64,000 nucleotides of DNA from positions 992,001-1,056,000 of the forward strand of contig NZ_BROD01000001.1 in assembly GCF_024345225.1 (NCBI RefSeq). The letters are read 5' to 3'. The DNA comes from Clostridium sp. TW13. Its GTDB lineage: Bacteria; Bacillota; Clostridia; Clostridiales; Clostridiaceae. Below the pieces are notes generated by a model, which worked only from the letters and a program-made list of their open reading frames with translations, searched no databases and was not told where the DNA came from. Shown one piece after another: positions 1 through 64,000 of the stretch. Position 1 is the stretch's first letter. Every line of letters begins with the position of its first letter. A program made the translations under genes and the position numbers.

Positions 1-56
1 AAGATAAAAAGAAACGCAAAGGCGAAATAGATATTGACGAATGGAGTGATTTCTAA
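1..56 (+). CDS. 3' end of an element-borne gene (partial)
   Basis: An open frame enters from the left edge and ends at TAA 54-56, giving a basic then acidic tail ending DIDEWSDF. Its stop shares one base with the ATG of the next gene, so the two are translationally coupled. In clostridial integrative elements the gene before a replication-relaxation protein is often an FtsK/SpoIIIE-like coupling ATPase, but only 17 residues are visible and the identity cannot be read here. Confidence 0.45.
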   Translation, partial: DKKKRKGEIDIDEWSDF

Positions 57-643
57 TGCTTACAGAACGTGACACAAAGGTTTTAAAATGGATAGAAGAT
101 AATAAGGTTATTACTATAGAAGAAGCTAGATACATGTTTTTTGAGGGCAATTATAAGGTATGTTGGAGAAGGCTAGACCAATTAGAACAAATGGAGATTT
201 TAAAGAGTTATAAGAATAAATACGATGGTAAAAAAGTTTATTACCAAGATAAGAAAATCAGCAGTCATGATTTATTTATTCATTACTTTTTGGGAGAAAT
301 TTATAAAAGAGGTGGAGAATTACTGCAAATAAAGTATCAGCCAAGATACCTAAATGACCTCATTCGCCCCGATAGCTTTTTAGCTTTTAAATGGAACAAT
401 AGAGTATTTTTAATACTATTAGAAGTGGATTACACTCATTTCACTGATACAAGCAAATTCATTCTTTATGAAAAGATGTTCAAAGAGGACTCTCTAGGAA
501 CAATAAAAAAATTCGGAACATTCCCCAAACTTTTAATAGTAAGACCAAATCTAAATACTACTAGATACAGTAGTAAAAACTTTGAGGTGATCTATACCAC
601 GCTTAATTATAAAAATTTGGACGAGTTCTTGTTTATTACCTAA
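56..643 (+). CDS. Replication-relaxation family protein
   Basis: A 195-residue protein resembling the replication-relaxation (Replic_Relax) family found on plasmids and integrative conjugative elements. The N-terminal 60 residues (LTERDTKVLKWI, then a region around EEARYMFF and RRLDQLEQMEIL) look like a winged helix. The C-terminal part (about 85-190) has the alternating strand pattern and conserved acidic residues of the family (LLEVDYTHF). The start overlaps the upstream stop by one base. Known members are thought to help relaxation or replication of mobile DNA; the exact role here is inferred. Nothing suggests truncation. It marks this end of the window as part of a mobile element rather than core chromosome. 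Confidence 0.7.
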   Translation: MLTERDTKVLKWIEDNKVITIEEARYMFFEGNYKVCWRRLDQLEQMEILKSYKNKYDGKKVYYQDKKISSHDLFIHYFLGEIYKRGGELLQIKYQPRYLNDLIRPDSFLAFKWNNRVFLILLEVDYTHFTDTSKFILYEKMFKEDSLGTIKKFGTFPKLLIVRPNLNTTRYSSKNFEVIYTTLNYKNLDEFLFIT

Positions 644-722
644 TTACTTATTATTATATTCCTTAAATCCTATATTCCCTTATTATTATCAAGAAACAAA
701 AATGACTTATTTACTAAGTTTG

Positions 723-815
723 AAGGGTGCACTTTGTAGATAATATAAAAAAATATCTCCATAGTTTTCTACACCCTTTTCTACACATTAATCTACAGTT
801 ATTTCTACATACCAC
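723..815 (+). repeat. 12-bp iteron-like array (TCTACA-N6)x5
   Basis: TCTACA occurs at 768, 780, 792 and 804, exactly 12 bp apart, and TCTCCA at 756 is a one-mismatch fifth unit. A reverse copy TGTAGA lies at 735-740, and AAGGGTG 723-729 is inverted relative to CACCCTT 772-778. Direct repeats at a fixed spacing of roughly one helical turn, next to a replication-relaxation gene, are what an initiator or regulator binding array looks like. Origin versus operator cannot be decided from sequence. The array lies 63 bp before the next gene's start. Confidence 0.65.
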
Positions 816-877
816 TATAGAAAAAACTCACACAAAACACAAGATTAAAATTATACAAAACAGGAGCGTGATTAACT

Positions 878-1267
878 ATGGAGACAATATCCATACTAAT
901 AATATTATGTACAGTAATAAAAATAATATACACTTGGTGTATAAATAAACTTTTTGCTAGTACCCCAGCATTTGCAGAGATCAGCGCAGAGCAGTACATT
1001 GATTATGTTAATTCTAAAACATTACGTAGCTGCGATGTAGAATGTGCCTACGCTCAAACTCGTAATCTATTCAATCAGGCTTTAAAATCTGGTGAATTAG
1101 ATAGGGGTAAAATACTTGCTGTTAAATTATACTTAGAGAAACATGTCAAGAAGTACCAAACACAAAGGAAATTCGAGAATGATGCTCACAAAATCTATGC
1201 GATGTTAAAGGCGGCTGACATTAAGGTTAGGGACTTTAAAGTCGTAGATTCAATTATTTTTAAATAA
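878..1267 (+). CDS. Hypothetical membrane-anchored protein of the element
   Basis: A 129-residue protein that I do not recognise. Residues about 3-25 form one hydrophobic segment (TISILIILCTVIKIIYTW), and the rest is a soluble, mostly helical, basic domain with two cysteines near the middle (SCDVEC). The ATG at 878 follows GGAG at about 863-866. A strong terminator follows directly, so it is probably a single-gene unit read from the region with the 12-bp repeats. Its position between the repeats and the element's end suggests a mobile-element accessory function; no activity is claimed. Confidence 0.6.
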   Translation: METISILIILCTVIKIIYTWCINKLFASTPAFAEISAEQYIDYVNSKTLRSCDVECAYAQTRNLFNQALKSGELDRGKILAVKLYLEKHVKKYQTQRKFENDAHKIYAMLKAADIKVRDFKVVDSIIFK

Positions 1268-1274
1268 CTAGATT

Positions 1275-1315
1275 GACTTAGGAATTACAGTGGTATGTTT
1301 CCTAAGTCTTTTTTT
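1275..1315 (+). terminator. Rho-independent terminator
   Basis: A perfect 10-bp stem GACTTAGGAA (1275-1284) / TTCCTAAGTC (1299-1308) is followed by seven T. It ends the transcript of the gene at 878-1267. Confidence 0.85.
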
Positions 1316-1375
1316 ACATAATAAGGAAGGATTTTTAAATAGAATATAGAAATGTACTCAAGGAGGTGGAAAATT

Positions 1376-1525
1376 ATGAAAAAGGTGAAAATGATAAATG
1401 GATTCAAAGTTATTGAAATAGAGAAGGAAGTTGACGAGAAAACACTTGAAGAAAACAGAAGAAAAGCACTTCAAGAATTATACGATATCTTCTATAATAA
1501 AGATACGGAGAACTCTATAAAATAA
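1376..1525 (+). CDS. Small element protein (49 aa)
   Basis: ATG 1376 follows an excellent AGGAGGTGG site (about 1361-1369) and opens a 49-codon frame ending at TAA 1523-1525. The product has a short beta-like N-terminus (KVKMINGFKVIEIEKEV) and a charged helix (TLEENRRKALQELYDIF). It resembles the next small gene in layout: strand, acidic residues, E-E-N-x-R-R, helix. Such small proteins are common beside recombinase modules of Firmicutes elements, but I cannot assign a function. It was too short for automatic ORF thresholds, and the ribosome binding site is the main support. Confidence 0.6.
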   Translation: MKKVKMINGFKVIEIEKEVDEKTLEENRRKALQELYDIFYNKDTENSIK

Positions 1526-1540
1526 AAGGGGTGAAGAAAT

Positions 1541-1684
1541 ATGGTTAAGGTGACTATAATAGAACCGGATATCACACAGGAAGAAAATGAAAGACGATTA
1601 GAAATTGTTAAACAAATACTTCAACAGATAGCAAATGAACCAAATGAACCAGATGAGCCTATAAAGAGCGGCAATAAAAAATGA
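1541..1684 (+). CDS. Small element protein (47 aa), paralogue-like to its neighbour
   Basis: ATG 1541 lies 15 bp after the previous stop, with AGGGGTG at 1527-1533 as ribosome binding site. The 47 residues read KVTIIEPDITQEENERRLEIV and continue as a helix, then end in a Pro/Glu-rich NEPNEPDEP tail. The shared pattern (hydrophobic strand, acidic turn, EEN-x-RR, amphipathic helix) suggests it and the 49-residue protein upstream arose from one family. No function is recognised. It is the last gene before the element's right boundary. Confidence 0.6.
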   Translation: MVKVTIIEPDITQEENERRLEIVKQILQQIANEPNEPDEPIKSGNKK

Positions 1685-1696
1685 CCTAATATAAAA

Positions 1697-1735
1697 TTGG
1701 TGGCAAGTTTAATTTTGCCACCAATTTGCCACCAA
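1697..1735 (+). terminator. Hairpin with duplicated 3' arm (probable terminator)
   Basis: TTGGTGGCAA (1697-1706) pairs with TTGCCACCAA (1715-1724). The 3' arm is immediately repeated as TTTGCCACCAA (1725-1735), so two alternative hairpins can form. An A-run rather than a T-run follows on the + strand, so termination strength is uncertain. Behind it are short A/T direct repeats (AATAAAAAGT twice, ACATAAAAAT twice). Confidence 0.45.
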
Positions 1736-1849
1736 AAAAGAATAAAAAGTAATAAAAAGTAATACATAAAAATACATAAAAATAATTTAAAAAAGTTGAA
1801 AATGCTATACTTACACAAAAATAAACATAAGTGTCAATAAGTAAAATGA

Positions 1850-1922
1850 AATACAGAACTCGGCTTATAGACTTATCTCGCTAACTTGATTGAAACACTC
1901 ACTTTATTGTGGGTGTTTTTTT
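1850..1922 (+). ncRNA. rnpB: 3' end of RNase P RNA gene (rnpB fragment) at element boundary, candidate attR
   Basis: AATACAGAACTCGGCTTA at 1850-1867 matches the conserved 3' strand of helix P4 of bacterial RNase P RNA (ACAGAA-C-CGGCTTA). It is followed by a plausible P1 3' strand (ACTTATCTCGC) and a terminator (1894-1922). No rest of the RNA lies upstream; instead there are mobile-element genes and A-rich repeats. The simplest reading is that the element integrated into the 3' end of rnpB, with the complete gene lying left of the window and this being the displaced 3' copy. The identity rests on the signature only; the att role is inferred. Confidence 0.6.
1894..1922 (+). terminator. Terminator of the rnpB 3' fragment
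   Basis: AACACTCAC (1894-1902) pairs with GTGGGTGTT (1909-1917, one G:U pair), followed by a T-run. Position and strand fit the native rnpB terminator. Confidence 0.75.
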
Positions 1923-2022
1923 AGTTATACGCTGATTTTTAATAGTCTACGACAGAGTGTTATTACTTCTTTAAACATATATTGATCTATAATAATAAAT
2001 TGCTTGATTAAATAACAATATA

Positions 2023-2063
2023 GAATGACCTACTATCCCCTAGTAGATCATTCTTTTGTTTTA
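2023..2063. terminator. Hairpin terminator, no adjacent gene
   Basis: GAATGA-CC-TACTA pairs with TAGTA-GA-TCATTC around TCCCC, then TTTTGTTTT. It lies between the rnpB fragment and the flavoprotein gene, and closes off read-through from the element side. The rest of 1923-2192 shows only AT-rich leader sequence. Confidence 0.65.
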
Positions 2064-2192
2064 TTAATTATAAAGTCATTAAATAATATGAGGAATTGTA
2101 TTATTAAAATAGGAAATATTAAATATAAGTTAGATAATGGAGCCTAATTAGGAGGGGAATATATTTTTATCAGAAAAAAAGAGGTGTTTTTA

Positions 2193-3416
2193 TTGGAAGA
2201 AAAAGTAGTCATTATTGGAGGTAGCATTGCAGCTATTTCAGCAGCTAAAGCAATACGTGAAATAAGTCCACACAACGAGATTATTATATTTGGGGAGGAA
2301 AAATATTATCCATACTACAGGATTAAGATTTCCAAGGGACTTTTAGGTAACTTGGAGGAAGATAAGCTTTTAATTCAAAAAAAGCAATGGTATAAGGATA
2401 ATAATATTCAGGTGCACTGCGATAAAAAGGTGACTGATGTAGATCCGAAAAGTAAAGAAGTAGTTCTTGCAGATGGAACTCGTATATCTTATACTAAACT
2501 ACTTTTAGTAAATGGAGCAAGCAATCGTATGCCTCTAATTGAAGGGATAGATAAGCTGGGAGTATTCGATTTAAGAACATTGGATGGAGCTTTAAGAATT
2601 TTAGAGTATTTAGAAGATGTTAAAACAGTTTTGCTTATTGGTGGCGGAGTTCAGAATTTGGAGATTGCTAATGTAATATCTGGATGTGGAAAAAAGGTTA
2701 TTATTGCAGAATTTGCTTCTCGTTTAATGCCTCGTCAGTTAGATGAATTTGCATCAGATAAGTTAAAGCAGGCAATTGAAGATAAAGGTATTGAAGTAAT
2801 GTTAGATACTCAAGTACAAGAAATATTTGGTGAAGAAAAGGTGAAAAGATTTACAACACAATCTGGAGTACAAGGGGCTTGTGATATGGTGATTTATTCT
2901 ACTGGAATTACACCTAATGTTTCGGTTGTTCAAAATACTGATTTAGAAGTGAATAATGGGATAGTAGTAAATAATAGGATGGAGACAAATATAAAAGATA
3001 TATTTGCTGCAGGAGATGTTTCAGAGTTTAATGGCAGAGTTTATGGGCTATGGGGCACGGCAATGCAGCAAGGCAAAATTGCAGGAGCTAATATATGCAA
3101 TCAAGATTTGATTTTTGAACCTTCAATACCAGTAACTTCGCTAAGTGCCTTTGGAATATCTGTGTTTTCTATGGGAGATATTGAAGGTGGTGAAGATATA
3201 GATTCATTAGTTGAAGTATCAGATGATGAACAGAGATATTATAAGATTTTTATGCAGAATAACCGTATAGTAGGAACTATAGTATTAGGTGATAATAAGA
3301 AATTTATGGTGATTAAAGGTCTTATAGAAAGTAAAATAGATGTTGATTTTAACAAGTCAGCTAAATATTCAATAGATGAATTTATTAAAGTTATTGGTAA
3401 CAAGAAAAGCAGCTAG
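2193..3416 (+). CDS. FAD-dependent NAD(P)H oxidoreductase, NADH:rubredoxin reductase-like
   Basis: A 407-residue flavoprotein of the pyridine nucleotide-disulfide oxidoreductase superfamily. The N-terminal FAD Rossmann motif is VVIIGGSIAAISAAKA. The NAD(P)-binding motif VLLIGGGVQNLEIAN is near residue 150, and the second FAD motif IFAAGDVSEF is near 275. The order and the PYYR segment near residue 45 match clostridial NADH:rubredoxin oxidoreductase, which feeds electrons through rubredoxin to flavodiiron proteins and rubrerythrins. The convergent neighbour is a flavodiiron protein, which supports this. The TTG at 2193 is preferred over GTG 2184 because AGAGGTG (2180-2186) is then correctly spaced. 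It is longer than minimal NROR by a C-terminal domain; a nitrite-reductase-type flavoprotein is an alternative. Confidence 0.75.
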   Translation: MEEKVVIIGGSIAAISAAKAIREISPHNEIIIFGEEKYYPYYRIKISKGLLGNLEEDKLLIQKKQWYKDNNIQVHCDKKVTDVDPKSKEVVLADGTRISYTKLLLVNGASNRMPLIEGIDKLGVFDLRTLDGALRILEYLEDVKTVLLIGGGVQNLEIANVISGCGKKVIIAEFASRLMPRQLDEFASDKLKQAIEDKGIEVMLDTQVQEIFGEEKVKRFTTQSGVQGACDMVIYSTGITPNVSVVQNTDLEVNNGIVVNNRMETNIKDIFAAGDVSEFNGRVYGLWGTAMQQGKIAGANICNQDLIFEPSIPVTSLSAFGISVFSMGDIEGGEDIDSLVEVSDDEQRYYKIFMQNNRIVGTIVLGDNKKFMVIKGLIESKIDVDFNKSAKYSIDEFIKVIGNKKSS

Positions 3417-3434
3417 AAATCGAGCTGCTTTTGC
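3405..3434 (+). terminator. Terminator overlapping the stop codon of the flavoprotein gene
   Basis: AAAAGCAGCT (3405-3414) pairs with AGCTGCTTTT (3423-3432). The left arm runs into the TAG stop at 3414-3416. Confidence 0.8.
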
Positions 3435-3460
3435 TTTAGTTTAATTTGTATTGCTTAAAT

Positions 3461-4687
3461 TTAACTAAGTAATAAATCACAAGTGTAAGTAACTAATCTA
3501 TCAATACTCTTTAGGTTATCTTCTTTTGATGAAAATCTGATTCTTAGTGGTAATTCTATATCAGTCATGCCGGTAGATTTAATTATGTCAGAAGTATTTA
3601 GTACTTTTAGATTACTTTCATTTAAGTAGTCTTGTATAATTTCTATAGCTTCACCACTCCAGCCATAAGACCCAAATGCTACACCTAGCTTGCCTTCTAA
3701 GTTTAGAGTTTTAAGATTTTTTAGTACTTCTTCCATATGTCCAATCATGTCACCATATTTAGTTGAACTTCCAAAGAAGATTGCATCAGATTCATTAATA
3801 GCAGTTATTATTTCTTCCATTGGAACTCTATTTACATCCATGACTTCTGAAACTATGTTTTGTTCTTCAAATTTTTCCTTAAGAATAGTTGCAATTTTTT
3901 TTGTATTACCTGTCATAGAGGAATATAAAATTAATGATTTCTTACTTAGATCTGTACTCTTACTCATATTATCATAAATATCTATAAAGCTTTTAACATC
4001 ATCTCTAATAATAAATCCATGAGAAGGAGCTATCATTTTTATATCTAAATCTTTGATTTTTTCAATCATTTCTTGAACATATCTTCTATGAGGATGCATT
4101 ATTAATTTATAATAAGTAATAAAGTCCTCCTTTATATCTACTTGAGCTAAGTCATTGAAGTACTCATAATTTGCAACATGGGTACTGAAAATATCGCAAG
4201 GAAATAAAATTTTATTATCTTCACAGTAAGTTATCATAGTTTCCTCTGTATGAAGATATGGTGTTTGTATAAACTTAAGAATTTTACCTCCTATATCTAG
4301 AGTGTCACCATCACTTACAACTAAAAATTCTCTATTGTGAAGTCTATACATTTCCTTAAGTTCATTTACAGCTGGTTTGGTGCATACAATTACAGCATTT
4401 TTTGCTTTGGCTGCCAAACTTCCAAGTGCACCAGAATGATCAGGTTCTGTATGATTAATTACAATGTATTTAATTTTATCAAGTTCGATTATATTACTTA
4501 AGTTTTGTACAAATTCTCTTCCAAAGCTTATGTCAACAGTATCAATTACTGTAGGTTTTTCACTCATTAATAAATAACTGTTATAAGTAGTTCCTTTAGT
4601 TAAAGTCAATCTATGAAAAGGCACATCTCTATCATCTACCTTACCAACCCAAAATATATTTCTACCTAGCATAATATTTTTTTCCAT
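3461..4687 (-). CDS. fprA: Flavodiiron protein (A-type flavoprotein), O2/NO reductase
   Basis: A 408-residue flavodiiron protein reducing O2 to water (or NO to N2O) in the cytoplasm with electrons from rubredoxin. The N-terminal metallo-beta-lactamase-like domain keeps the di-iron ligands: H79-x-E81-x-D83-H84 in HTEPDH, H146, D165 and H223 (APSHG). Residues about 250-408 are the flavodoxin domain (LILYSSMTGNTKKIA for FMN phosphate). There is no rubredoxin or reductase fusion, so it is the two-domain class A type. ATGGAGG precedes the ATG. The gene converges on a rubredoxin-reductase-like flavoprotein, and a PerR-like box lies upstream. Confidence 0.93.
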   Translation of the reverse strand: MEKNIMLGRNIFWVGKVDDRDVPFHRLTLTKGTTYNSYLLMSEKPTVIDTVDISFGREFVQNLSNIIELDKIKYIVINHTEPDHSGALGSLAAKAKNAVIVCTKPAVNELKEMYRLHNREFLVVSDGDTLDIGGKILKFIQTPYLHTEETMITYCEDNKILFPCDIFSTHVANYEYFNDLAQVDIKEDFITYYKLIMHPHRRYVQEMIEKIKDLDIKMIAPSHGFIIRDDVKSFIDIYDNMSKSTDLSKKSLILYSSMTGNTKKIATILKEKFEEQNIVSEVMDVNRVPMEEIITAINESDAIFFGSSTKYGDMIGHMEEVLKNLKTLNLEGKLGVAFGSYGWSGEAIEIIQDYLNESNLKVLNTSDIIKSTGMTDIELPLRIRFSSKEDNLKSIDRLVTYTCDLLLS

Positions 4688-4769
4688 AATATAAAACCTC
4701 CATATATTAAATTATTTTATTTAATAGTTTAATTAATTTACTAAGTTGTTGTTTTGCTATGGTTTTATT

Positions 4770-4784
4770 TTATAATCATTTAAT
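4770..4784. promoter_or_regulatory. PerR-like box upstream of the flavodiiron gene
   Basis: TTATAATCATTTAAT matches the PerR consensus TTATAATNATTATAA at 12 of 15 positions and lies about 85 bp upstream of the fprA start. In Clostridium, flavodiiron and rubrerythrin genes are known PerR targets; binding here is inferred. Confidence 0.45.
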
Positions 4785-4960
4785 TAATTAAAATATGATT
4801 TGAATCAAATGCTAATAAATTAGATTTTTTGTATTTATTGATTGTAAAATTGGAATAACATGATTTAATCTTTTAATGGTTGAAGGAAAAAAACTAGCAG
4901 AGTATAATGTATATATCTTATAGTAAATTGCAATATTTTATCTATGTGGAGGTTGCGTGT

Positions 4961-5545
4961 ATGCCTAAAATAGTAGTTTCAAGAACTTCTCAGTATGTTA
5001 ATAGCATGAGAGAATATGATATTTATATTGATAATGAAAAAGTAGATGTAATTAACGATGGCGAAAAAAAGATAATTGAAGTTTCTGAAGGTAATCATGA
5101 AATTTATATAAAAATAGATTGGTGTAAAAGCAAAAAATTGAATATGAATTTAACTGAAGGACAAGATATAAATCTAAAATGTGGAAGTGAAGCAACTGGA
5201 ATAAAGCAGGTTTTTGCTTTAGTATATTTGTTTTTACCTTATAAATTTGTATATTTAGATTATTTATTAGATGATGAAGAGATTTACAATGATAATAAAG
5301 TTTCAAATTATAGTAGAATTAAAGATATGGGAATGAGAGAGTTTGTTTTAAAATGTGGAATCATTAGGTTTGGAATTCCCACAGCTATCATATATTCTAT
5401 ATTAATGGTACTACTTAATTCCAATATAAATTCAATAAGAAGTTTTATAACTAACACAATAATTAATCTATTAGTATTCACATTAGTGGGTGGATCTCTA
5501 TTTGGATTTACTATGTGGAAATATATGAAAAGTAAAAATGCTTAG
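4961..5545 (+). CDS. PEGA-like domain membrane protein, unknown function
   Basis: A 194-residue protein starting at ATG 4961, chosen because GGAGG lies at about 4948-4952; an earlier in-frame ATG at 4907 has no such site. Residues about 1-70 look like a small PEGA-type beta domain (YDIYIDNEKVDVINDGEKK, then SEGNHEIYIKI). A weakly hydrophobic stretch follows near 90-105 and two clear transmembrane segments lie near 135-155 and 165-185. I do not recognise a named family. The intergenic distances suggest a monocistronic unit, possibly with the SMR gene that follows. Confidence 0.65.
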   Translation: MPKIVVSRTSQYVNSMREYDIYIDNEKVDVINDGEKKIIEVSEGNHEIYIKIDWCKSKKLNMNLTEGQDINLKCGSEATGIKQVFALVYLFLPYKFVYLDYLLDDEEIYNDNKVSNYSRIKDMGMREFVLKCGIIRFGIPTAIIYSILMVLLNSNINSIRSFITNTIINLLVFTLVGGSLFGFTMWKYMKSKNA

Positions 5546-5607
5546 CAGCATAAGAAGTATTCTAAGTTAAGTAATAATATTTTTGGGGGAGAGTGATTAG
5601 TTTTTAT

Positions 5608-5931
5608 ATGCAGTGGATTTATTTGTTTCTTGCGATTGGATTTGAAATTACAGCAACAACTTTAATGAAAGTATCTAATGGTTTTTCTAAGATATTACCG
5701 ACTATAGGGACAGGCTTGGGATATATAATATGTTTTACTTGTTTATCTATGGCTTTAAAAAAGATAGATATAAGTGTTGCATATGCTATATGGTCTGCAG
5801 CTGGAATAGTTATAATATCAACAATTGGAGTATTGTTTTTTAAAGAAAATATAAGTTTTTTAAAAGTAGTATCTATACTTCTTATTGTATTGGGTGTTAT
5901 TGGATTGAATTTGAGTGGAGCAACTCATTGA
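5608..5931 (+). CDS. Small multidrug resistance (SMR/EmrE family) transporter
   Basis: A four-helix protein of 107 residues from ATG 5608 (a GTG at 5593 would add five residues but sits almost on the GGGGGAG site). The first helix has the invariant proton/drug-binding glutamate in AIGFEITATTLMK, and helix 3 has the family pattern YAIWSAAGIVIIS. SMR proteins act as dimers exchanging protons for cationic compounds or guanidinium. It is a single gene here, not the paired type, so a QacE/EmrE-like drug or quaternary-cation exporter is more likely than a guanidinium pair, but the substrate is not readable. Confidence 0.88.
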   Translation: MQWIYLFLAIGFEITATTLMKVSNGFSKILPTIGTGLGYIICFTCLSMALKKIDISVAYAIWSAAGIVIISTIGVLFFKENISFLKVVSILLIVLGVIGLNLSGATH

Positions 5932-6027
5932 TAGAAATTTTGTAGCAAAGTGAAAGTTGAAAATGGAAGGTGGATAGATTTAGTGAGAGTTTTGTAATTA
6001 TAATATACAGTCTTACTAAGGATAAAA

Positions 6028-6846
6028 ATGAGTAAAATAGCATTTAAATTATTATTAATTTGTATTCTAATAGGAAATTTTTCTTTATCAGTATCGGCAG
6101 CAACAATAAATCCATTAGATAAAGTTTCTTCATATAATATTTATTATGGATATGTTAATAAGACGGTACTGCAAAATATGAAAAAGTATCAATTAATGGT
6201 TGTTGAACCTAAAGGGATTTCTCAATCAAACATAATGGAGTTGAAAAAGAATAATACCAAATTATATGCATATATTTCAATAGCAGAAATACCTAGTTGG
6301 GATAAGAGTGTTAATATTCCTCAAAATGATTATCTGAAAGTTTACGGAAAGATAGTGAAAAACTATGGTAATATTGTTGGGGATATAAGAAATACGAGTT
6401 ATCAAAATATATTACTTTCGCAGATTAAAAACTTGATGAATAGAGGATTTGATGGGGTGTTTTTTGATACATTAGATGATTATGAAAGTTTAGATCTTGT
6501 AAAAACAAATTCTAATGTAGCTTCACTAGAACGTGCAGCAGTACAGTTTGTAGCAAATGCAAAAGTTAAATACCCTAATCTTAATATAATACAAAATAGA
6601 GGATTTAATATTCTTTCTTTAGGTTCGCAGAAATATGTAAAAGGAATACTTTATGAGGATTATGATTACGCTAGCAACGATTCTAATTCAAAAAGAACAT
6701 TAAATCAATTAAAAAATGCCAAACAAAGCTATGGAGTAAACTGCTTTGTGCAATATGCGAAGAATTCAACTCAAAATAAATCCACTGCAATAAAAAATCA
6801 TTGGAAGTATCTCTACAGAAATACAAACTATAATATATGGAATTAA
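6028..6846 (+). CDS. Secreted GH114-like endo-alpha-1,4-polygalactosaminidase family protein
   Basis: A 272-residue exported protein. Residues 1-24 are a signal peptide ending VSAA. The mature part is a TIM-barrel of the GH114/TM1410 type: an N-terminal YYGYVN strand, VVEPKGIS, LYAYISIAEI, then GFDGVFFDTLDDYE (about 143-156) with the acidic residues of the active site, and IIQNRGFNILS. The family cleaves galactosamine-rich or related exopolysaccharide; the substrate here is unknown. AAGGA precedes the ATG and a good terminator follows, so it is a single-gene unit. The length matches compact bacterial members. Confidence 0.75.
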   Translation: MSKIAFKLLLICILIGNFSLSVSAATINPLDKVSSYNIYYGYVNKTVLQNMKKYQLMVVEPKGISQSNIMELKKNNTKLYAYISIAEIPSWDKSVNIPQNDYLKVYGKIVKNYGNIVGDIRNTSYQNILLSQIKNLMNRGFDGVFFDTLDDYESLDLVKTNSNVASLERAAVQFVANAKVKYPNLNIIQNRGFNILSLGSQKYVKGILYEDYDYASNDSNSKRTLNQLKNAKQSYGVNCFVQYAKNSTQNKSTAIKNHWKYLYRNTNYNIWN

Positions 6847-6876
6847 AAAAACTGCCTATTTAAAGGCAGTTTTTTT
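6845..6876 (+). terminator. Terminator after the GH114-like gene
   Basis: AAAAAACTGCC pairs with GGCAGTTTTTT around a 9-base loop (6845-6876), ending in a T-run. Confidence 0.88.
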
Positions 6877-7006
6877 ATAAACATTCTTGTGCATACAAGT
6901 TCTAATTAAAAAACTATTGATATAATAAAAAACTTAATGACTATTTTCTTAGGTATATTGTGTCTACTGTTAAGGGATGAATTTGTAAAGTAGTTAGTAT
7001 ATAAAT

Positions 7007-7091
7007 AAATTGTACGTACATGTTTTGAATTTATATGCTTATTAGTGTAATATTGTAGTATATAAAGGTAAGTTGTTAGGTACGTACAAAT
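7007..7091. promoter_or_regulatory. Two AraR-like operators upstream of araR
   Basis: Two palindromic boxes carry the AraR core TGTACGTACA or a variant: AAATTGTACGTACATGTT at 7007-7024 and TTAGGTACGTACAAAT at 7076-7091. The consensus known for Bacillus AraR is ATTTGTACGTACAAAT. They lie 81 to 165 bp before the araR start, spaced about seven helical turns apart, which fits autoregulation with looping. The remaining sequence of the 6877-7171 gap shows no gene. Confidence 0.75.
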
Positions 7092-7171
7092 TTTTAATTT
7101 TTGCACACATTTGTGTAAAGGTTTTAAAAGTTGTGTGGTTTATCATATTTGATGAAAGGAGTTGATGAAAA

Positions 7172-8245
7172 GTGAAAGAATCTAAAACAAAGCATGAGAT
7201 GATTGAAAATTATTATATAAATCTTATTAAAAAGGCTAAAGTTTTGACAGGGGAACAATTACCTTCTGAAAATGAAATTGCTAGTAAATTTAATGTCAGT
7301 AGGCATACAGTCAGGCAGGCACTCAATTATTTGGTGCAAGATGGATGGATATATAAAGAAAGAGGAAAAGGAAGTTTCTACTCAAATAAAAAGCAAAGCG
7401 TAACTAGAAAAAATGTTGCCGTACTTACAACTTATATTTCAGATTATATCTTTCCTAAAATAATATCAGGGATAGAAGAAGAACTAAGGAGAAGAGGATA
7501 TAATTTGCTGCTGTTTAACAGCAATAATGATATTGAAAATGAAAGAATTTGTTTTGATAACATAATCAATCAGGATATAGCAGGTTTAATAGTTGAACCA
7601 GCACAAAGTACTATTAATAATTTGCATCATGAAAGTATTAAAAAGTTAGAAGAAAGAAAAATAAAATACATTGCAATAAATTCTAGTTGTGATGAAGAAA
7701 ATTCTGCTTATATTGTGGTTGATGATGAACAAGGTGGATACAAGCTTACAAATTATCTGTTAGAGCTTGGACATAGAAACATAGCAGCAATATTTAAGGC
7801 AGATGACTTGCAAGGGGAAAATCGTAGAAAAGGTTATTTAAGAGCCCTTAAAGAATATGGTTTAAGTTTAGATAATAACATAATTGGTGAATTTATAACT
7901 GATAATGAAGAAATGTATGTAGAACAATTTGTAAGAAAAATATTAAGTATTGAAAATAGGCCAACTGCAGTAGTTTGCTACAATGATAAAGTGGCATTGA
8001 AGGTAATAGATAGTTTAAGAAAAGAAAATATAAAGGTACCCAAAGATATATCCATTGTAAGCTTTGATGATTCTAGTTTAGCAGTTTCATCAGATGTTAA
8101 GCTTACAACAATTAAGCATCCAAAAGAAGAAATGGGAATAAAGGCAGCAAGATGTATTATTGATATGATTGAAGGCAGAATAGATAAACCTCAGTATATT
8201 TATAGTGCTGAATTAATTGTAAGAGATTCATGTAGTAGAATTTAG
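7172..8245 (+). CDS. araR: Arabinose-responsive repressor AraR
   Basis: A 357-residue regulator with a GntR-type winged helix at the N-terminus (LPSENEIASKFNVSRHTVRQAL, about residues 28-48) joined to a LacI/GalR-type periplasmic-binding-like effector domain (about 75-355; VAVLTTYISDYIFPKIISG, DDSSLAVSS). That combination is characteristic of AraR, which binds TGTACGTACA palindromes and releases them on L-arabinose. The GTG start at 7172 follows AAGGAG at 7156-7161. Boxes lie upstream of this gene and of the kinase that follows, so it most likely represses both units. Confidence 0.9.
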   Translation: MKESKTKHEMIENYYINLIKKAKVLTGEQLPSENEIASKFNVSRHTVRQALNYLVQDGWIYKERGKGSFYSNKKQSVTRKNVAVLTTYISDYIFPKIISGIEEELRRRGYNLLLFNSNNDIENERICFDNIINQDIAGLIVEPAQSTINNLHHESIKKLEERKIKYIAINSSCDEENSAYIVVDDEQGGYKLTNYLLELGHRNIAAIFKADDLQGENRRKGYLRALKEYGLSLDNNIIGEFITDNEEMYVEQFVRKILSIENRPTAVVCYNDKVALKVIDSLRKENIKVPKDISIVSFDDSSLAVSSDVKLTTIKHPKEEMGIKAARCIIDMIEGRIDKPQYIYSAELIVRDSCSRI

Positions 8246-8317
8246 AGTTTATAGATGATGTATAAGTATTTTAAGTCTGATTAAGGACATATAAAACTTG
8301 ATTAATATAAAGGGTCA

Positions 8318-8337
8318 TATGTACTTGGATGTACATA
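8318..8337. promoter_or_regulatory. AraR-like operator variant before the ribulokinase gene
   Basis: TATGTAC-N6-GTACATA is a perfect inverted repeat at 8318-8337, about 45 bp before the kinase start. The half sites (TGTAC/GTACA) are those of the boxes at 7007-7091 but are separated by six bases instead of abutting. Confidence 0.6.
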
Positions 8338-8380
8338 TCAGATGATAATAATAAAAAATAATATAGATGGGGGAGTTATT

Positions 8381-9988
8381 ATGAGTATAGAAATGAATAA
8401 TATAAAAAATACAATTGTAAGTGGTAAAACAGTACTTGGGATTGAGCTTGGTTCAACTAGAATCAAAGCAGTTTTGATTGGAGAAGATAATTTACCTATA
8501 GCGTCAGGTAGTCATGAGTGGGAAAACAAATATGTTAATAATATTTGGACATATGGCTTAGATGATATTTGGAGTGGTGTACAGGACAGTTATAAGAACA
8601 TGGCTGAAGATGTTAAAAATAAATATGGAGTAACTCTTGAAACTATAGGAGCAATAGGTTTTAGTGCCATGATGCATGGCTATATGGTTTTTAACAAGGA
8701 AGGAGATCTTTTGGTGCCATTCCGTACATGGCGTAACACTATTACTGAAAAGGCATCAGAAGAATTGACAAAACTATTTAATTATCACATTCCTCAAAGA
8801 TGGAGCATTGCGCATCTTTATCAGGCTATTTTAAATGGAGAGGCACATGTAGCTGATATTGATTTTCAAACAACTTTAGAAGGATACATACATTGGAAAC
8901 TAACAGGCAAAAAGGTTATAGGTATTGGTGAAGCATCTGGAATGTTCCCTATTGATATAGATACCAAGAACTATAATGCACAGATGGTAGAGAAGTTTAA
9001 TGAATTGATTGCTTCTAAAAAATTATCATGGAAGCTTGAAGATATTTTACCTAAGGTTTTATTAGCAGGTGAAAGTGCAGGAGTTCTTACTGAAGAAGGA
9101 GCAAAGCTTTTAGATGTTACTGGAAATTTAAAAGCTGGTATTCCACTTTGTCCTCCAGAGGGGGATGCAGGGACAGGAATGGTTGCAACTAATAGTGTTG
9201 CAAAGCGAACTGGTAATGTTTCTGCTGGAACCTCTGTTTTTGCAATGGTTGTACTTGAAAAGGAATTATCAAAGGTTTATGAGGAAATAGACTTAGTTAC
9301 AACACCTACAGGAAATTTAGTTGGAATGGTTCACTGCAATAACTGTACTTCAGATCTTAATGCATGGGTTGGCTTGTTTAAAGAGTTTTCAGAGGCAATG
9401 GGTGTAGAAGTTGATATAAACAGATTATTTGCAACTTTATATAATAAGGCACTTGAAGGGGATTCAGACTGTGGTGGTTTGTTATCTTATAATTATTTCT
9501 CAGGGGAGCATATAACAAATTTTGAAGAAGGACGTCCTTTATTTGTGCGTGCACCAGAAAGTAAATTTAACTTGGCTAACTTTATGCGTGTCCATTTATT
9601 CACATCTTTAGGAGCACTAAAAACTGGACTAGACATTCTTCTTAAACAAGAAGGCGTTAAGCTGGATGAGATTTTAGGTCATGGAGGTTTATTTAAGACT
9701 AAGGATGTGGGACAAAAGATTATGGCTGCAGCTATAGATGCTCCTGTTTCTGTTATGGAAACTGCTGGAGAAGGTGGAGCTTGGGGAATTGCGTTACTTG
9801 CATCCTATATGATTAACAAAACAGAGAATGAGACTCTAGAAGATTTTCTTAATGAGAAAATATTTGCAGGTAAGGTTGGGACAAAGATAGGTCCAGACCC
9901 TAAGGATGTAGAAGGGTTTAATGAATTTATCAAACGTTATACAAATGGACTTGCTATTGAAAGATCAGCAATAGATAACCTTAAATAA
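8381..9988 (+). CDS. araK: FGGY-family ribulokinase, clostridial AraK type
   Basis: A 535-residue sugar kinase of the FGGY family phosphorylating L-ribulose to L-ribulose 5-phosphate. The N-terminal phosphate motif is [16 protein letters not shown] second region ([25 protein letters not shown]) contributes to the ATP site, and [19 protein letters not shown] with the [13 protein letters not shown] segment closes the fold. It is not the classical AraB sequence; the arrangement with AraR and AraD points to the AraK type known from C. acetobutylicum. ATG 8381 is chosen because GGGGGAG lies just before it. The gene is followed 40 bp later by araD in one operon. Confidence 0.82.
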
Positions 9989-10028
9989 TGAGTTAGAATA
10001 ATATACTGAAGACTTGGAGGATTTATTA

Positions 10029-10721
10029 ATGTTAGAGGAATTAAAAGTAAAGGTTTATGAAGCAAATATGGAACTTCAAAGAAAAGGTCTTGTAATTTAT
10101 ACTTGGGGAAATGTTAGTGAAATTGATAGAGAAACAGGATTAGTAATTATTAAGCCAAGTGGTGTTGATTATGATACTATGAAAGCAGAAGATATGGTAG
10201 TAGTTGATTTGGATGGAAATGTAGTAGAGGGGAGATATAAACCGTCTACTGATACACCAACACATTTAGTTATGTATAATAGGTATCCTAATATAGGAGG
10301 AGTTGTACACACTCATTCAGAATGGGCAACAACCTTTGCACAAGCTGGCATGGATATACCTGCATTTGGAACTACTCACGCAGATTATTTCTATGGAGAC
10401 ATTCCATGCACAAGAGATTTAACAGATGATGAAATCAGTGGAGAATATGAAAAAGAAACAGGAAATGTTATTGTAGAAACAATAGGAGATAAAAATCCAT
10501 TAGAAGTTCCTGCTATTGTAGTTAAGAATCACGGACCATTTGCTTGGGGACAAGATGCTGATTCAGCAGTTTATAATGCAGTTGTGTTAGATAAAGTTGC
10601 AGAAATGGCATATAAAACTATGACTCTAAACCCAGAAGTAATGCGTGTTAAACAGCATTTACTAGATAAGCATTATCTTAGAAAACATGGTGCAAATGCA
10701 TATTATGGGCAAAAACTATAG
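10029..10721 (+). CDS. araD: L-ribulose-5-phosphate 4-epimerase
   Basis: A 230-residue class II aldolase-fold epimerase converting L-ribulose 5-phosphate to D-xylulose 5-phosphate, the last step before the pentose phosphate pathway. Visible motifs are the phosphate-binding [15 protein letters not shown], the zinc-binding [13 protein letters not shown] and the TTHADYFYG segment, with a third metal histidine in [10 protein letters not shown]. The length matches E. coli AraD (231). ATG 10029 follows GGAGGATTTATTA; the earlier in-frame start at 10014 lacks such a site. It forms an operon with the kinase, and the isomerase (araA) is not in the window. Confidence 0.95.
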
Positions 10722-10782
10722 ATTAAATAATTAAATTAATAGGCTTGAAACAGTAGAATGAAAAATTAATAATTTAAAAAGT

Positions 10783-10837
10783 CTTATTTGAGCACCGAAT
10801 ACAGAACTCGGCTTAAAGAGTTGCTCACTTAAATAAG
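10783..10837 (+). other. Structured element with RNase P RNA 3'-end signature
   Basis: CTTATTT-GAGCA (10783-10794) can pair with TGCTC (10822-10826) and AAATAAG (10831-10837), enclosing CCGA-TCGG around AATACAGAAC. AATACAGAACTCGGCTTA at 10798-10815 is identical over 18 bases to the rnpB 3' end at 1850-1867. No other RNase P elements (such as GAGGAAAGTCC) are present in this 146-bp gap. It may be an rnpB relic, a secondary attachment site or an unrelated RNA structure. Confidence 0.5.
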
Positions 10838-10867
10838 TTATAAAGTGATTTTAGGAGTAATAGAAAA

Positions 10868-11311
10868 ATGGATAATATGATAGTAACGAGAATGGAAGAA
10901 AACATGATAGATGAATGTGTTGATTTGTTTATTTCAACTTTTTCAAGAGAGCCTTGGAATGATGTATATGAATCAAGAGATCAGGTAAGGCAATTTTTTG
11001 TTAATCATTTCGCCAATAATTATTTTTTAGGATATGTGGTTAGTATTAATGGAAAAATAGAAGGGCTAAGTGTTGGCATTAAAAAACCTTGGATAAATGG
11101 CTTAGAATACTATATAGATGAATTTTGTATAAATTATAGTTGTCAAGGCAAAGGTATTGGAAGTAAGTTTATTAATGAAATTGAAAAAGATATTAATAGT
11201 CAAGGGCTAAATGGAATGATGCTAAATACAGAAAAGGGTTATCCATCTTTTGAATTTTATAAGAAGAATGGTTTTGAGGAACTTGGAGATTTGATAGTAA
11301 TGGGAAAATAA
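10868..11311 (+). CDS. GNAT-family N-acetyltransferase
   Basis: A 147-residue acetyl-CoA-dependent acetyltransferase. The acetyl-CoA-binding motif is CQGKGIGSKF near residue 100 (Q-x-x-G-x-G), followed by the C-terminal FEFYKKNGFEELGD typical of the fold. The N-terminal part (DLFISTFSREPWND) resembles the aminoglycoside/small-molecule branch, but the substrate cannot be read. AGGAG lies 10-15 bases before the ATG. It is a single-gene unit ended by a terminator. Confidence 0.85.
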   Translation: MDNMIVTRMEENMIDECVDLFISTFSREPWNDVYESRDQVRQFFVNHFANNYFLGYVVSINGKIEGLSVGIKKPWINGLEYYIDEFCINYSCQGKGIGSKFINEIEKDINSQGLNGMMLNTEKGYPSFEFYKKNGFEELGDLIVMGK

Positions 11312-11373
11312 TTTATTAACTGAATGTTTAAATTTAATAAGGGACAAGTAATCTTCAGGGTTTGTTTTAGTTC

Positions 11374-11407
11374 AAAATGGGATGTTTAAAATTCATCCCA
11401 TTTTTTT
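11374..11407 (+). terminator. Terminator after the acetyltransferase gene
   Basis: AAAATGGGATG pairs with CATCCCATTTT around a 9-base loop, with seven T following. Confidence 0.9.
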
Positions 11408-11450
11408 GCCCAAAAGTGTAATTGCCATGTTTGTCAGTTTATGATATGAT
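11404..11450 (+). promoter_or_regulatory. Promoter with 21-bp box shared with the MMPL promoter
   Basis: The -35 TTGCCA (11422-11427), a 17-base spacer and the -10 TATGAT (11445-11450) form a good sigma-A promoter. The preceding 21 bases (11404-11424: TTTTGCCCAAA, AGTGT, AATTG) recur at 13079-13099 with three differences, and in both cases the box ends in the first three bases of the -35. This is a probable activator or repressor site. Confidence 0.7.
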
Positions 11451-11483
11451 GTGATAAATTATCGTATTTTAGGAGGAATTTTG

Positions 11484-12815
11484 ATGAACAAAAAAGAAAA
11501 GTTTTTAAATCTTACTGTGAATTCTATTAAATTTAAATTAATTATTGCGGTAGTAATAGTTCAATATTTTAGTTCTTACATAGGACAAGCTATTCAGTTT
11601 GGAGTAGAGCAAAGTAGACAAGCTTTAGTAAATAGAGGATTAGATTCTGGTTTCTTTAGTAATTCTTTGGGCATACGTATCTCTTCAGGCTTAAGTATAA
11701 TAGCATCAGTTATTATTATAGTTTTTGTTTATGATAGACTTGTTTTAAAAAGATTAAAGAAAGCACTAAAGTTCACAGAAAGATTAGGAAACGGTGACTT
11801 GTCAGAAGAACTTAACTTCAAAGGTAATGATGAAATCAGCAGATTAGGAAGATCCTTAGATAAAGCTAGTTCAAATATTAAAATTCTAGTATCAGATATA
11901 ATGGAGATTTCTCAAACAATTAATACTACTGGAAATGAGTTATTAGCATCAACTCAAAATTCTTCTTCAAGTATAAATACTATAAATTTAACTTCAACTA
12001 AACTTAATGATGATGCATTAAGTCTAATACATACTACTGAAAAAGCCAATTCAGAAATTGAAGAAATATCAGAAACTACAGATTATCTGTTATCTAAAGT
12101 AAAAAATGCGCTAGATTCATCAGATGAAATGAAAACAAGAGCTATGCAAATGAAGGAAAAGGTTTCTTATTCCCTTGAAAAGGCAGATATAACTTATAGC
12201 GAAAAGCAGGATAAAATACTTAAAGCAATTGAAGCAGGGAAAATAGTAGAGGAAATTAAAGTAATGTCAGATACTATAAAAGGTATATCTGATCAGACAA
12301 ACTTACTAGCATTAAATGCATCTATTGAAGCTGCTAGAGCTGGTGAACAGGGTAAAGGATTTGCTGTTGTAGCTGAAGAAGTAAAAATACTAGCAGAGCA
12401 ATCTTCAGAAGCTATTTCAAATGTTGAAAATTTAGTTTCACAAGTAAGAGAAGTTTTTGATAATCTATCAATAAGCTCTCAAGATATTCTAGAATATATT
12501 AATACTAATGTTAAATCAGATTATGAATTGTTACTCCAGACAGGAGATCAATATAAAGATGATGCAAAATTTATTAATGATATATGTAATGAAGTAACTT
12601 CATCAGCTAAATTAGTGAATATGTCAGTTGTAAAAATAAGCGAAGTTATGGAAGAGGTTGTAATGATGTCAGAAAAATCTTCTGATTCTACTGCTGAAAT
12701 AAATGCAAGCATAACAGAAATAAATTCTGTTATGGATGAAGTGAATAATTCTATGGAGAATCAGGTTAATTTATCAGAAAAACTGGAGAAGTCTATTAAT
12801 AAGTTTACTTTATAA
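11484..12815 (+). CDS. Methyl-accepting chemotaxis protein without a sensory domain
   Basis: A 443-residue chemoreceptor. Two transmembrane segments (about 20-40 and 70-92) are separated by only about 30 extracellular residues, so there is no Cache or four-helix ligand domain. A HAMP linker follows ([24 protein letters not shown]), then a long helical signalling hairpin whose tip has the invariant [19 protein letters not shown] and [24 protein letters not shown] lies 8 bases before ATG 11484. It probably responds to membrane state, to a partner protein or to a ligand within the membrane. Its promoter box is shared with the MMPL exporter downstream. Confidence 0.93.
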
Positions 12816-12967
12816 GGTTTTTAGTATTGAGAATTTTAAGGATTATATTTTTTTGTAAATGCAATGAATTTGCCATATGTTCCAAAAAGTGCAAAACATA
12901 TTTATGATGTAGAATATTATTTAGAGCACATATAATTTAAATTATATAAATGGATATTTAAAAATAG
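12816..12967 (+). other. Gap with no clear gene; weak third copy of the promoter box
   Basis: Around 12880-12896 the sequence TTCCAAAAAGTGCAAAA resembles part of the 11404 box. A 23-codon frame from about 12869 (reading NLPYVPKSAKHIYDVEYY) has no ribosome binding site and may be a gene remnant or chance. Nothing firmer is visible. Confidence 0.25.
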
Positions 12968-13007
12968 GGAAGTGAATTCTATAATAGAACACTTCTCTAG
13001 TTTTTTA
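12968..13007 (+). terminator. Terminator upstream of the MMPL unit
   Basis: GAAGTG-AA-TTCTA pairs with TAGAA-C-ACTTC, followed by a T-run. It is 150 bp from the chemoreceptor stop. Confidence 0.65.
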
Positions 13008-13078
13008 TAAGAGTTTAATATAAATTTTAATGAATTTAGTAATCGGAGTGTTGTAGTATTGCATGGAAGTACATAGCA

Positions 13079-13125
13079 TTTTGCCCAAAGGTACAATTGT
13101 TGTAATTATTGAGTTGCCATAAAAT
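13079..13125 (+). promoter_or_regulatory. Promoter of the MMPL gene with shared 21-bp box
   Basis: The -35 TTGTTG (13097-13102), 17 bases and the -10 TAAAAT (13120-13125). The box at 13079-13099 (TTTTGCCCAAA, GGTAC, AATTG) matches that at 11404-11424 at 18 of 21 positions and overlaps the -35 in the same register. Confidence 0.7.
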
Positions 13126-13178
13126 AAACATGTAATCATTCATAAGATTGATAAAAAATATATTGGAGGAGAAAATTT

Positions 13179-15353
13179 ATGGCAAAGTTATTGTATAAAC
13201 TGGGTGCATGGGCTTATAAGAAACCTAAAAGAATCATTTTATTTTGGCTAATGATCATAGCGGTTGCAGGTGGTTTGATAGCGATGAATGGTATGGAGTT
13301 TAGGGGGAGTATGAGTATTCCTGGCACAGAATCTGGGCAGGCAGGTGAAATACTAAAAAATGCAACTGGCTCAACTAAAGATTACGGCAGTATAAGACTT
13401 ATTTTTAAAGTCGATGATGGAAAAACAGTACAAGATTCATCAGTAAAAGATGCAATAAATAAAACAATAGAACAGGTGCAGAAAGAAGATAATAATGTTA
13501 AATCTGTAGCAAGTCCATATGTAAGAAAAACTATTAGCAAAGATGGCAAAATTGCTTATGCAGATATTACATATAATAGCGAATCTGATAAAGTTACACA
13601 AGAATCTAAGGACAAAGTATTAGAGAGTATAAAAATAACCAGAGATGCAGGGATTCAAATTGAATTAGGAGGAAGTGTTACCTTATCAAAGACTGAAGTT
13701 GGTGGAAGTTCTGAGATAATAAGTATTGTAGCAGCATTTTTTGTTCTTATCTTTACGCTTGGATCGCTTATGGCAGCGGGATTACCAATAGTAACTGCTA
13801 TTATTGGATTAATTACTGGATTACTTGGTATTATGGCTGCAACAAGTGTTGTAGATATGTCTGCAATGTCAATATCTTTGGCATCCATGGTTGGTTTGGC
13901 TGTAGGAATTGATTATGCATTATTTATAATTTCTAGATACCGCCAAAATCTTAGTGAAGGTAAAGACTTACAAGAATCTACTGCTTTGGCACTAGGTACA
14001 GCAGGTAGTGCAGTTTTATTTGCAGGTGTAACTGTTATTATTGCACTATGTGGACTATCATTATGTGGTGTACCATTTTTAGGGGTTATGGGAAAGGTTG
14101 CTGCAGTGATGGTACTTGTTGTAGTAATGGTTTCGCTTACAGCAGTTCCAGCAGGTATAAGTCTTGCAGGACATCATATACGTCCAAAGAAAAAGAAGAA
14201 GACTTCTACAAGGTTTGTTTGCAATGAAAAAAATCAAAAATCAAATTTATGGGGAAGAATAGTAACCAAGTACCCAATTATTACAATTGTTCTTGTTTTA
14301 GTACTAACTTGTGCAGTTGGGTACTCAGCTAAGGACATGGAACTGGGACTTCCTGATAATGGAATGATGCAAAAAACAAGTACAGAACGAAAAGGCTATG
14401 ATATTATGTCAGAGGGGTTTGGAGAAGGAATTAATGGTTCTCTTGTGGTTGTTATGCAGGCTTCTAATTCAGGAGGCAATACCTTAAAGGCTATGCAAGA
14501 AGCAACTAAAGAAATTAGTGATTTACCGAACATAGCTAGCATTACACCAGTAGTTCCAACTAAAAATAAAACAATAGCTATGGTATCAGTAACACCTAAA
14601 ACTGGACCAAATGATATGGCAACTAAGGAATTAGTTAAAAATATTCGTGATAAGAGTAAAGTTACTGAAAGCAAATATAATATTAATTTAATGGTAACTG
14701 GAAGAACGGCAGTTAATATAGATACGTCTGATAAACTTAGTCAAGCTATTCCAAAGTTTGCTGGAGTTATTGTGGTACTTGCTTTGATTTTGATGATTTT
14801 AGTATTCAGATCTATACTTGTACCTATTAAGGCTGTTCTTGGATTTGTAATGACTTTAGTTGCAACACTAGGATTTGATGTTTTAACTTTACAACAAGGA
14901 AATTTTGCTGACCTATTAGGTATAGCTAAAGCAGGTCCAATATTATGTTTCATCCCTGTAATAGCTATAGGAATATTATTTGGTTTAGCAATGGATTATG
15001 AGGTATTTTTAGTAAGTGGAATGAGAGAACATTTTTCTAAAACAGGTAAGGCGCAGGAATCTGTTCTTTATGGAGTAAAAAATAGTGGAGTTGTAGTCGC
15101 GGCAGCAGGATTAATAATGACTATTGTTTTTGCAAGTTTTGCTATGCAAAATGATATAAATATTAAATCTATGGGAATTCCACTTGCATTTGGTGTATTA
15201 TTTGATGCATTTATTGTAAGAATGACATTAGTACCAGCGGTTATGACACTATTAGGAAAATCAGCTTGGTATATGCCAAAATGGTTAGATAAAATTCTTC
15301 CTAAATTTGATATTGAAGGTGAGGCTATAAGAGAAGAAGAGAAGATTGCATAA
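13179..15353 (+). CDS. MMPL/RND-family transporter (probable exporter)
   Basis: A 724-residue RND-superfamily protein of the MMPL (YdfJ-like) type. One transmembrane helix near the N-terminus (RIILFWLMIIAVAGGLIAM) is followed by an extracellular domain and a five-helix block (about 185-340) with the proton-relay segment VGLAVGIDYALFIISRYR. A second extracellular domain and a second five-helix block (about 530-700, with GLAMDYEVFLVSGMREHF) complete the internal duplication. Such Gram-positive proteins export lipids, peptides or drugs; the substrate is unknown. The ATG follows TTGGAGGAG. The two-component system immediately downstream may control it. Confidence 0.92.
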   Translation: MAKLLYKLGAWAYKKPKRIILFWLMIIAVAGGLIAMNGMEFRGSMSIPGTESGQAGEILKNATGSTKDYGSIRLIFKVDDGKTVQDSSVKDAINKTIEQVQKEDNNVKSVASPYVRKTISKDGKIAYADITYNSESDKVTQESKDKVLESIKITRDAGIQIELGGSVTLSKTEVGGSSEIISIVAAFFVLIFTLGSLMAAGLPIVTAIIGLITGLLGIMAATSVVDMSAMSISLASMVGLAVGIDYALFIISRYRQNLSEGKDLQESTALALGTAGSAVLFAGVTVIIALCGLSLCGVPFLGVMGKVAAVMVLVVVMVSLTAVPAGISLAGHHIRPKKKKKTSTRFVCNEKNQKSNLWGRIVTKYPIITIVLVLVLTCAVGYSAKDMELGLPDNGMMQKTSTERKGYDIMSEGFGEGINGSLVVVMQASNSGGNTLKAMQEATKEISDLPNIASITPVVPTKNKTIAMVSVTPKTGPNDMATKELVKNIRDKSKVTESKYNINLMVTGRTAVNIDTSDKLSQAIPKFAGVIVVLALILMILVFRSILVPIKAVLGFVMTLVATLGFDVLTLQQGNFADLLGIAKAGPILCFIPVIAIGILFGLAMDYEVFLVSGMREHFSKTGKAQESVLYGVKNSGVVVAAAGLIMTIVFASFAMQNDINIKSMGIPLAFGVLFDAFIVRMTLVPAVMTLLGKSAWYMPKWLDKILPKFDIEGEAIREEEKIA

Positions 15354-15390
15354 GTAAATTAGAGTGTTATGCAAAATATCTTTTAACAAA

Positions 15391-15430
15391 AAGGCTGTAG
15401 TATTATAGTTACTTAATGCTACAGTCTTTG
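15391..15430 (+). terminator. Weak terminator after the MMPL gene
   Basis: GGCTGTAG (15393-15400) can pair with CTACAGTC (15419-15426), followed by only a short T-run. Confidence 0.4.
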
Positions 15431-15455
15431 TAAATATTTTGATTTCTATGATATT

Positions 15456-15484
15456 TTGACACTGAAAATTAAGTATGACATAAT
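15456..15484 (+). promoter_or_regulatory. Promoter of the two-component system
   Basis: TTGACA (15456-15461), 17 bases, CATAAT (15479-15484). The start point would fall at or near 15491, so the first possible ATG there would be almost leaderless. Confidence 0.65.
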
Positions 15485-15490
15485 TTTAGA

Positions 15491-16711
15491 ATGAGGCAGG
15501 TGATGATTTTGATAAATAAGCTTAGATTAATACTTATTGAGGATTTAGAGTCGATTAAATTATCTAAATCTCCAATAGTAGTAGGAATTTTACTAGTTTA
15601 TGCAGCTACAATATTTATGCAATATAAGAGTAAATTATCTTTGCATTCAATTATAGTTTTTACGTTAGTGATGATTATACATTTATTGTTATACTTATTT
15701 TCAAATGTTATATTTAAAAATAAGTATTTACTATATTTCATAATACAAGGAATAATAGTTTTTGATTGTGCAGTTATAATGCCTAGTGGATATGAAACTA
15801 TATTTCTTGGATTAATTCCTGTTTTAATTTTTCAAAGCACTATAATTTATTATAATGCTATAAAAGTTATAGTTACATCAATTTTTTATTACAGTATTTT
15901 TTGTGTTACTATTATTATATATGATGGAACACGGGAATTAGTTAGATACATACCAATACTTGTTTTAATTACTATAGCTGTGCGTGCCTTTTCAGTAATT
16001 TACATTAAACAAGTAAAATTACGTGTAAAAAGTCAGAAGGTTTTAAAGGAATTAGAACTTGCTTATGAGAAGGTTGAAGAACTGACTTTAATTAATGAAA
16101 GGCAGAGGATGGCAAGAGATTTGCATGATACCCTTTCTCAAGGGCTTGTAGGTGTAATTATGCAATTAGATGCAGTAGATGCGAATTTAAATAATAACAA
16201 TGTAAAACGAGCTCAAGAAATTGTTCAAAGAGCTATGCAGCATGCAAGAAATACTTTATCGGATTCTAGGCTTGTTATACATGATTTGAGATTTCAAGAA
16301 AGTACAGATATAGATTTTTCAAAGGCAATAGAAAAAGAGATAGCTACCTTTAAGGCTGTTTCTCATACTTTTATTATAACGAATATTACAGTAGAATCAC
16401 AAATTTCCCCAAAGATTATTAAACATGTTTTATATATTTTGAGAGAAGCTTTAAATAATATTGCAAAGCATGCAAGGGCAAAGAATGTGGCAGTTAAAAT
16501 AGTAGAAAATAGAAATGTGTTAGATATTAATATTAGTGATGATGGTATTGGATTTGAAATTAAGCTTCTTGATAAATTATTTGGACATTACGGCATACTT
16601 GGAATGACTGAACGAGTAAAAGCAATAAATGGTGAAATTGAAATTGAAAGTAAAAAAAGAATAGGTACTAATATTAAAATTAGAATACCAATTGGAGAGG
16701 AAATAAATTAG
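15491..16711 (+). CDS. Membrane sensor histidine kinase (HisKA_3, NarL/LiaS class)
   Basis: A kinase of up to 406 residues. About six hydrophobic segments lie in residues 20-175 with no large extracellular domain, so it senses within or at the membrane. The dimerisation/phosphoacceptor helix has RQRMARDLHDTLSQGLVG, with the phosphorylated histidine in RDLHDT (about residue 211). The HATPase domain has REALNNIAKHA and DDGIGFE/GHYGILGMTERV. The start is uncertain: ATG 15491 is nearly at the predicted transcription start, and ATG 15503 or TTG 15509 after GGCAGGTG are alternatives. The response regulator gene follows after 4 bp. The MMPL gene upstream is a likely target. Confidence 0.9.
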   Translation: MRQVMILINKLRLILIEDLESIKLSKSPIVVGILLVYAATIFMQYKSKLSLHSIIVFTLVMIIHLLLYLFSNVIFKNKYLLYFIIQGIIVFDCAVIMPSGYETIFLGLIPVLIFQSTIIYYNAIKVIVTSIFYYSIFCVTIIIYDGTRELVRYIPILVLITIAVRAFSVIYIKQVKLRVKSQKVLKELELAYEKVEELTLINERQRMARDLHDTLSQGLVGVIMQLDAVDANLNNNNVKRAQEIVQRAMQHARNTLSDSRLVIHDLRFQESTDIDFSKAIEKEIATFKAVSHTFIITNITVESQISPKIIKHVLYILREALNNIAKHARAKNVAVKIVENRNVLDINISDDGIGFEIKLLDKLFGHYGILGMTERVKAINGEIEIESKKRIGTNIKIRIPIGEEIN

Positions 16712-16715
16712 GAAG

Positions 16716-17369
16716 ATGAATAGGAAAAGAATATTAATAGTAGATGATCATTTGGTAGTTAGAGAAGGATTAAAGCTTATTTTTGAAACAGAAGAAAATT
16801 ATGAAGTTGTAGGCGAAGCGGAAAATGGAGAAAAAGCATTGCTATTAGCAGACCAGTTAAAACCAGACTTAATATTAATGGATTTAAGTATGCCTAAAAT
16901 GAGTGGAATAGAAGTAATAAAAGAATTGAACAAAAGAAATAATTTGGCACCAATAATTATCTTAACGACTTTTAATGATGATGATTTAATTAAGGAGGGT
17001 CTTTCATTAGGCGCTAAGGGATATCTCCTAAAAGATACTAATCGTGAAAATCTTATTAGGACAGTTGAATCTGCCATAAGAGGAGAAATCCTTCTCCAAC
17101 CAGAAATTAGTCAGAGTCTTTTCATTTCAAAAAAAGAACAAAAGCAAGATAATACTTCAATGAATATTCCTATTACAGAAAGAGAATTATTTGTTTTGCA
17201 AGCTATTGCAAGAGGCTGCACAAGTAAAGAAATAGCCTTTGATATGGGAATATCTGAAAGAACAGTTAAAGCTCATTTAACTAATATATATAGCAAGCTT
17301 AACGTTGAATCTAGATCAGGAGCAGTTGCGGTAGCTATAGAAAAGGGGATAATACATATTGAGAGATAG
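16716..17369 (+). CDS. NarL/LuxR-family response regulator
   Basis: A 217-residue response regulator. The receiver domain (1-120) has the acidic pocket in IVDDH, the phosphoacceptor aspartate in LILMDLSMPKMSG (about residue 55), the conserved TTF and the K in YLLKD. The C-terminal LuxR-type helix-turn-helix (about 150-215) reads TERELFVLQAIARGCTSKEI and then ERTVKAHLTNIYSKL. It pairs with the kinase 4 bp upstream. DNA targets are not known; the 21-bp boxes at 11404 and 13079 are candidates by proximity only. Confidence 0.93.
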   Translation: MNRKRILIVDDHLVVREGLKLIFETEENYEVVGEAENGEKALLLADQLKPDLILMDLSMPKMSGIEVIKELNKRNNLAPIIILTTFNDDDLIKEGLSLGAKGYLLKDTNRENLIRTVESAIRGEILLQPEISQSLFISKKEQKQDNTSMNIPITERELFVLQAIARGCTSKEIAFDMGISERTVKAHLTNIYSKLNVESRSGAVAVAIEKGIIHIER

Positions 17370-17543
17370 TAGATAATTATTTAGAGCAAATAAGAATATA
17401 TCAACCTGCTTATACATTAGCTAGGGAAAATCCTAATTTATGTTTGCAAATTTATTAACTATAATAAATTTTGATGTATAAAGGGTTGAAATATATTCTG
17501 GGTTGGCACATAATTGGTTAAAGAAGGATTTTAAACTATGGTG

Positions 17544-17580
17544 AAAAAATAATAGACTAATTTATAGTCTATTATTTTTT
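17544..17580 (+). terminator. Terminator between the two-component system and the PTS gene
   Basis: A perfect 15-bp stem AAAAATAATAGACTA (17545-17559) / TAGTCTATTATTTTT (17565-17579). It lies only about 40 bp before the PTS start, so it could also act as a leader terminator, though no LicT-type antiterminator site is visible beside it. Confidence 0.75.
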
Positions 17581-17618
17581 ATATGTCTATATTTAATCAG
17601 GAGAAAGGAGCGAGAGAA

Positions 17619-19502
17619 ATGAACAACCGAGAATTAGCAACAGAAATATTAAAGTATGTTGGAACAGAAAATAATGTTGATTCATTAACCCACTGTGTCA
17701 CTAGACTAAGATTTAAATTGATAGATAATGATAAAGCAGATAGAAGCAATATAGAAAGCCTTGAGGGTGTATTAAGTGTAGTTGAAAGCGGTGGACAGTT
17801 TCAGGTGGTAATAGGGAATACTGTTGGTGATGTTTATAAGGAAATAGTTAAGTTGTGCAAATCTTTAGATGATAACAAAAAAACAAAAGAAGAAATTAAA
17901 GAAAAGAGCAGTATAGGAAGTAAGATTCTTGATATAATATCATCTATACTTTCACCTGTTTTAGCAATATTAGCTAGCTTAAGTTTGCTTAAAGCTTTAC
18001 TAGTAATATTAGTTCATTTAAATTATATTTCAACCTCAAGTGAAATTTATTATTTGTTTCATGCAATTGAGGATGGAGCACTTTATTTTATGCCTATATT
18101 AATAGCTCTTTCATCAGCTAAGAAGTTTAAAACAAATGAATTTATAGCTGTAACCTTAGGAGCTATATTACTGTATCCTAATGTTATTGAGTATTTGGTT
18201 AAAGGCGGCAATTTTACTTTTTTATCAATAAACAATAAAGCAATTAATTATGCATATACTTTTCTTCCTATAATAATATCCGTGTTGATTTTATCAAGAT
18301 TAGAAAAGTTCTTAAATAAAGCAATAAATGATAATCTAAAGTTTTTCTTTTTGCCATTTGCGTGTCTAGGGATAATGGCTCCGATAACATTTATAATTGT
18401 AGGACCTGTATCAACTTTTATAACTAATTCAATTGGAGACATTTATGAGTATATATACAACTTAAGCCCAATAGTTTTTGGGGGTATAGTAGGTGGGTTT
18501 TGGCAAGCATTAGTTGTTAGAGGTATTCATTGGGGGGCTATGCCGATAGTTATAAACAATCTATCCATAAAAGGTACAGATACTTTTATGGCTCTTGCAC
18601 TATGTGGAGGAGTTGGACAAGCTGGCGCAGTATTAGGAGTTATATTAAAAACTAAAAACAAGAATATAAGAAAAACTGCATTGTCTACAATACCAACTGG
18701 ATTATTAGGTATAACTGAACCAACTATATATGGAGTGACTTTAAAGCATAAAACTCCATTTATTTGTGGATCTATAGGTAGTGCTGTAGGTGGTGCAATT
18801 GCAGGTTACTCTGGAAGTGCAGCAATGGGATATGTTATTCCAGGATTTTTGACCTTACCTGTATATTTTGGCAAGGGGTTTAAAGTTTTATTGGTTGCTG
18901 TTGCTGTGTCTTATATTTTATCAGTTGTGTTAACTTTTATAACTTTTAAAGATACAGTAGAAAAAAGTAGTGTAACTGGAATAGAGAATTTGGACAAAAA
19001 ATATAAACCCATTAAAGATTACTCTAATTTAAGTAAAGACAATAATATAGAAATTATATATAGTCCGTTGAAAGGTGAAATTAAGCAATTATCTCAGGTT
19101 TCAGATAAAGTTTTTGCAGAGGGGGTATTGGGAAAGGGAATAGCTATAACTCCATATGATGGGAAGTTAGTTAGTCCTATTGACGGGGTAGTTTCAGTTG
19201 TGTTTCCTACAGGACACGCGGTTGTTGTAACTTCAAAGGAAGGTGCTGAAATATTAATGCATATAGGATTTAATACAGTTAGTTTAGATGGAAAGTATTT
19301 TAATACTAGGGTTACTCAAGGGCAAGTAGTAAATAAGGGTGATGTATTAGTTGAATTTGATATTGATAATATTGTAAGGGAAGGATTTGAAGTGACAACT
19401 CCTATAGTTATTACCAATTCAGATAATTATGCTGAGATAAATGGAGTAGAGCAAGAAACAGTTAAGTATAATGACAGTATTTTGTGTATCAAAAAGAAAT
19501 AG
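17619..19502 (+). CDS. PTS beta-glucoside-type transporter subunit IIBCA
   Basis: A 627-residue phosphotransferase permease with domains in the order B-C-A. EIIB (1-85) has the phosphocysteine C26 in SLTHCVTRLRF. EIIC (about 100-460) has ten hydrophobic segments and the conserved GITEPTIYGVTLK. EIIA (about 480-627) has GKGIAITPYDGKLVSPIDG and the phosphohistidine in LMHIGFNTV. ATG 17619 follows AGGAGAAAGGAG; the earlier ATG 17583 lacks a site. The substrate group (beta-glucosides, sucrose or trehalose) cannot be fixed. It is unusual in having no hydrolase and no BglG/LicT antiterminator next to it. Confidence 0.92.
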   Translation: MNNRELATEILKYVGTENNVDSLTHCVTRLRFKLIDNDKADRSNIESLEGVLSVVESGGQFQVVIGNTVGDVYKEIVKLCKSLDDNKKTKEEIKEKSSIGSKILDIISSILSPVLAILASLSLLKALLVILVHLNYISTSSEIYYLFHAIEDGALYFMPILIALSSAKKFKTNEFIAVTLGAILLYPNVIEYLVKGGNFTFLSINNKAINYAYTFLPIIISVLILSRLEKFLNKAINDNLKFFFLPFACLGIMAPITFIIVGPVSTFITNSIGDIYEYIYNLSPIVFGGIVGGFWQALVVRGIHWGAMPIVINNLSIKGTDTFMALALCGGVGQAGAVLGVILKTKNKNIRKTALSTIPTGLLGITEPTIYGVTLKHKTPFICGSIGSAVGGAIAGYSGSAAMGYVIPGFLTLPVYFGKGFKVLLVAVAVSYILSVVLTFITFKDTVEKSSVTGIENLDKKYKPIKDYSNLSKDNNIEIIYSPLKGEIKQLSQVSDKVFAEGVLGKGIAITPYDGKLVSPIDGVVSVVFPTGHAVVVTSKEGAEILMHIGFNTVSLDGKYFNTRVTQGQVVNKGDVLVEFDIDNIVREGFEVTTPIVITNSDNYAEINGVEQETVKYNDSILCIKKK

Positions 19503-19658
19503 TGTTTGTAGGGGCAAAAATTATAAGGTTTAGAAAAATATTCAGGATGAAGTTGTTTGGAGATATTTTTATAGAAATATATTTGAAGTATTACTATATA
19601 TGAGTGTGAATTATACGATAATAATCAAGATACATTATCTAAAGGAGGAATGGATGAA

Positions 19659-20813
19659 GTGGAAGAACTAGAAAAGAAACTCACGGCAAAAATAGCACTG
19701 CTAATTATTTTGGCTATTTTTCTTTATATAGGGTTTAATTATTGGAACAGCGTAATGGGAGTATTAAAATCAGTGTATAACATGCTATTTCCGTTTATTT
19801 TAGGAGGATGTATTGCATTTGTTCTTAATATTCCAGTTACAATTTTATCAAATAAATTATCTAAGGTTAAAGGAAAGAGAATAGGTGCAATAATTCGCAA
19901 AGGTAGTACAGCTATAAGCATAGTGCTTTCTTGCTTTATTATAATAGGACTTTTAGGGTTAGTTTCATATATTATCATTCCTAATATTATAGATACTCTT
20001 ATGATATTGCCTAAAACTTTTGATGATTCTACAGTAGCTTTTAAGAAGTGGATAGACTCTAATACTTGGTTATCTAATAAGGTAATTGATATGATTAATA
20101 AGATTTGGGTGAATTGGGATAGTATTTTTGATAATTTGAAGTCAACCATTTTTAGTGGAGCAAGTTCTATGATAACTACTACATTAGGAATAGCAACTTC
20201 CTTTGCGAGTGCTGTTGTAGAGTTCATATTAGGATTTATATTTTCAATTTATATATTGTCACAGAAGAAAAAACTTGGGGCACAGTTTAAAAAAATATTA
20301 TATGCATTTCTTTCAGTTGAGAGAGCAGATTCAATTTTGAATGTTATTTCACTTACAGGTCAGACATTTTCAAATTTTATTACAGGACAATGTATCGAGT
20401 CAATGATATTAGGAGTTATGTTTTTTATAACAATGCTTATATTTAATTTTCCATATGCTTTGGTTATTAGTATTTTAATTGCTTTTGCAGCAATTATTCC
20501 AGTTTTAGGTTCTCTTATTGGATGTGTAATTGCTGTATTTCTAATAGTTATGGTGAATCCAATGAAGGCTGGCTTATTTATAATTGTTTTCCTAATACTT
20601 AAACAAATAGAGGACAACCTTATTTATCCTAAAGTTGTAGGAAATTCTATTGGACTTCCATCTATTTGGGTATTGGTTGCAATCACAATTGGTGGTAAAA
20701 TGTTTGGAATAGCAGGAATGATTATGTTTATACCTTTATTTTCCGTTGCCTATGTATTATTCAGAAAAGAAGTGTACGAAAGATTGGCTAAAAAAGAATT
20801 AAAAATAGATTAG
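19659..20813 (+). CDS. AI-2E family (YtvI/PerM-like) membrane protein
   Basis: A 384-residue polytopic protein of the AI-2E transporter superfamily. A helical pair lies at the N-terminus (ALLIILAIFLYIGFNYW, LFPFILGGCIAFVLNIPV), followed by a central soluble segment rich in IDSNTWLSNKVIDMIN. The conserved C-terminal helical bundle has ALVISILIAFAAIIPVLGS and the LKQIEDNLIYPKVVG signature. Family members include a Na+/H+ antiporter and the AI-2 exporter TqsA; the role here is unknown. GTG 19659 is preferred because AGGAGG ends at 19648, while ATG 19650 would sit directly on it. Confidence 0.88.
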   Translation: MEELEKKLTAKIALLIILAIFLYIGFNYWNSVMGVLKSVYNMLFPFILGGCIAFVLNIPVTILSNKLSKVKGKRIGAIIRKGSTAISIVLSCFIIIGLLGLVSYIIIPNIIDTLMILPKTFDDSTVAFKKWIDSNTWLSNKVIDMINKIWVNWDSIFDNLKSTIFSGASSMITTTLGIATSFASAVVEFILGFIFSIYILSQKKKLGAQFKKILYAFLSVERADSILNVISLTGQTFSNFITGQCIESMILGVMFFITMLIFNFPYALVISILIAFAAIIPVLGSLIGCVIAVFLIVMVNPMKAGLFIIVFLILKQIEDNLIYPKVVGNSIGLPSIWVLVAITIGGKMFGIAGMIMFIPLFSVAYVLFRKEVYERLAKKELKID

Positions 20814-20846
20814 TCTAATATTTATTCTTCGCTTACAAGTATGTTT

Positions 20847-20873
20847 ATCACATATTTCTAAGTGATTTTTTTA
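20847..20873 (+). terminator. Weak terminator after the AI-2E gene
   Basis: ATCAC (20847-20851) / GTGAT (20862-20866) with seven T following; the short stem makes the call tentative. Confidence 0.4.
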
Positions 20874-20993
20874 TTGATTTTATTTATTAATTTAAATTAG
20901 TTTTGATAAATGTAGATTTCTCCGCTAAATGCTTTTTGGAATAAATAATGAGTACATCTTATAAAATATAATAAGAGATTTAGGAGTAAACTT

Positions 20994-22232
20994 ATGTCAG
21001 ATATTATTATTTCGGAAGCTAAGAGATGCTTGCAATGTAAAAATCCATTTTGCAAGAAAGCATGTCCTGTTAATACACCCTTTAATGAGGTTGTGAAGTT
21101 GTTTTTAGAAGGAAACATTATTAAGGCTGGAGAAATACTTTTTAATAATAATCCTCTTTCAGTGGTATGTTCTTTGGTATGTCCTCATTCAAATCAATGT
21201 GAGGGTAACTGTATACGAGGAAGAAAGGGAGATTCCATTAAAGTAAGCATGGTAGAACATTATATATCAGATTACTATTTAAACTTTGTTTCTGCGGAGG
21301 TAAAAAAGAATAAGGATAAAAAGGTTGGCATTATAGGTTCTGGTCCAGCTGGAATTACTATTGCGATTATTTTAGCGTCAAAGGGGTATGACATAACAAT
21401 TTTTGAAGCACATGATAAAATCGGTGGAGTTATGAGATATGGAATTCCTGAATTCAGATTACCTAAGGCTATTTTAGATAAGTTAAGAGAAAAACTTATT
21501 AGTATGGGGGTTAACATAAGACCTAATACCCTAATTGGTTCAGCTATTACAATAGATGATTTATTTAGGGATGGATATAAAGCGGTGTTTATAGGCACAG
21601 GAGTTTGGAATCCAAAAGGATTAGGCATAAAGGGGGAAACCTTTGGTCATGTTCACTATGCTATTGACTATCTAAAAAGTCCAGAAGTATATAATTTAGG
21701 AGAAAAGGTCTGTATAGTAGGAGCAGGTAATGTTGCTATGGATGTTGCAAGAACTGCATTAAGGAATGGTTCAAGGAAAGTTTATATAATGTATAGAAAA
21801 GGTGAAACTAGCATGCAGGCAGATAAAAATGAAATTGAGTTTGCAAAGCTTGAAGGGGTAAGATTTAATTTTTATCAAGTACCTGTAGAAATAAAAGAAA
21901 ATGGAGTTGAATTTATTCATACTAGACAAGCTAGTATAGATGAAAAAGGAAAAGAAATAGTAGAACTGATAGAAGGTTCAGAAGAATTTTTTAAAGCTGA
22001 TTCTGTAATTTTAGCAGTTGGGCAAAAGCCTAGAAATAATATAATTTCTACTTCAAAAGGAATTGATGTTAATAAAGAAGGCTTAATAGTTACAGATGAA
22101 TGTGGGAGAACCACTAAAGATGGGGTATTTGCTTGTGGGGATGTTGTAACAGGGGCTAAAACAGTTGTGCAAGCTGTAAAAGTAGCTAAGATAGTTGCTG
22201 AAACTATTGAATATCATATAAATAGAGGTTAA
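20994..22232 (+). CDS. GltD-like NAD(P)-dependent FAD/Fe-S oxidoreductase
   Basis: A 412-residue flavoprotein of the glutamate-synthase small-subunit family. The N-terminal region has two cysteine clusters for [4Fe-4S] centres: CLQCKNPFCKKACP (about 12-25) and CSLVCPHSNQCEGNC (about 60-75). The FAD motif is VGIIGSGPAGITIAI, the NAD(P) motif is VCIVGAGNVAMDVARTA, and GVFACGDVVTGAKTVVQA ends the FAD site. No gltB large subunit or nfnA is adjacent, so it may donate electrons to another partner or act as an NfnB/SudB-like subunit. It is a single-gene unit between terminators. Confidence 0.85.
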   Translation: MSDIIISEAKRCLQCKNPFCKKACPVNTPFNEVVKLFLEGNIIKAGEILFNNNPLSVVCSLVCPHSNQCEGNCIRGRKGDSIKVSMVEHYISDYYLNFVSAEVKKNKDKKVGIIGSGPAGITIAIILASKGYDITIFEAHDKIGGVMRYGIPEFRLPKAILDKLREKLISMGVNIRPNTLIGSAITIDDLFRDGYKAVFIGTGVWNPKGLGIKGETFGHVHYAIDYLKSPEVYNLGEKVCIVGAGNVAMDVARTALRNGSRKVYIMYRKGETSMQADKNEIEFAKLEGVRFNFYQVPVEIKENGVEFIHTRQASIDEKGKEIVELIEGSEEFFKADSVILAVGQKPRNNIISTSKGIDVNKEGLIVTDECGRTTKDGVFACGDVVTGAKTVVQAVKVAKIVAETIEYHINRG

Positions 22233-22239
22233 TATAGAG

Positions 22240-22266
22240 TCTCATCAGAAAATGATGAGATTTTTT
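22240..22266 (+). terminator. Terminator after the GltD-like gene
   Basis: TCTCATCA pairs with TGATGAGA around a five-base loop, then six T. Confidence 0.85.
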
Positions 22267-22330
22267 ATATGTTTAAATAGATATTTATATATTGCTGATT
22301 TATTAGTAGATATTATTTGAACAAAACGAG

Positions 22331-22355
22331 TTTGTATAAAAATTTTTTATACAAA
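22331..22355. repeat. 25-bp palindrome in the chemoreceptor upstream region
   Basis: TTTGTATAAAAA (22331-22342) and TTTTTATACAAA (22344-22355) are perfect inverted arms around one T. It is 238 bp upstream of the chosen chemoreceptor start and could be an operator or a terminator. The rest of 22267-22592 shows only AT-rich leader and an unused in-frame ATG at 22473. Confidence 0.5.
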
Positions 22356-22592
22356 AATAGAGAACATATAATCGAAGCATTATGTGAAACTGGACTATAT
22401 TAGAGTATTGAATATAATTGGAGTTTGTGATAATAGAATAATATAACTTATATATTATAGAAGAAAATAATTATGCTCAAGAATAGAATGTCGAAAAGTG
22501 TTAAAAAAGCTCAAGCTTTCTTAAAATATCGCGATAATAAAAGAATGAATAATAAAAATATTGCGAAAATTTTAAGGAGGCTTAAAATAAAA

Positions 22593-24575
22593 ATGAGAAA
22601 AGTAAAAATAAATACTATTAGAATTAAATTAATTGTTAGTTTGTTAGCAATTTGTATAATACCATTGTGCATATCAGGGTATGGTTCATGGTTTCAATCC
22701 AAAAATATACTTATGAATAAGTTAACATTAACAAGTGAACAAACTATTTCAGAAGCAAATAATGGGTTAGAAAATTATTTTAGAGGGTATTCCAATATGG
22801 TTTCAGTTATGGCTGCTAATAATAATTTTATTAATCCAAATCAAAATGATAACATTAATAATATTCCTCAACTATTAAAAGGTACGAAGGAAAGCGATAA
22901 GGATATATTTAGCTCATATTATGGCACTGAATCAGGAAAGTTTCAAATATATCCAGAGCAAGTAATGCCAGATGGATTTAATGCTAAAGTGAGACCTTGG
23001 TATAAATTAGCTTTAGAGCATAAAGGGCAAGTCGTTATTACAGCACCTTTTAAAGATGCTAAAACTGGGAAAAGTGTTGTATCTATAGCAAAAACAGTAG
23101 AAAAGGATGGAGCATTAATTGGAGTTACGGCTTTAAATGTTTCATTGGATACACTTGTACAAAATATAGCTTCTAAAAAAATAGGAAGTACTGGATATAT
23201 ATATATTGTTGGGACTGATGGAAATGTTATAGCACATCCACAAACTAATTTTATAGGTACAAAAGCATCAACTTGGGATAAAATAAGTACAAATAATAGT
23301 GGATTCATAGAATATGAATATAATGGAACTAAAAAGTTTGGTGTGTATCAGACTAATGAACTTACTGGTTGGAAGTTAATGACTACAATGAATTATCAAG
23401 AATTAACTAATGATACAAATTCAATATTATATACAGTATTGCTAATCATATTAGTTATGGGAGCAATTGCAGCAGTAATGTCATTATTTTTAAGTAAAGG
23501 TATTTCAAAAAACATTAATAATTTAAAAGATGTATTTGCAAAAGCTTCAAAAGGAGATCTAACAGTATCAATAGTTTCAACCACTAAAGATGAATTTAAA
23601 GATTTGGGAGAATCTTTCAATTTTATGATGAAGAATATCAGTGGACTTATGAATAATGTTACTGATTCCTCTAATGTATTATTGGATACCTCATCTAATC
23701 TAGCAATTATGTCTGAAGAAGTGACTTCGTCAATAGGAGATGTAGCAAGAGCAATACAAGAAGTTTCACAAGGCTCAACAAGCCAAGCTGATAATGCCCA
23801 AAAAGGTGCTTTGGAAATGAATGAGTTGTCTGACAAATTAGATAAAATAAGTGTAAGTTCAAATGAAATGGATAAGTTATCACTAAATACTAAAGATTTA
23901 AGTGCTAAGGGCCTATCTATGATAGAAATATTAATTGATAAATCAAGTAAAAACAAAAATGCTACAGCAGAAGTAAATGATATAGTTAAGGATATGAATA
24001 ATAGTACAAAACAAATAAATATAATTTCTGAAACTATATCTGACATAACGGAGCAGACAAACTTATTAGCTTTAAATGCAAGTATAGAAGCAGCGCGTGC
24101 AGGTGAAGCAGGCAAGGGGTTTGCAGTAGTAGCAGATGAAATAAGAAAACTTGCAGAACAATCTAGAGTTTCTACAGAGGAAATAAAAGCTATAGTTGAA
24201 GTTATACAGAAAAAATCTAATATAGCAGTAGATGCTATTGTGTCTACTGAAAATGTAGTAGAAGAACAATATAAAGCTGTAGGTGAAACTGAAGAAATAT
24301 TCAAACAAATACTTAAGTCAATACAAATAATGATTAACAAGGTTAATGAAGTGAAATTGTCTATAGGTGATATGAATAGTTCAAAGCAAAGTACATTGGC
24401 GGAAATTCAAAATATTTCTGCAATATCAGAAGAAACAGCAGCTGCATCAGAGGAAGTTACAGCTTCAACAGAAGAGATATCATCTACTATGCACGAATTT
24501 ACAAGGCATGCGGATAATCTTGAGGAGCTAGCTGAAAAGCTAAAATCAGAGTTGATGAAATTTAAGACCAATTAG
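22593..24575 (+). CDS. Methyl-accepting chemotaxis protein with dCache domain
   Basis: A 660-residue chemoreceptor. The first transmembrane helix (about 10-32, [19 protein letters not shown]) is followed by an extracellular double-Cache domain (about 35-285) with [27 protein letters not shown] type segments and the membrane-distal [15 protein letters not shown] second helix (about 290-315), HAMP and the signalling hairpin [20 protein letters not shown] follow. dCache domains commonly bind amino acids, and a complete amino-acid ABC transporter lies directly downstream. ATG 22593 is chosen for AGGAGG at 22575-22580. An upstream ATG at 22473 would add 40 basic residues and lacks a good site. Confidence 0.93.
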
Positions 24576-24585
24576 ATTATAAACC

Positions 24586-24616
24586 AGAGTCTTATCAGAA
24601 ATGATAAGGCTCTTTT
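24586..24616 (+). terminator. Terminator after the dCache chemoreceptor gene
   Basis: AGAGTCTTATCA pairs with TGATAAGGCTCT around GAAA, then TTTT. Confidence 0.85.
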
Positions 24617-24668
24617 AAATTTATTAGTGAGCTAATAGAATAATTAAAATTAAATCCGAGTAATCTGA

Positions 24669-24697
24669 TTGACAATATCGGAATGCTCGTATATAAT
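24669..24697 (+). promoter_or_regulatory. Strong promoter of the amino-acid ABC operon
   Basis: TTGACA (24669-24674), 17 bases, TATAAT (24692-24697): both hexamers match the sigma-A consensus. AATCCGA before and TCGGAAT after the -35 form an imperfect inverted repeat and could be a regulator site. Such a strong core usually implies repression. Confidence 0.8.
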
Positions 24698-24739
24698 TAA
24701 TTCAATGTGCAAGAGATATACATAAAGTAGGTGATAAAA

Positions 24740-25405
24740 ATGAATTTCGATTGGAAGTTTATAGTTGATAATTTTCCATTATATGAAAAGGCTGCATGGC
24801 TTACTTTGAAACTAGCTATAGGAGGAATATTTCTTTCCATAATTATTGGATTATTATGTAGTGTGGTATTGTATTTTAAAGTAAAGGTACTTGATATTAT
24901 TGTACGAGCCTATATAGAGCTTTCAAGAAATACTCCGCTATTAGTACAAATATTTTTCTTATATTTTGGCTTGCCAAAGTTGGGCTTGAAGATGAGTGAA
25001 GCTACCTGTGCAATTATAGGCTTATCATTTTTAGGCGGAAGTTATATGGCTGAGGCGTTTAGAAGTGGTATAGAATCTGTAGGCAAATCTCAAATAGAAT
25101 CTGGGCTGAGTATTGGACTTTCAAGATATCAGCTAGCAAGATACGTTATACTTCCACAGGCATTTTCGGTTTCAATACCATCTTTAGGAGCAAACTGTAT
25201 ATTCTTATTGAAGGAAACTTCAATACTAGGGGCTATATCCATATTAGATGTGATGAATTTAACTAAAGATTTAATTGGAATGTACTATAAAACCTATGAA
25301 TCTTTGGCAATGTTAGTAGCTGTATATGTAATCTTGATTTTACCATTATCAATTTTATTGACTTTTCTAGAAAGGAAGGTGCGATATGCAGAGTTTGGGA
25401 ATTGA
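24740..25405 (+). CDS. Polar amino-acid ABC transporter permease 1
   Basis: A 221-residue inner-membrane permease of the His/Glu/Gln transporter (HisM) family. Transmembrane segments lie at about 18-40, 55-75, 85-105 and 185-210. The family signature region YIELSRNTPLLVQIFFLYFGLP near residue 60 and the EAA loop (ESGLSIGLSRYQLARYVILPQA, about 117-138), which contacts the ATPase, are both present. ATG 24740 follows AGGTGAT; an in-frame GTG at 24731 overlaps that site. It overlaps the next permease gene by 20 bp, the usual layout for a heterodimeric channel. Confidence 0.93.
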   Translation: MNFDWKFIVDNFPLYEKAAWLTLKLAIGGIFLSIIIGLLCSVVLYFKVKVLDIIVRAYIELSRNTPLLVQIFFLYFGLPKLGLKMSEATCAIIGLSFLGGSYMAEAFRSGIESVGKSQIESGLSIGLSRYQLARYVILPQAFSVSIPSLGANCIFLLKETSILGAISILDVMNLTKDLIGMYYKTYESLAMLVAVYVILILPLSILLTFLERKVRYAEFGN

Positions 25406-26063
25406 GGCAATCTTTCAAGGAAGAAATATTGAACGTTTATTTGAAGGATTATTAACAACAATAGAAATAGCATTTATTTCAATTATTATTGGTTCTATAC
25501 TAGGAATTCTAATTGGGCTTAGTAGGACAAGCAGATCAAAGATAGTGCTTTTTATTAACAGAATTTATCTGGAATTATTTAGAATAATACCAACTTTAGT
25601 TTGGTTATTTATATTTTATTTTGGTGTTACAACTGCATTAGGAGTTGACCTTAGTGGCGAAGCAGTATCTATAATTGTGTTTAGCCTTTGGGGGGCAGCC
25701 GAAATGGGTGACATCGTAAGAGGAGCATTACAATCTCTTCCTAAACACCAAATAGAGTCCGGAAAAGCTTTAGGATTAGGAAAATATGAGTTATATAGAT
25801 ATGTATTAATACCTCAAGCAGTTAGAAGGATGTTGCCTGGTACTATAAATTTAGTAACTAGAATGATAAAAACAACTTCTTTAGTGGTGCTTATAGGTGT
25901 AATAGATGTTGTCAAGGTTGGACAACAAATTATCGAAACTTCAAGGTTTGCGTATCCTACAGCATCTTTTGGAGTATATGCAGTTATATTTATGTTGTAT
26001 TTTATAATATGCTATCCACTATCAAAAATATCAAAGAGATTAGAATCTAAGTGGAGCGACTAG
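25386..26063 (+). CDS. Polar amino-acid ABC transporter permease 2
   Basis: A 225-residue partner permease of the same family. It has [20 protein letters not shown] near residue 60 and the EAA loop [22 protein letters not shown] near 125. It pairs with permease 1 to form the membrane channel. AAGGAAGGTG inside the preceding gene serves as ribosome binding site. Conservation of both EAA loops indicates a working transporter. Confidence 0.93.
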
Positions 26064-26074
26064 GAGTGATGATT

Positions 26075-26824
26075 ATGGATAAAACTAATAATCCTGTTTT
26101 ACTTGAGGTGCAGGATATTCATAAGGAATTTGATAATAAAAAAATATTAAAGGGTGTAAGCTTAGGTCTTCATAAAGGAGAAGTACTAGTTATACTAGGA
26201 CCATCTGGTTGTGGTAAAAGTACTTTTCTTAGATGTTTGAATGGACTTGAAAAAATTCAAGGTGGAGATATTAAGTTTAATAATAAAAGTCTTACAGATA
26301 AGAATACTGATTGGAAAGAAATTCGTGAAAAAATCGGAATGGTATTTCAAAATTACGAGTTGTTTCCACATATGACAGTGATAGAAAACATACTACTTGG
26401 GCCTTTAAAAGTTCAAAAAAGAGATAAGGCAGAAGTTTTGAAACAAGCAGAACAACTCTTAGAAAGAGTTGGTTTGCTAGATAGAAAGGATTATTATCCA
26501 CGTCAATTATCAGGAGGTCAAAAGCAAAGAATAGCAATAGTGAGGGCTCTATGTATGAATCCTGAGATAATACTTTTTGATGAAGTAACAGCTTCACTTG
26601 ATCCTGAAATGGTAAGAGAGGTACTAGATGTTATGTTATCTTTAGCAAAGCAAGGTATGACAATGGTTATAGTAACTCATGAAATGGGCTTTGCAGAGGC
26701 TGTTGCAGATAGAATAGTATTTATGGATGAAGGTAAGATATGTGAGATGTCTGAACCAGAGGAATTCTTTAAAAATCCAAAGACTGAACGTGCAAAGCAC
26801 TTTCTAAATATATTTCAATATTAA
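26075..26824 (+). CDS. Polar amino-acid ABC transporter ATP-binding protein
   Basis: A 249-residue ATPase powering the transporter. It has Walker [10 protein letters not shown] (about 44-52), Q-loop [13 protein letters not shown], the signature LSGGQKQR, Walker [13 protein letters not shown] and the switch histidine in VTHEMGFA. It belongs to the GlnQ/HisP group. ATG 26075 is chosen because AGGAG (26062-26066) is eight bases away; earlier in-frame GTG 26051 and ATG 26069 are poorly placed. Confidence 0.95.
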
Positions 26825-26845
26825 TTTAATTGGGGGTTATTACGT

Positions 26846-27712
26846 ATGAAAAAGATTAAAAAAATTATAGCAGCGTTAGCTCTAACTACAATGGTAGTAG
26901 GAACAATGGTAGGTTGCAGTAAAACAAATAGTAATGATTCTTCTAAGGGAAGCTCAGCAGCAACCATAGCAGACATTAAAAAACGTGGAACAATAAAGAT
27001 TGGTGTATTTAGCGATAAGGCTCCATTTGGATATGTTGATTCAAATGGCAAAAATCAAGGATTTGACGTATATGTAGCAAAAAGATTTGCAAAGGATCTT
27101 TTAGGTGATGAATCAAAGGCAGAATTTGTTCTAGTAGATGCAGCAAGCAGAGTAGCTTATCTAGAATCTAAAAAAGTTGACATAATAATGGCTAACTTTA
27201 CAGTTACAGATGAAAGAAAGCAAAAGGTGGATTTTGCTAATCCATACATGAAGGTATCTTTAGGAATTGTATCACCAAACAATGCAAAGATAACTTCTAT
27301 AGATCAATTAAAAGGTAAAAAGGTTATTGTAGCTAAAGGAACTACTGCAGAAACCTTCCTTACAAAGAATTATCCAGATATACAGTTAGTTAAGTATGAA
27401 CAATATTCAGAGATATTCCAAGCTTTAAAAGATGGACGTGGTGATGCAATAGTAAGTGATAATACAGAAGTTATAGCTTGGGCTAAAGACAATCCTGGAT
27501 TTACCGTTGGAGTACCAACACTTGGAAGTGCAGATACTATAGCACCAGCGGTTACTAAAGGGAATAAAGAACTTTTAGATTGGATAAACAAAGAATTTGA
27601 AACCTTAGGAAAAGAAAACTTTGTGCACAAAGCTTATGAGAGCACATTAACACCTGTATATGGTAAAGATTTTGAAGAAAATCTAGTTATTGAAGGTGGA
27701 AAAGTAAAATAA
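26846..27712 (+). CDS. Amino-acid ABC transporter substrate-binding lipoprotein, CjaA-like (probable cystine/cysteine)
   Basis: A 288-residue lipoprotein: signal peptide 1-25 with lipobox VGTMVGC (modified C26), then a two-lobed solute-binding domain of the SBP_bac_3 family. GTIKIGVFSDKAPFGYVD, GFDVYVAKRFAKDL, VDIIMANFTVTDERKQKVDF and NPYMKVSLGIV resemble the cysteine-binding protein CjaA of Campylobacter closely from memory, so cysteine or cystine is the best substrate guess; glutamate or another polar amino acid is possible. It is the last gene of a permease-permease-ATPase-binding protein operon. Confidence 0.88.
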   Translation: MKKIKKIIAALALTTMVVGTMVGCSKTNSNDSSKGSSAATIADIKKRGTIKIGVFSDKAPFGYVDSNGKNQGFDVYVAKRFAKDLLGDESKAEFVLVDAASRVAYLESKKVDIIMANFTVTDERKQKVDFANPYMKVSLGIVSPNNAKITSIDQLKGKKVIVAKGTTAETFLTKNYPDIQLVKYEQYSEIFQALKDGRGDAIVSDNTEVIAWAKDNPGFTVGVPTLGSADTIAPAVTKGNKELLDWINKEFETLGKENFVHKAYESTLTPVYGKDFEENLVIEGGKVK

Positions 27713-27765
27713 GTATATGTAGAAATTTAATTAGAATATGAGTTTAAAACAAAATATTTTAAAGA

Positions 27766-27795
27766 AAAAGCGTTGTTTAATACAGCGCTTTTTTT
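27766..27795 (+). terminator. Terminator of the amino-acid ABC operon
   Basis: AAAAGCGTTG pairs with CAGCGCTTTT (one G:U) and is followed by a T-run. Confidence 0.85.
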
Positions 27796-27939
27796 ATACT
27801 TAGTATAATTTAATTATAGTAAAAATAATAATAAGTAAAGAGATTATTACTTTTAAACCCATAATTGTAAAATGTATAAATTAGGAGTAATATCTTAATA
27901 AAGGTTTTGAAAATAAGCTAGCATATATACATACGTACT

Positions 27940-27969
27940 TTTAGATGCATAAATACATAAACATCTAAA
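27940..27969. promoter_or_regulatory. Inverted repeat before the methyltransferase gene
   Basis: TTTAGATG (27940-27947) and CATCTAAA (27962-27969) are perfect inverted arms separated by 14 AT-rich bases, ending 24 bp before the start codon. The half site TTTAGAT also occurs in the palindrome of the PadR gene 1 kb downstream. Confidence 0.5.
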
Positions 27970-27992
27970 TAATTATGGAGAGGGGAGTCGTT

Positions 27993-28721
27993 ATGGGAAT
28001 ATTAGAAGATAAGTTTTCAAAAATATCAGGAGGAAGAATATTAGATGTAGGAACTGGTGGGGGATCATTTATTCCTATGTTTACTGATTTATTTAAAGAG
28101 TATACTGAAATTATTGGAATTGATAGTAATGAAAAAGCTATAAAAATGTCTCAAGAATCATTTAGACAAGAGAATATTAGATTTATTTGTATGGATGCTG
28201 CTAAGATGAGTTTTGAAGATGGAAGTATGGATACAGTTTGTATTTCTAATACCTTACATCATTTGCCTAATTATGAAGAAGTATTAAAAGAGATGTACAG
28301 AGTTTTAAAACCTGGAGGTCTATTTATTATTAATGAAATGTTTTGTGATAATCAAACCAAGAAACAACTTTCTCACGTATATATTCATCATCTTTGTGCA
28401 GAGATAGATACTATAGTAGGTAATTATCATGGAAGCACCTTTAAAAAGCAAGAGATAATATATATTGCAAAGCAAGTTGGAATTAAAGTAGAAGATATAT
28501 TTGAATACAGTACAGCTGAAGAGCAACAAGCTGAATTAAATGCTGATGAGGAAAGGGAGATATTAGATAGTTGTTTTGATGCTATGGATAAGTCGCTTGA
28601 AAGAATTAAAGGTACTAAGCAATACACATCTATAAAGAATAGAATAAATTCTCTTAGACAACGCTTATATGAGGTTGGATTTATGAGTGCAACGGAGCTT
28701 GTGGTATTGGGAAGAAAGTAG
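27993..28721 (+). CDS. Class I SAM-dependent methyltransferase
   Basis: A 242-residue methyltransferase of the UbiE/Methyltransf_11 type. Motif I is RILDVGTGGGSFIPMF (SAM binding, about residues 16-31), motif II is IIGIDSNEKAI, and the post-motif segments MDTVCISNTLHHLPNYEEVL and MYRVLKPGGLFIINEM follow. The substrate is not identifiable. ATG 27993 is preferred to ATG 27975 because GGAGAGGGGAG lies between them at the right distance. It is a single-gene unit. Confidence 0.88.
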   Translation: MGILEDKFSKISGGRILDVGTGGGSFIPMFTDLFKEYTEIIGIDSNEKAIKMSQESFRQENIRFICMDAAKMSFEDGSMDTVCISNTLHHLPNYEEVLKEMYRVLKPGGLFIINEMFCDNQTKKQLSHVYIHHLCAEIDTIVGNYHGSTFKKQEIIYIAKQVGIKVEDIFEYSTAEEQQAELNADEEREILDSCFDAMDKSLERIKGTKQYTSIKNRINSLRQRLYEVGFMSATELVVLGRK

Positions 28722-28795
28722 CTAATGTTATGGAGAGTTTGAAACGAGGTTTAAGTGGTTTGGATGATTTGAAATAAGCGGATGTTATTACTATG

Positions 28796-28847
28796 TAACC
28801 TATAAGATAGATATTTATAAAAACAATCTATCTTATAGGTTATTTGT
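28796..28847. terminator. Long perfect-stem terminator
   Basis: A perfect 17-bp stem (28796-28812 with 28826-28842; core TAACCTATAAGATAGAT) is followed by TTTGTTTTT. Confidence 0.88.
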
Positions 28848-28871
28848 TTTTGGAGCATTAATTTTGATTAC

Positions 28872-28942
28872 TTGACAAGATAATCCATAAGGTATAATAT
28901 TAACATATCTTTTAGATATATCTAAAAGATATGTTAATATTA
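28872..28942 (+). promoter_or_regulatory. Promoter of the first padR gene inside a 48-bp perfect palindrome
   Basis: TTGACA (28872-28877), 17 bases, TAATAT (28895-28900). A perfect 48-bp palindrome occupies 28895-28942 (arms beginning TAATATTAACATATC), starting at the -10 and covering the transcription start. It ends just before the AAGGAG site. This is most likely the autoregulatory operator of the PadR protein. Confidence 0.8.
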
Positions 28943-28960
28943 CATAAGGAGAACACAATT

Positions 28961-29524
28961 ATGAAAAACTCAGGTAATAAAACTAAATTTCTTATTCTTG
29001 GATTATTAAGTGAAAGGCCTTTATCAGGCTATGAAATAAAAAAGATAGTGGATACACGATTTTCATTTTTTTGGAGTGAAAGTTTTGGGCAAATATATCC
29101 TCAATTAAAAAAACTTAATGAAGAAGGATTAATTGAAGAGCAATCTTTAAACGAATTAGAAAACAGTAAAGGAAGTAAAAAGTATAAAATAACAGATAGT
29201 GGAATCTTTCAGTTAAAGCAATGGTTAGAAGAACCAGTGGAAAAAGAAGTAGTCAGATATGAAATTTTACTTAAAATGTATTTTTCAAATGAAATTGCGC
29301 CGGAAGTTATGTTGGGGCATATAAAAGAATTTCAATTAGCTCATCAACAGCAAATGAAGCTTTTTGAAAAATATCAAGATCAATTAGAAAAATACAAGGA
29401 TGTACATGAGAATCATGAGGATATATTAATGGTACTTTCTTTTGGACAAAAAGTATGGAAAGCTTATGATGATTGGTGTGAGGAAGTAAGTGCTATATTA
29501 GAAAAAAAGAGAGGAGTGAAATAG
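28961..29524 (+). CDS. PadR-family transcriptional regulator with C-terminal dimerisation domain
   Basis: A 187-residue PadR regulator. The N-terminal winged helix (about 5-80) has FLILGLLSERPLSGYEIKKI, FWSESFGQIYPQLKKLNEEG and KKYKITDSG. The C-terminal part (about 90-185) is the helical Vir_act_alpha_C domain (MLGHIKEFQLAHQQQMKLF, QKVWKAYDDWCEEV) used for dimerisation and often for ligand sensing. ATG 28961 follows AAGGAG; an earlier ATG at 28931 lies inside the operator palindrome and is rejected. A membrane protein gene follows in the same direction and is its probable target. Confidence 0.92.
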   Translation: MKNSGNKTKFLILGLLSERPLSGYEIKKIVDTRFSFFWSESFGQIYPQLKKLNEEGLIEEQSLNELENSKGSKKYKITDSGIFQLKQWLEEPVEKEVVRYEILLKMYFSNEIAPEVMLGHIKEFQLAHQQQMKLFEKYQDQLEKYKDVHENHEDILMVLSFGQKVWKAYDDWCEEVSAILEKKRGVK

Positions 29525-29584
29525 AAAAGAAAAAATATTATAAAAATGGATATTAAAAAATTAATATTTAAGGAGAAGATAGAT

Positions 29585-30028
29585 ATGCAAATTAATTTCT
29601 CGTGGAGAGCAGCTGTTATATTTGTGTTGGCTATGCTACCTAATGCTATTTATTTTATAGCGCCACCAAATGATATTCCTAAAACTTTAGGAAGTAAGGT
29701 AAAGATAGTTGAGTTTATTGAAAATATAAGCAGAATAATTGCATTTGCGTTATTACTTTTTGTTGCAAAAAATCAAAATCCTAGTTTAAAAAGTGCTTGG
29801 GTAATTGGAATAATCATTTTTATGGGTTTATATTATATACTTTGGATTAGGTATTTTATTGGAGGAAGTTCTTATGCTTTGCTAGGTAAAAATTTTTTAG
29901 GGATTCCTTCCCCTATGGCCATTTTTCCAATATGTTGTTTTATATGTGCTTCCTTTTGGCTTAATTGTTTACCAGCTGTAATAGCATTTGTGATTTTTGG
30001 TATAGCACATATAATTTCTCTTATATAA
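29585..30028 (+). CDS. Hypothetical integral membrane protein, PadR-linked
   Basis: A 147-residue protein with four to five hydrophobic segments (AAVIFVLAMLPNAIYFIA, IIAFALLLFVA, AWVIGIIIFMGLYYILW, and a C-terminal pair with IFPICCFICASFWLNCLPAVI). I do not recognise a functional family; similar-looking short proteins occur next to PadR regulators in Firmicutes and Bacteroidetes. ATG 29585 has AAGGAG at 29571-29576; the in-frame ATG 29546 has no site. It sits 60 bp after the regulator and before a bidirectional terminator, so the two form an operon. Confidence 0.65.
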   Translation: MQINFSWRAAVIFVLAMLPNAIYFIAPPNDIPKTLGSKVKIVEFIENISRIIAFALLLFVAKNQNPSLKSAWVIGIIIFMGLYYILWIRYFIGGSSYALLGKNFLGIPSPMAIFPICCFICASFWLNCLPAVIAFVIFGIAHIISLI

Positions 30029-30047
30029 ATACTCTCTGTTAAATTAT

Positions 30048-30091
30048 TAAATAGAGTGGAGCAATTCACTAGTGAATTAGCTCCCTATTTA
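30048..30091. terminator. Bidirectional terminator between convergent genes
   Basis: TAAATAG-GGAGC-AATTCAC pairs with GTGAATT-GCTCC-CTATTTA around the 30069 centre with small bulges. It serves the membrane protein gene and the convergent MFS gene. Confidence 0.7.
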
Positions 30092-30100
30092 CTTATATTA

Positions 30101-31321
30101 TCATGAAATTGAAGAACTTAGATTTGTCCTTTCATTTTTAACTCTAAACAGTGGAATTAATAAAATAGCTGATATAAATATAAATATTCCAGAAATAATT
30201 AGAACTATACTTAACGGCATACATTGAATTATAGCTGAACCAGCTAGAGTCCCAATTGGAACTGTAACAGTAGCTAATGAGCCTGTTAATGCCATTACCC
30301 TCCCCATTTTATCTTTAGGTATAAGTGTTTGATAAAGAGTGCTGATTCCTACACTAGCCATTGCTATACCGAAACCTAAAAATGCTTCAGACAGCAACGC
30401 AACATAATAATTTGGAATGAAGCCTAAAATTGCAACAGGAATACCTTCTAAACATAGACCTACAACTGCCATTTTATACTTATCAGTAAATACATTAGCC
30501 ATTATAAGAAGTCCACCTATGAGTGCACCTACAGATATAGCAGAGTTCATCATTCCATATCCAGTAGAGCCAACATTAAATACTTTGTTTGCAAGTATAG
30601 TTTCATAAATTGATAGTGGAGCTAGGAAAAAGTTGATGATAACTCCACCAGTTAATATAAGATAGAAAAGAAATTTATCTTTTATTACATATGTTAACCC
30701 TTCTTTAAATTGAGAACTTATCTTTTTAGAGCTATTTTCAGCAGATATTTTTGGAATAGTGATAAAACTTTCTGTGAATGCACAAATCAAAAATGATAAA
30801 CCATTTATAAAGAATAATAACCACATATTCATAAAAGCTATGAGTATTCCTGACAATACAGGACCTAGTATGTTTATTATTTGAGATGTGGTTTGATTTA
30901 GGGTATTTGCATCCTTCAAATCTTTTTCTTCTACTATAACTGGAATAGCAGATGATATGGCTGGATCAAATACAGATGAAACTATTGTAGAGAAGATTAT
31001 GAAGATATATTGGATATAAAGTGGATAATTGTTTGCAAAGATTAAGTAACTGAATACAATCATAATGACTCCATTAAGCAGATCTGTATTTATTATAATT
31101 TTCTTTTTATCAAGTCTGTCAGCAAAAACACCTGCAAGCGGTGCTACTAAAACAGAGGGAACTGTAAAGCATAATACACTTAATCCTAATGCAAAAGATG
31201 AACCTGTTTTTTGATATATATACCACATTAATGCGATATCATATAATCTTGTACCTAATTTTGAAATAGTTTGAGCTAACCATAAAAGCATAAAGTTTTT
31301 GTTTTTTAGAATTTTCATCAT
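30101..31321 (-). CDS. MFS transporter, MefA/EntS-like efflux type
   Basis: A 406-residue major facilitator with 12 hydrophobic segments. The cytoplasmic loop between helices 2 and 3 has the conserved GVFADRLDKKKI (motif A), and the start FMLLWLAQTISKLGTRLYDIALMWYIYQKTG is typical of the MFS_3 branch that contains macrolide (MefA) and siderophore (EntS) exporters. The substrate is not known. AGGAGG lies three bases before the ATG ATG start. The promoter region carries an operator identical in its half sites to one before the ArsR-type gene upstream, so that regulator probably controls it. Confidence 0.9.
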   Translation of the reverse strand: MMKILKNKNFMLLWLAQTISKLGTRLYDIALMWYIYQKTGSSFALGLSVLCFTVPSVLVAPLAGVFADRLDKKKIIINTDLLNGVIMIVFSYLIFANNYPLYIQYIFIIFSTIVSSVFDPAISSAIPVIVEEKDLKDANTLNQTTSQIINILGPVLSGILIAFMNMWLLFFINGLSFLICAFTESFITIPKISAENSSKKISSQFKEGLTYVIKDKFLFYLILTGGVIINFFLAPLSIYETILANKVFNVGSTGYGMMNSAISVGALIGGLLIMANVFTDKYKMAVVGLCLEGIPVAILGFIPNYYVALLSEAFLGFGIAMASVGISTLYQTLIPKDKMGRVMALTGSLATVTVPIGTLAGSAIIQCMPLSIVLIISGIFIFISAILLIPLFRVKNERTNLSSSIS

Positions 31322-31349
31322 AAACCTCCTATTAATATCGAAATTAATG

Positions 31350-31366
31350 TTTGATAGAAATCGAAT
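31350..31366. promoter_or_regulatory. Operator TTTGATA-N3-ATCGAAT before the MFS gene
   Basis: TTTGATA-GAA-ATCGAAT at 31350-31366 lies about 30 bp upstream of the MFS start. Its half sites are identical to those at 32521-32537. A further ATCGAA half site lies at 31338-31343. Confidence 0.65.
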
Positions 31367-31390
31367 ATATGCTTGAAAAAATTGCTAACA

Positions 31391-32437
31391 CTAAGTTAGC
31401 ATGTTTTCAAATTGATTTAGTATATGTCTAATCTTATCTTTATTGACTTGATAGTAAACTTTATTTTCCTCTCTAATGCCAACTATAACTCCTATATCAT
31501 TAAGCAATGATACATGATGAGATGTGGTTGAACTTGAGATCCCTAGCTTTTGAGAAAGTTCATAGCCGTAACAAGGAGTGGTATTTAAAATCTTAATAAT
31601 TTTCATACGATTTTCATCACTTAAAATCTTTATAGCAGTAACAATTTTTTCAGGTGAAATATCTTCTGAAATTTCAAGTTCAGGACGTAAGGTGCCATAA
31701 AGACATATTACTCTTTGCTTATCTTCATAGCAGGAAACATTAGACGCGATGTCATAATAGTAAGATGGAATAAGGATAGTAGAACAATTGAAACTTTCTA
31801 AATGAATTCCTAATATTTTTTGAAGGATTTCATAAGGTTCTTTTTTCAATTTATTAGTCATATACTCAATACTTTTAGCATGAGCTTCTTGTAACATATT
31901 CAAGTTATCCTTAAAAATTAAATTATAGAAGTCTTTAACTAATTTTATAAACCTGATTTTCGTTTCTTCAGAAGATGAGGCAAAGTAAGTTAGTTTCCAT
32001 TTTTCTACCTCAGGTAAGGAGGCTTTATTTAAGAAGTTTTTAACTTCTATAGGATCTTCAATATTTTGGATAAGCATATTTTCTTCCCCATAACCAGTAT
32101 AAAAAAAGAATTTGATTAGATCCTTTGCTGGATATTGCTCTAGAAAGTTAATGAATGCATCAATTTCTTTATAGCAATCATTTTCCCAAATTAATTGAAT
32201 TAAGCATAATCCTAAAAAGCTTTCCCAGTTGAAGAATACATTTAATTCTTTTTTCATTTCTTCTGTTAACTTAGCCCTGCTTCTTTGTACCCATTTAGTT
32301 ATATCTTCAGAGACATACTTTAGTTTTTCTGGATTACTAGGAATAAGTTGCTCATGACATTCCAATCGAAACATAGAGGCTAAAAGTTCATATACCATTG
32401 AACTTTCTATAGAGAGATTTTCATTTAGTTCTTTCAT
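31391..32437 (-). CDS. Large ArsR-type winged-helix regulator
   Basis: A 348-residue regulator. The first 260 residues form an uncharacterised helical sensory region. The C-terminal 85 residues are an ArsR-type winged helix (ENRMKIIKILNTTPCYGYEL, KLGISSSTTSHHVSLLNDIG, then the wing REENKVYYQVNKDK). This domain order, with DNA binding at the C-terminus, is the DUF5937-like arrangement. Start 32437 is preferred because AAGGTGG precedes it; a longer frame to 32512 has no site. It lies in line with the MFS pump, 70 bp apart, and matching operators precede both, which suggests a self-contained efflux regulon. Confidence 0.82.
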   Translation of the reverse strand: MKELNENLSIESSMVYELLASMFRLECHEQLIPSNPEKLKYVSEDITKWVQRSRAKLTEEMKKELNVFFNWESFLGLCLIQLIWENDCYKEIDAFINFLEQYPAKDLIKFFFYTGYGEENMLIQNIEDPIEVKNFLNKASLPEVEKWKLTYFASSSEETKIRFIKLVKDFYNLIFKDNLNMLQEAHAKSIEYMTNKLKKEPYEILQKILGIHLESFNCSTILIPSYYYDIASNVSCYEDKQRVICLYGTLRPELEISEDISPEKIVTAIKILSDENRMKIIKILNTTPCYGYELSQKLGISSSTTSHHVSLLNDIGVIVGIREENKVYYQVNKDKIRHILNQFENMLT

Positions 32438-32520
32438 AAGATACCACCTTTGCAAACATTTCATTAATCTACCAATATAGTTAAAGTATACACCTGTTAC
32501 GATGGATGTCAATTATAATA

Positions 32521-32537
32521 TTTGATAAGTATCGAAT
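32521..32537. promoter_or_regulatory. Operator TTTGATA-N3-ATCGAAT before the ArsR-type gene
   Basis: TTTGATA-AGT-ATCGAAT at 32521-32537, about 85 bp upstream of the regulator start, is the same site as at 31350-31366 except for the three spacer bases. Confidence 0.65.
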
Positions 32538-32540
32538 GTT

Positions 32541-33188
32541 CTATTTTATATAATCACTTAAAGCTTGTCTATTTAATATCATTACTTTTTTATATTTTAA
32601 TTCTATGTAACCTAAACTTTTGAAATGATTTAATATTTTGGTGACTGTAACTCTATTCAGCCCTATAAAAGAGCCAATCTCCTCATGAGAGTAAGGAATA
32701 CAATCTTCACTAATATCTTTATCCTTATTAGCAGTAGCTGTTTGCTGCACTAAAAAGTTAGCCACCTTTTCATATCTATCATAGAAATAATATTGATTAA
32801 GTAGATTTGAAAGATGATTACAGGTATTAGAAAGTAATTGAAAAAGTAAAAGAGTTAACTCTTTTGATTGACTTAAGTATGGATACATGTCATCTAATGA
32901 GCAAGAAATCAGTTCAACATCATTAATTGCACTTACTGTAGTGGGTCTTTTGGATTGTTGTAGAAATGAGGATTCTCCTACGATACGTCCTTTTTCAACT
33001 ATTTCTAATGTAATTTCGCTACCATCCTTTGAAATATAATAAACTCTAACTCGTCCTTTTTTTATTAAGTATAGATTTGTTGCAGCTTCATCTTGCATAT
33101 AGATAATATCATTTTTTTGATATCTAATGGATACACCAACTTCTTCAAAATAACAATATAGCTCTTTAGGAATTTTTATCTTCTTCAA
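32541..33188 (-). CDS. Crp/Fnr-family transcriptional regulator
   Basis: A 215-residue regulator. The N-terminal cyclic-nucleotide-binding-like beta barrel (about 15-130) has IRYQKNDIIYMQDEAATNLYLIKKGRVRVYY-type strands and GRIVGESSF. The C-terminal helix-turn-helix (about 150-215) reads PYSHEEIGSFIGLNRVTVTKIL. No cysteine cluster for an Fnr iron-sulfur centre is visible in this start version. TTG 33188 is chosen because AAGGTG precedes it and the promoter at 33214-33242 would start transcription downstream of the alternative ATG at 33242. It is divergent from a YitT gene, a possible target. Confidence 0.85.
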   Translation of the reverse strand: MKKIKIPKELYCYFEEVGVSIRYQKNDIIYMQDEAATNLYLIKKGRVRVYYISKDGSEITLEIVEKGRIVGESSFLQQSKRPTTVSAINDVELISCSLDDMYPYLSQSKELTLLLFQLLSNTCNHLSNLLNQYYFYDRYEKVANFLVQQTATANKDKDISEDCIPYSHEEIGSFIGLNRVTVTKILNHFKSLGYIELKYKKVMILNRQALSDYIK

Positions 33189-33213
33189 AATTTTTTCACC
33201 TTCTTTTATCAAA

Positions 33214-33242
33214 TTGTAGCATAGGTTACATTTTTGGTTCAA
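33214..33242 (-). promoter_or_regulatory. Promoter of the Crp/Fnr gene
   Basis: On the minus strand TTGAAC (33242-33237), 17 bases, CTACAA (33219-33214). This places the start near 33207 and decides the start codon of the gene. Confidence 0.6.
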
Positions 33243-33275
33243 GTATTATGCTATTTTCTCTTAGGGGTGATTGAT

Positions 33276-33869
33276 TTGGAGAGAAGAATTAAATCATTAA
33301 GTTATATTGTATTTGGAAATGTTTTGATAGCATTTGCCCTAAGTACATTGTTATTAGAAAATAATATTATTGTTGGCGGCGTAACTGGATTTGGACGTGT
33401 ATTAAATTACTTTACAGGCATTAATATTACTTTAGTTGTATATATTGCAAATGTTACATTGTTTTTATGCGGATTATATTTTATGGGCAAGAAATTTGCA
33501 TTAACTACTTTAGTTTCTACATTTTTATTCCCATTTCTTTTGGAGATTTTTCAAAGTCAAAGTATATTTCATCACTATTGTAGAAATGTTTTATTAGCAT
33601 GTGTACTTGCAGGTCTTATAATAGGAATTGGTATTGGACTTGTAATAAAAGCTAATGCATCAACTGGTGGAGTTGATATCATTGCTATTATTTTGAATAG
33701 AAAATTTAAAATTCCTGTTTTTATTACATTAAACATAATAGATTTATGCATGTTGGTTTTGCAAATGTCATTTACATCTATTATCAATATAGTTTATGGA
33801 TTGATAGTGGTATTTTTATGTTCTTTTATGGTAAATAAGACTTTAACTTTTGAAAAGCAGATAGCATAA
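33276..33869 (+). CDS. YitT-family (DUF161) membrane protein
   Basis: A 197-residue membrane protein with five hydrophobic segments in the order typical of the YitT/YpjC family (VFGNVLIAFALSTLLLENNIIVGGVTG, then GIGLVIKANASTGGVDIIA). The C-terminal DUF2179 domain found in full-length members (about 280 residues) is missing, so this is the short form. TTG 33276 is chosen because AGGGGTGA (33263-33270) precedes it. The function of the family is unknown. It is divergent from the Crp/Fnr gene with 87 bp between start codons. Confidence 0.82.
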   Translation: MERRIKSLSYIVFGNVLIAFALSTLLLENNIIVGGVTGFGRVLNYFTGINITLVVYIANVTLFLCGLYFMGKKFALTTLVSTFLFPFLLEIFQSQSIFHHYCRNVLLACVLAGLIIGIGIGLVIKANASTGGVDIIAIILNRKFKIPVFITLNIIDLCMLVLQMSFTSIINIVYGLIVVFLCSFMVNKTLTFEKQIA

Positions 33870-33959
33870 GAAATATTGCGGAGTGATAAATATAGAAAAA
33901 TAAAAGCATGCCTTGTCTGTATAGATAAAAAGATTAATATTGTGGAACTGTATATTGAA

Positions 33960-34003
33960 AAAGAAGCTAGTAAAATATAGAATGTTTTATTAGCTTCTTT
34001 TTC
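33960..34003. terminator. Terminator after the YitT gene
   Basis: AAGAAGCTA-TAAAA pairs with TTTTA-TAGCTTCTT, followed by TTTCTT. Its A-rich opposite end lets it act for the convergent kinase gene as well. Confidence 0.8.
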
Positions 34004-34071
34004 TTATATTGATATAGTAATGACCTGATTTAATGATGCTAAATAACTGTAAAACTAAACTGAAATAAATT

Positions 34072-36423
34072 TTAGTTATAGATATCAGAGAATTCAATTC
34101 GTATAACTTCAGAGTTACTTTTATTTAGATTATAATCACTGACTGAAGTTTTATCATATGGTAAAGTCTCATTTGGAAGTTTGATTATAAATTCAGTTCC
34201 TTCATTAGGTTTACTGATTACATTTATTGTACCATTTAAAAGTTCTACCAAGGATTTCACTAATGAAAGACCGACTCCACTTCCTTCTCTATTTCTTGAT
34301 AGTGATTTATCTACTTGTACAAATTTTTCAAATATAGCTTCTTGCTTTTCTATAGGGATACCTATACCTGTATCTTTCACTGAAATCACTACATAATCAT
34401 TTGGACAATAGATATTAACTGTAATGTTCCCGCCAGCAGGTGTAAATTTTATGGCATTAGATAATAAATTAAGTATGATTCGCTCTAGAATATTTGGATC
34501 ACTAGCTACAATAGATTCTTCTACTTCAGTATCAAAAATAATAGAAAGTCCTTTATTTTCAACGTAGTCAGCAACAGATAAAACTATACTTTCTAGTATG
34601 TTTATGATGTCTATATTTTGCAAATCTAAAGGAAAGTTTCCATAATCAATTTTATTTATGTCTATAAAATTATTTATAATTCGAGTAAGCCTATAACAAT
34701 TTTGTTTCATTATATAGGGATATTTTTTTAGCTTATGAAGGTCAATTTTATCATTATTATTATTTTTTGTTGCATTTTCAACCACTTGAAGAGCACTGAA
34801 AATTACATTTACAGGAGTTCTTAATTCATGCGATAGATTTGTAAAAAATTCCATTTTTAATTTGTCATAATATCTAAGTTCCGCAATTATCTTTTTATTT
34901 TTTTCATTTGCCTTATGTTCCGTTATGTCTCTCCCAATTAACACTAAACCTCTTGGAGTTTTATCTTCATTAAATAATGGAACTCTTATAATATCGTAGA
35001 TTTTATTAATATTTTTTCTTTGATCAAGTATAGTTTCTTCAGTTCTATAAACATTACCAGACTCCCAAGCTTTACTATCATTATTTGTTATAGAGGATGG
35101 ACTAATTAATTCGTCAATAGTCTTAAGTTTATAATCCTTTTCTTTAATATTTAACAAGTGCAAAAATGGTTCATTAATTTCTAATATCTTACCATTAGGA
35201 TCGTTAAAATAGATTATATCAGGGGTGGAATTTATTATTGTTTTTAATAAACTCTCACTATTTATTAATAATTTCTTAGTATTTTTAAGTTTGCCTATTA
35301 TAACTAATAGGAAGATTATTATTAAAATGAGTATTGATGCAAATCCAATAGAAAAATATATAATTGCTTGTTTGGAAATCTTATAAGTGGTTGATGGCAT
35401 ATTTATTATCTCAGAACCTTTTGGCAAAGATTGTGTATTTATATTAAAACGATTTAATTGATTATAATCAAATACATAATTGTGTGAATTATCAACTATG
35501 GCTGGTATATCTGATGGCTTTTCTCCGTTTAAAATTCGTATGGTCATATCACCAATATTCTCACCAAGTTTTATGCCATGTGTGAGCATTCCACCAACAA
35601 TACCATTATTCATATATGAATAACCTATAGCATATACAGGCAATGGACAGTTCTTGAAAAGTGTATTAGTAGTATTTGAAATTGAAATAGGATCATGTTG
35701 ATTATTAATAAATTGAGTGCCTATAAAAATCACGGTATTGCTAGATAATTTATCAATTTTTTCTTTTACTCTATTAATGTCAGTATCCGTGCAATATGTA
35801 AAATCTACTTTACTTGAAGATGATAATTTATCTGATATTGAGCTGTAAAATATATTACGTTGACTTATTATAAAAAAATGTTTTGTATTAGGATGTAGTT
35901 TTAATGCTATATTAATTGTATCTTTATAGTCTTCACTTTTATATAATCCTGTAAAAAGGATATGATTTTTTAATGTTGTCCTTCTTGATTGATCGATGGC
36001 GCAAAATAGTACTGGAGTATTAGGAAATAAGTCGTTTGCATACTTGTCTAAAAAATCCACAGCATCATTGCTAATAGCAATGATAGCATCAAATTTAACT
36101 GTTTTATATTTGTATTTATATAAATTGTAAAGTATATTATAATGTTCAGCTGAGTGATAAACGCTTGAATCCATATATTCAACATTTAAATCTACATTAA
36201 TGTTATCTTTCTTAAGTTTTGATTCAAGACCGGATATTATTTGGTCATTCCAATTATTAGTGTTAAATCCTCTAAGAGTATTTCCTTTGCTTAAAGAATT
36301 TATGACAAGTATTTTCTTAGGGGGACTGTTCTCAGCAAATGCATCTACTTGAAATAAAAATATATTAAAAATAATAATCAATATATAAATAAAAAACCTA
36401 GAATTTAATTTGCGGCTTTTCAT
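34072..36423 (-). CDS. Orphan hybrid sensor kinase with ABC-substrate-binding-like sensory domain and PAS
   Basis: A 783-residue kinase. A signal/anchor helix (about 8-29) is followed by an extracellular domain of the ABC_sub_bind (PF04392-like) type (about 35-330: KKILVINSLSKGN, FDAIIAISNDAVDFL, NTPVLFCAIDQ). A transmembrane helix (about 340-365) leads to a PAS domain (INSTPDIIYFNDPNGKILEI), then HisKA with the phosphohistidine in FFTNLSHELRTPVN and HATPase with NLLSNAIKFTPAGG, DTGIGIP and GSGVGLSLVK. GGAGGTTACT precedes ATG 36423. No response regulator is adjacent. The ligand is unknown; nucleobase or amino-acid-like molecules bind related domains. Confidence 0.88.
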   Translation of the reverse strand: MKSRKLNSRFFIYILIIIFNIFLFQVDAFAENSPPKKILVINSLSKGNTLRGFNTNNWNDQIISGLESKLKKDNINVDLNVEYMDSSVYHSAEHYNILYNLYKYKYKTVKFDAIIAISNDAVDFLDKYANDLFPNTPVLFCAIDQSRRTTLKNHILFTGLYKSEDYKDTINIALKLHPNTKHFFIISQRNIFYSSISDKLSSSSKVDFTYCTDTDINRVKEKIDKLSSNTVIFIGTQFINNQHDPISISNTTNTLFKNCPLPVYAIGYSYMNNGIVGGMLTHGIKLGENIGDMTIRILNGEKPSDIPAIVDNSHNYVFDYNQLNRFNINTQSLPKGSEIINMPSTTYKISKQAIIYFSIGFASILILIIIFLLVIIGKLKNTKKLLINSESLLKTIINSTPDIIYFNDPNGKILEINEPFLHLLNIKEKDYKLKTIDELISPSSITNNDSKAWESGNVYRTEETILDQRKNINKIYDIIRVPLFNEDKTPRGLVLIGRDITEHKANEKNKKIIAELRYYDKLKMEFFTNLSHELRTPVNVIFSALQVVENATKNNNNDKIDLHKLKKYPYIMKQNCYRLTRIINNFIDINKIDYGNFPLDLQNIDIINILESIVLSVADYVENKGLSIIFDTEVEESIVASDPNILERIILNLLSNAIKFTPAGGNITVNIYCPNDYVVISVKDTGIGIPIEKQEAIFEKFVQVDKSLSRNREGSGVGLSLVKSLVELLNGTINVISKPNEGTEFIIKLPNETLPYDKTSVSDYNLNKSNSEVIRIEFSDIYN

Positions 36424-36657
36424 AGTAACCTCCATAGAATAATTATAAATTTCAATCAATTCAAAAACAGAATTTAACAAAACAATATCTAACAAAAAAT
36501 ACTATTTAAATGTATATTATCACTAATTTTCCATACATTCAATGGATTTTCTTTCTGAGTATAAAATATCATGAATTATTATACTAATAAGTTATAAAGC
36601 CTGGGCTTAAGTGTAAAAAGATGTAGAAATAGAATATATTTTAGCATATGAATATTA

Positions 36658-36708
36658 TTGCCAAATGAATTCTACAGATGTAGAATCAAAATATATTCTA
36701 CATCTGTA
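36658..36708 (+). promoter_or_regulatory. blaI promoter with two BlaI/MecI operators
   Basis: TTGCCA (36658-36663), 17 bases, TAGAAT (36681-36686). TACAGATGTA (36673-36682) and TACATCTGTA (36699-36708) both fit the BlaI/MecI operator TACA-N2-TGTA and lie across the -10 and start point, 26 bp apart. The remaining upstream gap back to 36424 shows only AT-rich sequence. Confidence 0.85.
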
Positions 36709-36722
36709 GAGGAGGTGAGAAA

Positions 36723-37103
36723 ATGAAAAAAGTTTCTAAAATATCTGATTCTGAATGGGAGGTAATGAAAGTTGTGTGGGATCACTCACCAATAACATCC
36801 AATAAAGTAGTTGAAATATTGAAACCCAATACAAATTGGAATCCATCAACTATTTATACGTTGATTAGTAGGCTTGTAGAGAAGAAGGCTATTGAAATTG
36901 AAGAAGGTTCATTTCCATATATTTTGAGACCTTTAATAACAAGAAAGGAATGTTCAAAGAGAGAGTACTTATCATTTATTAAAAAGGTTTATGATGGTTC
37001 ATTAAATCTTATGATATCTAATGCAGTTGAGGATCATGAACTATCTGATACTGAGATTGAAGAACTGAAAAACATTCTTGATAGAAGTGAGGACAGGGGG
37101 TGA
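36723..37103 (+). CDS. blaI: BlaI/MecI-family repressor
   Basis: A 126-residue penicillinase-repressor family protein. The winged helix (about 5-75) has ISDSEWEVMKVVWDHSPIT, NPSTIYTLISRLVEKKAI and the wing EEGSFPYILRPL. The C-terminal helical dimerisation region (about 80-126) normally carries the cleavage site recognised by the BlaR1 pathway. AGGAGGTG precedes the ATG. Two TACA-N2-TGTA operators overlap its own promoter, so it represses itself and the BlaR1-like gene 4 bp downstream. No beta-lactamase or penicillin-binding gene is adjacent. Confidence 0.92.
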   Translation: MKKVSKISDSEWEVMKVVWDHSPITSNKVVEILKPNTNWNPSTIYTLISRLVEKKAIEIEEGSFPYILRPLITRKECSKREYLSFIKKVYDGSLNLMISNAVEDHELSDTEIEELKNILDRSEDRG

Positions 37104-37107
37104 TATT

Positions 37108-38883
37108 ATGTGTAATTTGATGATTTTTTTTGATTGGATAATAATATCATCTGTTTCGGCAAGTGTACTTATAGGAATAATTTTATTAGTAAAGCTAATT
37201 GTTAAAGATAGGCAAAGTCCAAGATGGCATTATTGCATTTGGTTTATATTAATGATTAGGTTGATGATTCCATATGTACCACACACCTCAGTTAGTATAT
37301 TTAATTTGATTTCTCCTTTAACCAATAAGATATTAGTAGAATCAATAGAGTCACGGATAAAAAATCCTGAAAATGTAAATCTAAGTAATGAAACAAAAGG
37401 AAATAACGTAATACGTAAAGATCTTAACACAATTAATAAAATAGAGAAAACTAATAAAAATTTCATTGTCATTTTGAAAAATTACTTTATGATAATTTGG
37501 TTAATGGGAGTTGTTACGTTTTTAGTTTACACTATTATTGCAAACTTTAGACTATTTATCAGAGTTAAAAATAGTAGTGTGAAAAATACAGAAGGGATTT
37601 CTTCAATAGTTAATGAATGTAAGTCTGCTATTAAGATAAATAAAGATGTATCAGTAATATTAACAACAGCAGTGTCATCACCATCTCTTTTAGGCTTTAC
37701 TAAGCCAATTATACTTTTCCCACAGGATATACTAAAGACATTAAAAAGAAAAGAATTGAATCATATAATTTTACATGAGCTTTCTCACTATAAGAGAAAG
37801 GATAATATCGTAAGTTGGATGGTTATATTCTTAAAAGCTTTGCATTGGTTTAATCCTATAATTTGGTATGGGTTTTATAAAATGCATGAGGATTGTGAAA
37901 TAGCCTGTGATGCCAATGCAATGTCATGCATAAACAAAGAAGATACTTTAGAGTATGGATATACAATTATACATTTAGTAAATATAATTTCAAAGAGGCA
38001 AACAACTCTAGGGACGTTAGGAATTTTGTCAAGTAAGTCAGGAGTAAAAAGGAGGATTATCATGATATCAAGGTTTAATGCTGATAAGCATAACAAGAAA
38101 AATAAATTTTCTGTTGTAGGAGGCTTAATTATATTAACCTTAAGTTGTATTTTACTAACTAATGCAAAAAGCAGCATAGCTTATGCTAACAAAATAGTAC
38201 AATCAGATGTTAAGAGCACTATAGATGTGAAAGATATAAAGTATGAGAATTTTGATGGCAAGATGATGATTATATCCAATTCTAAGAAAGTGAGTGTTGG
38301 ATATGCATTAAATAATTCAAAAGTCTATGAAACTACAAGTGAAATTGCTAAGAAGGAAAATGCTCTAGCTGCAATAAACGCAGGAGGATTCAATACTGAT
38401 AATTTACCTTGTGGTTTTATTATTAAAGATGGGGAGCTTGTGTACAAACAGGAAGATGAAGTAAATAGATATAATACAGTTGGAATTGATAAGAATGGGC
38501 TTCTTGTAATAGGTAGATATACTTATTCACAATTAAAAAATATGCAGGTTAAAGAAGCAGTAGGTTTTGGCTCAGAAGTTATAAGAAATGGTAAAATTTC
38601 AGAAGTAAATAATTCTAATTTAGGGGTAGGCCCTAGAACTGCCATAGGGCAAATGAAAGATGGGAAGGTAGTATTTCTTGTTATAAATGGTAGAAGTGAT
38701 ACTTCAAAAGGAGCTACAGTTAAGCAGGTAGCTAATGTATTACTAAAGTATGGAGTGGTAAATGCAGCTTTACTAGACGGAGGAAATTCGTCAACTATGT
38801 ATTATAATGGTAGCGTAATTACTCATATAAATAATTCAAATGGAGAACGTGCAATTCCATCTGCATTTTTAGTATTACCATAA
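37108..38883 (+). CDS. BlaR1/MecR1-like M56 metalloprotease fused to a phosphodiester glycosidase (NAGPA) domain
   Basis: A 591-residue membrane protein. Residues 1-350 are the BlaR1/MecR1 M56 module: four transmembrane segments and a zinc site H223-E-L-S-H227 with E264 in HEDCEIACD. A helix near 337-352 exports the C-terminus. In BlaR1 that part is a penicillin-binding sensor with an S-x-x-K motif; here residues 375-591 instead look like a NAGPA/phosphodiester-glycosidase domain (NAGGFN 424-429, VGPRTAIG 507-514, NGRSD 527-531, LLDGGNSSTMYYNG 555-568). GGGGGTGAT precedes the ATG. It most likely senses or acts on a wall glycan and relieves BlaI repression. Confidence 0.88.
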   Translation: MCNLMIFFDWIIISSVSASVLIGIILLVKLIVKDRQSPRWHYCIWFILMIRLMIPYVPHTSVSIFNLISPLTNKILVESIESRIKNPENVNLSNETKGNNVIRKDLNTINKIEKTNKNFIVILKNYFMIIWLMGVVTFLVYTIIANFRLFIRVKNSSVKNTEGISSIVNECKSAIKINKDVSVILTTAVSSPSLLGFTKPIILFPQDILKTLKRKELNHIILHELSHYKRKDNIVSWMVIFLKALHWFNPIIWYGFYKMHEDCEIACDANAMSCINKEDTLEYGYTIIHLVNIISKRQTTLGTLGILSSKSGVKRRIIMISRFNADKHNKKNKFSVVGGLIILTLSCILLTNAKSSIAYANKIVQSDVKSTIDVKDIKYENFDGKMMIISNSKKVSVGYALNNSKVYETTSEIAKKENALAAINAGGFNTDNLPCGFIIKDGELVYKQEDEVNRYNTVGIDKNGLLVIGRYTYSQLKNMQVKEAVGFGSEVIRNGKISEVNNSNLGVGPRTAIGQMKDGKVVFLVINGRSDTSKGATVKQVANVLLKYGVVNAALLDGGNSSTMYYNGSVITHINNSNGERAIPSAFLVLP

Positions 38884-38907
38884 ACAGCATCTAACAGCTA
38901 GAATTGG

Positions 38908-38949
38908 CTATAAATCTATAAATATTTAAATATTTTTATAGATTTATAG
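38908..38949 (+). terminator. Hairpin after the BlaR1-like gene
   Basis: A perfect 15-bp AT-rich stem: CTATAAATCTATAAA with TTTATAGATTTATAG. A T-run follows a few bases later. Confidence 0.55.
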
Positions 38950-39070
38950 TTAACATTTTTTATATTTAACTATATTTCTATTTTTATATTTATTGGATGC
39001 GTGGATAGATTTAATTCATTTGGACAGATGATATAGTGGTAAAATAAGTTATTTGTTGGATCAAATAATT

Positions 39071-39112
39071 AAGGCGGTATATCTATATTGTTGAACATAG
39101 ATATACCGCCTT
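39071..39112. terminator. Perfect 16-bp hairpin after the CPBP protease gene
   Basis: AAGGCGGTATATCTAT (39071-39086) pairs with ATAGATATACCGCCTT (39097-39112). It lies just downstream of the minus-strand gene; on that strand AATTATTT follows. Confidence 0.7.
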
Positions 39113-39120
39113 GTATGATA

Positions 39121-39960
39121 TTATGAAGTTTTTTCAGTAAGAATCACAGTTCCATCTGAGGATACATTTGCAATTTTTCTAAGCAAAAATAAACCTAAGA
39201 TAAGTAATGGTGTGAACTCTGCTAAATTGATTAGAACAGGCAAAATGTCTACATTATTAGAGGCTCCGTGTGCTGATTTAGGAATAAAATCTTCGAAGCC
39301 ACTAGCAATATCATAAATAGCGTGCAATAAAGCGCACCATAATAAATTATTATTGGTTCTTAGCAAAAGTGCTGAAAAGAATATTCCTATAATAGTGGCA
39401 TAAAAAACTTGTGCTACTACGGAGATAACGTTTGCCCCATCAAAAAGATTTATTAAATGCATCAATCCAAAGGCCGAACTTGAGAATATAACTGAAAAAT
39501 ATACACCTTTTTTTGTTTCACCCCAGTGTTTTAATACTAAAGATAAAATTAAGCCTCTGAATACAATTTCTTCATATAATCCAACAAATAGACAACTTAT
39601 TATCATCATAATAATAGGAAAAATCATATTAGATGATATATCAATAAGTTCAAAGTTTAGGATAATATAAATAAAGAATAACCAGCTAAATGCAATATAT
39701 TTTCTATTGAAACTCCATTTAAATTCTTTGGTAATACCTATAATTTTCATAAATATAAAACAAGTAACAACACCAATTAATCTGACTATTGTTCCAACTG
39801 TGTAGTTTGTCATTAAATCTTTTGAAGAAAGTTTATAACCCAATTGAGAAGAAATGAATGAAATTAGCTTTGGAAGTCCAAGTAAAATTACTATAAAGCC
39901 AATAAACATAATAAGCAATACCAATAATATGGTTTGCAATTTAGAGAATTTTTTCGACAT
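39121..39960 (-). CDS. CPBP-family intramembrane metalloprotease
   Basis: A 279-residue membrane protein with about seven hydrophobic segments and the CPBP (Abi/Rce1) catalytic motifs: EEIVFRG (E-E-x-x-x-R) near residue 135, F-G-L-M-H-L near 165 and LLHAIYD near 215. Members process prenylated or other membrane peptides or give bacteriocin self-immunity; the substrate is not readable. GAGGTG precedes ATG 39960, and the longer frame to 39972 is less well supported. It lies back to back with a PadR operon, whose operator could also affect it. Confidence 0.88.
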   Translation of the reverse strand: MSKKFSKLQTILLVLLIMFIGFIVILLGLPKLISFISSQLGYKLSSKDLMTNYTVGTIVRLIGVVTCFIFMKIIGITKEFKWSFNRKYIAFSWLFFIYIILNFELIDISSNMIFPIIMMIISCLFVGLYEEIVFRGLILSLVLKHWGETKKGVYFSVIFSSSAFGLMHLINLFDGANVISVVAQVFYATIIGIFFSALLLRTNNNLLWCALLHAIYDIASGFEDFIPKSAHGASNNVDILPVLINLAEFTPLLILGLFLLRKIANVSSDGTVILTEKTS

Positions 39961-40082
39961 AAAACACCTCATTCAATAATTATTACGAATACAGAAGATA
40001 TTAGATTTTTATGCTTATTGTATCATGGACTTAGTTTAGTTAACAATAGAAAAGATTAATTTATGGAAAAATAAATAGTAAT

Positions 40083-40134
40083 TGTAATACCTAGATAATC
40101 TATGTATAATGTATACATAGATTATCTAGGTATT
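40083..40134 (+). promoter_or_regulatory. Promoter of the second padR gene inside a 49-bp palindrome
   Basis: TTGTAA (40083-40088), 16 bases, TATAAT (40105-40110). The palindrome 40086-40134 has perfect 23-bp arms (AATACCTAGATAATC and onward) around ATG and covers both hexamers and the spacer. It probably is the autoregulatory PadR operator. Confidence 0.8.
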
Positions 40135-40153
40135 ATTTTTAGGAGGTGTTCAT

Positions 40154-40498
40154 ATGAAGATTGATAAGAGTTTAATTACCGGAAGCACCACTATGCTTGT
40201 TCTTACATTACTAAATGCTGGAGATAAGTATGGTTATCAAATGATAAAGGAACTTGAGGAACAATCAGACAATACATTTAGTCTTAATGAAGGGACTCTG
40301 TATCCTATTTTGCATGGCCTTGAGAATGATGGAATGGTGGAGTCATTTATGGCTGTAGCTGAAAATGGGAGAAAGAGAAAATATTATAGGATAACAAAGA
40401 AGGGTAAGAAACTACTGGAAGATAAAAAGAAGGAATGGGAATTCTTTTCTTCAAAAGTCAATAAAGTAATTGGTGGTGTTACCTATGTGGGAGCATAA
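40154..40498 (+). CDS. PadR-family transcriptional regulator (short, s-PadR)
   Basis: A 114-residue PadR regulator with the winged helix (VLTLLNAGDKYGYQMIKELEE, NEGTLYPILHGLENDGMVES, and the wing RKRKYYRITKKGKKLL) and a short C-terminal dimerisation helix. This size class is typically encoded upstream of a HAAS/DUF1700-domain membrane protein, exactly as here. TAGGAGGTG precedes the ATG. The last codons overlap the next gene by 14 bp, so the two are translationally coupled. Confidence 0.93.
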   Translation: MKIDKSLITGSTTMLVLTLLNAGDKYGYQMIKELEEQSDNTFSLNEGTLYPILHGLENDGMVESFMAVAENGRKRKYYRITKKGKKLLEDKKKEWEFFSSKVNKVIGGVTYVGA

Positions 40499-41195
40499 TG
40501 TAGAAGAATTTATAACCAATGTATGCAAAGAGATAAAGTATAAAAAAGCTCGCAATAAAATAAGTGAAGAATTGAAAAATCATATAGAGGATCATGCATA
40601 TGATTTGATGGATAACGGTGTTGATGAAGAAGCAGCCTATATAGAGTCTATAGCAGCAATGGGGAATCCAAAAGAAATAGGAAAGAATCTAAATAAGCAG
40701 CATAGACCATATGTAGGTTGGCTTTTAAATATTACTAACATTATTATAGGAATGATATGTTTTTTTCTTGGTTATATAATTATATTTGGAGTTATTGGCT
40801 CATTTGACCATTCTGCATATCCAAATAATAATGATATAAAGTATTCAGCTAAACTTAAGCAAGAAGATAAAATTGATACTGTAACTATTGTAATGAAGCA
40901 GATTATTTTAGATAAAAATAATGGTGTATATATTATACTTAATGAATATCACAGTTTATTTGAGAAAAATTATTGGGTAACAAGTTGGGGGGCTGGAAGG
41001 TTTAATATATATGATGATTTAGGCAATAAATATACAACTCAAAGTGGTCAAGGGAGTAACAACATATTTGGTTCAAGAAACTTGATATTCATTGAAAATT
41101 TCAATAGTAAGGCTCAAAAGATAATTCTAGATTATGATCATTATAATAGACATATGAGATTCGAAATAAAGCTAAGTGGAGGTGATGAAAAATGA
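40485..41195 (+). CDS. HAAS/DUF1700-domain membrane protein, PadR partner
   Basis: A 236-residue protein. Residues about 1-65 are a HAAS-type helical domain (EEFITNVCKEIKYKKARNKI, EELKNHIEDHAYDLMDNGV, EEAAYIESIAAMGNPKEIG), a module that couples PadR regulators to membrane proteins. One or two transmembrane helices lie near 75-105, and the rest is a predicted beta-rich extracytoplasmic domain I do not recognise. ATG 40485 is used because GGTGGTG lies upstream inside the padR gene. Confidence 0.82.
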   Translation: MWEHNVEEFITNVCKEIKYKKARNKISEELKNHIEDHAYDLMDNGVDEEAAYIESIAAMGNPKEIGKNLNKQHRPYVGWLLNITNIIIGMICFFLGYIIIFGVIGSFDHSAYPNNNDIKYSAKLKQEDKIDTVTIVMKQIILDKNNGVYIILNEYHSLFEKNYWVTSWGAGRFNIYDDLGNKYTTQSGQGSNNIFGSRNLIFIENFNSKAQKIILDYDHYNRHMRFEIKLSGGDEK

Positions 41196-41746
41196 TTAAG
41201 AAAAAGAAATTGTTTAGAAACATAGTTATACTTTTAATAGTATTTTGTATTATAGTCATTTTTTATCCTGCTTCGGTGTCTCCAATTACAGCATTAAAAA
41301 GAAATGAGAGAGCAAAGAATTATGGACCTTCAGTTATTATTAAGACAGAAAAATTTAATAATGAGTACTGCTATTTATGTAAATATGATAAATGGTATTC
41401 TATAGATATAGTTAAGCGAGGGACTTGGGGCTTATGGTATCCAGGAGAAATGCTAACTAGTGGACATTTAGTAAGTTCGGAGCCTGTGGAATATATTAAG
41501 GCATTTGGAGCTGGTGATAATGGTAATAAACATGTGCTTTTTGGAAGAGTGAATGATAGAAGAATTAAGTCAGTTAAATTTGAAATAGAGGTTAAAAACA
41601 AAACTAAAGTAGTAGAACAACGCAAACTTTATGATAATTTATTTATGATATTTTGGGATGGAAATGACAATTTCATCTACAGCATAAAGGATATACAAGG
41701 GCTTGATGAAAATTCAAAAGTTGTTTTTGAAAAGAAAATAAACTAA
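41192..41746 (+). CDS. Hypothetical membrane-anchored protein
   Basis: A 184-residue protein starting in a 4-bp ATGA overlap with the previous stop, so it is the third gene of the PadR operon. Residues about 8-27 are a single membrane anchor (IVILLIVFCIIVIFYPAS) and the remainder is a tryptophan-containing beta-rich domain outside the membrane. No family is recognised. The pattern 'anchor plus small beta domain' also appears at the C-terminus of the preceding protein, so the two may interact. Confidence 0.65.
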   Translation: MIKKKKLFRNIVILLIVFCIIVIFYPASVSPITALKRNERAKNYGPSVIIKTEKFNNEYCYLCKYDKWYSIDIVKRGTWGLWYPGEMLTSGHLVSSEPVEYIKAFGAGDNGNKHVLFGRVNDRRIKSVKFEIEVKNKTKVVEQRKLYDNLFMIFWDGNDNFIYSIKDIQGLDENSKVVFEKKIN

Positions 41747-41924
41747 TCTAAAAAAGAATAGTAAGTATATGAACTGTTCACAAAGTTGTCACACAATTGT
41801 CGTATTTCAAAATTACAATATTTTATATAAGTATATTTCAATAATAAATTAAATATATTGTTAGTTAAGTACTCAAAATAATAATGAAAGATGGTGTTAG
41901 GTGCAAATATGTAATTGCAAAAGA

Positions 41925-41942
41925 GAAAATGATTATCATTAG
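41925..41942. promoter_or_regulatory. PerR/Fur-like box upstream of rubrerythrin
   Basis: AAAATGATTATCATTAG around 41926-41942 contains the near-palindrome AATGATTATCATT typical of Fur-superfamily sites. It is 54 bp before the rubrerythrin start; PerR is the likelier regulator. The rest of 41747-41995 has no gene. Confidence 0.6.
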
Positions 41943-41995
41943 TACAAGATATTATGCATAGAATAGGTTAGATTAATTTTATAGGTGTAATTAAA

Positions 41996-42532
41996 GTGGA
42001 AGATTTAAGAGGATCAGAAACTGAAAAAAATCTTTATAGAACTTTTGCTGTGGAAGCTAGAACAAATAACCTTTACAAAATGTTTGCAGAGGTAGCTAGA
42101 AAGGAAGGTTACCAGTGGGTAGCTGAAGTTTATGAAACAGTAGGAGCTAACGAGTTAGCACATTCTAGAGCAGCTTATAAAAAATACCTAGATAAGGTGG
42201 AAGAAACAAAAGAAAACTTAAAGTTTAGTATAAATAGAGAGGATGAGGTGGCTGATAAATATAAGGAATATGAAAAAATAGCTAAAGCAGAAGGTTTTGA
42301 GAAAGTAGCTATGTTTTTTAAAGAATTAAGTGAAGCTGAAGAATCTCATGTAGATATTTATACAGATTTAAGTGATAGATTTGAAAATGGCGGAATATTT
42401 TATTCAGAAAAACCAATTGCTTGGGTATGTATGAATTGTGGATATATCCATGAAGGAAAAACTCCACCTAATGATTGTCCTTGCTGTGGTTATCCAAAGG
42501 GATATTTTAAGCCTAAATGTGATGTGAAATAA
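41996..42532 (+). CDS. rbr: Rubrerythrin
   Basis: A 178-residue classical rubrerythrin: an N-terminal ferritin-like four-helix domain (about 1-135) with the di-iron ligands in EKNLYRTFAVEAR, ANELAHSRAAY and SEAEESHVDIY, and a C-terminal rubredoxin domain with CMNCGYIHEG and CPCCGYPKGYF. It reduces hydrogen peroxide to water in the cytoplasm using rubredoxin and a NADH:rubredoxin reductase. The GTG start follows AGGTG. It is a monocistronic gene with a PerR/Fur-like box upstream, complementing the flavodiiron protein near 4 kb. Confidence 0.95.
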   Translation: MEDLRGSETEKNLYRTFAVEARTNNLYKMFAEVARKEGYQWVAEVYETVGANELAHSRAAYKKYLDKVEETKENLKFSINREDEVADKYKEYEKIAKAEGFEKVAMFFKELSEAEESHVDIYTDLSDRFENGGIFYSEKPIAWVCMNCGYIHEGKTPPNDCPCCGYPKGYFKPKCDVK

Positions 42533-42737
42533 TAACAAGGTATAATTTTAAATTTAATTTATTACAAAGTCCATAGTATAAAAAGTTGGTAGGATGATAT
42601 ATGCCAACTTTTTATTTATATAAAGCAGAAGTCTTAATTTTTAAATTTGTTCTACGATAATTGGTTATAAAGCAAATTCGATAAATTGATAATAAATTAT
42701 TACCAATCAATATACAAATGAGGAACGGAGGGATAGT

Positions 42738-44027
42738 ATGAAAAAATCAATAATAGCCATTGTGATGACAGTATCACTTTCAGCAAATGCAATGGTAACA
42801 ATGGGAGCTACTCCTATTAAAAATAATCTTACAAATAAAGCTAATAGAGCAGTCATAAATATATCATCAGCTTCAGATATTAAAGATATAAAGAATAAAA
42901 TTCCTGAAGTCGATATAAAAATGCTTAAAGGAGGACAAGCAGTTGTTTATTCCAATAAAATATCAGAAACTCAATTGCTTAATAAATTGTCCAAACTCAA
43001 AAATGTAAAAAAAGTTAAAAAGCCAGATACTATATCTGTAGTAAAACCTACAGATAAGGTAGAAATTAAAACAAATAGTAGATATTCTTATAATAGAAGT
43101 TCAATAATTAATTATAGATCATATGAGTACGACTTAATAAGGACAGAAGCTTATAAAGCCTGGTCAATGGTAAAGCAGCAAAAGCAAATAAAAGTTGCAG
43201 TTGTAGATACAGGCGTTGATTATAATCATCCAGCATTAAAAGGTAAAATTGATTTAGCAAATGCATATAATTTTGTGTCAAATAATAAAAATGTTATGGA
43301 CGATCAAGGTCATGGAACTCATGTTAGCGGAATTATCACAACGAACACAAAAGATAATTATGGACTTATGGGGATTACAGGGCAACTTAATGTTCAAATT
43401 CTGCCAGTAAAAGTCCTTGATTCTAATGGAAGTGGAGATTCGGATATAATTGCTCAAGGAATCACTTATGCTGTGGATAAGGGAGCGGATATAATTAATA
43501 TGAGTTTTGGTGGAGAGGGAACATCTCCAGAAATAAACAATGCTATTCAATATGCAGTACAAAAAGGCGTAATTGTAGTGGCAGCGGCAGGAAATGATAA
43601 TACTGATTGCTCAACTTTTACACCTGCATCACTTGATAATGTATTAACGGTTTCAGCATTGTCTATGAGTGATAGAAAATCAAGTTATTCTAATTATGGG
43701 AATGCAGTTGAACTTTCAGCTCCAGGAGATATGATATTAAGTACTTATCCTAATGGAAGATATGCTTTTATGAGTGGTACAAGCATGGCTACTCCGGTAG
43801 TTACAGGCATTGCTGCAATAGTAAAAGCTCAAAATCCAACATTAACTGCTGCACAAATTGAGAAAATTTTAGAGAAGTCTTCTGTAGATTTGGGAGTTAA
43901 AGGCAAAGATAAATATTACGGATATGGTAAGGTTGATGCTTACAAAGCATTAAATAGTATGGTTACATTAGGGACTTCTTCAACTAAGAAAACTTCTTCA
44001 GTTACAAAAAGTGTAATAAAAAAATAA
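42738..44027 (+). CDS. Secreted S8-family subtilisin-like serine protease
   Basis: A 429-residue secreted subtilase. Residues 1-25 are a signal peptide (IVMTVSLSANAMVTMGA), about 30-115 an inhibitor-like propeptide, and about 120-405 the S8 catalytic domain. The catalytic triad is visible: Asp in VAVVDTGVDYNHP, His in GHGTHVSGII and Ser in MSGTSMATPVVTGIAA. A short Ser/Thr/Lys-rich tail follows. CGGAGGGA precedes the ATG. It resembles thermitase/subtilisin-type extracellular proteases. Confidence 0.94.
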   Translation: MKKSIIAIVMTVSLSANAMVTMGATPIKNNLTNKANRAVINISSASDIKDIKNKIPEVDIKMLKGGQAVVYSNKISETQLLNKLSKLKNVKKVKKPDTISVVKPTDKVEIKTNSRYSYNRSSIINYRSYEYDLIRTEAYKAWSMVKQQKQIKVAVVDTGVDYNHPALKGKIDLANAYNFVSNNKNVMDDQGHGTHVSGIITTNTKDNYGLMGITGQLNVQILPVKVLDSNGSGDSDIIAQGITYAVDKGADIINMSFGGEGTSPEINNAIQYAVQKGVIVVAAAGNDNTDCSTFTPASLDNVLTVSALSMSDRKSSYSNYGNAVELSAPGDMILSTYPNGRYAFMSGTSMATPVVTGIAAIVKAQNPTLTAAQIEKILEKSSVDLGVKGKDKYYGYGKVDAYKALNSMVTLGTSSTKKTSSVTKSVIKK

Positions 44028-44037
44028 ATATAGCATT

Positions 44038-44073
44038 AAATAGAACCACAATAATGTTATTGTGGTTCTATTT
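44038..44073. terminator. Bidirectional terminator
   Basis: AAATAGAACCACAATAA and TTATTGTGGTTCTATTT are perfect 17-bp arms around TG, between the protease gene and the convergent YhgE/Pip gene. Confidence 0.9.
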
Positions 44074-44091
44074 ATTATGTTAACATTTAAT

Positions 44092-46137
44092 TTAGTCTGC
44101 TTCAGCTTTAAGACGTTTTAATCCTTTAAAGGTTCTGTTGATTACAAAACCGCCAATATAGAATATAGCCATAAATACAAGCAGTGCCATCGAAATTGTT
44201 GCAAATCTTGATGAATTTATACCACTTGTTATCATTCTAAGTCCTTCTACAGAGTAGGTCATAGGGAAATATGGAGATAATAATCTAAAGAACTTAGGGG
44301 CTGTTTCTATTGGGAAGGTTCCACCTGAGGAAGCTAATTGCAAAACAAAAATAACAAATAAAATAGGTGTTCCAACAAGTCCTATAGCATAGGATACGCC
44401 ATACATTATACTGAAAAATACAACAGCAATAAACATATTTGCAATGTAGAATAATCCTATGTTTGAGGTTTGAAGCCCTAATCCATTTACCAAGAGCAAG
44501 CTTAAAATTATTGCTTGGCACATAACAATAATAGATCCAGCTAAGAAGGTTCCTGTATAAGTTTTTAAGAATTTATATTTTACTACCTTTGTTAGTTTAG
44601 TTAATGATATTATTATGTTAGTTAGTAAGGCACCAAGCCATAAAGATAGAGATATAAAATATGGAGCAAGACCTTCACCGTAATACTTAACAGCATTTAT
44701 TGATACATCAGATAAGGTTAATGGATTTGTTGTAAATTTAGATACATCCTCTACACTGAATTTTAAGCTATTATTCATAGTAGTGTATCCATTATTTAAT
44801 CCATCCTTTAATTTTAATGCACCATCATTAGCTGAATTTAATCCAGTACTTAGATTTATTGCACCTGTATTTAAAGCTGTCAAACCTGTAGATAATTCAC
44901 CTGTTTTTTGAGTAGCAGTATTTAATCCAGTAAGAAGTGAATTGCTTCCAGTTTTAAGCTTGTTGGCACCATCTATAAGTTGGTTTACTCCTGTAAGTGA
45001 TTTTGTTTGCACATCGGCTAAAGTGGAGGCAAGTTTAGTTGTTCCAGCAGACACCTGTTGAGCTCCTGCACTTAATTTATTTAAACTTGTACTTAGAGTG
45101 CCTGAGCTAGTTGCTGCAGTTCTTAATTTACTTTCAAGACCTTGGCTATTTATATTACTTATTAATTGACTTATTATAGCTTTAGCTTGTTCTATGTTCT
45201 GTTGATTGTTAGAGGCAAGTAATGAAGAAACTTGACCAAGTGTTGTGTTAATCTGATGAATGCCATCTGCAGCACTTGTAAGTGATTTTGGTAAGTCTGC
45301 CTTTTGAGTTTGAGATGCAACAGCAGATAAACCATCTGAAACTGATTTTGCACCTGTAACTAATTGATTAACGCTACTTGTGTTTTGTGATAAACCATTT
45401 TTAAATTCATTAAGACCAATAATTAACGAGTTTATGCCATTTGAAAGTTGAGCTTCTCCTGAAGCAGCATCCTTTAATCCATTTTCAAGTTGTTTTGATC
45501 CATTAGTAGCTGTAGTTAAGCCAGAGGATAATTGTTTTGAACCAGAGAGCAATTTATCAGTACCGCTTTGAAGACTAGCAGCACCATCACTAGCAGTCTT
45601 TAGTGAATTTTTCACATCATATAAGCCACTGGCTAGAGCTTTTGTTGCTTCTTCTTGAATATTTGAAGAAATCTCTGATTTAATACTTTCAGCAGCCCTC
45701 TCAGATACTTGAGCAAATACAAAGTTTTTACCCTTATTGGCTTCATAAATTATAGTAGGTTTGATAAACTTACCACCTTTTGATTCAGCTATTTTAGCAG
45801 AAAAGTCTTCTGGAATTACTACCAAAGCATAATAAGATGTACCACTAACACCTCTTTTGGCTTCATCGTAGCTAACAAATTTCCAACCGATTTTTGTATT
45901 ATTTCTTAAATTATTTTCTATATCTTTACCAATATTATACTGTTTGCCATCCTTTGTAACAGGTTTATCTAAGTTTACAAAGGCTATAGGAACATTATTG
46001 AAATTTCCATAAGGGTCCCAAAAGGCTGAAAGATATATACCAGAATATAAAACCGGAACGAATATAACAGCTATAGCTGATATAGCTATAAGTCTAAATA
46101 AGGATTTTTGCTTATCAAATTTGAGTTTTTCTTCCAT
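44092..46137 (-). CDS. YhgE/Pip-domain membrane protein (ABC-2-like)
   Basis: A 681-residue protein of the YhgE/Pip family. The N-terminal helix (IAISAIAVIFVPVLYSGIYL) and YhgE domain are followed by a long extracellular region (about 170-460) of repeated Gly/Ser/Leu-rich units such as LQSGTDKLLSGSKQLSSGL, predicted to be coiled coil. Five C-terminal transmembrane segments follow (FISLSLWLGALLTNIIISL and onward). Relatives include phage infection protein Pip and ESX/type VII-associated EsaA. AAAGGAGGATAAC precedes the ATG. No type VII secretion genes are adjacent, so the role is open. Confidence 0.9.
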   Translation of the reverse strand: MEEKLKFDKQKSLFRLIAISAIAVIFVPVLYSGIYLSAFWDPYGNFNNVPIAFVNLDKPVTKDGKQYNIGKDIENNLRNNTKIGWKFVSYDEAKRGVSGTSYYALVVIPEDFSAKIAESKGGKFIKPTIIYEANKGKNFVFAQVSERAAESIKSEISSNIQEEATKALASGLYDVKNSLKTASDGAASLQSGTDKLLSGSKQLSSGLTTATNGSKQLENGLKDAASGEAQLSNGINSLIIGLNEFKNGLSQNTSSVNQLVTGAKSVSDGLSAVASQTQKADLPKSLTSAADGIHQINTTLGQVSSLLASNNQQNIEQAKAIISQLISNINSQGLESKLRTAATSSGTLSTSLNKLSAGAQQVSAGTTKLASTLADVQTKSLTGVNQLIDGANKLKTGSNSLLTGLNTATQKTGELSTGLTALNTGAINLSTGLNSANDGALKLKDGLNNGYTTMNNSLKFSVEDVSKFTTNPLTLSDVSINAVKYYGEGLAPYFISLSLWLGALLTNIIISLTKLTKVVKYKFLKTYTGTFLAGSIIVMCQAIILSLLLVNGLGLQTSNIGLFYIANMFIAVVFFSIMYGVSYAIGLVGTPILFVIFVLQLASSGGTFPIETAPKFFRLLSPYFPMTYSVEGLRMITSGINSSRFATISMALLVFMAIFYIGGFVINRTFKGLKRLKAEAD

Positions 46138-46447
46138 TGTTATCCTCCTTTGTTTGCAAGTCTATATAAGTGCCTAGCAATAAGTTTTTTAGTTACTTCA
46201 CTAATATAAGTTCTAGTTTGTGCAGACTATTTAAATTAATTCATTAATGATTTTCAAAATTAGAGCTAAGCTATCTGCTTAAGCATGATAATTAGCAGAC
46301 ATCTTTTTGAAAGTTATGATATAATAATGGTACATTTGTAAAAAATAAGTATGGATGAGAAATGCATTAGCTAATGGGTTAATCTCATTAATAGGAACTA
46401 ATAAAACTATATAAAAAGCTATATATAATTAATGCGAGGTGGAGATT
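46138..46447. other. Gene-free divergent region
   Basis: This gap between the divergent YhgE/Pip and SRPBCC genes has a possible -10 TATAAT (46320-46325) on the + strand and an AGC-TAAGC/GCTTA-GC partial inverted repeat near 46265-46297. Nothing firmer is visible. Confidence 0.3.
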
Positions 46448-46861
46448 TTGGGAAAAGCGAGGACTTCAGAAGTAACAGCATATTTTAATTCAAACATAAA
46501 TGCTGTTTGGGATGTAGTTACTAATAATAAAGACTGTGAGTGGCGTAGTGATATTGAAAAAATTGAAATTCTTAATGAAGGCGAATTTATTGAGTATACT
46601 GGTAATGGTAATTCAACAAAATTTATTATAACTAAAAAGAAGTCTTATAGTGAATATGAATTTAATATGGAAAATAAAATGTTTACTGGTTCTTGGACAG
46701 GGCATTTTTCTGAAACAGAAAATGGTGGAACTAAAATAATTTTTAAAGAGAATATCCTGATTAAAAATCCTATAATTAGAGTTTTGTCTTATTTCCTTAT
46801 GGATTTAAAGAAGATGCAAAATACGTATATATTGGATTTGAAGAAGAAATTGGTGGAATAG
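46448..46861 (+). CDS. SRPBCC-family protein
   Basis: A 137-residue single-domain protein of the START/polyketide-cyclase-like SRPBCC superfamily: SEVTAYFNSNINAVWDVVTNN at the N-terminus, FIITKKKSYSEYEFNME in the middle strands, and a C-terminal helix (MDLKKMQNTYILDLKKKL). The fold makes a hydrophobic ligand cavity; the ligand is unknown. TTG 46448 is preferred since AGGTGGAG lies just before it; GTG 46439 overlaps that site. It is a single-gene unit. Confidence 0.78.
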   Translation: MGKARTSEVTAYFNSNINAVWDVVTNNKDCEWRSDIEKIEILNEGEFIEYTGNGNSTKFIITKKKSYSEYEFNMENKMFTGSWTGHFSETENGGTKIIFKENILIKNPIIRVLSYFLMDLKKMQNTYILDLKKKLVE

Positions 46862-46911
46862 AAGAAATAGACTTGCGGAATTTGAGTAATATTGCATATA
46901 AATCAGAAATC

Positions 46912-46953
46912 AAGAGCATTGAATTATGATATAGTTCCATGCTCTTAATTTTT
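46912..46953. terminator. Terminator between SRPBCC gene and sspH
   Basis: AAGAGCAT (46912-46919) pairs with ATGCTCTT (46939-46946), followed by AATTTTT. Confidence 0.7.
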
Positions 46954-46994
46954 ACATAAACGTATATTTAATATGGAGGGAAAGTACTTGCCAA

Positions 46995-47165
46995 TTAAAC
47001 TAATTTAGACACATCTACTAAATGTCTTTCACCAGTTTCTAGATCTTTAACTTCAACTTCATTTGTTGCTTCAATAATATTTTCTAGCCATACAGATTTT
47101 TCATTATACTTAACATTTGTCATACCAGTTGAATTGATAATTTCTCTAGCTCTTTTAATATCCAT
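46995..47165 (-). CDS. sspH: H-type small acid-soluble spore protein
   Basis: A 56-residue protein beginning MDIKRAREIINSTGMTNVKY with SVWLENI and ending in LETGERHLVDVSKLV, which fits the SspH family (MD-x-KRA-x-EI, then a Y-N-x-x-x-V-W/Y strand). H-type proteins are made in the developing spore. AAGGAGCGAGAATT precedes the ATG. Its short length keeps it out of ordinary ORF lists. It is direct evidence that the organism forms endospores. Confidence 0.85.
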   Translation of the reverse strand: MDIKRAREIINSTGMTNVKYNEKSVWLENIIEATNEVEVKDLETGERHLVDVSKLV

Positions 47166-47360
47166 AATTCTCGCTCCTTATTTTAAATATTTTGTACAAT
47201 AATATATTACCCTTATGAAATAAAAAAATTCTTTACACATAAAATTCATAACTTTATGCTAATTTAAAAGATATATACTTAAATTTATATTGGAAAAATG
47301 GGAAAGTACTTTGTTACAATATGAAGTTTACTTTTTTATATAAAAATTAGAGGTGATATT

Positions 47361-48044
47361 GTGAATAATATTCTAATTATTGAAGATGAGAAAAGTGTAG
47401 CAGAGATTTTAAAAGCTTACCTTGAAAAAGAAGGGTATAGTGTTTTTATTACTGAAAGAGGGTTGGATGGAATAGAAATATTCCGCAAAGAGAATATAAA
47501 GCTTGTGATCTTAGATTTAATGCTTCCTGATATTGATGGAGAAGAGGTGTGTAAGATACTTAGAAGAATTTCTGATGTCCACATTTTTATGCTTACTGCT
47601 AAAGTGTCTCTAAGTGATAAGATTGAAGGATTAAATATTGGTGCTGATGAGTATTTGACAAAACCTTTAAGCCCAAGGGAGCTTACTGCTCGTGTAAATG
47701 CGTTATTCAGAAGAATTCATGGAAATGAAGAAAATATTATCTATTTTGATAATAATAATATAATTATTGATAATGATAAGAGAGTATTCAAGCTAAAAGG
47801 CCAGGAGGTTGCATTAACCCCTAATGAATTTGATATACTATATGCTTTGGCTTCAAATAGAGGAAAAGTCTTTACAAGAGAAGCTATAATAGAAAGAGTT
47901 TTTGGTATTGATTTTGAAGGCTCAGATAGAATTGTAGATGTTCACATTAAAAATTTAAGAAAAAAGATCGAAGAGGATAGTAAAACTCCTAAGTATATCT
48001 TAACTGTTACAAAGGTAGGATATAAGTTTGGTGATGAAAAATGA
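47361..48044 (+). CDS. OmpR/PhoB-family response regulator (putative copper response)
   Basis: A 227-residue response regulator. The receiver domain has IIEDE (acidic pocket), the phosphoacceptor Asp in LVILDLMLPDIDG (about residue 51), MLTAK and the conserved lysine in YLTKPLSPREL. The C-terminal winged helix (about 130-225) reads LTPNEFDILYALASNRGKVF, then DRIVDVHIKNLRKKI and GYKFG. GTG 47361 follows GAGGTGATATT. It overlaps the kinase gene by 4 bp. The sensor and the protein that follows suggest metal, probably copper, as the signal. Confidence 0.93.
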   Translation: MNNILIIEDEKSVAEILKAYLEKEGYSVFITERGLDGIEIFRKENIKLVILDLMLPDIDGEEVCKILRRISDVHIFMLTAKVSLSDKIEGLNIGADEYLTKPLSPRELTARVNALFRRIHGNEENIIYFDNNNIIIDNDKRVFKLKGQEVALTPNEFDILYALASNRGKVFTREAIIERVFGIDFEGSDRIVDVHIKNLRKKIEEDSKTPKYILTVTKVGYKFGDEK

Positions 48045-49423
48045 AGCAGAGTATAAGAAAGCGTTTGAGCATAATTATAATATTTTGTTCAGTAGTTGGT
48101 GTAACATTATCAGTTTTGGTGGTTAACATTACTATTAACAATACATTTAATAAGTATATGCAGGATATACAAAGTAAGAGAAATATTCGATTGGTGGAAT
48201 ATTTTCAGCAAATTTATAAGCGAGATGGCACATGGAATTCTAATTCAGGAGAAGAGATGATGCATGAGGCACTTATGAGTAATTATTGTTTGTCACTTTT
48301 AGATCAGAAAGGAAAAGTAGTATGGCAGATGAACCCTAATGATATACGATACAAAAGTCATATGATGATGATGAACTCAAATAATAATGAAGGGGTATAT
48401 ACAACAAGTAAATTTGCTCTTAACGTAGATGGCAGGATAGTAGGATACATATTAGTAGGCCAATATTCTCCTGTATTGCTTTCTAAAGAAGATGTGAATT
48501 TTAAAGTGGAAATTAACAAGAGTATTGCATTAAGTGGATTATTAACCATAGTAATAGTAGCAGCCATAAGCATAATTTTATCAAAGCAATTTTCTGAACC
48601 CATAAAGGCAGTTTCAAAAACTTCTGTCAATTTATCAAAAGGGGATTATGAGTCAAGGTTAAAAATTAATAGTAATATTCAAGAAATCAAAAATTTAATT
48701 GTAAGCATTAATTCTCTTGGCGAAAAATTAAACAGTCAGGATCTATTGAGAAAAAGGCTTATTTCAGATATATCTCATGAAATACGAACTCCTCTTAATA
48801 TTTTGCAAAATAATTTAGAAGCAATGATAGATGGAATTGTGCCTGTGACACCTGAAAAGTTAAATAGTTTGAATGAAGAAGTAATAAGATTTGGTAAACT
48901 TTTAAACAATTTAAATACATTAAAACAGGTTGAATCAGAAGAAATGATATTAAATATGGGATTGGTTAATATTGAAGAATTGATTTTTTCTGTAATAAGT
49001 GATTTTTCAATTGCAGCCACTGAAAAGAATATAGAATTGCTATTTGAGAAAGAAGAAAATTCCGATTTTAATGTGATTGGAGATTATGATAAATTAAAGC
49101 AGGTATTTATTAATCTTATTTCTAATGCAATTAAATTTACAAAATTCAATGGAATTGTACGTGTGAAAATAAGTAGTAGTAATAATTATGTTTCAATTTC
49201 AATACAAGATAATGGAATTGGTATAAAAAAAGAAGATCTGCCATTCATATTTGAGAGGATGTATCGTGGAGATAAGAGCAGGCAGGCGATAGAGGGTAGT
49301 GGTATAGGGCTTACCATTGCAAAAAAGATTTTAACTTTACATTCAGGCACAATTGACGTTGAAAGCAAAGAGAATAAAGGAACTACATTTTTAGTGCATT
49401 TAAATAAAGATGAAGAAAAATAA
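48041..49423 (+). CDS. Sensor histidine kinase with Met/His-rich extracellular domain
   Basis: A 460-residue kinase. Transmembrane helices lie at about 9-32 and 163-183 and enclose an extracellular domain of about 130 residues. This contains EEMMHEALM (71-79) and SHMMMMN (106-112), clusters of Met and His suited to binding Cu(I) or Ag(I). HAMP follows (SEPIKAVSKTSVNLSKGDYE), then HisKA with the phosphohistidine in LISDISHEIRTPLNIL and HATPase with NLISNAIKFTKFNG, DNGIGIKKEDL and GSGIGLTIAKK. It is translationally coupled to the response regulator. A copper-linked HMA/SafE/cupredoxin gene follows 97 bp downstream. Confidence 0.92.
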   Translation: MKQSIRKRLSIIIIFCSVVGVTLSVLVVNITINNTFNKYMQDIQSKRNIRLVEYFQQIYKRDGTWNSNSGEEMMHEALMSNYCLSLLDQKGKVVWQMNPNDIRYKSHMMMMNSNNNEGVYTTSKFALNVDGRIVGYILVGQYSPVLLSKEDVNFKVEINKSIALSGLLTIVIVAAISIILSKQFSEPIKAVSKTSVNLSKGDYESRLKINSNIQEIKNLIVSINSLGEKLNSQDLLRKRLISDISHEIRTPLNILQNNLEAMIDGIVPVTPEKLNSLNEEVIRFGKLLNNLNTLKQVESEEMILNMGLVNIEELIFSVISDFSIAATEKNIELLFEKEENSDFNVIGDYDKLKQVFINLISNAIKFTKFNGIVRVKISSSNNYVSISIQDNGIGIKKEDLPFIFERMYRGDKSRQAIEGSGIGLTIAKKILTLHSGTIDVESKENKGTTFLVHLNKDEEK

Positions 49424-49520
49424 TCCTCATAATATCTTCATAACTTTTTATTATACTTCGTTATACAAAGATAAAAAAATGTTGCTTATAAGCAATTCTA
49501 AAAAGTTAATGGAGGAAAAT

Positions 49521-51317
49521 ATGAGCATGAAAAGAGAAGTAATTAAAGTTTATGATATGACATGTACTTCCTGCGAGAAAAAAGTAGAGAAAGTCTTAAG
49601 GGAAGTTAATGGAGTTAAAAATGTAAGTGCTAGTTATAGTAATCAGCAGGTAGATGTTGAATATGATGATATAGTATGCACGAAGGAACAACTTAAAGAA
49701 GCAATTAAGAAATCAGGATATAGTACTGAGAATTCAAATAATATTAAATTCATCGGATTTTTTGTTATTGTTGCAGCTATTTTATTGTTAGGTAGTTCTA
49801 CGGCAGGGTTTGATATGAATGCTAAATTAAATGGAGCTTCATATTTTGTACTATTTTTAGTAGGGATGCTTACATCAGTGCACTGCGTTGGTATGTGTGG
49901 TGGAATCATGCTTACACAAAGCATATCAAATGAAAAAAATAGTAAGCTTAAAACATTAATGCCTTCAATATTGTATAATACTGGAAGAATAACTTCTTAT
50001 ACTATAATTGGTGGTATTGTTGGAGCATTAGGATCTGTATTATCATTATCAATTCATGTAAAGGCAGGACTTCAGATATTTGCTGGGATTTTCATGATAA
50101 TAATGGGACTTAATATGGCAGGTTTTTCAGCCTTTAGAAAGTTCAACATTAGATTACCTTGGTCTTCATGTTCAGTAAAAAAGAAGCCTAAAACTCCTTT
50201 TTTAGTGGGAATGCTAAATGGACTGATGCCATGTGGACCATTGCAAACAATGCAACTTTATGCTTTAGGAACTGGTAGTGCCCTAAATGGTGCAATTTCA
50301 ATGTTTCTATTTTCTTTAGGAACAGTTCCGTTAATGTTGCTATTTGGTGCTATATCAGGATTTTTAAGTAAAGGATATACAAAGAAATTATTAAGATTTA
50401 GTGGAATATTAGTAGTTATTCTAGGAGTAATAATGGGAAATAGAGGATTAGCTCTTGCTGGAGTTAATACACCTAATATGAATACAGTAACTAATGTTTT
50501 GTCAGGGAGCCAAGATAACTCGAACCAATCAAATGTGGCTAAGCCAACTATAGAAAATGGGGTTCAAGTAATAAATATGACTGCAGATGGGAATGGGTAT
50601 ACACCTAATGTATTTTATGTTCAAAAAAATATGCCTGTTAAGTGGATAATATCTGGGAAACAAATAACTTCTTGTAATAATGCAATAGTTGTTCAATCAC
50701 TTAATATACAAAAAACTTTAACTTCAGGTGAAAATGTAATTGAATTTACGCCAAAGGATAGTGATATTAACTTTAGCTGTTGGATGGGGATGATTTCAGG
50801 AGTAATTAAGGTTATGGATAATATTGATTCTGTGGATACATCAAAAGTAGCGCCAGTACCTCAACAAAGCAGTGGAATGAGTTGCTGTGGTGGAGGACCT
50901 GCAACTACTTCAAAGGCTCCAAGCATATATGGTAGTGATATAAGTAAGGTTTCAACAGATAGATTAATTAAAAAAGCAACTATTCTTGATGGTATTCAAA
51001 GTATAAAAGTAAAAGGAACAGGTTATGAATTTGAACCACTTGTAATAGTAGCAGAGAAAGGAATAAAAACTAAACTCATTTTAGATCTTAGTGAATTTGA
51101 CAATGCTAATTCAAATTTTAGCTTAGTTAATGAAGATAATGGGAATGTATTAAATACTTTCAAAGGGGAAAAAGGAACTGTGGAATTTGATTTCAATATA
51201 GATAAATTAGGAACATATTATATTGTCAATAATAATTCAGCAGTACTTGCAATTGAGGTTTCAGACTCGCTAAAAAGTGTTAATTTAGAGGATGTACGTA
51301 AAAAATATATATTTTAA
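49521..51317 (+). CDS. HMA-SafE/DsbD-like-cupredoxin fusion protein (putative copper handling)
   Basis: A 598-residue fusion. Residues 1-70 are a heavy-metal-associated domain with MTC15TSC18. Residues about 75-345 are a SafE/DsbD-type membrane domain of six or more helices with paired cysteines in HC122VGMC126GG and LMPCGPLQ. About 380-455 is a cupredoxin-like domain with SCNNAIV and FSCWMGM, then a linker with SCCGGG, and a second beta domain (about 485-590). AATGGAGG lies before ATG 49521. The layout suggests copper acceptance at the membrane and passage to an extracytoplasmic domain. It is linked to the kinase with Met-rich sensor upstream. Confidence 0.85.
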   Translation: MSMKREVIKVYDMTCTSCEKKVEKVLREVNGVKNVSASYSNQQVDVEYDDIVCTKEQLKEAIKKSGYSTENSNNIKFIGFFVIVAAILLLGSSTAGFDMNAKLNGASYFVLFLVGMLTSVHCVGMCGGIMLTQSISNEKNSKLKTLMPSILYNTGRITSYTIIGGIVGALGSVLSLSIHVKAGLQIFAGIFMIIMGLNMAGFSAFRKFNIRLPWSSCSVKKKPKTPFLVGMLNGLMPCGPLQTMQLYALGTGSALNGAISMFLFSLGTVPLMLLFGAISGFLSKGYTKKLLRFSGILVVILGVIMGNRGLALAGVNTPNMNTVTNVLSGSQDNSNQSNVAKPTIENGVQVINMTADGNGYTPNVFYVQKNMPVKWIISGKQITSCNNAIVVQSLNIQKTLTSGENVIEFTPKDSDINFSCWMGMISGVIKVMDNIDSVDTSKVAPVPQQSSGMSCCGGGPATTSKAPSIYGSDISKVSTDRLIKKATILDGIQSIKVKGTGYEFEPLVIVAEKGIKTKLILDLSEFDNANSNFSLVNEDNGNVLNTFKGEKGTVEFDFNIDKLGTYYIVNNNSAVLAIEVSDSLKSVNLEDVRKKYIF

Positions 51318-51358
51318 ATAAAGAATCGCTGTCAGGAGTCTGATGGCGATTCTTTATT
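51317..51358. terminator. Bidirectional terminator
   Basis: AATAAAGAATCGC pairs with GCGATTCTTTATT between convergent genes. Confidence 0.85.
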
Positions 51359-51365
51359 ATAATAT

Positions 51366-52613
51366 TTACATATAGGCATTTAATAATTTAGAAATTTTGT
51401 GGTTAATATTTTCTACGCTAAAAGATGGATTTGGGGAGTCCTTTAAATTATATTTTTGCTTTAATTTTAAAATTCTATATACTTTTCCATTTATAGCTGT
51501 TTGAGAAATTGTTCCTTTTGAAGCAGCATTTTTTATTGCATTTAAGACAGAGGTTTGTTTCTCAAAATCATGGCAAACTAATATTATATCAGTGCCTGCG
51601 TTTAGAGATTTTACAGCTGCATCATCAATGTTATAGTTTTTTACTATGGCTCCCATAGTCATATCATCAGTAATTACTACTCCGTTGAATTTTAAGCTTT
51701 TTCTAAGTATATCTGTAATGATAACTTTTGAAAATGAAGCTGGATTTTGTGAATCTATTTTAGGCAGCAATATATGAGCTACCATTACCATATCTGCTCC
51801 GCTTTTTATTGCATTAGAAAATGGCACTAGTTCTAGAGCATTCAATCTTTTTAGATCATTATTTACTATAGGAAGTCCTATATGTGAATCTACTGAAGTA
51901 TCTCCATGTCCAGGAAAATGTTTTATTACAGGTATTACATTTTTAGATTGTATCCCATTCATTGTGGCAATCCCTAATTTTGAAACCATAAAAGAATTTC
52001 TTCCAAAAGATCTATCTCCAATAATAGGATTTAAAGGATTACTGTTTATGTCTAAAACTGGAGCAAAATCAACATTAAATCCAAAAGAATTAAGTTCTTC
52101 TCCAAGTACTTGCCCAATTTTATTTGAAAAACTAGTATTATTAATTTTTCCAATAGATTTATTGGGAGGAAGCTTTTTCAATTCTGAAGGTAACCTTGAA
52201 ACTCTGCCACCTTCTTCATCTACTCCAAGAAAAAGTGGAACTCTGCTATTGGAGTTTGTTTGTTTTAAAGAATTAAGTAGATTTATAGTTTGGTTTGTGT
52301 TATCAATGTTTTGTTTAAATAAAATAAAACCGCCTACATGGTAAGTGTTAATTAAAGTTTTTGAATGTTCATTGTTTGAAAAATCATCAACACCAGCGAT
52401 AACCAGTTGTCCTATCTTTTCATCTAAGGTCATAGTATTAATTTTTTGCTGTATAGGATCAGATGAGATAGATGAATTAATGTTTGATTTATTTGATTTG
52501 GTACTAGAATTCTTTGAAGAAGGTGGAGTTATATTTGAGCTATTAATGTTACATCCATAGGTAAATAACATAATTAAAACGAGCATTGGAAATATTAATC
52601 TTTTCATTCTCAT
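51366..52613 (-). CDS. nagZ: GH3 beta-N-acetylhexosaminidase lipoprotein (NagZ-like)
   Basis: A 415-residue exported lipoprotein: signal peptide with lipobox near residue 21 (FTYGC), a Ser/Asn/Lys-rich linker, then a GH3 domain of NagZ type. Visible are VDEEGGRVSRL, VDFAPVLDINSNPLNPIIGDRSFG, the NagZ His/Asp dyad loop KHFPGHGDTSVDSH and the nucleophile aspartate in VVITDDMTMGAI. It removes N-acetylglucosamine from wall muropeptides or related glycans outside the cell, as in Gram-positive NagZ. AGAGGTGAAAAT precedes the ATG at 52613; the longer frame to 52643 lacks a site. Confidence 0.92.
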   Translation of the reverse strand: MRMKRLIFPMLVLIMLFTYGCNINSSNITPPSSKNSSTKSNKSNINSSISSDPIQQKINTMTLDEKIGQLVIAGVDDFSNNEHSKTLINTYHVGGFILFKQNIDNTNQTINLLNSLKQTNSNSRVPLFLGVDEEGGRVSRLPSELKKLPPNKSIGKINNTSFSNKIGQVLGEELNSFGFNVDFAPVLDINSNPLNPIIGDRSFGRNSFMVSKLGIATMNGIQSKNVIPVIKHFPGHGDTSVDSHIGLPIVNNDLKRLNALELVPFSNAIKSGADMVMVAHILLPKIDSQNPASFSKVIITDILRKSLKFNGVVITDDMTMGAIVKNYNIDDAAVKSLNAGTDIILVCHDFEKQTSVLNAIKNAASKGTISQTAINGKVYRILKLKQKYNLKDSPNPSFSVENINHKISKLLNAYM

Positions 52614-52825
52614 TATTTTCACCTCTAAGTAAATTATATCCATACTTGAAAAAAGTATATTACATACTTATTACTATTAAGATGATTTTTGTTATATAAG
52701 CAAGATGGATATTTAGGGAAAAAAAAGCGTAACTGTAAAATTTATAGTATAATATTTCATAAGAAAATAGATTTCAATTTTAGAAGTTATTTAAATAAGT
52801 ATAGATATAAAGGGAGATATGATTT

Positions 52826-52960
52826 ATGAAAACAAATAAAAAACGAAAAAAGAATAGCATTAATATAGTTTTTATTCCTACAATTAATATAAATATAAAT
52901 TTTCATCCAATGAATAAAATGAAACTATCTGGCAGGTTATTTAAAACAATAGGTAAGTAA
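52826..52960 (+). CDS. Small basic hypothetical protein (44 aa), possibly truncated
   Basis: ATG 52826 follows AGGGAG and opens a 44-codon frame with a strongly basic N-terminus (KTNKKRKKNS), an Ile/Asn-rich middle and TAA at 52958-52960. The same frame stays open after that stop for 28 further codons (52961-53044, including EEITLEDVIAYCSYEALVLW), with the next stop at 53045-53047. So a longer gene may have gained an in-frame stop. No family is recognised. Confidence 0.4.
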   Translation: MKTNKKRKKNSINIVFIPTINININFHPMNKMKLSGRLFKTIGK

Positions 52961-53065
52961 GGAAGCATTGAAGAAATAACACTAGAAGATGTAATAGCTT
53001 ATTGTTCATATGAAGCTTTAGTGTTATGGATGCTAGCTATATTATAAAGAGGAGAAAATAGAAAT

Positions 53066-54016
53066 ATGAGAAATTGGTCAAAAAATATGGAGAGATATGA
53101 ACTATCTGAGCAATATTATATTCAGAGAGCTAATCCAGAACAGTTTTCAATATATGAATCAGTTTACGGAGATAAAAATATTAATAGATTTGCAGTCAAG
53201 CATTGGGATTTGCGTACAGCAATAAGCTTAGATAACCCTTTTGCAAAAAATGAAAGTTATTACTGGATAAAGCAAGATGAGATTATTATCGGAGGAGTTT
53301 TAATAGAACCTAATGTTATTTCTAGATTATTTTTTGTGCCTCCATTTACTAAAGTTTATGATATATTAAAACTACTAAAAAGATTACTTATTAAATGGTC
53401 AGATTCAAGTAAAAAGATATATGCATATCAAATTTCACCTGAACAATTTGAATATTTTGAGATGTTAGGCTTCTTGTGTGATAAAAAGAGAAGATGGATG
53501 ATGAGACCTACTGAAGTTTTTGATATAGTTTGGGATGATGATATAATAACAAAAACTCCAAGTGAAGATAATAAACAGGAAATAGCTAAATTATTATATT
53601 TAAGTTTTAAAGGTAGCATAGATTATCAGCATTTAATTAATGAACTTGGACAAGAACCTACGGTAAAAGATTATTTAGAAGAGGTTGATGAGTATTTTGA
53701 TTGGTGTAAAGAAAATATATTTTTTGAAGCATCTACTTTAATATATAGCAAAAAAGAAAATAAATTACTTGGAGCTTGTCTTGTGTCTTATTGTGAGGAA
53801 TGGCCATTGGTTCATGCAATAGGTGTAAATCCTAATTATAGAGGCAGACATTTAGCTTCAATAATGCTAAAAAGAGCGTTAACTGTATTGCAAGGCAAGT
53901 ATCCTGTATTAAGGTTATTTGTAACCCTTGGTAATGATGCAGAATCAGTTTATCACCAACTTGGATTTGTTAAGGGAACTGAATTTAGAAAACTTTATAT
54001 TCCAGCAAATGAATGA
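53066..54016 (+). CDS. GNAT-family acetyltransferase (double-length)
   Basis: A 316-residue protein that looks like two acetyltransferase-fold halves. The C-terminal half (about 165-316) has the clear GNAT signature with acetyl-CoA motif NPNYRGRHLASIMLKRAL and the ending AESVYHQLGFVKGTEFRKLY. The N-terminal half (about 20-150) has a degenerate version (SPEQFEYFEMLGFLCDKKRRW) and likely binds substrate or partner. AGAGGAGAA precedes the ATG. A second small GNAT gene follows 39 bp on, so the two may be co-transcribed. The substrate is unknown. Confidence 0.82.
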   Translation: MRNWSKNMERYELSEQYYIQRANPEQFSIYESVYGDKNINRFAVKHWDLRTAISLDNPFAKNESYYWIKQDEIIIGGVLIEPNVISRLFFVPPFTKVYDILKLLKRLLIKWSDSSKKIYAYQISPEQFEYFEMLGFLCDKKRRWMMRPTEVFDIVWDDDIITKTPSEDNKQEIAKLLYLSFKGSIDYQHLINELGQEPTVKDYLEEVDEYFDWCKENIFFEASTLIYSKKENKLLGACLVSYCEEWPLVHAIGVNPNYRGRHLASIMLKRALTVLQGKYPVLRLFVTLGNDAESVYHQLGFVKGTEFRKLYIPANE

Positions 54017-54055
54017 GGATATAGACAAAATAGTTAGATATGGGGAGAACTTTAT

Positions 54056-54481
54056 ATGAAAGATTATAGAATAGAAGAGGCTACAAGTGAGGATTTGAAT
54101 GTAGTTGAAAGAGGCTTGGTAGAATATAACTTATCAAAAGTACCATTAATTCAAGAAAAAGCTTTTATACCAGTAAATTTAGTAGTAAGAGATAGTGAAG
54201 GGCAAATCGTTGCTGGAGTAGATAGCAGATTGTATTGTTGGAATTGCTGTTACGTAGATATGTTGTGGGTAAAAGAAGAGAATAGGAAATGTGGTTATGG
54301 CAATATTCTGCTTAATGAAGTTGAGAGAGTTGCTAAAGAAAAAGGAGCTTATCTTATACATTTAGATACATTTGATTTTCAAGCAAAAGATTTCTATTTA
54401 AAGCATGGATACGAAATTTTTGGAGTTTTAGAAGATTGTCCTAAGGGACATAATCGATATTATTTGAAGAAGAATTTATAG
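54056..54481 (+). CDS. GNAT-family N-acetyltransferase
   Basis: A 141-residue acetyltransferase: EATSEDLNVVERGLVEYN at the N-terminus, a Cys/Trp-rich strand pair (LYCWNCCYVDMLWV), the acetyl-CoA loop ENRKCGYGNILLNEVE (K-x-G-x-G variant of the usual R/Q-x-x-G-x-G) and the C-terminal FYLKHGYEIFGVL. The start follows GGGGAG. It appears to form a unit with the double-length GNAT gene upstream. Confidence 0.82.
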   Translation: MKDYRIEEATSEDLNVVERGLVEYNLSKVPLIQEKAFIPVNLVVRDSEGQIVAGVDSRLYCWNCCYVDMLWVKEENRKCGYGNILLNEVERVAKEKGAYLIHLDTFDFQAKDFYLKHGYEIFGVLEDCPKGHNRYYLKKNL

Positions 54482-54643
54482 CATGAAGCCCACAATATGC
54501 ATGTAAAGCATTGGTGATATAAAGATAATGATAATATGAAAAAAAGGATCGTAAAAAAGTATTTAGAAAAAAAAGGGAAAAAATAAAAAGAGTAGAATTA
54601 TTATATGTATATGAAAAGAAAAGATTCGAAGGGTGGGATTAAA

Positions 54644-54856
54644 GTGGATATTAAATTTAATGAGATGGAAATAATAAAGATCCTAGAAGCAATTAGAAGT
54701 GAACTTATATTTTCTAAAAGATACTACAAGGAAAATGAATCTGAGGAAGATAGGATAGGAGTAACATCTCCAGAAGAATGGGCAGAAATATATAATAATA
54801 TACTTAAACAAAGTCAAGAAAAAGGAATTCTAACAATGTTAGATCTAGTTCAATAG
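54644..54856 (+). CDS. Small hypothetical protein (70 aa)
   Basis: A 70-residue acidic, helical protein (FNEMEIIKILEAIRSELIFSK, then TSPEEWAEIYNNILKQ) that I do not recognise. GTG 54644 after GGGTGGG is preferred over ATG 54605, whose extra residues have no ribosome binding site. The terminator right at its stop codon supports expression. The 160 bases upstream contain only a 16-codon basic frame that I do not call. Confidence 0.6.
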   Translation: MDIKFNEMEIIKILEAIRSELIFSKRYYKENESEEDRIGVTSPEEWAEIYNNILKQSQEKGILTMLDLVQ

Positions 54857-54889
54857 GATTAGCAATTTTGCTAGTCCATTTTTTATTTT
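54856..54889 (+). terminator. Terminator at the stop of the 70-residue gene
   Basis: GGATTAGCAA (54856-54865) pairs with TTGCTAGTCC (54868-54877, one mismatch), then ATTTTTTATTTTT. Confidence 0.82.
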
Positions 54890-55057
54890 TTAAAATATTA
54901 TAATAAAATCAAATTCAAAATTTTTGTAAATGCGGAAATAAACACATTGATTTGCCAAGGACACTATAGAAATATAAAAACCTTAATATTACATAGAAAT
55001 GATTTATATAGGTAAACATAATTAATGATTATTCTACATCAGAAAGGAGATCATTTC

Positions 55058-55969
55058 ATGAAGATAAAAAAATTCTTTAAAATATTGGTTTGCTTGCTAT
55101 TAGCCAATATACAAACTGTTACTGCCTTAGAAAAACCTAGAGAGTCAATGAATGGATATTTTATCAATATGAAGAGGGATTTACTTTGTCTTATGCTTGC
55201 TTATCCTGAATATATTGTTGATATAGAAAAAGTAAATGCAGATAAAGTTTATTTAATATTAAAATCAGGAAAGAAATTAATCTATGATGATAAAATTGTA
55301 AGAAATGAAGAAGAAAAACTAAACAATGGTGATCTTCAAGATATGATGGAGCAGATTTATCCAATGGATAGAATAGATTCAGTTCAACCTAAAAGTTTTA
55401 ATCCAGGAAGAATAAGGGTTTATCCTTTATTTTCTGAAGTTTACGGTAATAGCCAAACGCAAATAGAAAAACAAATAGAGTATGTAGGTAACAATGGGTT
55501 TAGCAAAAATAATGGTGCAAGTCTTGCTTTGAAAAATGTGTTTAAAGAAATAAATGAAGTTTCAAAGACCACTAATATAGCAGCATATGTATACCCTACT
55601 TGTGGTGCTTATAACTATAGATATGTAAGAGGTGCTGGAAGATTGAGTGCTCATGCATTTGGTATTGCTATAGATTTAAAAACCAATAGTGCGGATTATT
55701 GGAAATGGTCAAAACCTGAAACTGCGACAAAGAGAATATCAAAGTATCCACAAGAACTTATAGATATATTTGAAAGAAATAATTTTATTTGGGGAGGAAA
55801 ATGGGGCTATTTTGATATAATGCATTTTGAATATAGACCAGAGATAATATTAAAAGGAAAATATTTTGGCAAAAGCTTTAATGGAGATGATACTTGGTAT
55901 AAGGGTATAGATGAAAAAGATGATAAAATAATGAATTTAATAAAGTTAATAGACGATAAATTACAATAA
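55058..55969 (+). CDS. Secreted M15-family peptidoglycan peptidase
   Basis: A 303-residue exported protein: signal peptide 1-23 (ILVCLLLANIQTVTA), then an uncharacterised region and a C-terminal M15 (VanY/L-alanyl-D-glutamate or D-Ala-D-Ala carboxypeptidase type) domain. Metal-binding motifs are GRLSAHAFGIAIDLK (S-x-H-x-x-G-x-A-x-D) and the late HFEYRPE following WGGKWGYFDIM. It cleaves peptide bonds in the wall. AAAGGAGATCATTTC precedes ATG 55058. It lies 17 bp before another exported hydrolase gene, indicating an operon. Confidence 0.88.
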   Translation: MKIKKFFKILVCLLLANIQTVTALEKPRESMNGYFINMKRDLLCLMLAYPEYIVDIEKVNADKVYLILKSGKKLIYDDKIVRNEEEKLNNGDLQDMMEQIYPMDRIDSVQPKSFNPGRIRVYPLFSEVYGNSQTQIEKQIEYVGNNGFSKNNGASLALKNVFKEINEVSKTTNIAAYVYPTCGAYNYRYVRGAGRLSAHAFGIAIDLKTNSADYWKWSKPETATKRISKYPQELIDIFERNNFIWGGKWGYFDIMHFEYRPEIILKGKYFGKSFNGDDTWYKGIDEKDDKIMNLIKLIDDKLQ

Positions 55970-55986
55970 CTAAGGAGGATGAAGGA

Positions 55987-57087
55987 ATGAATAAGGCTCG
56001 GAAGCTACTAATAATAATGATGACGTTAATATTTACTTTTCCAATCCTTTGCTATGGAAGTCCTGTAAAAGAACAAAATTCTGCAAACTCCTCAGAAGAA
56101 GAGGTGGTTTCGTTTATAGAAAAATTGTTTATAGATAGAAATAAGGCTATCTTAAACCAAGATCTTAGTATTGTTCAGCATATATACAATAAAAAAACAA
56201 AATATGGCCAATGGGCGTATGAATATGAAGAGCAGAAAATGAAATACATACAAAACTGGGGAGAAAAACAAGGTGTAAAATTTATAGATATAACACCAGA
56301 TATATTGATAAGACGTGTAAAAGTAGGAGAAACTTCTGCCTCCATAAGTTTAAGTTGTTCCACAGCATATAAATATGTATATGAAGGGGAAGAAGATATA
56401 AATTGTTGTAGAATAGGAACTTATCATATAATTCAATTAATTAAGAAGGAGGGGAATTGGATAATAACGAAGGAATGGTACAAAGATCCTTTTGGTGATT
56501 CTTTAAATTTACAGAAATTGAAGACGGATTCTATAAAAGAATATATTTTAGCACAAAAACCAAGAGATTTTTCAGACTTAAAAGAAAGACGAAAAAAATG
56601 TGCACAATACGGACTTGATTATTGTGGAGCAGGAAATGATGAAGGAACTGGATTTAATTATAATAAAAAATATAGAAACTATAATTCTGAAGGTGGAGAC
56701 TGTGCCAATTTTGCATCTCAAATGTTACATGAAGGTGCTGGGTTTAAGATGAATTCTAGTTGGAATGTAGATTCAAAAGGAGCTGCCACAAGATCTTGGG
56801 TCAATGCTGATGGCTTCAAAGACTATATGATTTATAGTGGAAGAGCTTCAGTGATATCTTATGGAAATTATGAAAAAGTATATAAGGCATCATATAAACT
56901 TTTACCTGGGGATTTTGTTGCTTATGAAAAAAAAGGTGATATCACCCATATATCAATGGTTACGGGAGCAGATTCAAAAGGATACACTTTAGTAACTTGC
57001 CATAATACAGATAGAAGAGAGGTTCCTTGGGATTTAGGTTGGAGTAATACCAACATAAAATATTGGTTGGTAAGAGTTCATCATTAA
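55987..57087 (+). CDS. Secreted amidase-domain (Amidase_6-like) protein
   Basis: A 366-residue exported protein. Signal peptide 1-24 (LLIIMMTLIFTFPILCYGS) is followed by an alpha/beta region (about 35-175) resembling an NTF2-like or tail domain. The C-terminal amidase domain (about 200-366) has a likely catalytic Cys in GGDCANFASQML and His in DITHISMVTGAD, with VTCHNTDRRE near the end. This is the papain-like putative amidase domain found in spore-formers, probably acting on the wall. AAGGAGG precedes the ATG. It is co-transcribed with the M15 peptidase. Confidence 0.82.
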   Translation: MNKARKLLIIMMTLIFTFPILCYGSPVKEQNSANSSEEEVVSFIEKLFIDRNKAILNQDLSIVQHIYNKKTKYGQWAYEYEEQKMKYIQNWGEKQGVKFIDITPDILIRRVKVGETSASISLSCSTAYKYVYEGEEDINCCRIGTYHIIQLIKKEGNWIITKEWYKDPFGDSLNLQKLKTDSIKEYILAQKPRDFSDLKERRKKCAQYGLDYCGAGNDEGTGFNYNKKYRNYNSEGGDCANFASQMLHEGAGFKMNSSWNVDSKGAATRSWVNADGFKDYMIYSGRASVISYGNYEKVYKASYKLLPGDFVAYEKKGDITHISMVTGADSKGYTLVTCHNTDRREVPWDLGWSNTNIKYWLVRVHH

Positions 57088-57198
57088 GATAATTTCATAG
57101 TATTAAGTATAATTCAAAATCTAGCATAAATAATAAAAGATTAGTTTATATGTAAAAGTATAAGTTTTCAAATAATTATTAATAATTTGGAGGCAGAA

Positions 57199-58227
57199 AT
57201 GAAAGTACTAAAAAATATAGTAATAAAAATTATTATACCAATTTTTTTAATAGCTACGTTACTTTCATATAATGTAAATGCAGTTGTTGAAGGACGGCCA
57301 GTAAAGGTAGGCGTATTTTTATATAGATTAGATCCATTTATATCTTTAGTAAAAGAAAGCTTAGAAAACATACAAAAACAGAATCCTGGGAAAGTTGAGT
57401 TTACTTTTTTTGATGCTAATAATGACCAGACTGTACAGAATAGACAAATTGATGATTTGTTGATGAAAGGAACAGATTTATTGCTGGTCAATTTGGTTGA
57501 TACGAAATTTACGAGAGATGTTGTAAATAAGACTAAGGAAAGCAATGTGCCTGTGGTTTTCTTTAACAGAGAACCAGTATCGATAGAGGCAATTCGTTCC
57601 TATAGTAAAGCATGTTTTGTTGGAACTGATGCAAAGCAAGCTGGAATTTTACAAGGCCAAATGTTGATTGATATTTGGAACAGGAACAAGAATATTATTG
57701 ATAGAAATAAGGATAATATCATGCAATATGTAATGTTGCAAGGTGAAAAGAATAATTTAGAAGCTATAGATAGAACTAAGTATTCTGTATTAACTATTAA
57801 TAACGCCGGAATTCCTACAGAAGAAATAGCTTTACAAGATTGTGATTGGAATAAGGATATAGCTAAGGATGTTATGACTGCATTACTATTAAGATATGGT
57901 GATAAAATAGAAGTAATAATTTCAAATAATGATGCTATGGCAGAAGGAGCAATTGAAGCTTTGCAAGCTCAAGGTTTCAACAATGGTAATCCGTTAAAAA
58001 CCTTACCTGTAGTTGGCGTTGACGCAATTCCCTCTGCTCAAGAATTAATAAAAAAAGGATATATGTCAGGATCAGTGGTTCAAGATCCACAAGCTATGGC
58101 AGAAGCATTATATTTAGCAGGCATGAATTTAGTTAACGGTAAAAGTGCTATAGATGGGACTAAGTATAAATTTGATGAAACTGGTGTGGCAATTAGGCTA
58201 CCATATACAAAGTATATTGTAAAGTAG
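57199..58227 (+). CDS. Orphan galactose/glucose-type (MglB-like) sugar-binding protein
   Basis: A 342-residue solute-binding protein of the periplasmic-binding type I fold close to MglB: VKVGVFLYRLDPFISLV, FFDANNDQTVQNRQIDDLL, VPVVFFNREPVS, VIISNNDAMAEGAIEALQ and PVVGVDAIPSAQELI. Residues 1-28 are a signal peptide ending VNA with no lipobox cysteine, unusual for a Gram-positive binding protein that must stay at the membrane. No ATPase or permease is adjacent. It may be a free or wall-held component of a receptor or of a transporter encoded elsewhere. ATG 57199 follows GGAGGC. Confidence 0.85.
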   Translation: MKVLKNIVIKIIIPIFLIATLLSYNVNAVVEGRPVKVGVFLYRLDPFISLVKESLENIQKQNPGKVEFTFFDANNDQTVQNRQIDDLLMKGTDLLLVNLVDTKFTRDVVNKTKESNVPVVFFNREPVSIEAIRSYSKACFVGTDAKQAGILQGQMLIDIWNRNKNIIDRNKDNIMQYVMLQGEKNNLEAIDRTKYSVLTINNAGIPTEEIALQDCDWNKDIAKDVMTALLLRYGDKIEVIISNNDAMAEGAIEALQAQGFNNGNPLKTLPVVGVDAIPSAQELIKKGYMSGSVVQDPQAMAEALYLAGMNLVNGKSAIDGTKYKFDETGVAIRLPYTKYIVK

Positions 58228-58357
58228 ATATAAAAATTTGTTTACGAAATAAATACATATGATTTTTGATAAAAACACTTGTGTTTCATACAAGTACATG
58301 ATAATATTTATTTAAGGGCGATTTCAAAATATATTAGATGCATTTGGGGTGTTTTAC

Positions 58358-59866
58358 ATGGCAATAAGCAATGAAAAAGAACAAAATAAATATCAAAGTA
58401 CCAGAGGTGGAGAAAAGGGGCTTTCTTCACTAGAAGCAGTGCTTAAAGGAATAAGCACTGATGGTGGGCTATTTGTTCCATATTATATAGAAAAAGAAAA
58501 ATACAATGATTTAAAAAAAATTTTCTTAAACAATGTAACAGATAAAGTAGAAGCTACTTATGAGCAAGTTGCATTTGAAATTATGAAAACTTTTTTTACA
58601 GATTTAGAAGAAGAAGAATTAAAGGCATGTATTGGAAGAGCATATACAGATAAGTTTGAAGTTAAGGTTAAAAACAATTTTCTTGAACTTTATCATGGCC
58701 CAACCTGTGCATTCAAAGATGGGGCTCTATTATTTCTTCCTCAACTAATGACTGAAGCAAGAAGAAAATTAAATTTTCAAAATGAAATTGTTATATTAAC
58801 TGCAACTTCAGGAGATACAGGAAAAGCAGCATTAGAAGGATTTAAGGATATTGATGGACTTAAAGTTATAGTATTTTATCCTAAGAATGGGGTTTCAAAA
58901 ATCCAAGAAATGCAGATGAGGACTCAAAGAGGAAATAATGTTGATGTAGTAAGCATAGATGGCAATTTTGATGATGCTCAAAAAGGTGTAAAAGAAATCT
59001 TTAATGATAAAAAATTTAATGAATTTATTGAAAAGAGTGGATATTCACTTTCTTCAGCAAATTCTATTAATGTTGGAAGATTGATACCTCAAATAGTATA
59101 TTATTTTTATGGATATTTTCAAATGGTTAATAAAGGAGATATCAGTTTAGATGAAAAAATAAATATTGTAGTTCCTACAGGAAACTTTGGTAACATATTA
59201 GCTGCTTATTATGGTAAAATTATGGGGCTTCCAATTAATAAGTTAATATGTGCATCTAATGAGAACAATGTACTAACAGATTTCTTTGCAACAGGAGTTT
59301 ATGATAAACGTAGGGAATTGGTATTAACACAATCACCATCAATGGATATCTTGGTTTCATCAAATTTAGAAAGACTTATATATGAAGTTAGTGGAAGAAA
59401 TTCTGAACTTGTAAATAACCTTATGAACGATTTACAAGAAAGGAGCATCTATTCTATCCCTGCAGAACTTAAATCTAAGTTCACCCATTTTTGGGGAGGG
59501 TATGCCACAGAAGAAGAAGTATATGCTAGTATAAAAAAAGTTTACGAAGAAAAGAATTACGTGATTGATACTCATACGGCAGTAGCTAATGTTGTATATG
59601 AGAAATATAAACACAATACAGGAGATACTACAGTACCACTTATTGCGTCTACAGCTTCACCATTTAAATTTCCGGAGAGCATCTGTAAGGCATTAGGAAT
59701 ATTGCAAGAAGAAAAGGATTTTGCTCTTTTAGATTTATTAAGTGAAAAGTGTAAGCTAGATATTCCACATTCTTTAGCGGAACTTGATAAACTTCCTGTT
59801 TTGCACTCAACTGAATGTAGGAAAGATGAGATGAGAGATGCAATAAAGAAGTTATTAAATTTATAG
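58358..59866 (+). CDS. thrC: Threonine synthase
   Basis: A 502-residue PLP enzyme converting O-phosphohomoserine to threonine. The N-terminal YQSTRGGEKGLSSLEAVLKG, the PLP lysine in HGPTCAFKDGALLFLPQ and the phosphate/serine loop TATSGDTGKAALEGF are all present, as is the later FGNILAAYYGK. This is the long (type 2) form. GGGGTG precedes ATG 58358. It heads a unit with homoserine kinase and an ACT-domain protein. The 130-bp leader has a short ACTTGT/ACAAGT hairpin but no T-box features. Confidence 0.95.
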   Translation: MAISNEKEQNKYQSTRGGEKGLSSLEAVLKGISTDGGLFVPYYIEKEKYNDLKKIFLNNVTDKVEATYEQVAFEIMKTFFTDLEEEELKACIGRAYTDKFEVKVKNNFLELYHGPTCAFKDGALLFLPQLMTEARRKLNFQNEIVILTATSGDTGKAALEGFKDIDGLKVIVFYPKNGVSKIQEMQMRTQRGNNVDVVSIDGNFDDAQKGVKEIFNDKKFNEFIEKSGYSLSSANSINVGRLIPQIVYYFYGYFQMVNKGDISLDEKINIVVPTGNFGNILAAYYGKIMGLPINKLICASNENNVLTDFFATGVYDKRRELVLTQSPSMDILVSSNLERLIYEVSGRNSELVNNLMNDLQERSIYSIPAELKSKFTHFWGGYATEEEVYASIKKVYEEKNYVIDTHTAVANVVYEKYKHNTGDTTVPLIASTASPFKFPESICKALGILQEEKDFALLDLLSEKCKLDIPHSLAELDKLPVLHSTECRKDEMRDAIKKLLNL

Positions 59867-59884
59867 TAAAATGGGGGCAATAAT

Positions 59885-60766
59885 ATGGTAAGGGTTAGTG
59901 TACCAGCTACATCAGCAAATTTAGGACCAGGATTTGATTCTATTGGACTATGTTTTGATTTGTTTAATGTTTTTGAATTTGATGAGATAGATGAGGGGCT
60001 ATGCTTTGAAGGTTTTAAAGAAGAATTTTGTAATGAAAATAATCTAATATATGTTTCAATGAAAGCTCTATTTAATAAAATTAAATTCAAACCTAAGGGT
60101 GTTAAAATTAAATTGGTTGAGCAGAATATTCCAATAGCCAGAGGGCTTGGAAGTTCATCTTCGTGTATTGTAGCAGGGGTAATAGGTGCTAATGCCATAT
60201 CTGGTTATCAATTATCAAAGGACGAAATTTTAGATATTGCGGTGGAAATAGAAGGACATCCGGATAATGTAGCACCAGCTCTTCTAGGCGGGTTAATTGT
60301 TGCGGCTTTAGATGATAATAAACCATACTATTCTAAAATTGAAGTAAATAAAGTTGTTAATTTTTATGCATTAATTCCTGATTTTATGTTATCTACAGAG
60401 GAAGCAAGAAAAGTATTGCCAAAAGAAATAAGTTTAAAGGATGGAGTTTATAATGTTTCTAGAGCAGCATTACTAGTAGCTGCATTTGCACAAGGTAAAT
60501 ATGAATTATTAAAAATAGCTTGTAGTGATAAATTTCATCAACCATACAGAGGTAAATTAATAGAAAATTATGATGATGTGATGAATGAATGCAATAAAAA
60601 CAAGGCATTAAGCGTGTATTTAAGTGGTGCAGGTCCAACTATAATGGCGATAAGTGAAGAAAAAGAATTTTTTAAGGAAAAAATGAGAACTTGGTTAGTG
60701 CAAAATAAGATGAATTGGGATATAATTGAGTTAAAAATTAATAATCAAGGTGCTATAATAAAATAG
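59885..60766 (+). CDS. thrB: Homoserine kinase
   Basis: A 293-residue GHMP-family kinase phosphorylating homoserine. The N-terminal RVSVPATSANLGPGFDSIG (motif 1), the ATP-binding loop IPIARGLGSSSSCIVAG (about 82-98) and the C-terminal LSGAGPTIMAI (motif 3) are intact. The start follows GGGGGC and is 18 bp downstream of thrC. It supplies the substrate of threonine synthase. Confidence 0.95.
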   Translation: MVRVSVPATSANLGPGFDSIGLCFDLFNVFEFDEIDEGLCFEGFKEEFCNENNLIYVSMKALFNKIKFKPKGVKIKLVEQNIPIARGLGSSSSCIVAGVIGANAISGYQLSKDEILDIAVEIEGHPDNVAPALLGGLIVAALDDNKPYYSKIEVNKVVNFYALIPDFMLSTEEARKVLPKEISLKDGVYNVSRAALLVAAFAQGKYELLKIACSDKFHQPYRGKLIENYDDVMNECNKNKALSVYLSGAGPTIMAISEEKEFFKEKMRTWLVQNKMNWDIIELKINNQGAIIK

Positions 60767-60776
60767 GTGTTTATTT

Positions 60777-61214
60777 ATGAAGGGTAATTATTTAATTATA
60801 GATAAAAGGGCTTTACCAGAAGTTTATGAAAAAGTAATCGAAGTAAAAGAACTTTTAAAAGAAGGTGTAGTTACAGAAATAACTGAAGCTACACAAAAAG
60901 TTGGTATAAGTCGAAGTGCATATTATAAATATAAAGATTTTGTGTTTGACTTTTCAGAAAGTGCTATAGGAAGGAAATGCACTTTTTCTATGGTATTGGG
61001 ACATAAAACAGGAACTTTATCAAGAATATTAAATTTAGTAGCTGAAAAGGGTGGCAACATTATAACTATAGACCAAAGTATACCTATTAATGGTCGTGCC
61101 AACGTAACCGTAACTATGGACATTTCAGGTATTGAAGGCGATACTTTAAAAGTTTTGGATTATTTAAATAGTATAGAGGGTGTAGAGAAGGTAGATCTTA
61201 TTGCATTGGAGTAG
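60777..61214 (+). CDS. ACT-domain protein (UPF0735/PheB-like)
   Basis: A 145-residue protein: an N-terminal helix-turn-helix-like segment (EATQKVGISRSAYYKYKDFVF, about 40-60) and a C-terminal ACT domain (about 70-145; FSMVLGHKTGTLSRILNLVAEKGGNIITI). ACT domains bind amino acids, here probably threonine or another member of the aspartate family. The position 10 bp after thrB, with AGGTG as site, suggests a regulator of threonine synthesis. In many clostridia the next gene would be hom (homoserine dehydrogenase), which is absent here. Confidence 0.88.
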   Translation: MKGNYLIIDKRALPEVYEKVIEVKELLKEGVVTEITEATQKVGISRSAYYKYKDFVFDFSESAIGRKCTFSMVLGHKTGTLSRILNLVAEKGGNIITIDQSIPINGRANVTVTMDISGIEGDTLKVLDYLNSIEGVEKVDLIALE

Positions 61215-61281
61215 AACCTGCTTTTATTAACAGAAATACTATTTATAGCAAAAGAAATGTTATATAATATAATATGAATTT

Positions 61282-61311
61282 AAAAAGAAATTCTATTTGA
61301 ATTTCTTTTTT
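61282..61311 (+). terminator. Terminator of the thr unit
   Basis: AAAAAGAAATTC pairs with GAATTTCTTTTTT around a short loop. Confidence 0.75.
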
Positions 61312-61348
61312 CTATGTTTGAAAATATTTTTTAGAAAGTGTGAAAAAA

Positions 61349-62464
61349 ATGAATTTATTAAAAACCAAAGATATAGTTGAATTTCTAAAGAAAGAATGCG
61401 TATTAGTAATAGCTCTAATTTTAGCGATTATGAGTTCATTCATTTCAATTCCAAAGCTGAAGTATATAGATTTTAGAGTATTAATGTTGCTTTTTAATTT
61501 AATGATAATTGTAGCCGCATTTAAGGAATTGAAGGTTTTAGATTTTATAGCAATATCCATCTTAAAAAAATGTAAAAGCTATAGGTCTGTAAGTGTAACT
61601 TTAGTTTTTATAACTTTTGTGGCTGCAATGTTTGTTACAAACGATGTAGCACTTATTACATTTGTTCCTCTTACAATAATTATAGGAAAAAGCATCAATA
61701 TGGATGTCTTAAAAACAATAGTACTTGAAACTATAGCAGCCAATGTAGGAAGTAGCTTAACACCTATGGGAAATCCTCAAAATATATTTATATATACATA
61801 TTATAATATTAATCCTATGCACTTTTTTATGATTACATTACCTGTAGTGATTCTTGGAGGAGTAATACTATTATTTATAACTTTACGAAGTGAATGTACA
61901 AGCATTAAATTTAATTTAGAAGACATAAAAGTTAAGGATAGGTTTAAGCTAACATGTTTTATAGTGTTGCTAATAATTATTTTGCTTTCAGTTTTTCATA
62001 TGTTAGATTATAAAATAGCATTTATTGTAACATTAATTACGGTAATAATTTTAGATAAGAGGTTAATTACTAAGGTTGATTATTCACTGTTGCTAACATT
62101 TGTAGGCTTTTTTATTTTTGTAGGGAATATTTCTAACATGACTGTTGTAAAAGAATTTATGAGCGGAATGTTGAACGGAGCAAATAATACATATGTCCTA
62201 GGGATATTAGCAAGTCAAATTATTAGTAATGTTCCTGCAGCAATGTTACTTTCAAGCTTTACTCATCATTATAACGAGTTGCTGCTATCAGTTAATATAG
62301 GTGGACTTGGAACTTTAATTGCTTCCCTTGCAAGCGTTATTTCATATAAAATATATGTAAATGAATATAAGCATGAAGCAGGCAGATATTTAAAGAGTTT
62401 TACTATATATAATTTTGTGATATTAGCAATTATAAGTATTATAATAAAAATAGCATTAGTCTAA
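61349..62464 (+). CDS. SLC13/ArsB-NhaD superfamily anion permease
   Basis: A 371-residue membrane protein of the ion-transporter (IT) superfamily with about ten hydrophobic segments. The two helix-break motifs are FVTNDVALITFVPLTI and ANVGSSLTPMGNPQNIFIY in the first half, with VGNISNM and ISNVPAAMLLSSF in the second, which match the pseudo-symmetrical substrate sites of CitM/ArsB/SLC13 members. The substrate (dicarboxylate, citrate, sulfate, arsenite) is not readable. ATG 61349 after AGAAAGTG is slightly preferred to GTG 61340. Confidence 0.85.
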   Translation: MNLLKTKDIVEFLKKECVLVIALILAIMSSFISIPKLKYIDFRVLMLLFNLMIIVAAFKELKVLDFIAISILKKCKSYRSVSVTLVFITFVAAMFVTNDVALITFVPLTIIIGKSINMDVLKTIVLETIAANVGSSLTPMGNPQNIFIYTYYNINPMHFFMITLPVVILGGVILLFITLRSECTSIKFNLEDIKVKDRFKLTCFIVLLIIILLSVFHMLDYKIAFIVTLITVIILDKRLITKVDYSLLLTFVGFFIFVGNISNMTVVKEFMSGMLNGANNTYVLGILASQIISNVPAAMLLSSFTHHYNELLLSVNIGGLGTLIASLASVISYKIYVNEYKHEAGRYLKSFTIYNFVILAIISIIIKIALV

Positions 62465-62470
62465 AAAAAT

Positions 62471-62514
62471 AAGAAGCATTTTTACTAGTTAATTGATTAG
62501 TAAAAATGCTTCTT
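62471..62514. terminator. Bidirectional terminator
   Basis: A perfect 17-bp stem (AAGAAGCATTTTTACTA with its complement 62498-62514) between convergent genes. Confidence 0.92.
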
Positions 62515-62523
62515 TATTATGCA

Positions 62524-63357
62524 TTAAAGTAAAGTAGTGCCATTTTCATCTTGTTTAATTAATTTCTTTTTCATTAAGCCGCCAAGAGCATTTTTAAAGT
62601 AGTTCTTGGAAGTATTAAACTGCTTTCTTATATCATCAGGAGAAGATTTATCACAATAAGGCATTACACCATTATGAGACTTTAAGTATTCAAGTATAGT
62701 ATCTTCTAAAGAAAGTCTTTCGTCTCTGTGAGTTGCTGTTCTTAAAGTGATTGATAGAGTACCATCCTCATATATCTTTTTTACTTTTCCTTTTACTTCA
62801 TCACCTTTTTTTAGGTTTACAAAATATTCATTTTTTAGTATAAGTCCTCTGTATTTATTATCAACTGCCACTAAAGCACTTTCTGCTTCAGAAAAATCAT
62901 ATACAAGAGCTGTTACGTCATCTCCAGGATTATAAGGAGATACATATTCAAGTTTCTTGTCAATACGAGGAGTAGCAGCAATTCTTTCTGTTTTATCAAG
63001 ATAAACATAGAAGAAGTAATACTCATTCTCCTCTAATGGAAACTCAGTTTCTTTTAGTGGTACAAGGATATCTTTTTCTAAACCAATATCTACAAAAGCA
63101 CCAATTCTAGTTTTGGAAACTACTTTAAGTGAAGCGATGTCTCCAACCTTTGCAAGAGGCGTTTTCATAGTAGCTATAGGTCTATCTTCAGAATCCTTAT
63201 ATACGAAAAAGTCTAAAGTATCTCCAACTGCTATATCGCCTTTTACACTGCTATTTGGTAATAGAATTTCTTCTACACCACCTTCTTCTCTTAAATAATA
63301 TCCGAATGCAGTTATCTTTATTATTTCAAGCTTATTAATTTCACCGATTTTTATCAA
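62524..63357 (-). CDS. cvfB: S1-like RNA-binding protein CvfB
   Basis: A 277-residue cytoplasmic protein with three S1-type beta barrels followed by a winged helix: GEINKLEIIKITAFGYYLRE, ASLKVVSKTRIGAFVDIGLEKDILVP, then VALV-type and KKGDEVKGKVKKIYEDGTLSI strands and the C-terminal SPDDIRKQFNTSKNYFKNAL. This is the CvfB/YitL layout. Members bind RNA and affect virulence or growth-phase genes. TTG 63357 is preferred because AGGAAGGTG (63366-63374) is six bases upstream; GTG 63366 would overlap it. Confidence 0.92.
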   Translation of the reverse strand: MIKIGEINKLEIIKITAFGYYLREEGGVEEILLPNSSVKGDIAVGDTLDFFVYKDSEDRPIATMKTPLAKVGDIASLKVVSKTRIGAFVDIGLEKDILVPLKETEFPLEENEYYFFYVYLDKTERIAATPRIDKKLEYVSPYNPGDDVTALVYDFSEAESALVAVDNKYRGLILKNEYFVNLKKGDEVKGKVKKIYEDGTLSITLRTATHRDERLSLEDTILEYLKSHNGVMPYCDKSSPDDIRKQFNTSKNYFKNALGGLMKKKLIKQDENGTTLL

Positions 63358-63474
63358 TAAATTCACCTTCCTAGTTCAATCTGAAATCATTCTAACATAA
63401 ATATTTAAAAAAAGCGAAATTTTTTAAAGAATATATTATTTATTATTAGCATTTTTATGTTATTTTAAGCGTTA

Positions 63475-63503
63475 TTGACAGAAATAACCTGCAATGATAT
63501 AAT
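63475..63503 (+). promoter_or_regulatory. Promoter of glpK
   Basis: TTGACA (63475-63480), 17 bases, TATAAT (63498-63503), both consensus. The leader from here to the start codon is about 110 bases. Confidence 0.82.
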
Positions 63504-63556
63504 TTTTGTGAAAACAATTACAGAACTATTTGTGATATTTAACAAGAAAAAACAGG

Positions 63557-63595
63557 CTACGTATTTGGTGTACCAATATGCGTAGTTATTTTTCT
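63557..63595 (+). terminator. Leader terminator before glpK (candidate GlpP antitermination site)
   Basis: CTACG-ATTTGGT pairs with ACCAATA-CGTAG (63557-63585, small mismatches), followed by TTATTTTTCT. A terminator inside the 5' leader of glpK matches the GlpP antitermination arrangement of Bacillus glpFK and glpD; the mechanism here is inferred. Confidence 0.6.
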
Positions 63596-63619
63596 ATACC
63601 TAAAATGGGGTGGATAAGA

Positions 63620-64000
63620 ATGAAAAGATATGTAATAGCGTTAGATCAAGGGACAACAAGTTCAAGAGCAATTATTTTTGATAAAGAGCAGAATATTATG
63701 GGCATAGCTCAAAAAGAATTTCCAATTTTCTATCCGAAGGAAGGATGGGTAGAGCAGGATCCTATGAGTATTTGGGCAAGCCAATATGGAGTAATGCAAG
63801 AAGTTATAGCAAAATCTAATATAGATAAAAATGAAATTGCTGCTATAGGAATAACGAATCAAAGAGAAACTACTATAATATGGGATAAGAATACTGGTAA
63901 GCCTATCTATAATGCCATAGGATGGCAATGTAGAAGAACTGCGAGTCTTTGTGAAAAGATTAAAGAAGATGGTATTGCAGATTATATAAAAGAAGCTACA
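63620..64000 (+). CDS. glpK: Glycerol kinase (5' part, runs off the window)
   Basis: The first 127 residues of glycerol kinase, which phosphorylates glycerol with ATP in the cytoplasm. The N-terminal phosphate motif [15 protein letters not shown], the [14 protein letters not shown] segment, [14 protein letters not shown] and the substrate-contacting [10 protein letters not shown] are characteristic of GlpK within the FGGY family. ATG 63620 follows GGGGTGG. The gene continues beyond the right edge. It is the second FGGY kinase of the window. Confidence 0.95.

Follow-up and report, generated by a model that had tools for sequence, protein, structure and literature searches.

A BlaI-linked M56 receptor with an NAGPA domain as its putative sensor in Clostridium sp. 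TW13

The closest described systems are BlaR1/BlaI and MecR1/MecI of Staphylococcus and Bacillus. The locus analyzed here has in common with them membrane helices, an M56 gluzincin protease with the HExxH and ExxxD motifs, a C-terminal sensor related to an enzyme, a BlaI repressor with TACA-N2-TGTA boxes, and apparent self-regulation. According to excerpts of two reports, the BlaR1 sensor is class-D-like and is deacylated more slowly than the enzymes (PMC7593790; PMC9834060). In contrast to BlaR1 and MecR1, the putative sensor of our locus is an NAGPA (phosphodiester glycosidase) domain rather than a class-D-like one, and there is no adjacent beta-lactamase or PBP gene; unlike BlaI and MecI, the repressor has Ala at P1'. 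PetP/PetR of Synechocystis likewise pairs a BlaR1-family protease and a BlaI-family regulator with a non-beta-lactam signal; it differs in that the signal is copper and the targets are photosynthetic, and the accessible part of the report mentions no NAGPA domain (PMC7896320). At the level of repressor and operon, the locus also resembles BlaI_1845 of Clostridium thermocellum, for which the available part of the source supports as a target only its own blaI-blaR1 operon, with further genes of uncertain function, although the binding motif differs from the one found here (PMC8457756). Finally, the putative sensor shares its fold and motifs with NAGPA, the mannose-6-phosphate uncovering enzyme, and with bacterial DUF2233 proteins (6pki, 3ohg), but it is fused to a membrane protease and has Asn at the place of one near-invariant Asp.

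The window is the whole stretch of 64,000 nucleotides of Clostridium sp. TW13 DNA that was analyzed, and the features of the blaI-receptor operon are collected in Table 1. Pfam identified a Penicillinase_R winged helix in the repressor (3.6e-30), which also matched MecI (8.2e-21). The exact 14-bp TCTACANNTGTAGA occurred twice in the 4.64-Mb genome, both times at the promoter of this operon; the centers of the two boxes are 26 bp apart, and the boxes jointly form a 40-bp inverted repeat. The BlaI partner with two TACA-N2-TGTA operators that the earlier note had described is thus borne out. Promoter-like consensus matches were found 20 times in the region against 20.2 expected, so such a match alone says nothing about function. 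A tandem box pair was also unique to the receptor operon in genomes G113 and G140.

Table 1. Features of the blaI-receptor operon and positions of c2 genes (window positions, except where a locus is named)
Feature	Position	Strand	Evidence
Promoter-like site of the blaI-receptor operon, TTGCCA-N17-TAGAAT	36658..36686	+	Consensus scan, 10/12 matches
BlaI operator O1, TCTACAGATGTAGA, overlapping the -10	36671..36684	.	Exact TCTACANNTGTAGA
BlaI operator O2, TCTACATCTGTAGA	36697..36710	.	Exact TCTACANNTGTAGA
BlaI/MecI-family repressor, 126 aa	36723..37103	+	Pfam PF03965, 3.6e-30; MecI alignment
M56-NAGPA receptor gene, 591 aa	37108..38883	+	ORF, domain scan, alignment of fusions
M56 metalloprotease domain, residues 14-320	37147..38067	+	Pfam, 9.8e-63
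Zinc motif HELSH of the receptor (H223-H227)	37774-37788	+	Alignment of 11 fusions
E264 codon of the receptor, zinc ligand	37897-37899	+	Alignment of 11 fusions
NAGPA (phosphodiester glycosidase) domain, predicted extracellular, residues 372-591; Pfam core 418-589	38221..38880	+	Pfam, structure comparison, model
N527 codon of the receptor	38686..38688	+	Asp in 45/47 stand-alone NAGPA and 14/15 aligned sensors
c2 members	L050 4189-5220; L053 2890-3930; L054 4466-5491; L051 4365-4772		

Pfam divided the receptor into Peptidase_M56 (residues 14-320, 9.8e-63) and NAGPA (residues 418-589, 3.5e-41), the latter scoring 141.7 bits against a cut-off of 25. The HExxH and ExxxD motifs of the M56 zinc protease are present (H223-E-L-S-H227, E264, D268), and H223, H227 and E264 are invariant across 11 aligned fusions, in agreement with the earlier description of an M56 half with intact HELSH and E264. 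The generic NCBI BlaR1 model gave the receptor 214.7 bits, under its 400-bit cut-off; the alignment covered receptor residues 12-387 and ran to position 365 of the 585 in the model, leaving the sensor part unmatched. Pfam, the BlaR1 model and Foldseek found no transpeptidase or class-D-beta-lactamase-like sensor in the receptor, and NAGPA instead. By sequence comparison with solved structures, the C-terminal half matched NAGPA entries and the N-terminal half matched S. aureus BlaR1. The AlphaFold2 model of the receptor had a mean pLDDT of 59, with ten-residue blocks ranging from 64 to 92 over the NAGPA domain; Foldseek placed NAGPA 6pki first (6.1e-17) and returned BlaR1 8exq at 4.5e-7. The structure prediction proposed earlier therefore recovered the NAGPA fold, which, as a correction of detail, begins at about residue 372. 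By analogy with BlaR1 topology, the NAGPA domain would face the outside. The earlier reading of the C-terminus as NAGPA-like and not of the beta-lactam-binding domain type holds on the Pfam match and on the lack of a transpeptidase domain. Its motifs need one amendment: the NAGPA domain stands, but the family motif is a near-invariant "DGR", for which the window's copy has NGR, with N527.

We then compared the C-terminal tails of other M56 proteins. In a sample of 94 tails, drawn by family motifs and so no census, a transpeptidase domain was present in three; other tails carried M23, SpoIIP, NPCBM, kelch, LRR and several DUFs. Tails of fewer than 60 residues (n = 13) and one further short tail lay outside the sample. 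Non-penicillin sensors are therefore ordinary among the tails sampled. The earlier note had presented the receptor as one in which the penicillin sensor was replaced; the NAGPA architecture and its link to BlaI stand, given the recurrent fusions and the six operons described below, but the picture of one odd receptor is misleading. The M56 loci L080-L153 comprise receptors with many other outward domains, of the kinds just listed, a wide and unstudied set of sensors.

A survey of domain architectures, as the earlier note had suggested, revealed at least 16 M56-NAGPA fusion loci in 15 of 206 family genomes by whole-protein search and domain scan, a lower bound because six candidates were scored per genome. 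Fusion-bearing species include Clostridium rhizosphaerae, C. brassicae, C. tagluense and C. bowmanii, and a BlaI gene lies upstream of the receptor gene in 15 of the 16 loci, one of these being a fragment. In the M56 tree the fusions, which had been defined from their domains prior to inspection of the tree, formed three groups: the window's receptor with that of C. rhizosphaerae; the tagluense-type receptors with those of C. brassicae and G126; and three distant fusions. Forcing the 12 near fusions together cost 141 log-likelihood units (AU p 8.7e-67), and forcing all 15 together cost 229 (AU p 1.2e-4), in a test that left out 13 loci (fragments, duplicates and long branches) and on a tree in which partial copies of the same fusion loci were labelled "other". 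By this sequence-based test, a single origin of the M56 parts of the fusions was rejected. Domain exchange after one origin would give the same picture, and on either reading the M56-NAGPA combination arose more than once. The closest non-fusion relative, L017, is 48% identical over the match and has a different tail. One fusion, L066, has an in-frame stop. At L067 and L032 (G126) the NAGPA domain is without its central part, yet the frame is still open and the BlaI boxes still come as a pair. The M56-NAGPA gene at L063 (G084:C51) has a BlaI box and a MerR-like gene upstream, with its own blaI absent; a second copy with blaI lies elsewhere in that genome.

At six fusion loci, the receptor gene is followed directly by a gene for a membrane-anchored NAGPA protein and then by a gene of a family that we call c2. 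Among the M56 loci with enough sequence, an NAGPA gene lay directly downstream of 6/14 fusion receptors vs 0/59 other M56 genes (Fisher 1.8e-5, uncorrected for kinship). All six linked operons fall within one genus group (g6) and are kin to each other; their NAGPA genes belong to at least three NAGPA lineages, on starred branches, so the pair entered the operon, or was exchanged within it, more than once. The NAGPA-then-c2 pair is also found apart from receptors, at 4/4 stand-alone NAGPA genes in the window's genome and at 18/21 in control genomes, the 21 being what was left of 24 NAGPA matches once two long proteins and one match with no clear frame were set aside. In Clostridiaceae, c2 is almost always directly 3' of an NAGPA gene, and the two members scanned have no Pfam family. 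The c2 model (mean pLDDT 81) is a helix-anchored beta-propeller with WD40 and other propellers as top Foldseek matches, and we therefore refer to c2 as a predicted membrane-anchored beta-propeller.

Next, we searched the genome for further targets of the repressor. The locus holds the sole M56 gene and the sole BlaI gene of the 4.64-Mb genome; of the genome's five NAGPA domains, one belongs to the receptor. The four NAGPA-propeller pairs of the genome are unlinked to the blaI operon, and a BlaI-type box lies before no more than one of them: a single TTACAAATGTAA between a TATAAT and the ribosome site of the pair at L054. There were 180 core TACANNTGTA matches in the genome, the first 100 of which were listed, and 62 YTACANNTGTAR matches, 50 of them listed; 20 were examined in context, stretches with one-mismatch and tandem sites were likewise inspected, and the majority of the matches inspected lay inside coding sequence. 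Tandem TACANNTGTA pairs occurred at five places vs none for the reversed pattern. Besides the pair at the operon, two were inside coding sequence (panC and a polysaccharide-chain gene), a third was in an inverted repeat about 500 bases before pdxST, and a fourth, with different spacing, preceded a GH74-like gene. Intergenic boxes before the pdxST, GH74-like, S4-domain and acyltransferase genes, among others, were rejected for their other spacing, terminator-like setting or lack of a functional link, as was the box near the NAGPA gene of L006/L051, which sits within an AraC-type gene. At L072 (4764-4792), two TACA-N2-TGTA boxes 19 bp apart precede the gene for a secreted GH74-like protein that carries carbohydrate-binding domains.

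Among the site matches examined in this genome, we thus found no convincing BlaI target beyond the operon itself, and the search for further genes with the BlaI site, raised in the earlier note, yielded only the suggestive single box before the L054 pair. With exact operators unique to this promoter and no other site accepted, self-regulation of the operon is well supported, whereas a wider regulon is not. In C. thermocellum, paired boxes appeared strictly required for BlaI control, as stated in the available part of PMC8457756, which weakens inferences from single boxes. In fusion genomes without a linked pair, a BlaI box was present at 2/17 stand-alone NAGPA genes (1/4 in the window's genome and 1/13 in five relatives) vs 0/21 in the control genomes; this is suggestive only, with too few genes to show a difference and unequal scanned stretches (500, 300 and 200 bases upstream). 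At L204, in the region of G074:C1:4516147, a BlaI box lies in the TTGACA-TATAAT spacer of a promoter whose leader retains a remnant of M56 coding sequence, followed by an intact NAGPA-propeller pair; the receptor operon of G074 is without such a pair, and the pair at L204 is unlinked to it. By its sequence, L204 resembles a former receptor operon from which blaI and the receptor gene have gone and whose control would now fall to the other BlaI.

To judge whether the NAGPA domain is more likely to bind or to process a substrate, we inspected its conserved residues. Most sensor domains retain every motif conserved in stand-alone NAGPA. Position 527, Asp in 45/47 stand-alone NAGPA proteins and in 14/15 aligned sensors, is Asn in the window's receptor; D557 is lost from the L069 and L070 sensors, and L067/L032 have lost the central stretch. 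By hand counts from the alignment, Asp 527 or 557 or the surrounding region was lost in 4/16 sensors vs 2/47 stand-alones (Fisher 0.032), the 16 including L032/L067, whose domain was too short for the sensor alignment and was added by hand. The higher loss among sensors fits binding over catalysis, and substrate processing by the window's copy is doubtful because its near-invariant Asp is Asn. One stand-alone NAGPA protein of the window's genome (L051, 4784-5785) itself departs from the motifs at several residues, with K for R510, A for T511 and T for D527.

We also examined the cleavage site of the repressor. In the MecI alignment, the known Asn-Phe scissile bond maps to N100|A101 of the window's BlaI; among 12 aligned BlaI proteins, the position is N-F in eight, N-L in L056, S-F in L067, A-L in L068 and N-A in the window. 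The Phe at P1' is described as almost invariant in excerpts of PMC9834060, so that cleavage of the window's BlaI, with its odd Ala, may be weak. The Asn-Phe bond is typical of beta-lactam systems, and membership of the BlaI family does not need it. At its autocleavage position, the receptor has Ile or Leu instead of Phe, inside the bulky-hydrophobic preference reported in the same excerpts (PMC9834060).

We propose that the two genes probably form an autoregulated unit that works like BlaI-BlaR1 for a different ligand, with a sensor paralogous to the enzyme under control. BlaI dimers would keep the operon off; the NAGPA domain would bind an extracellular sugar-1-phosphodiester, and the change on binding would travel via the membrane helices to the zinc protease, which would cleave BlaI and derepress the operon. 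The sensor would then stand to the controlled enzyme as the BlaR1 sensor stands to beta-lactamase, a paralogy that has comparative support from the operons of the relatives. The simplest ligand would be a wall-polymer bond resembling a GlcNAc-1-phosphodiester, in line with the teichoic acid or GlcNAc-phosphodiester material suggested in the earlier note; this proposal is drawn solely from the activity of the family in animals and from general wall chemistry. Wall teichoic acid is joined to peptidoglycan via GlcNAc-1-phospho-6-MurNAc. This linkage is of the same kind as the bond in the NAGPA substrate and is therefore a natural candidate for the ligand. Human NAGPA removes GlcNAc from GlcNAc-phospho-mannose, according to an excerpt of PMC12024695.

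We considered whether the receptor could instead be catalytic, the NAGPA domain being an active ecto-enzyme, BlaI self-induction its expression control, and the receptor-enzyme itself the output. The operon is the only well-supported BlaI target in the genome, and the motifs kept in most fusion domains would suit an enzyme; however, the window's copy has N527, three other sensors are without D557 or the central region, and the separate NAGPA enzyme in the operon of six relatives would be superfluous for an enzyme-receptor. We regard a catalytic receptor as unlikely. The window's copy could also be losing function, in its sensor motif, its BlaI cleavage site and its want of a target gene. N527 and the N100|A101 at the scissile position would fit such decay, which is seen elsewhere in the stop of L066 and the deleted core of L067/L032, but here neither reading frame is broken, the zinc motif is preserved and the two operators are exact, and we consider decay quite improbable. 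A beta-lactam response is the best-known role of M56-BlaI systems in the available part of PMC7593790, and the receptor might accordingly be a general sensor of wall stress or beta-lactams with the NAGPA domain merely a wall anchor. That would leave unaccounted for the repeated and separate joining of the same domain; moreover, the transpeptidase domain is absent from the receptor and the operon partners in relatives are an NAGPA enzyme and a propeller, not a beta-lactamase or PBP, and we give this explanation very little credence.

If receptors of this kind carry a copy of the controlled enzyme as their sensor, the Asn in the window's copy might be the counterpart of the slow deacylation of BlaR1, in that a disabled active site would retain the bound ligand. 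NAGPA proteins are widespread among bacteria, and a receptor in the operon of such an enzyme, as in the relatives, would offer a reporter: as the receptor carries an NAGPA domain and shares the operon of the enzyme, its inducer is expected to be identical with the ligand and probably with the substrate of the enzyme. In the literature searched, with most subscription journals outside its scope, we found no description of an M56-NAGPA architecture with BlaI and no paper on the role of NAGPA proteins in Gram-positive bacteria. Judged from its sequence, the locus is a genuine BlaI-BlaR1 variant; new here are the recurrent fusions and the enzyme gene in the operons of relatives. More tentatively, they may point to a repeatable rule, in which a copy of the controlled extracytoplasmic enzyme is fused to the protease as a sensor and the receptor frees the repressor of the enzyme's operon. 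Beta-lactamase and BlaR1 would be one case, and the window's kind a second, reached separately at least two times, with a wall sugar-phosphodiester as the signal. The locus also shows the well-known beta-lactam switch to be one example among receptors of modular build.

The neighbors of the operon that were scanned are a histidine kinase, a CAAX-type protease, a PadR regulator and two proteins with no clear family; the domain scan found no resistance gene among them, as the earlier note had said. The histidine kinase gene adjoins the operon and is divergent from it (window 34072-36495, minus strand), and its product has an outer domain like an ABC substrate-binding protein and a PAS domain.
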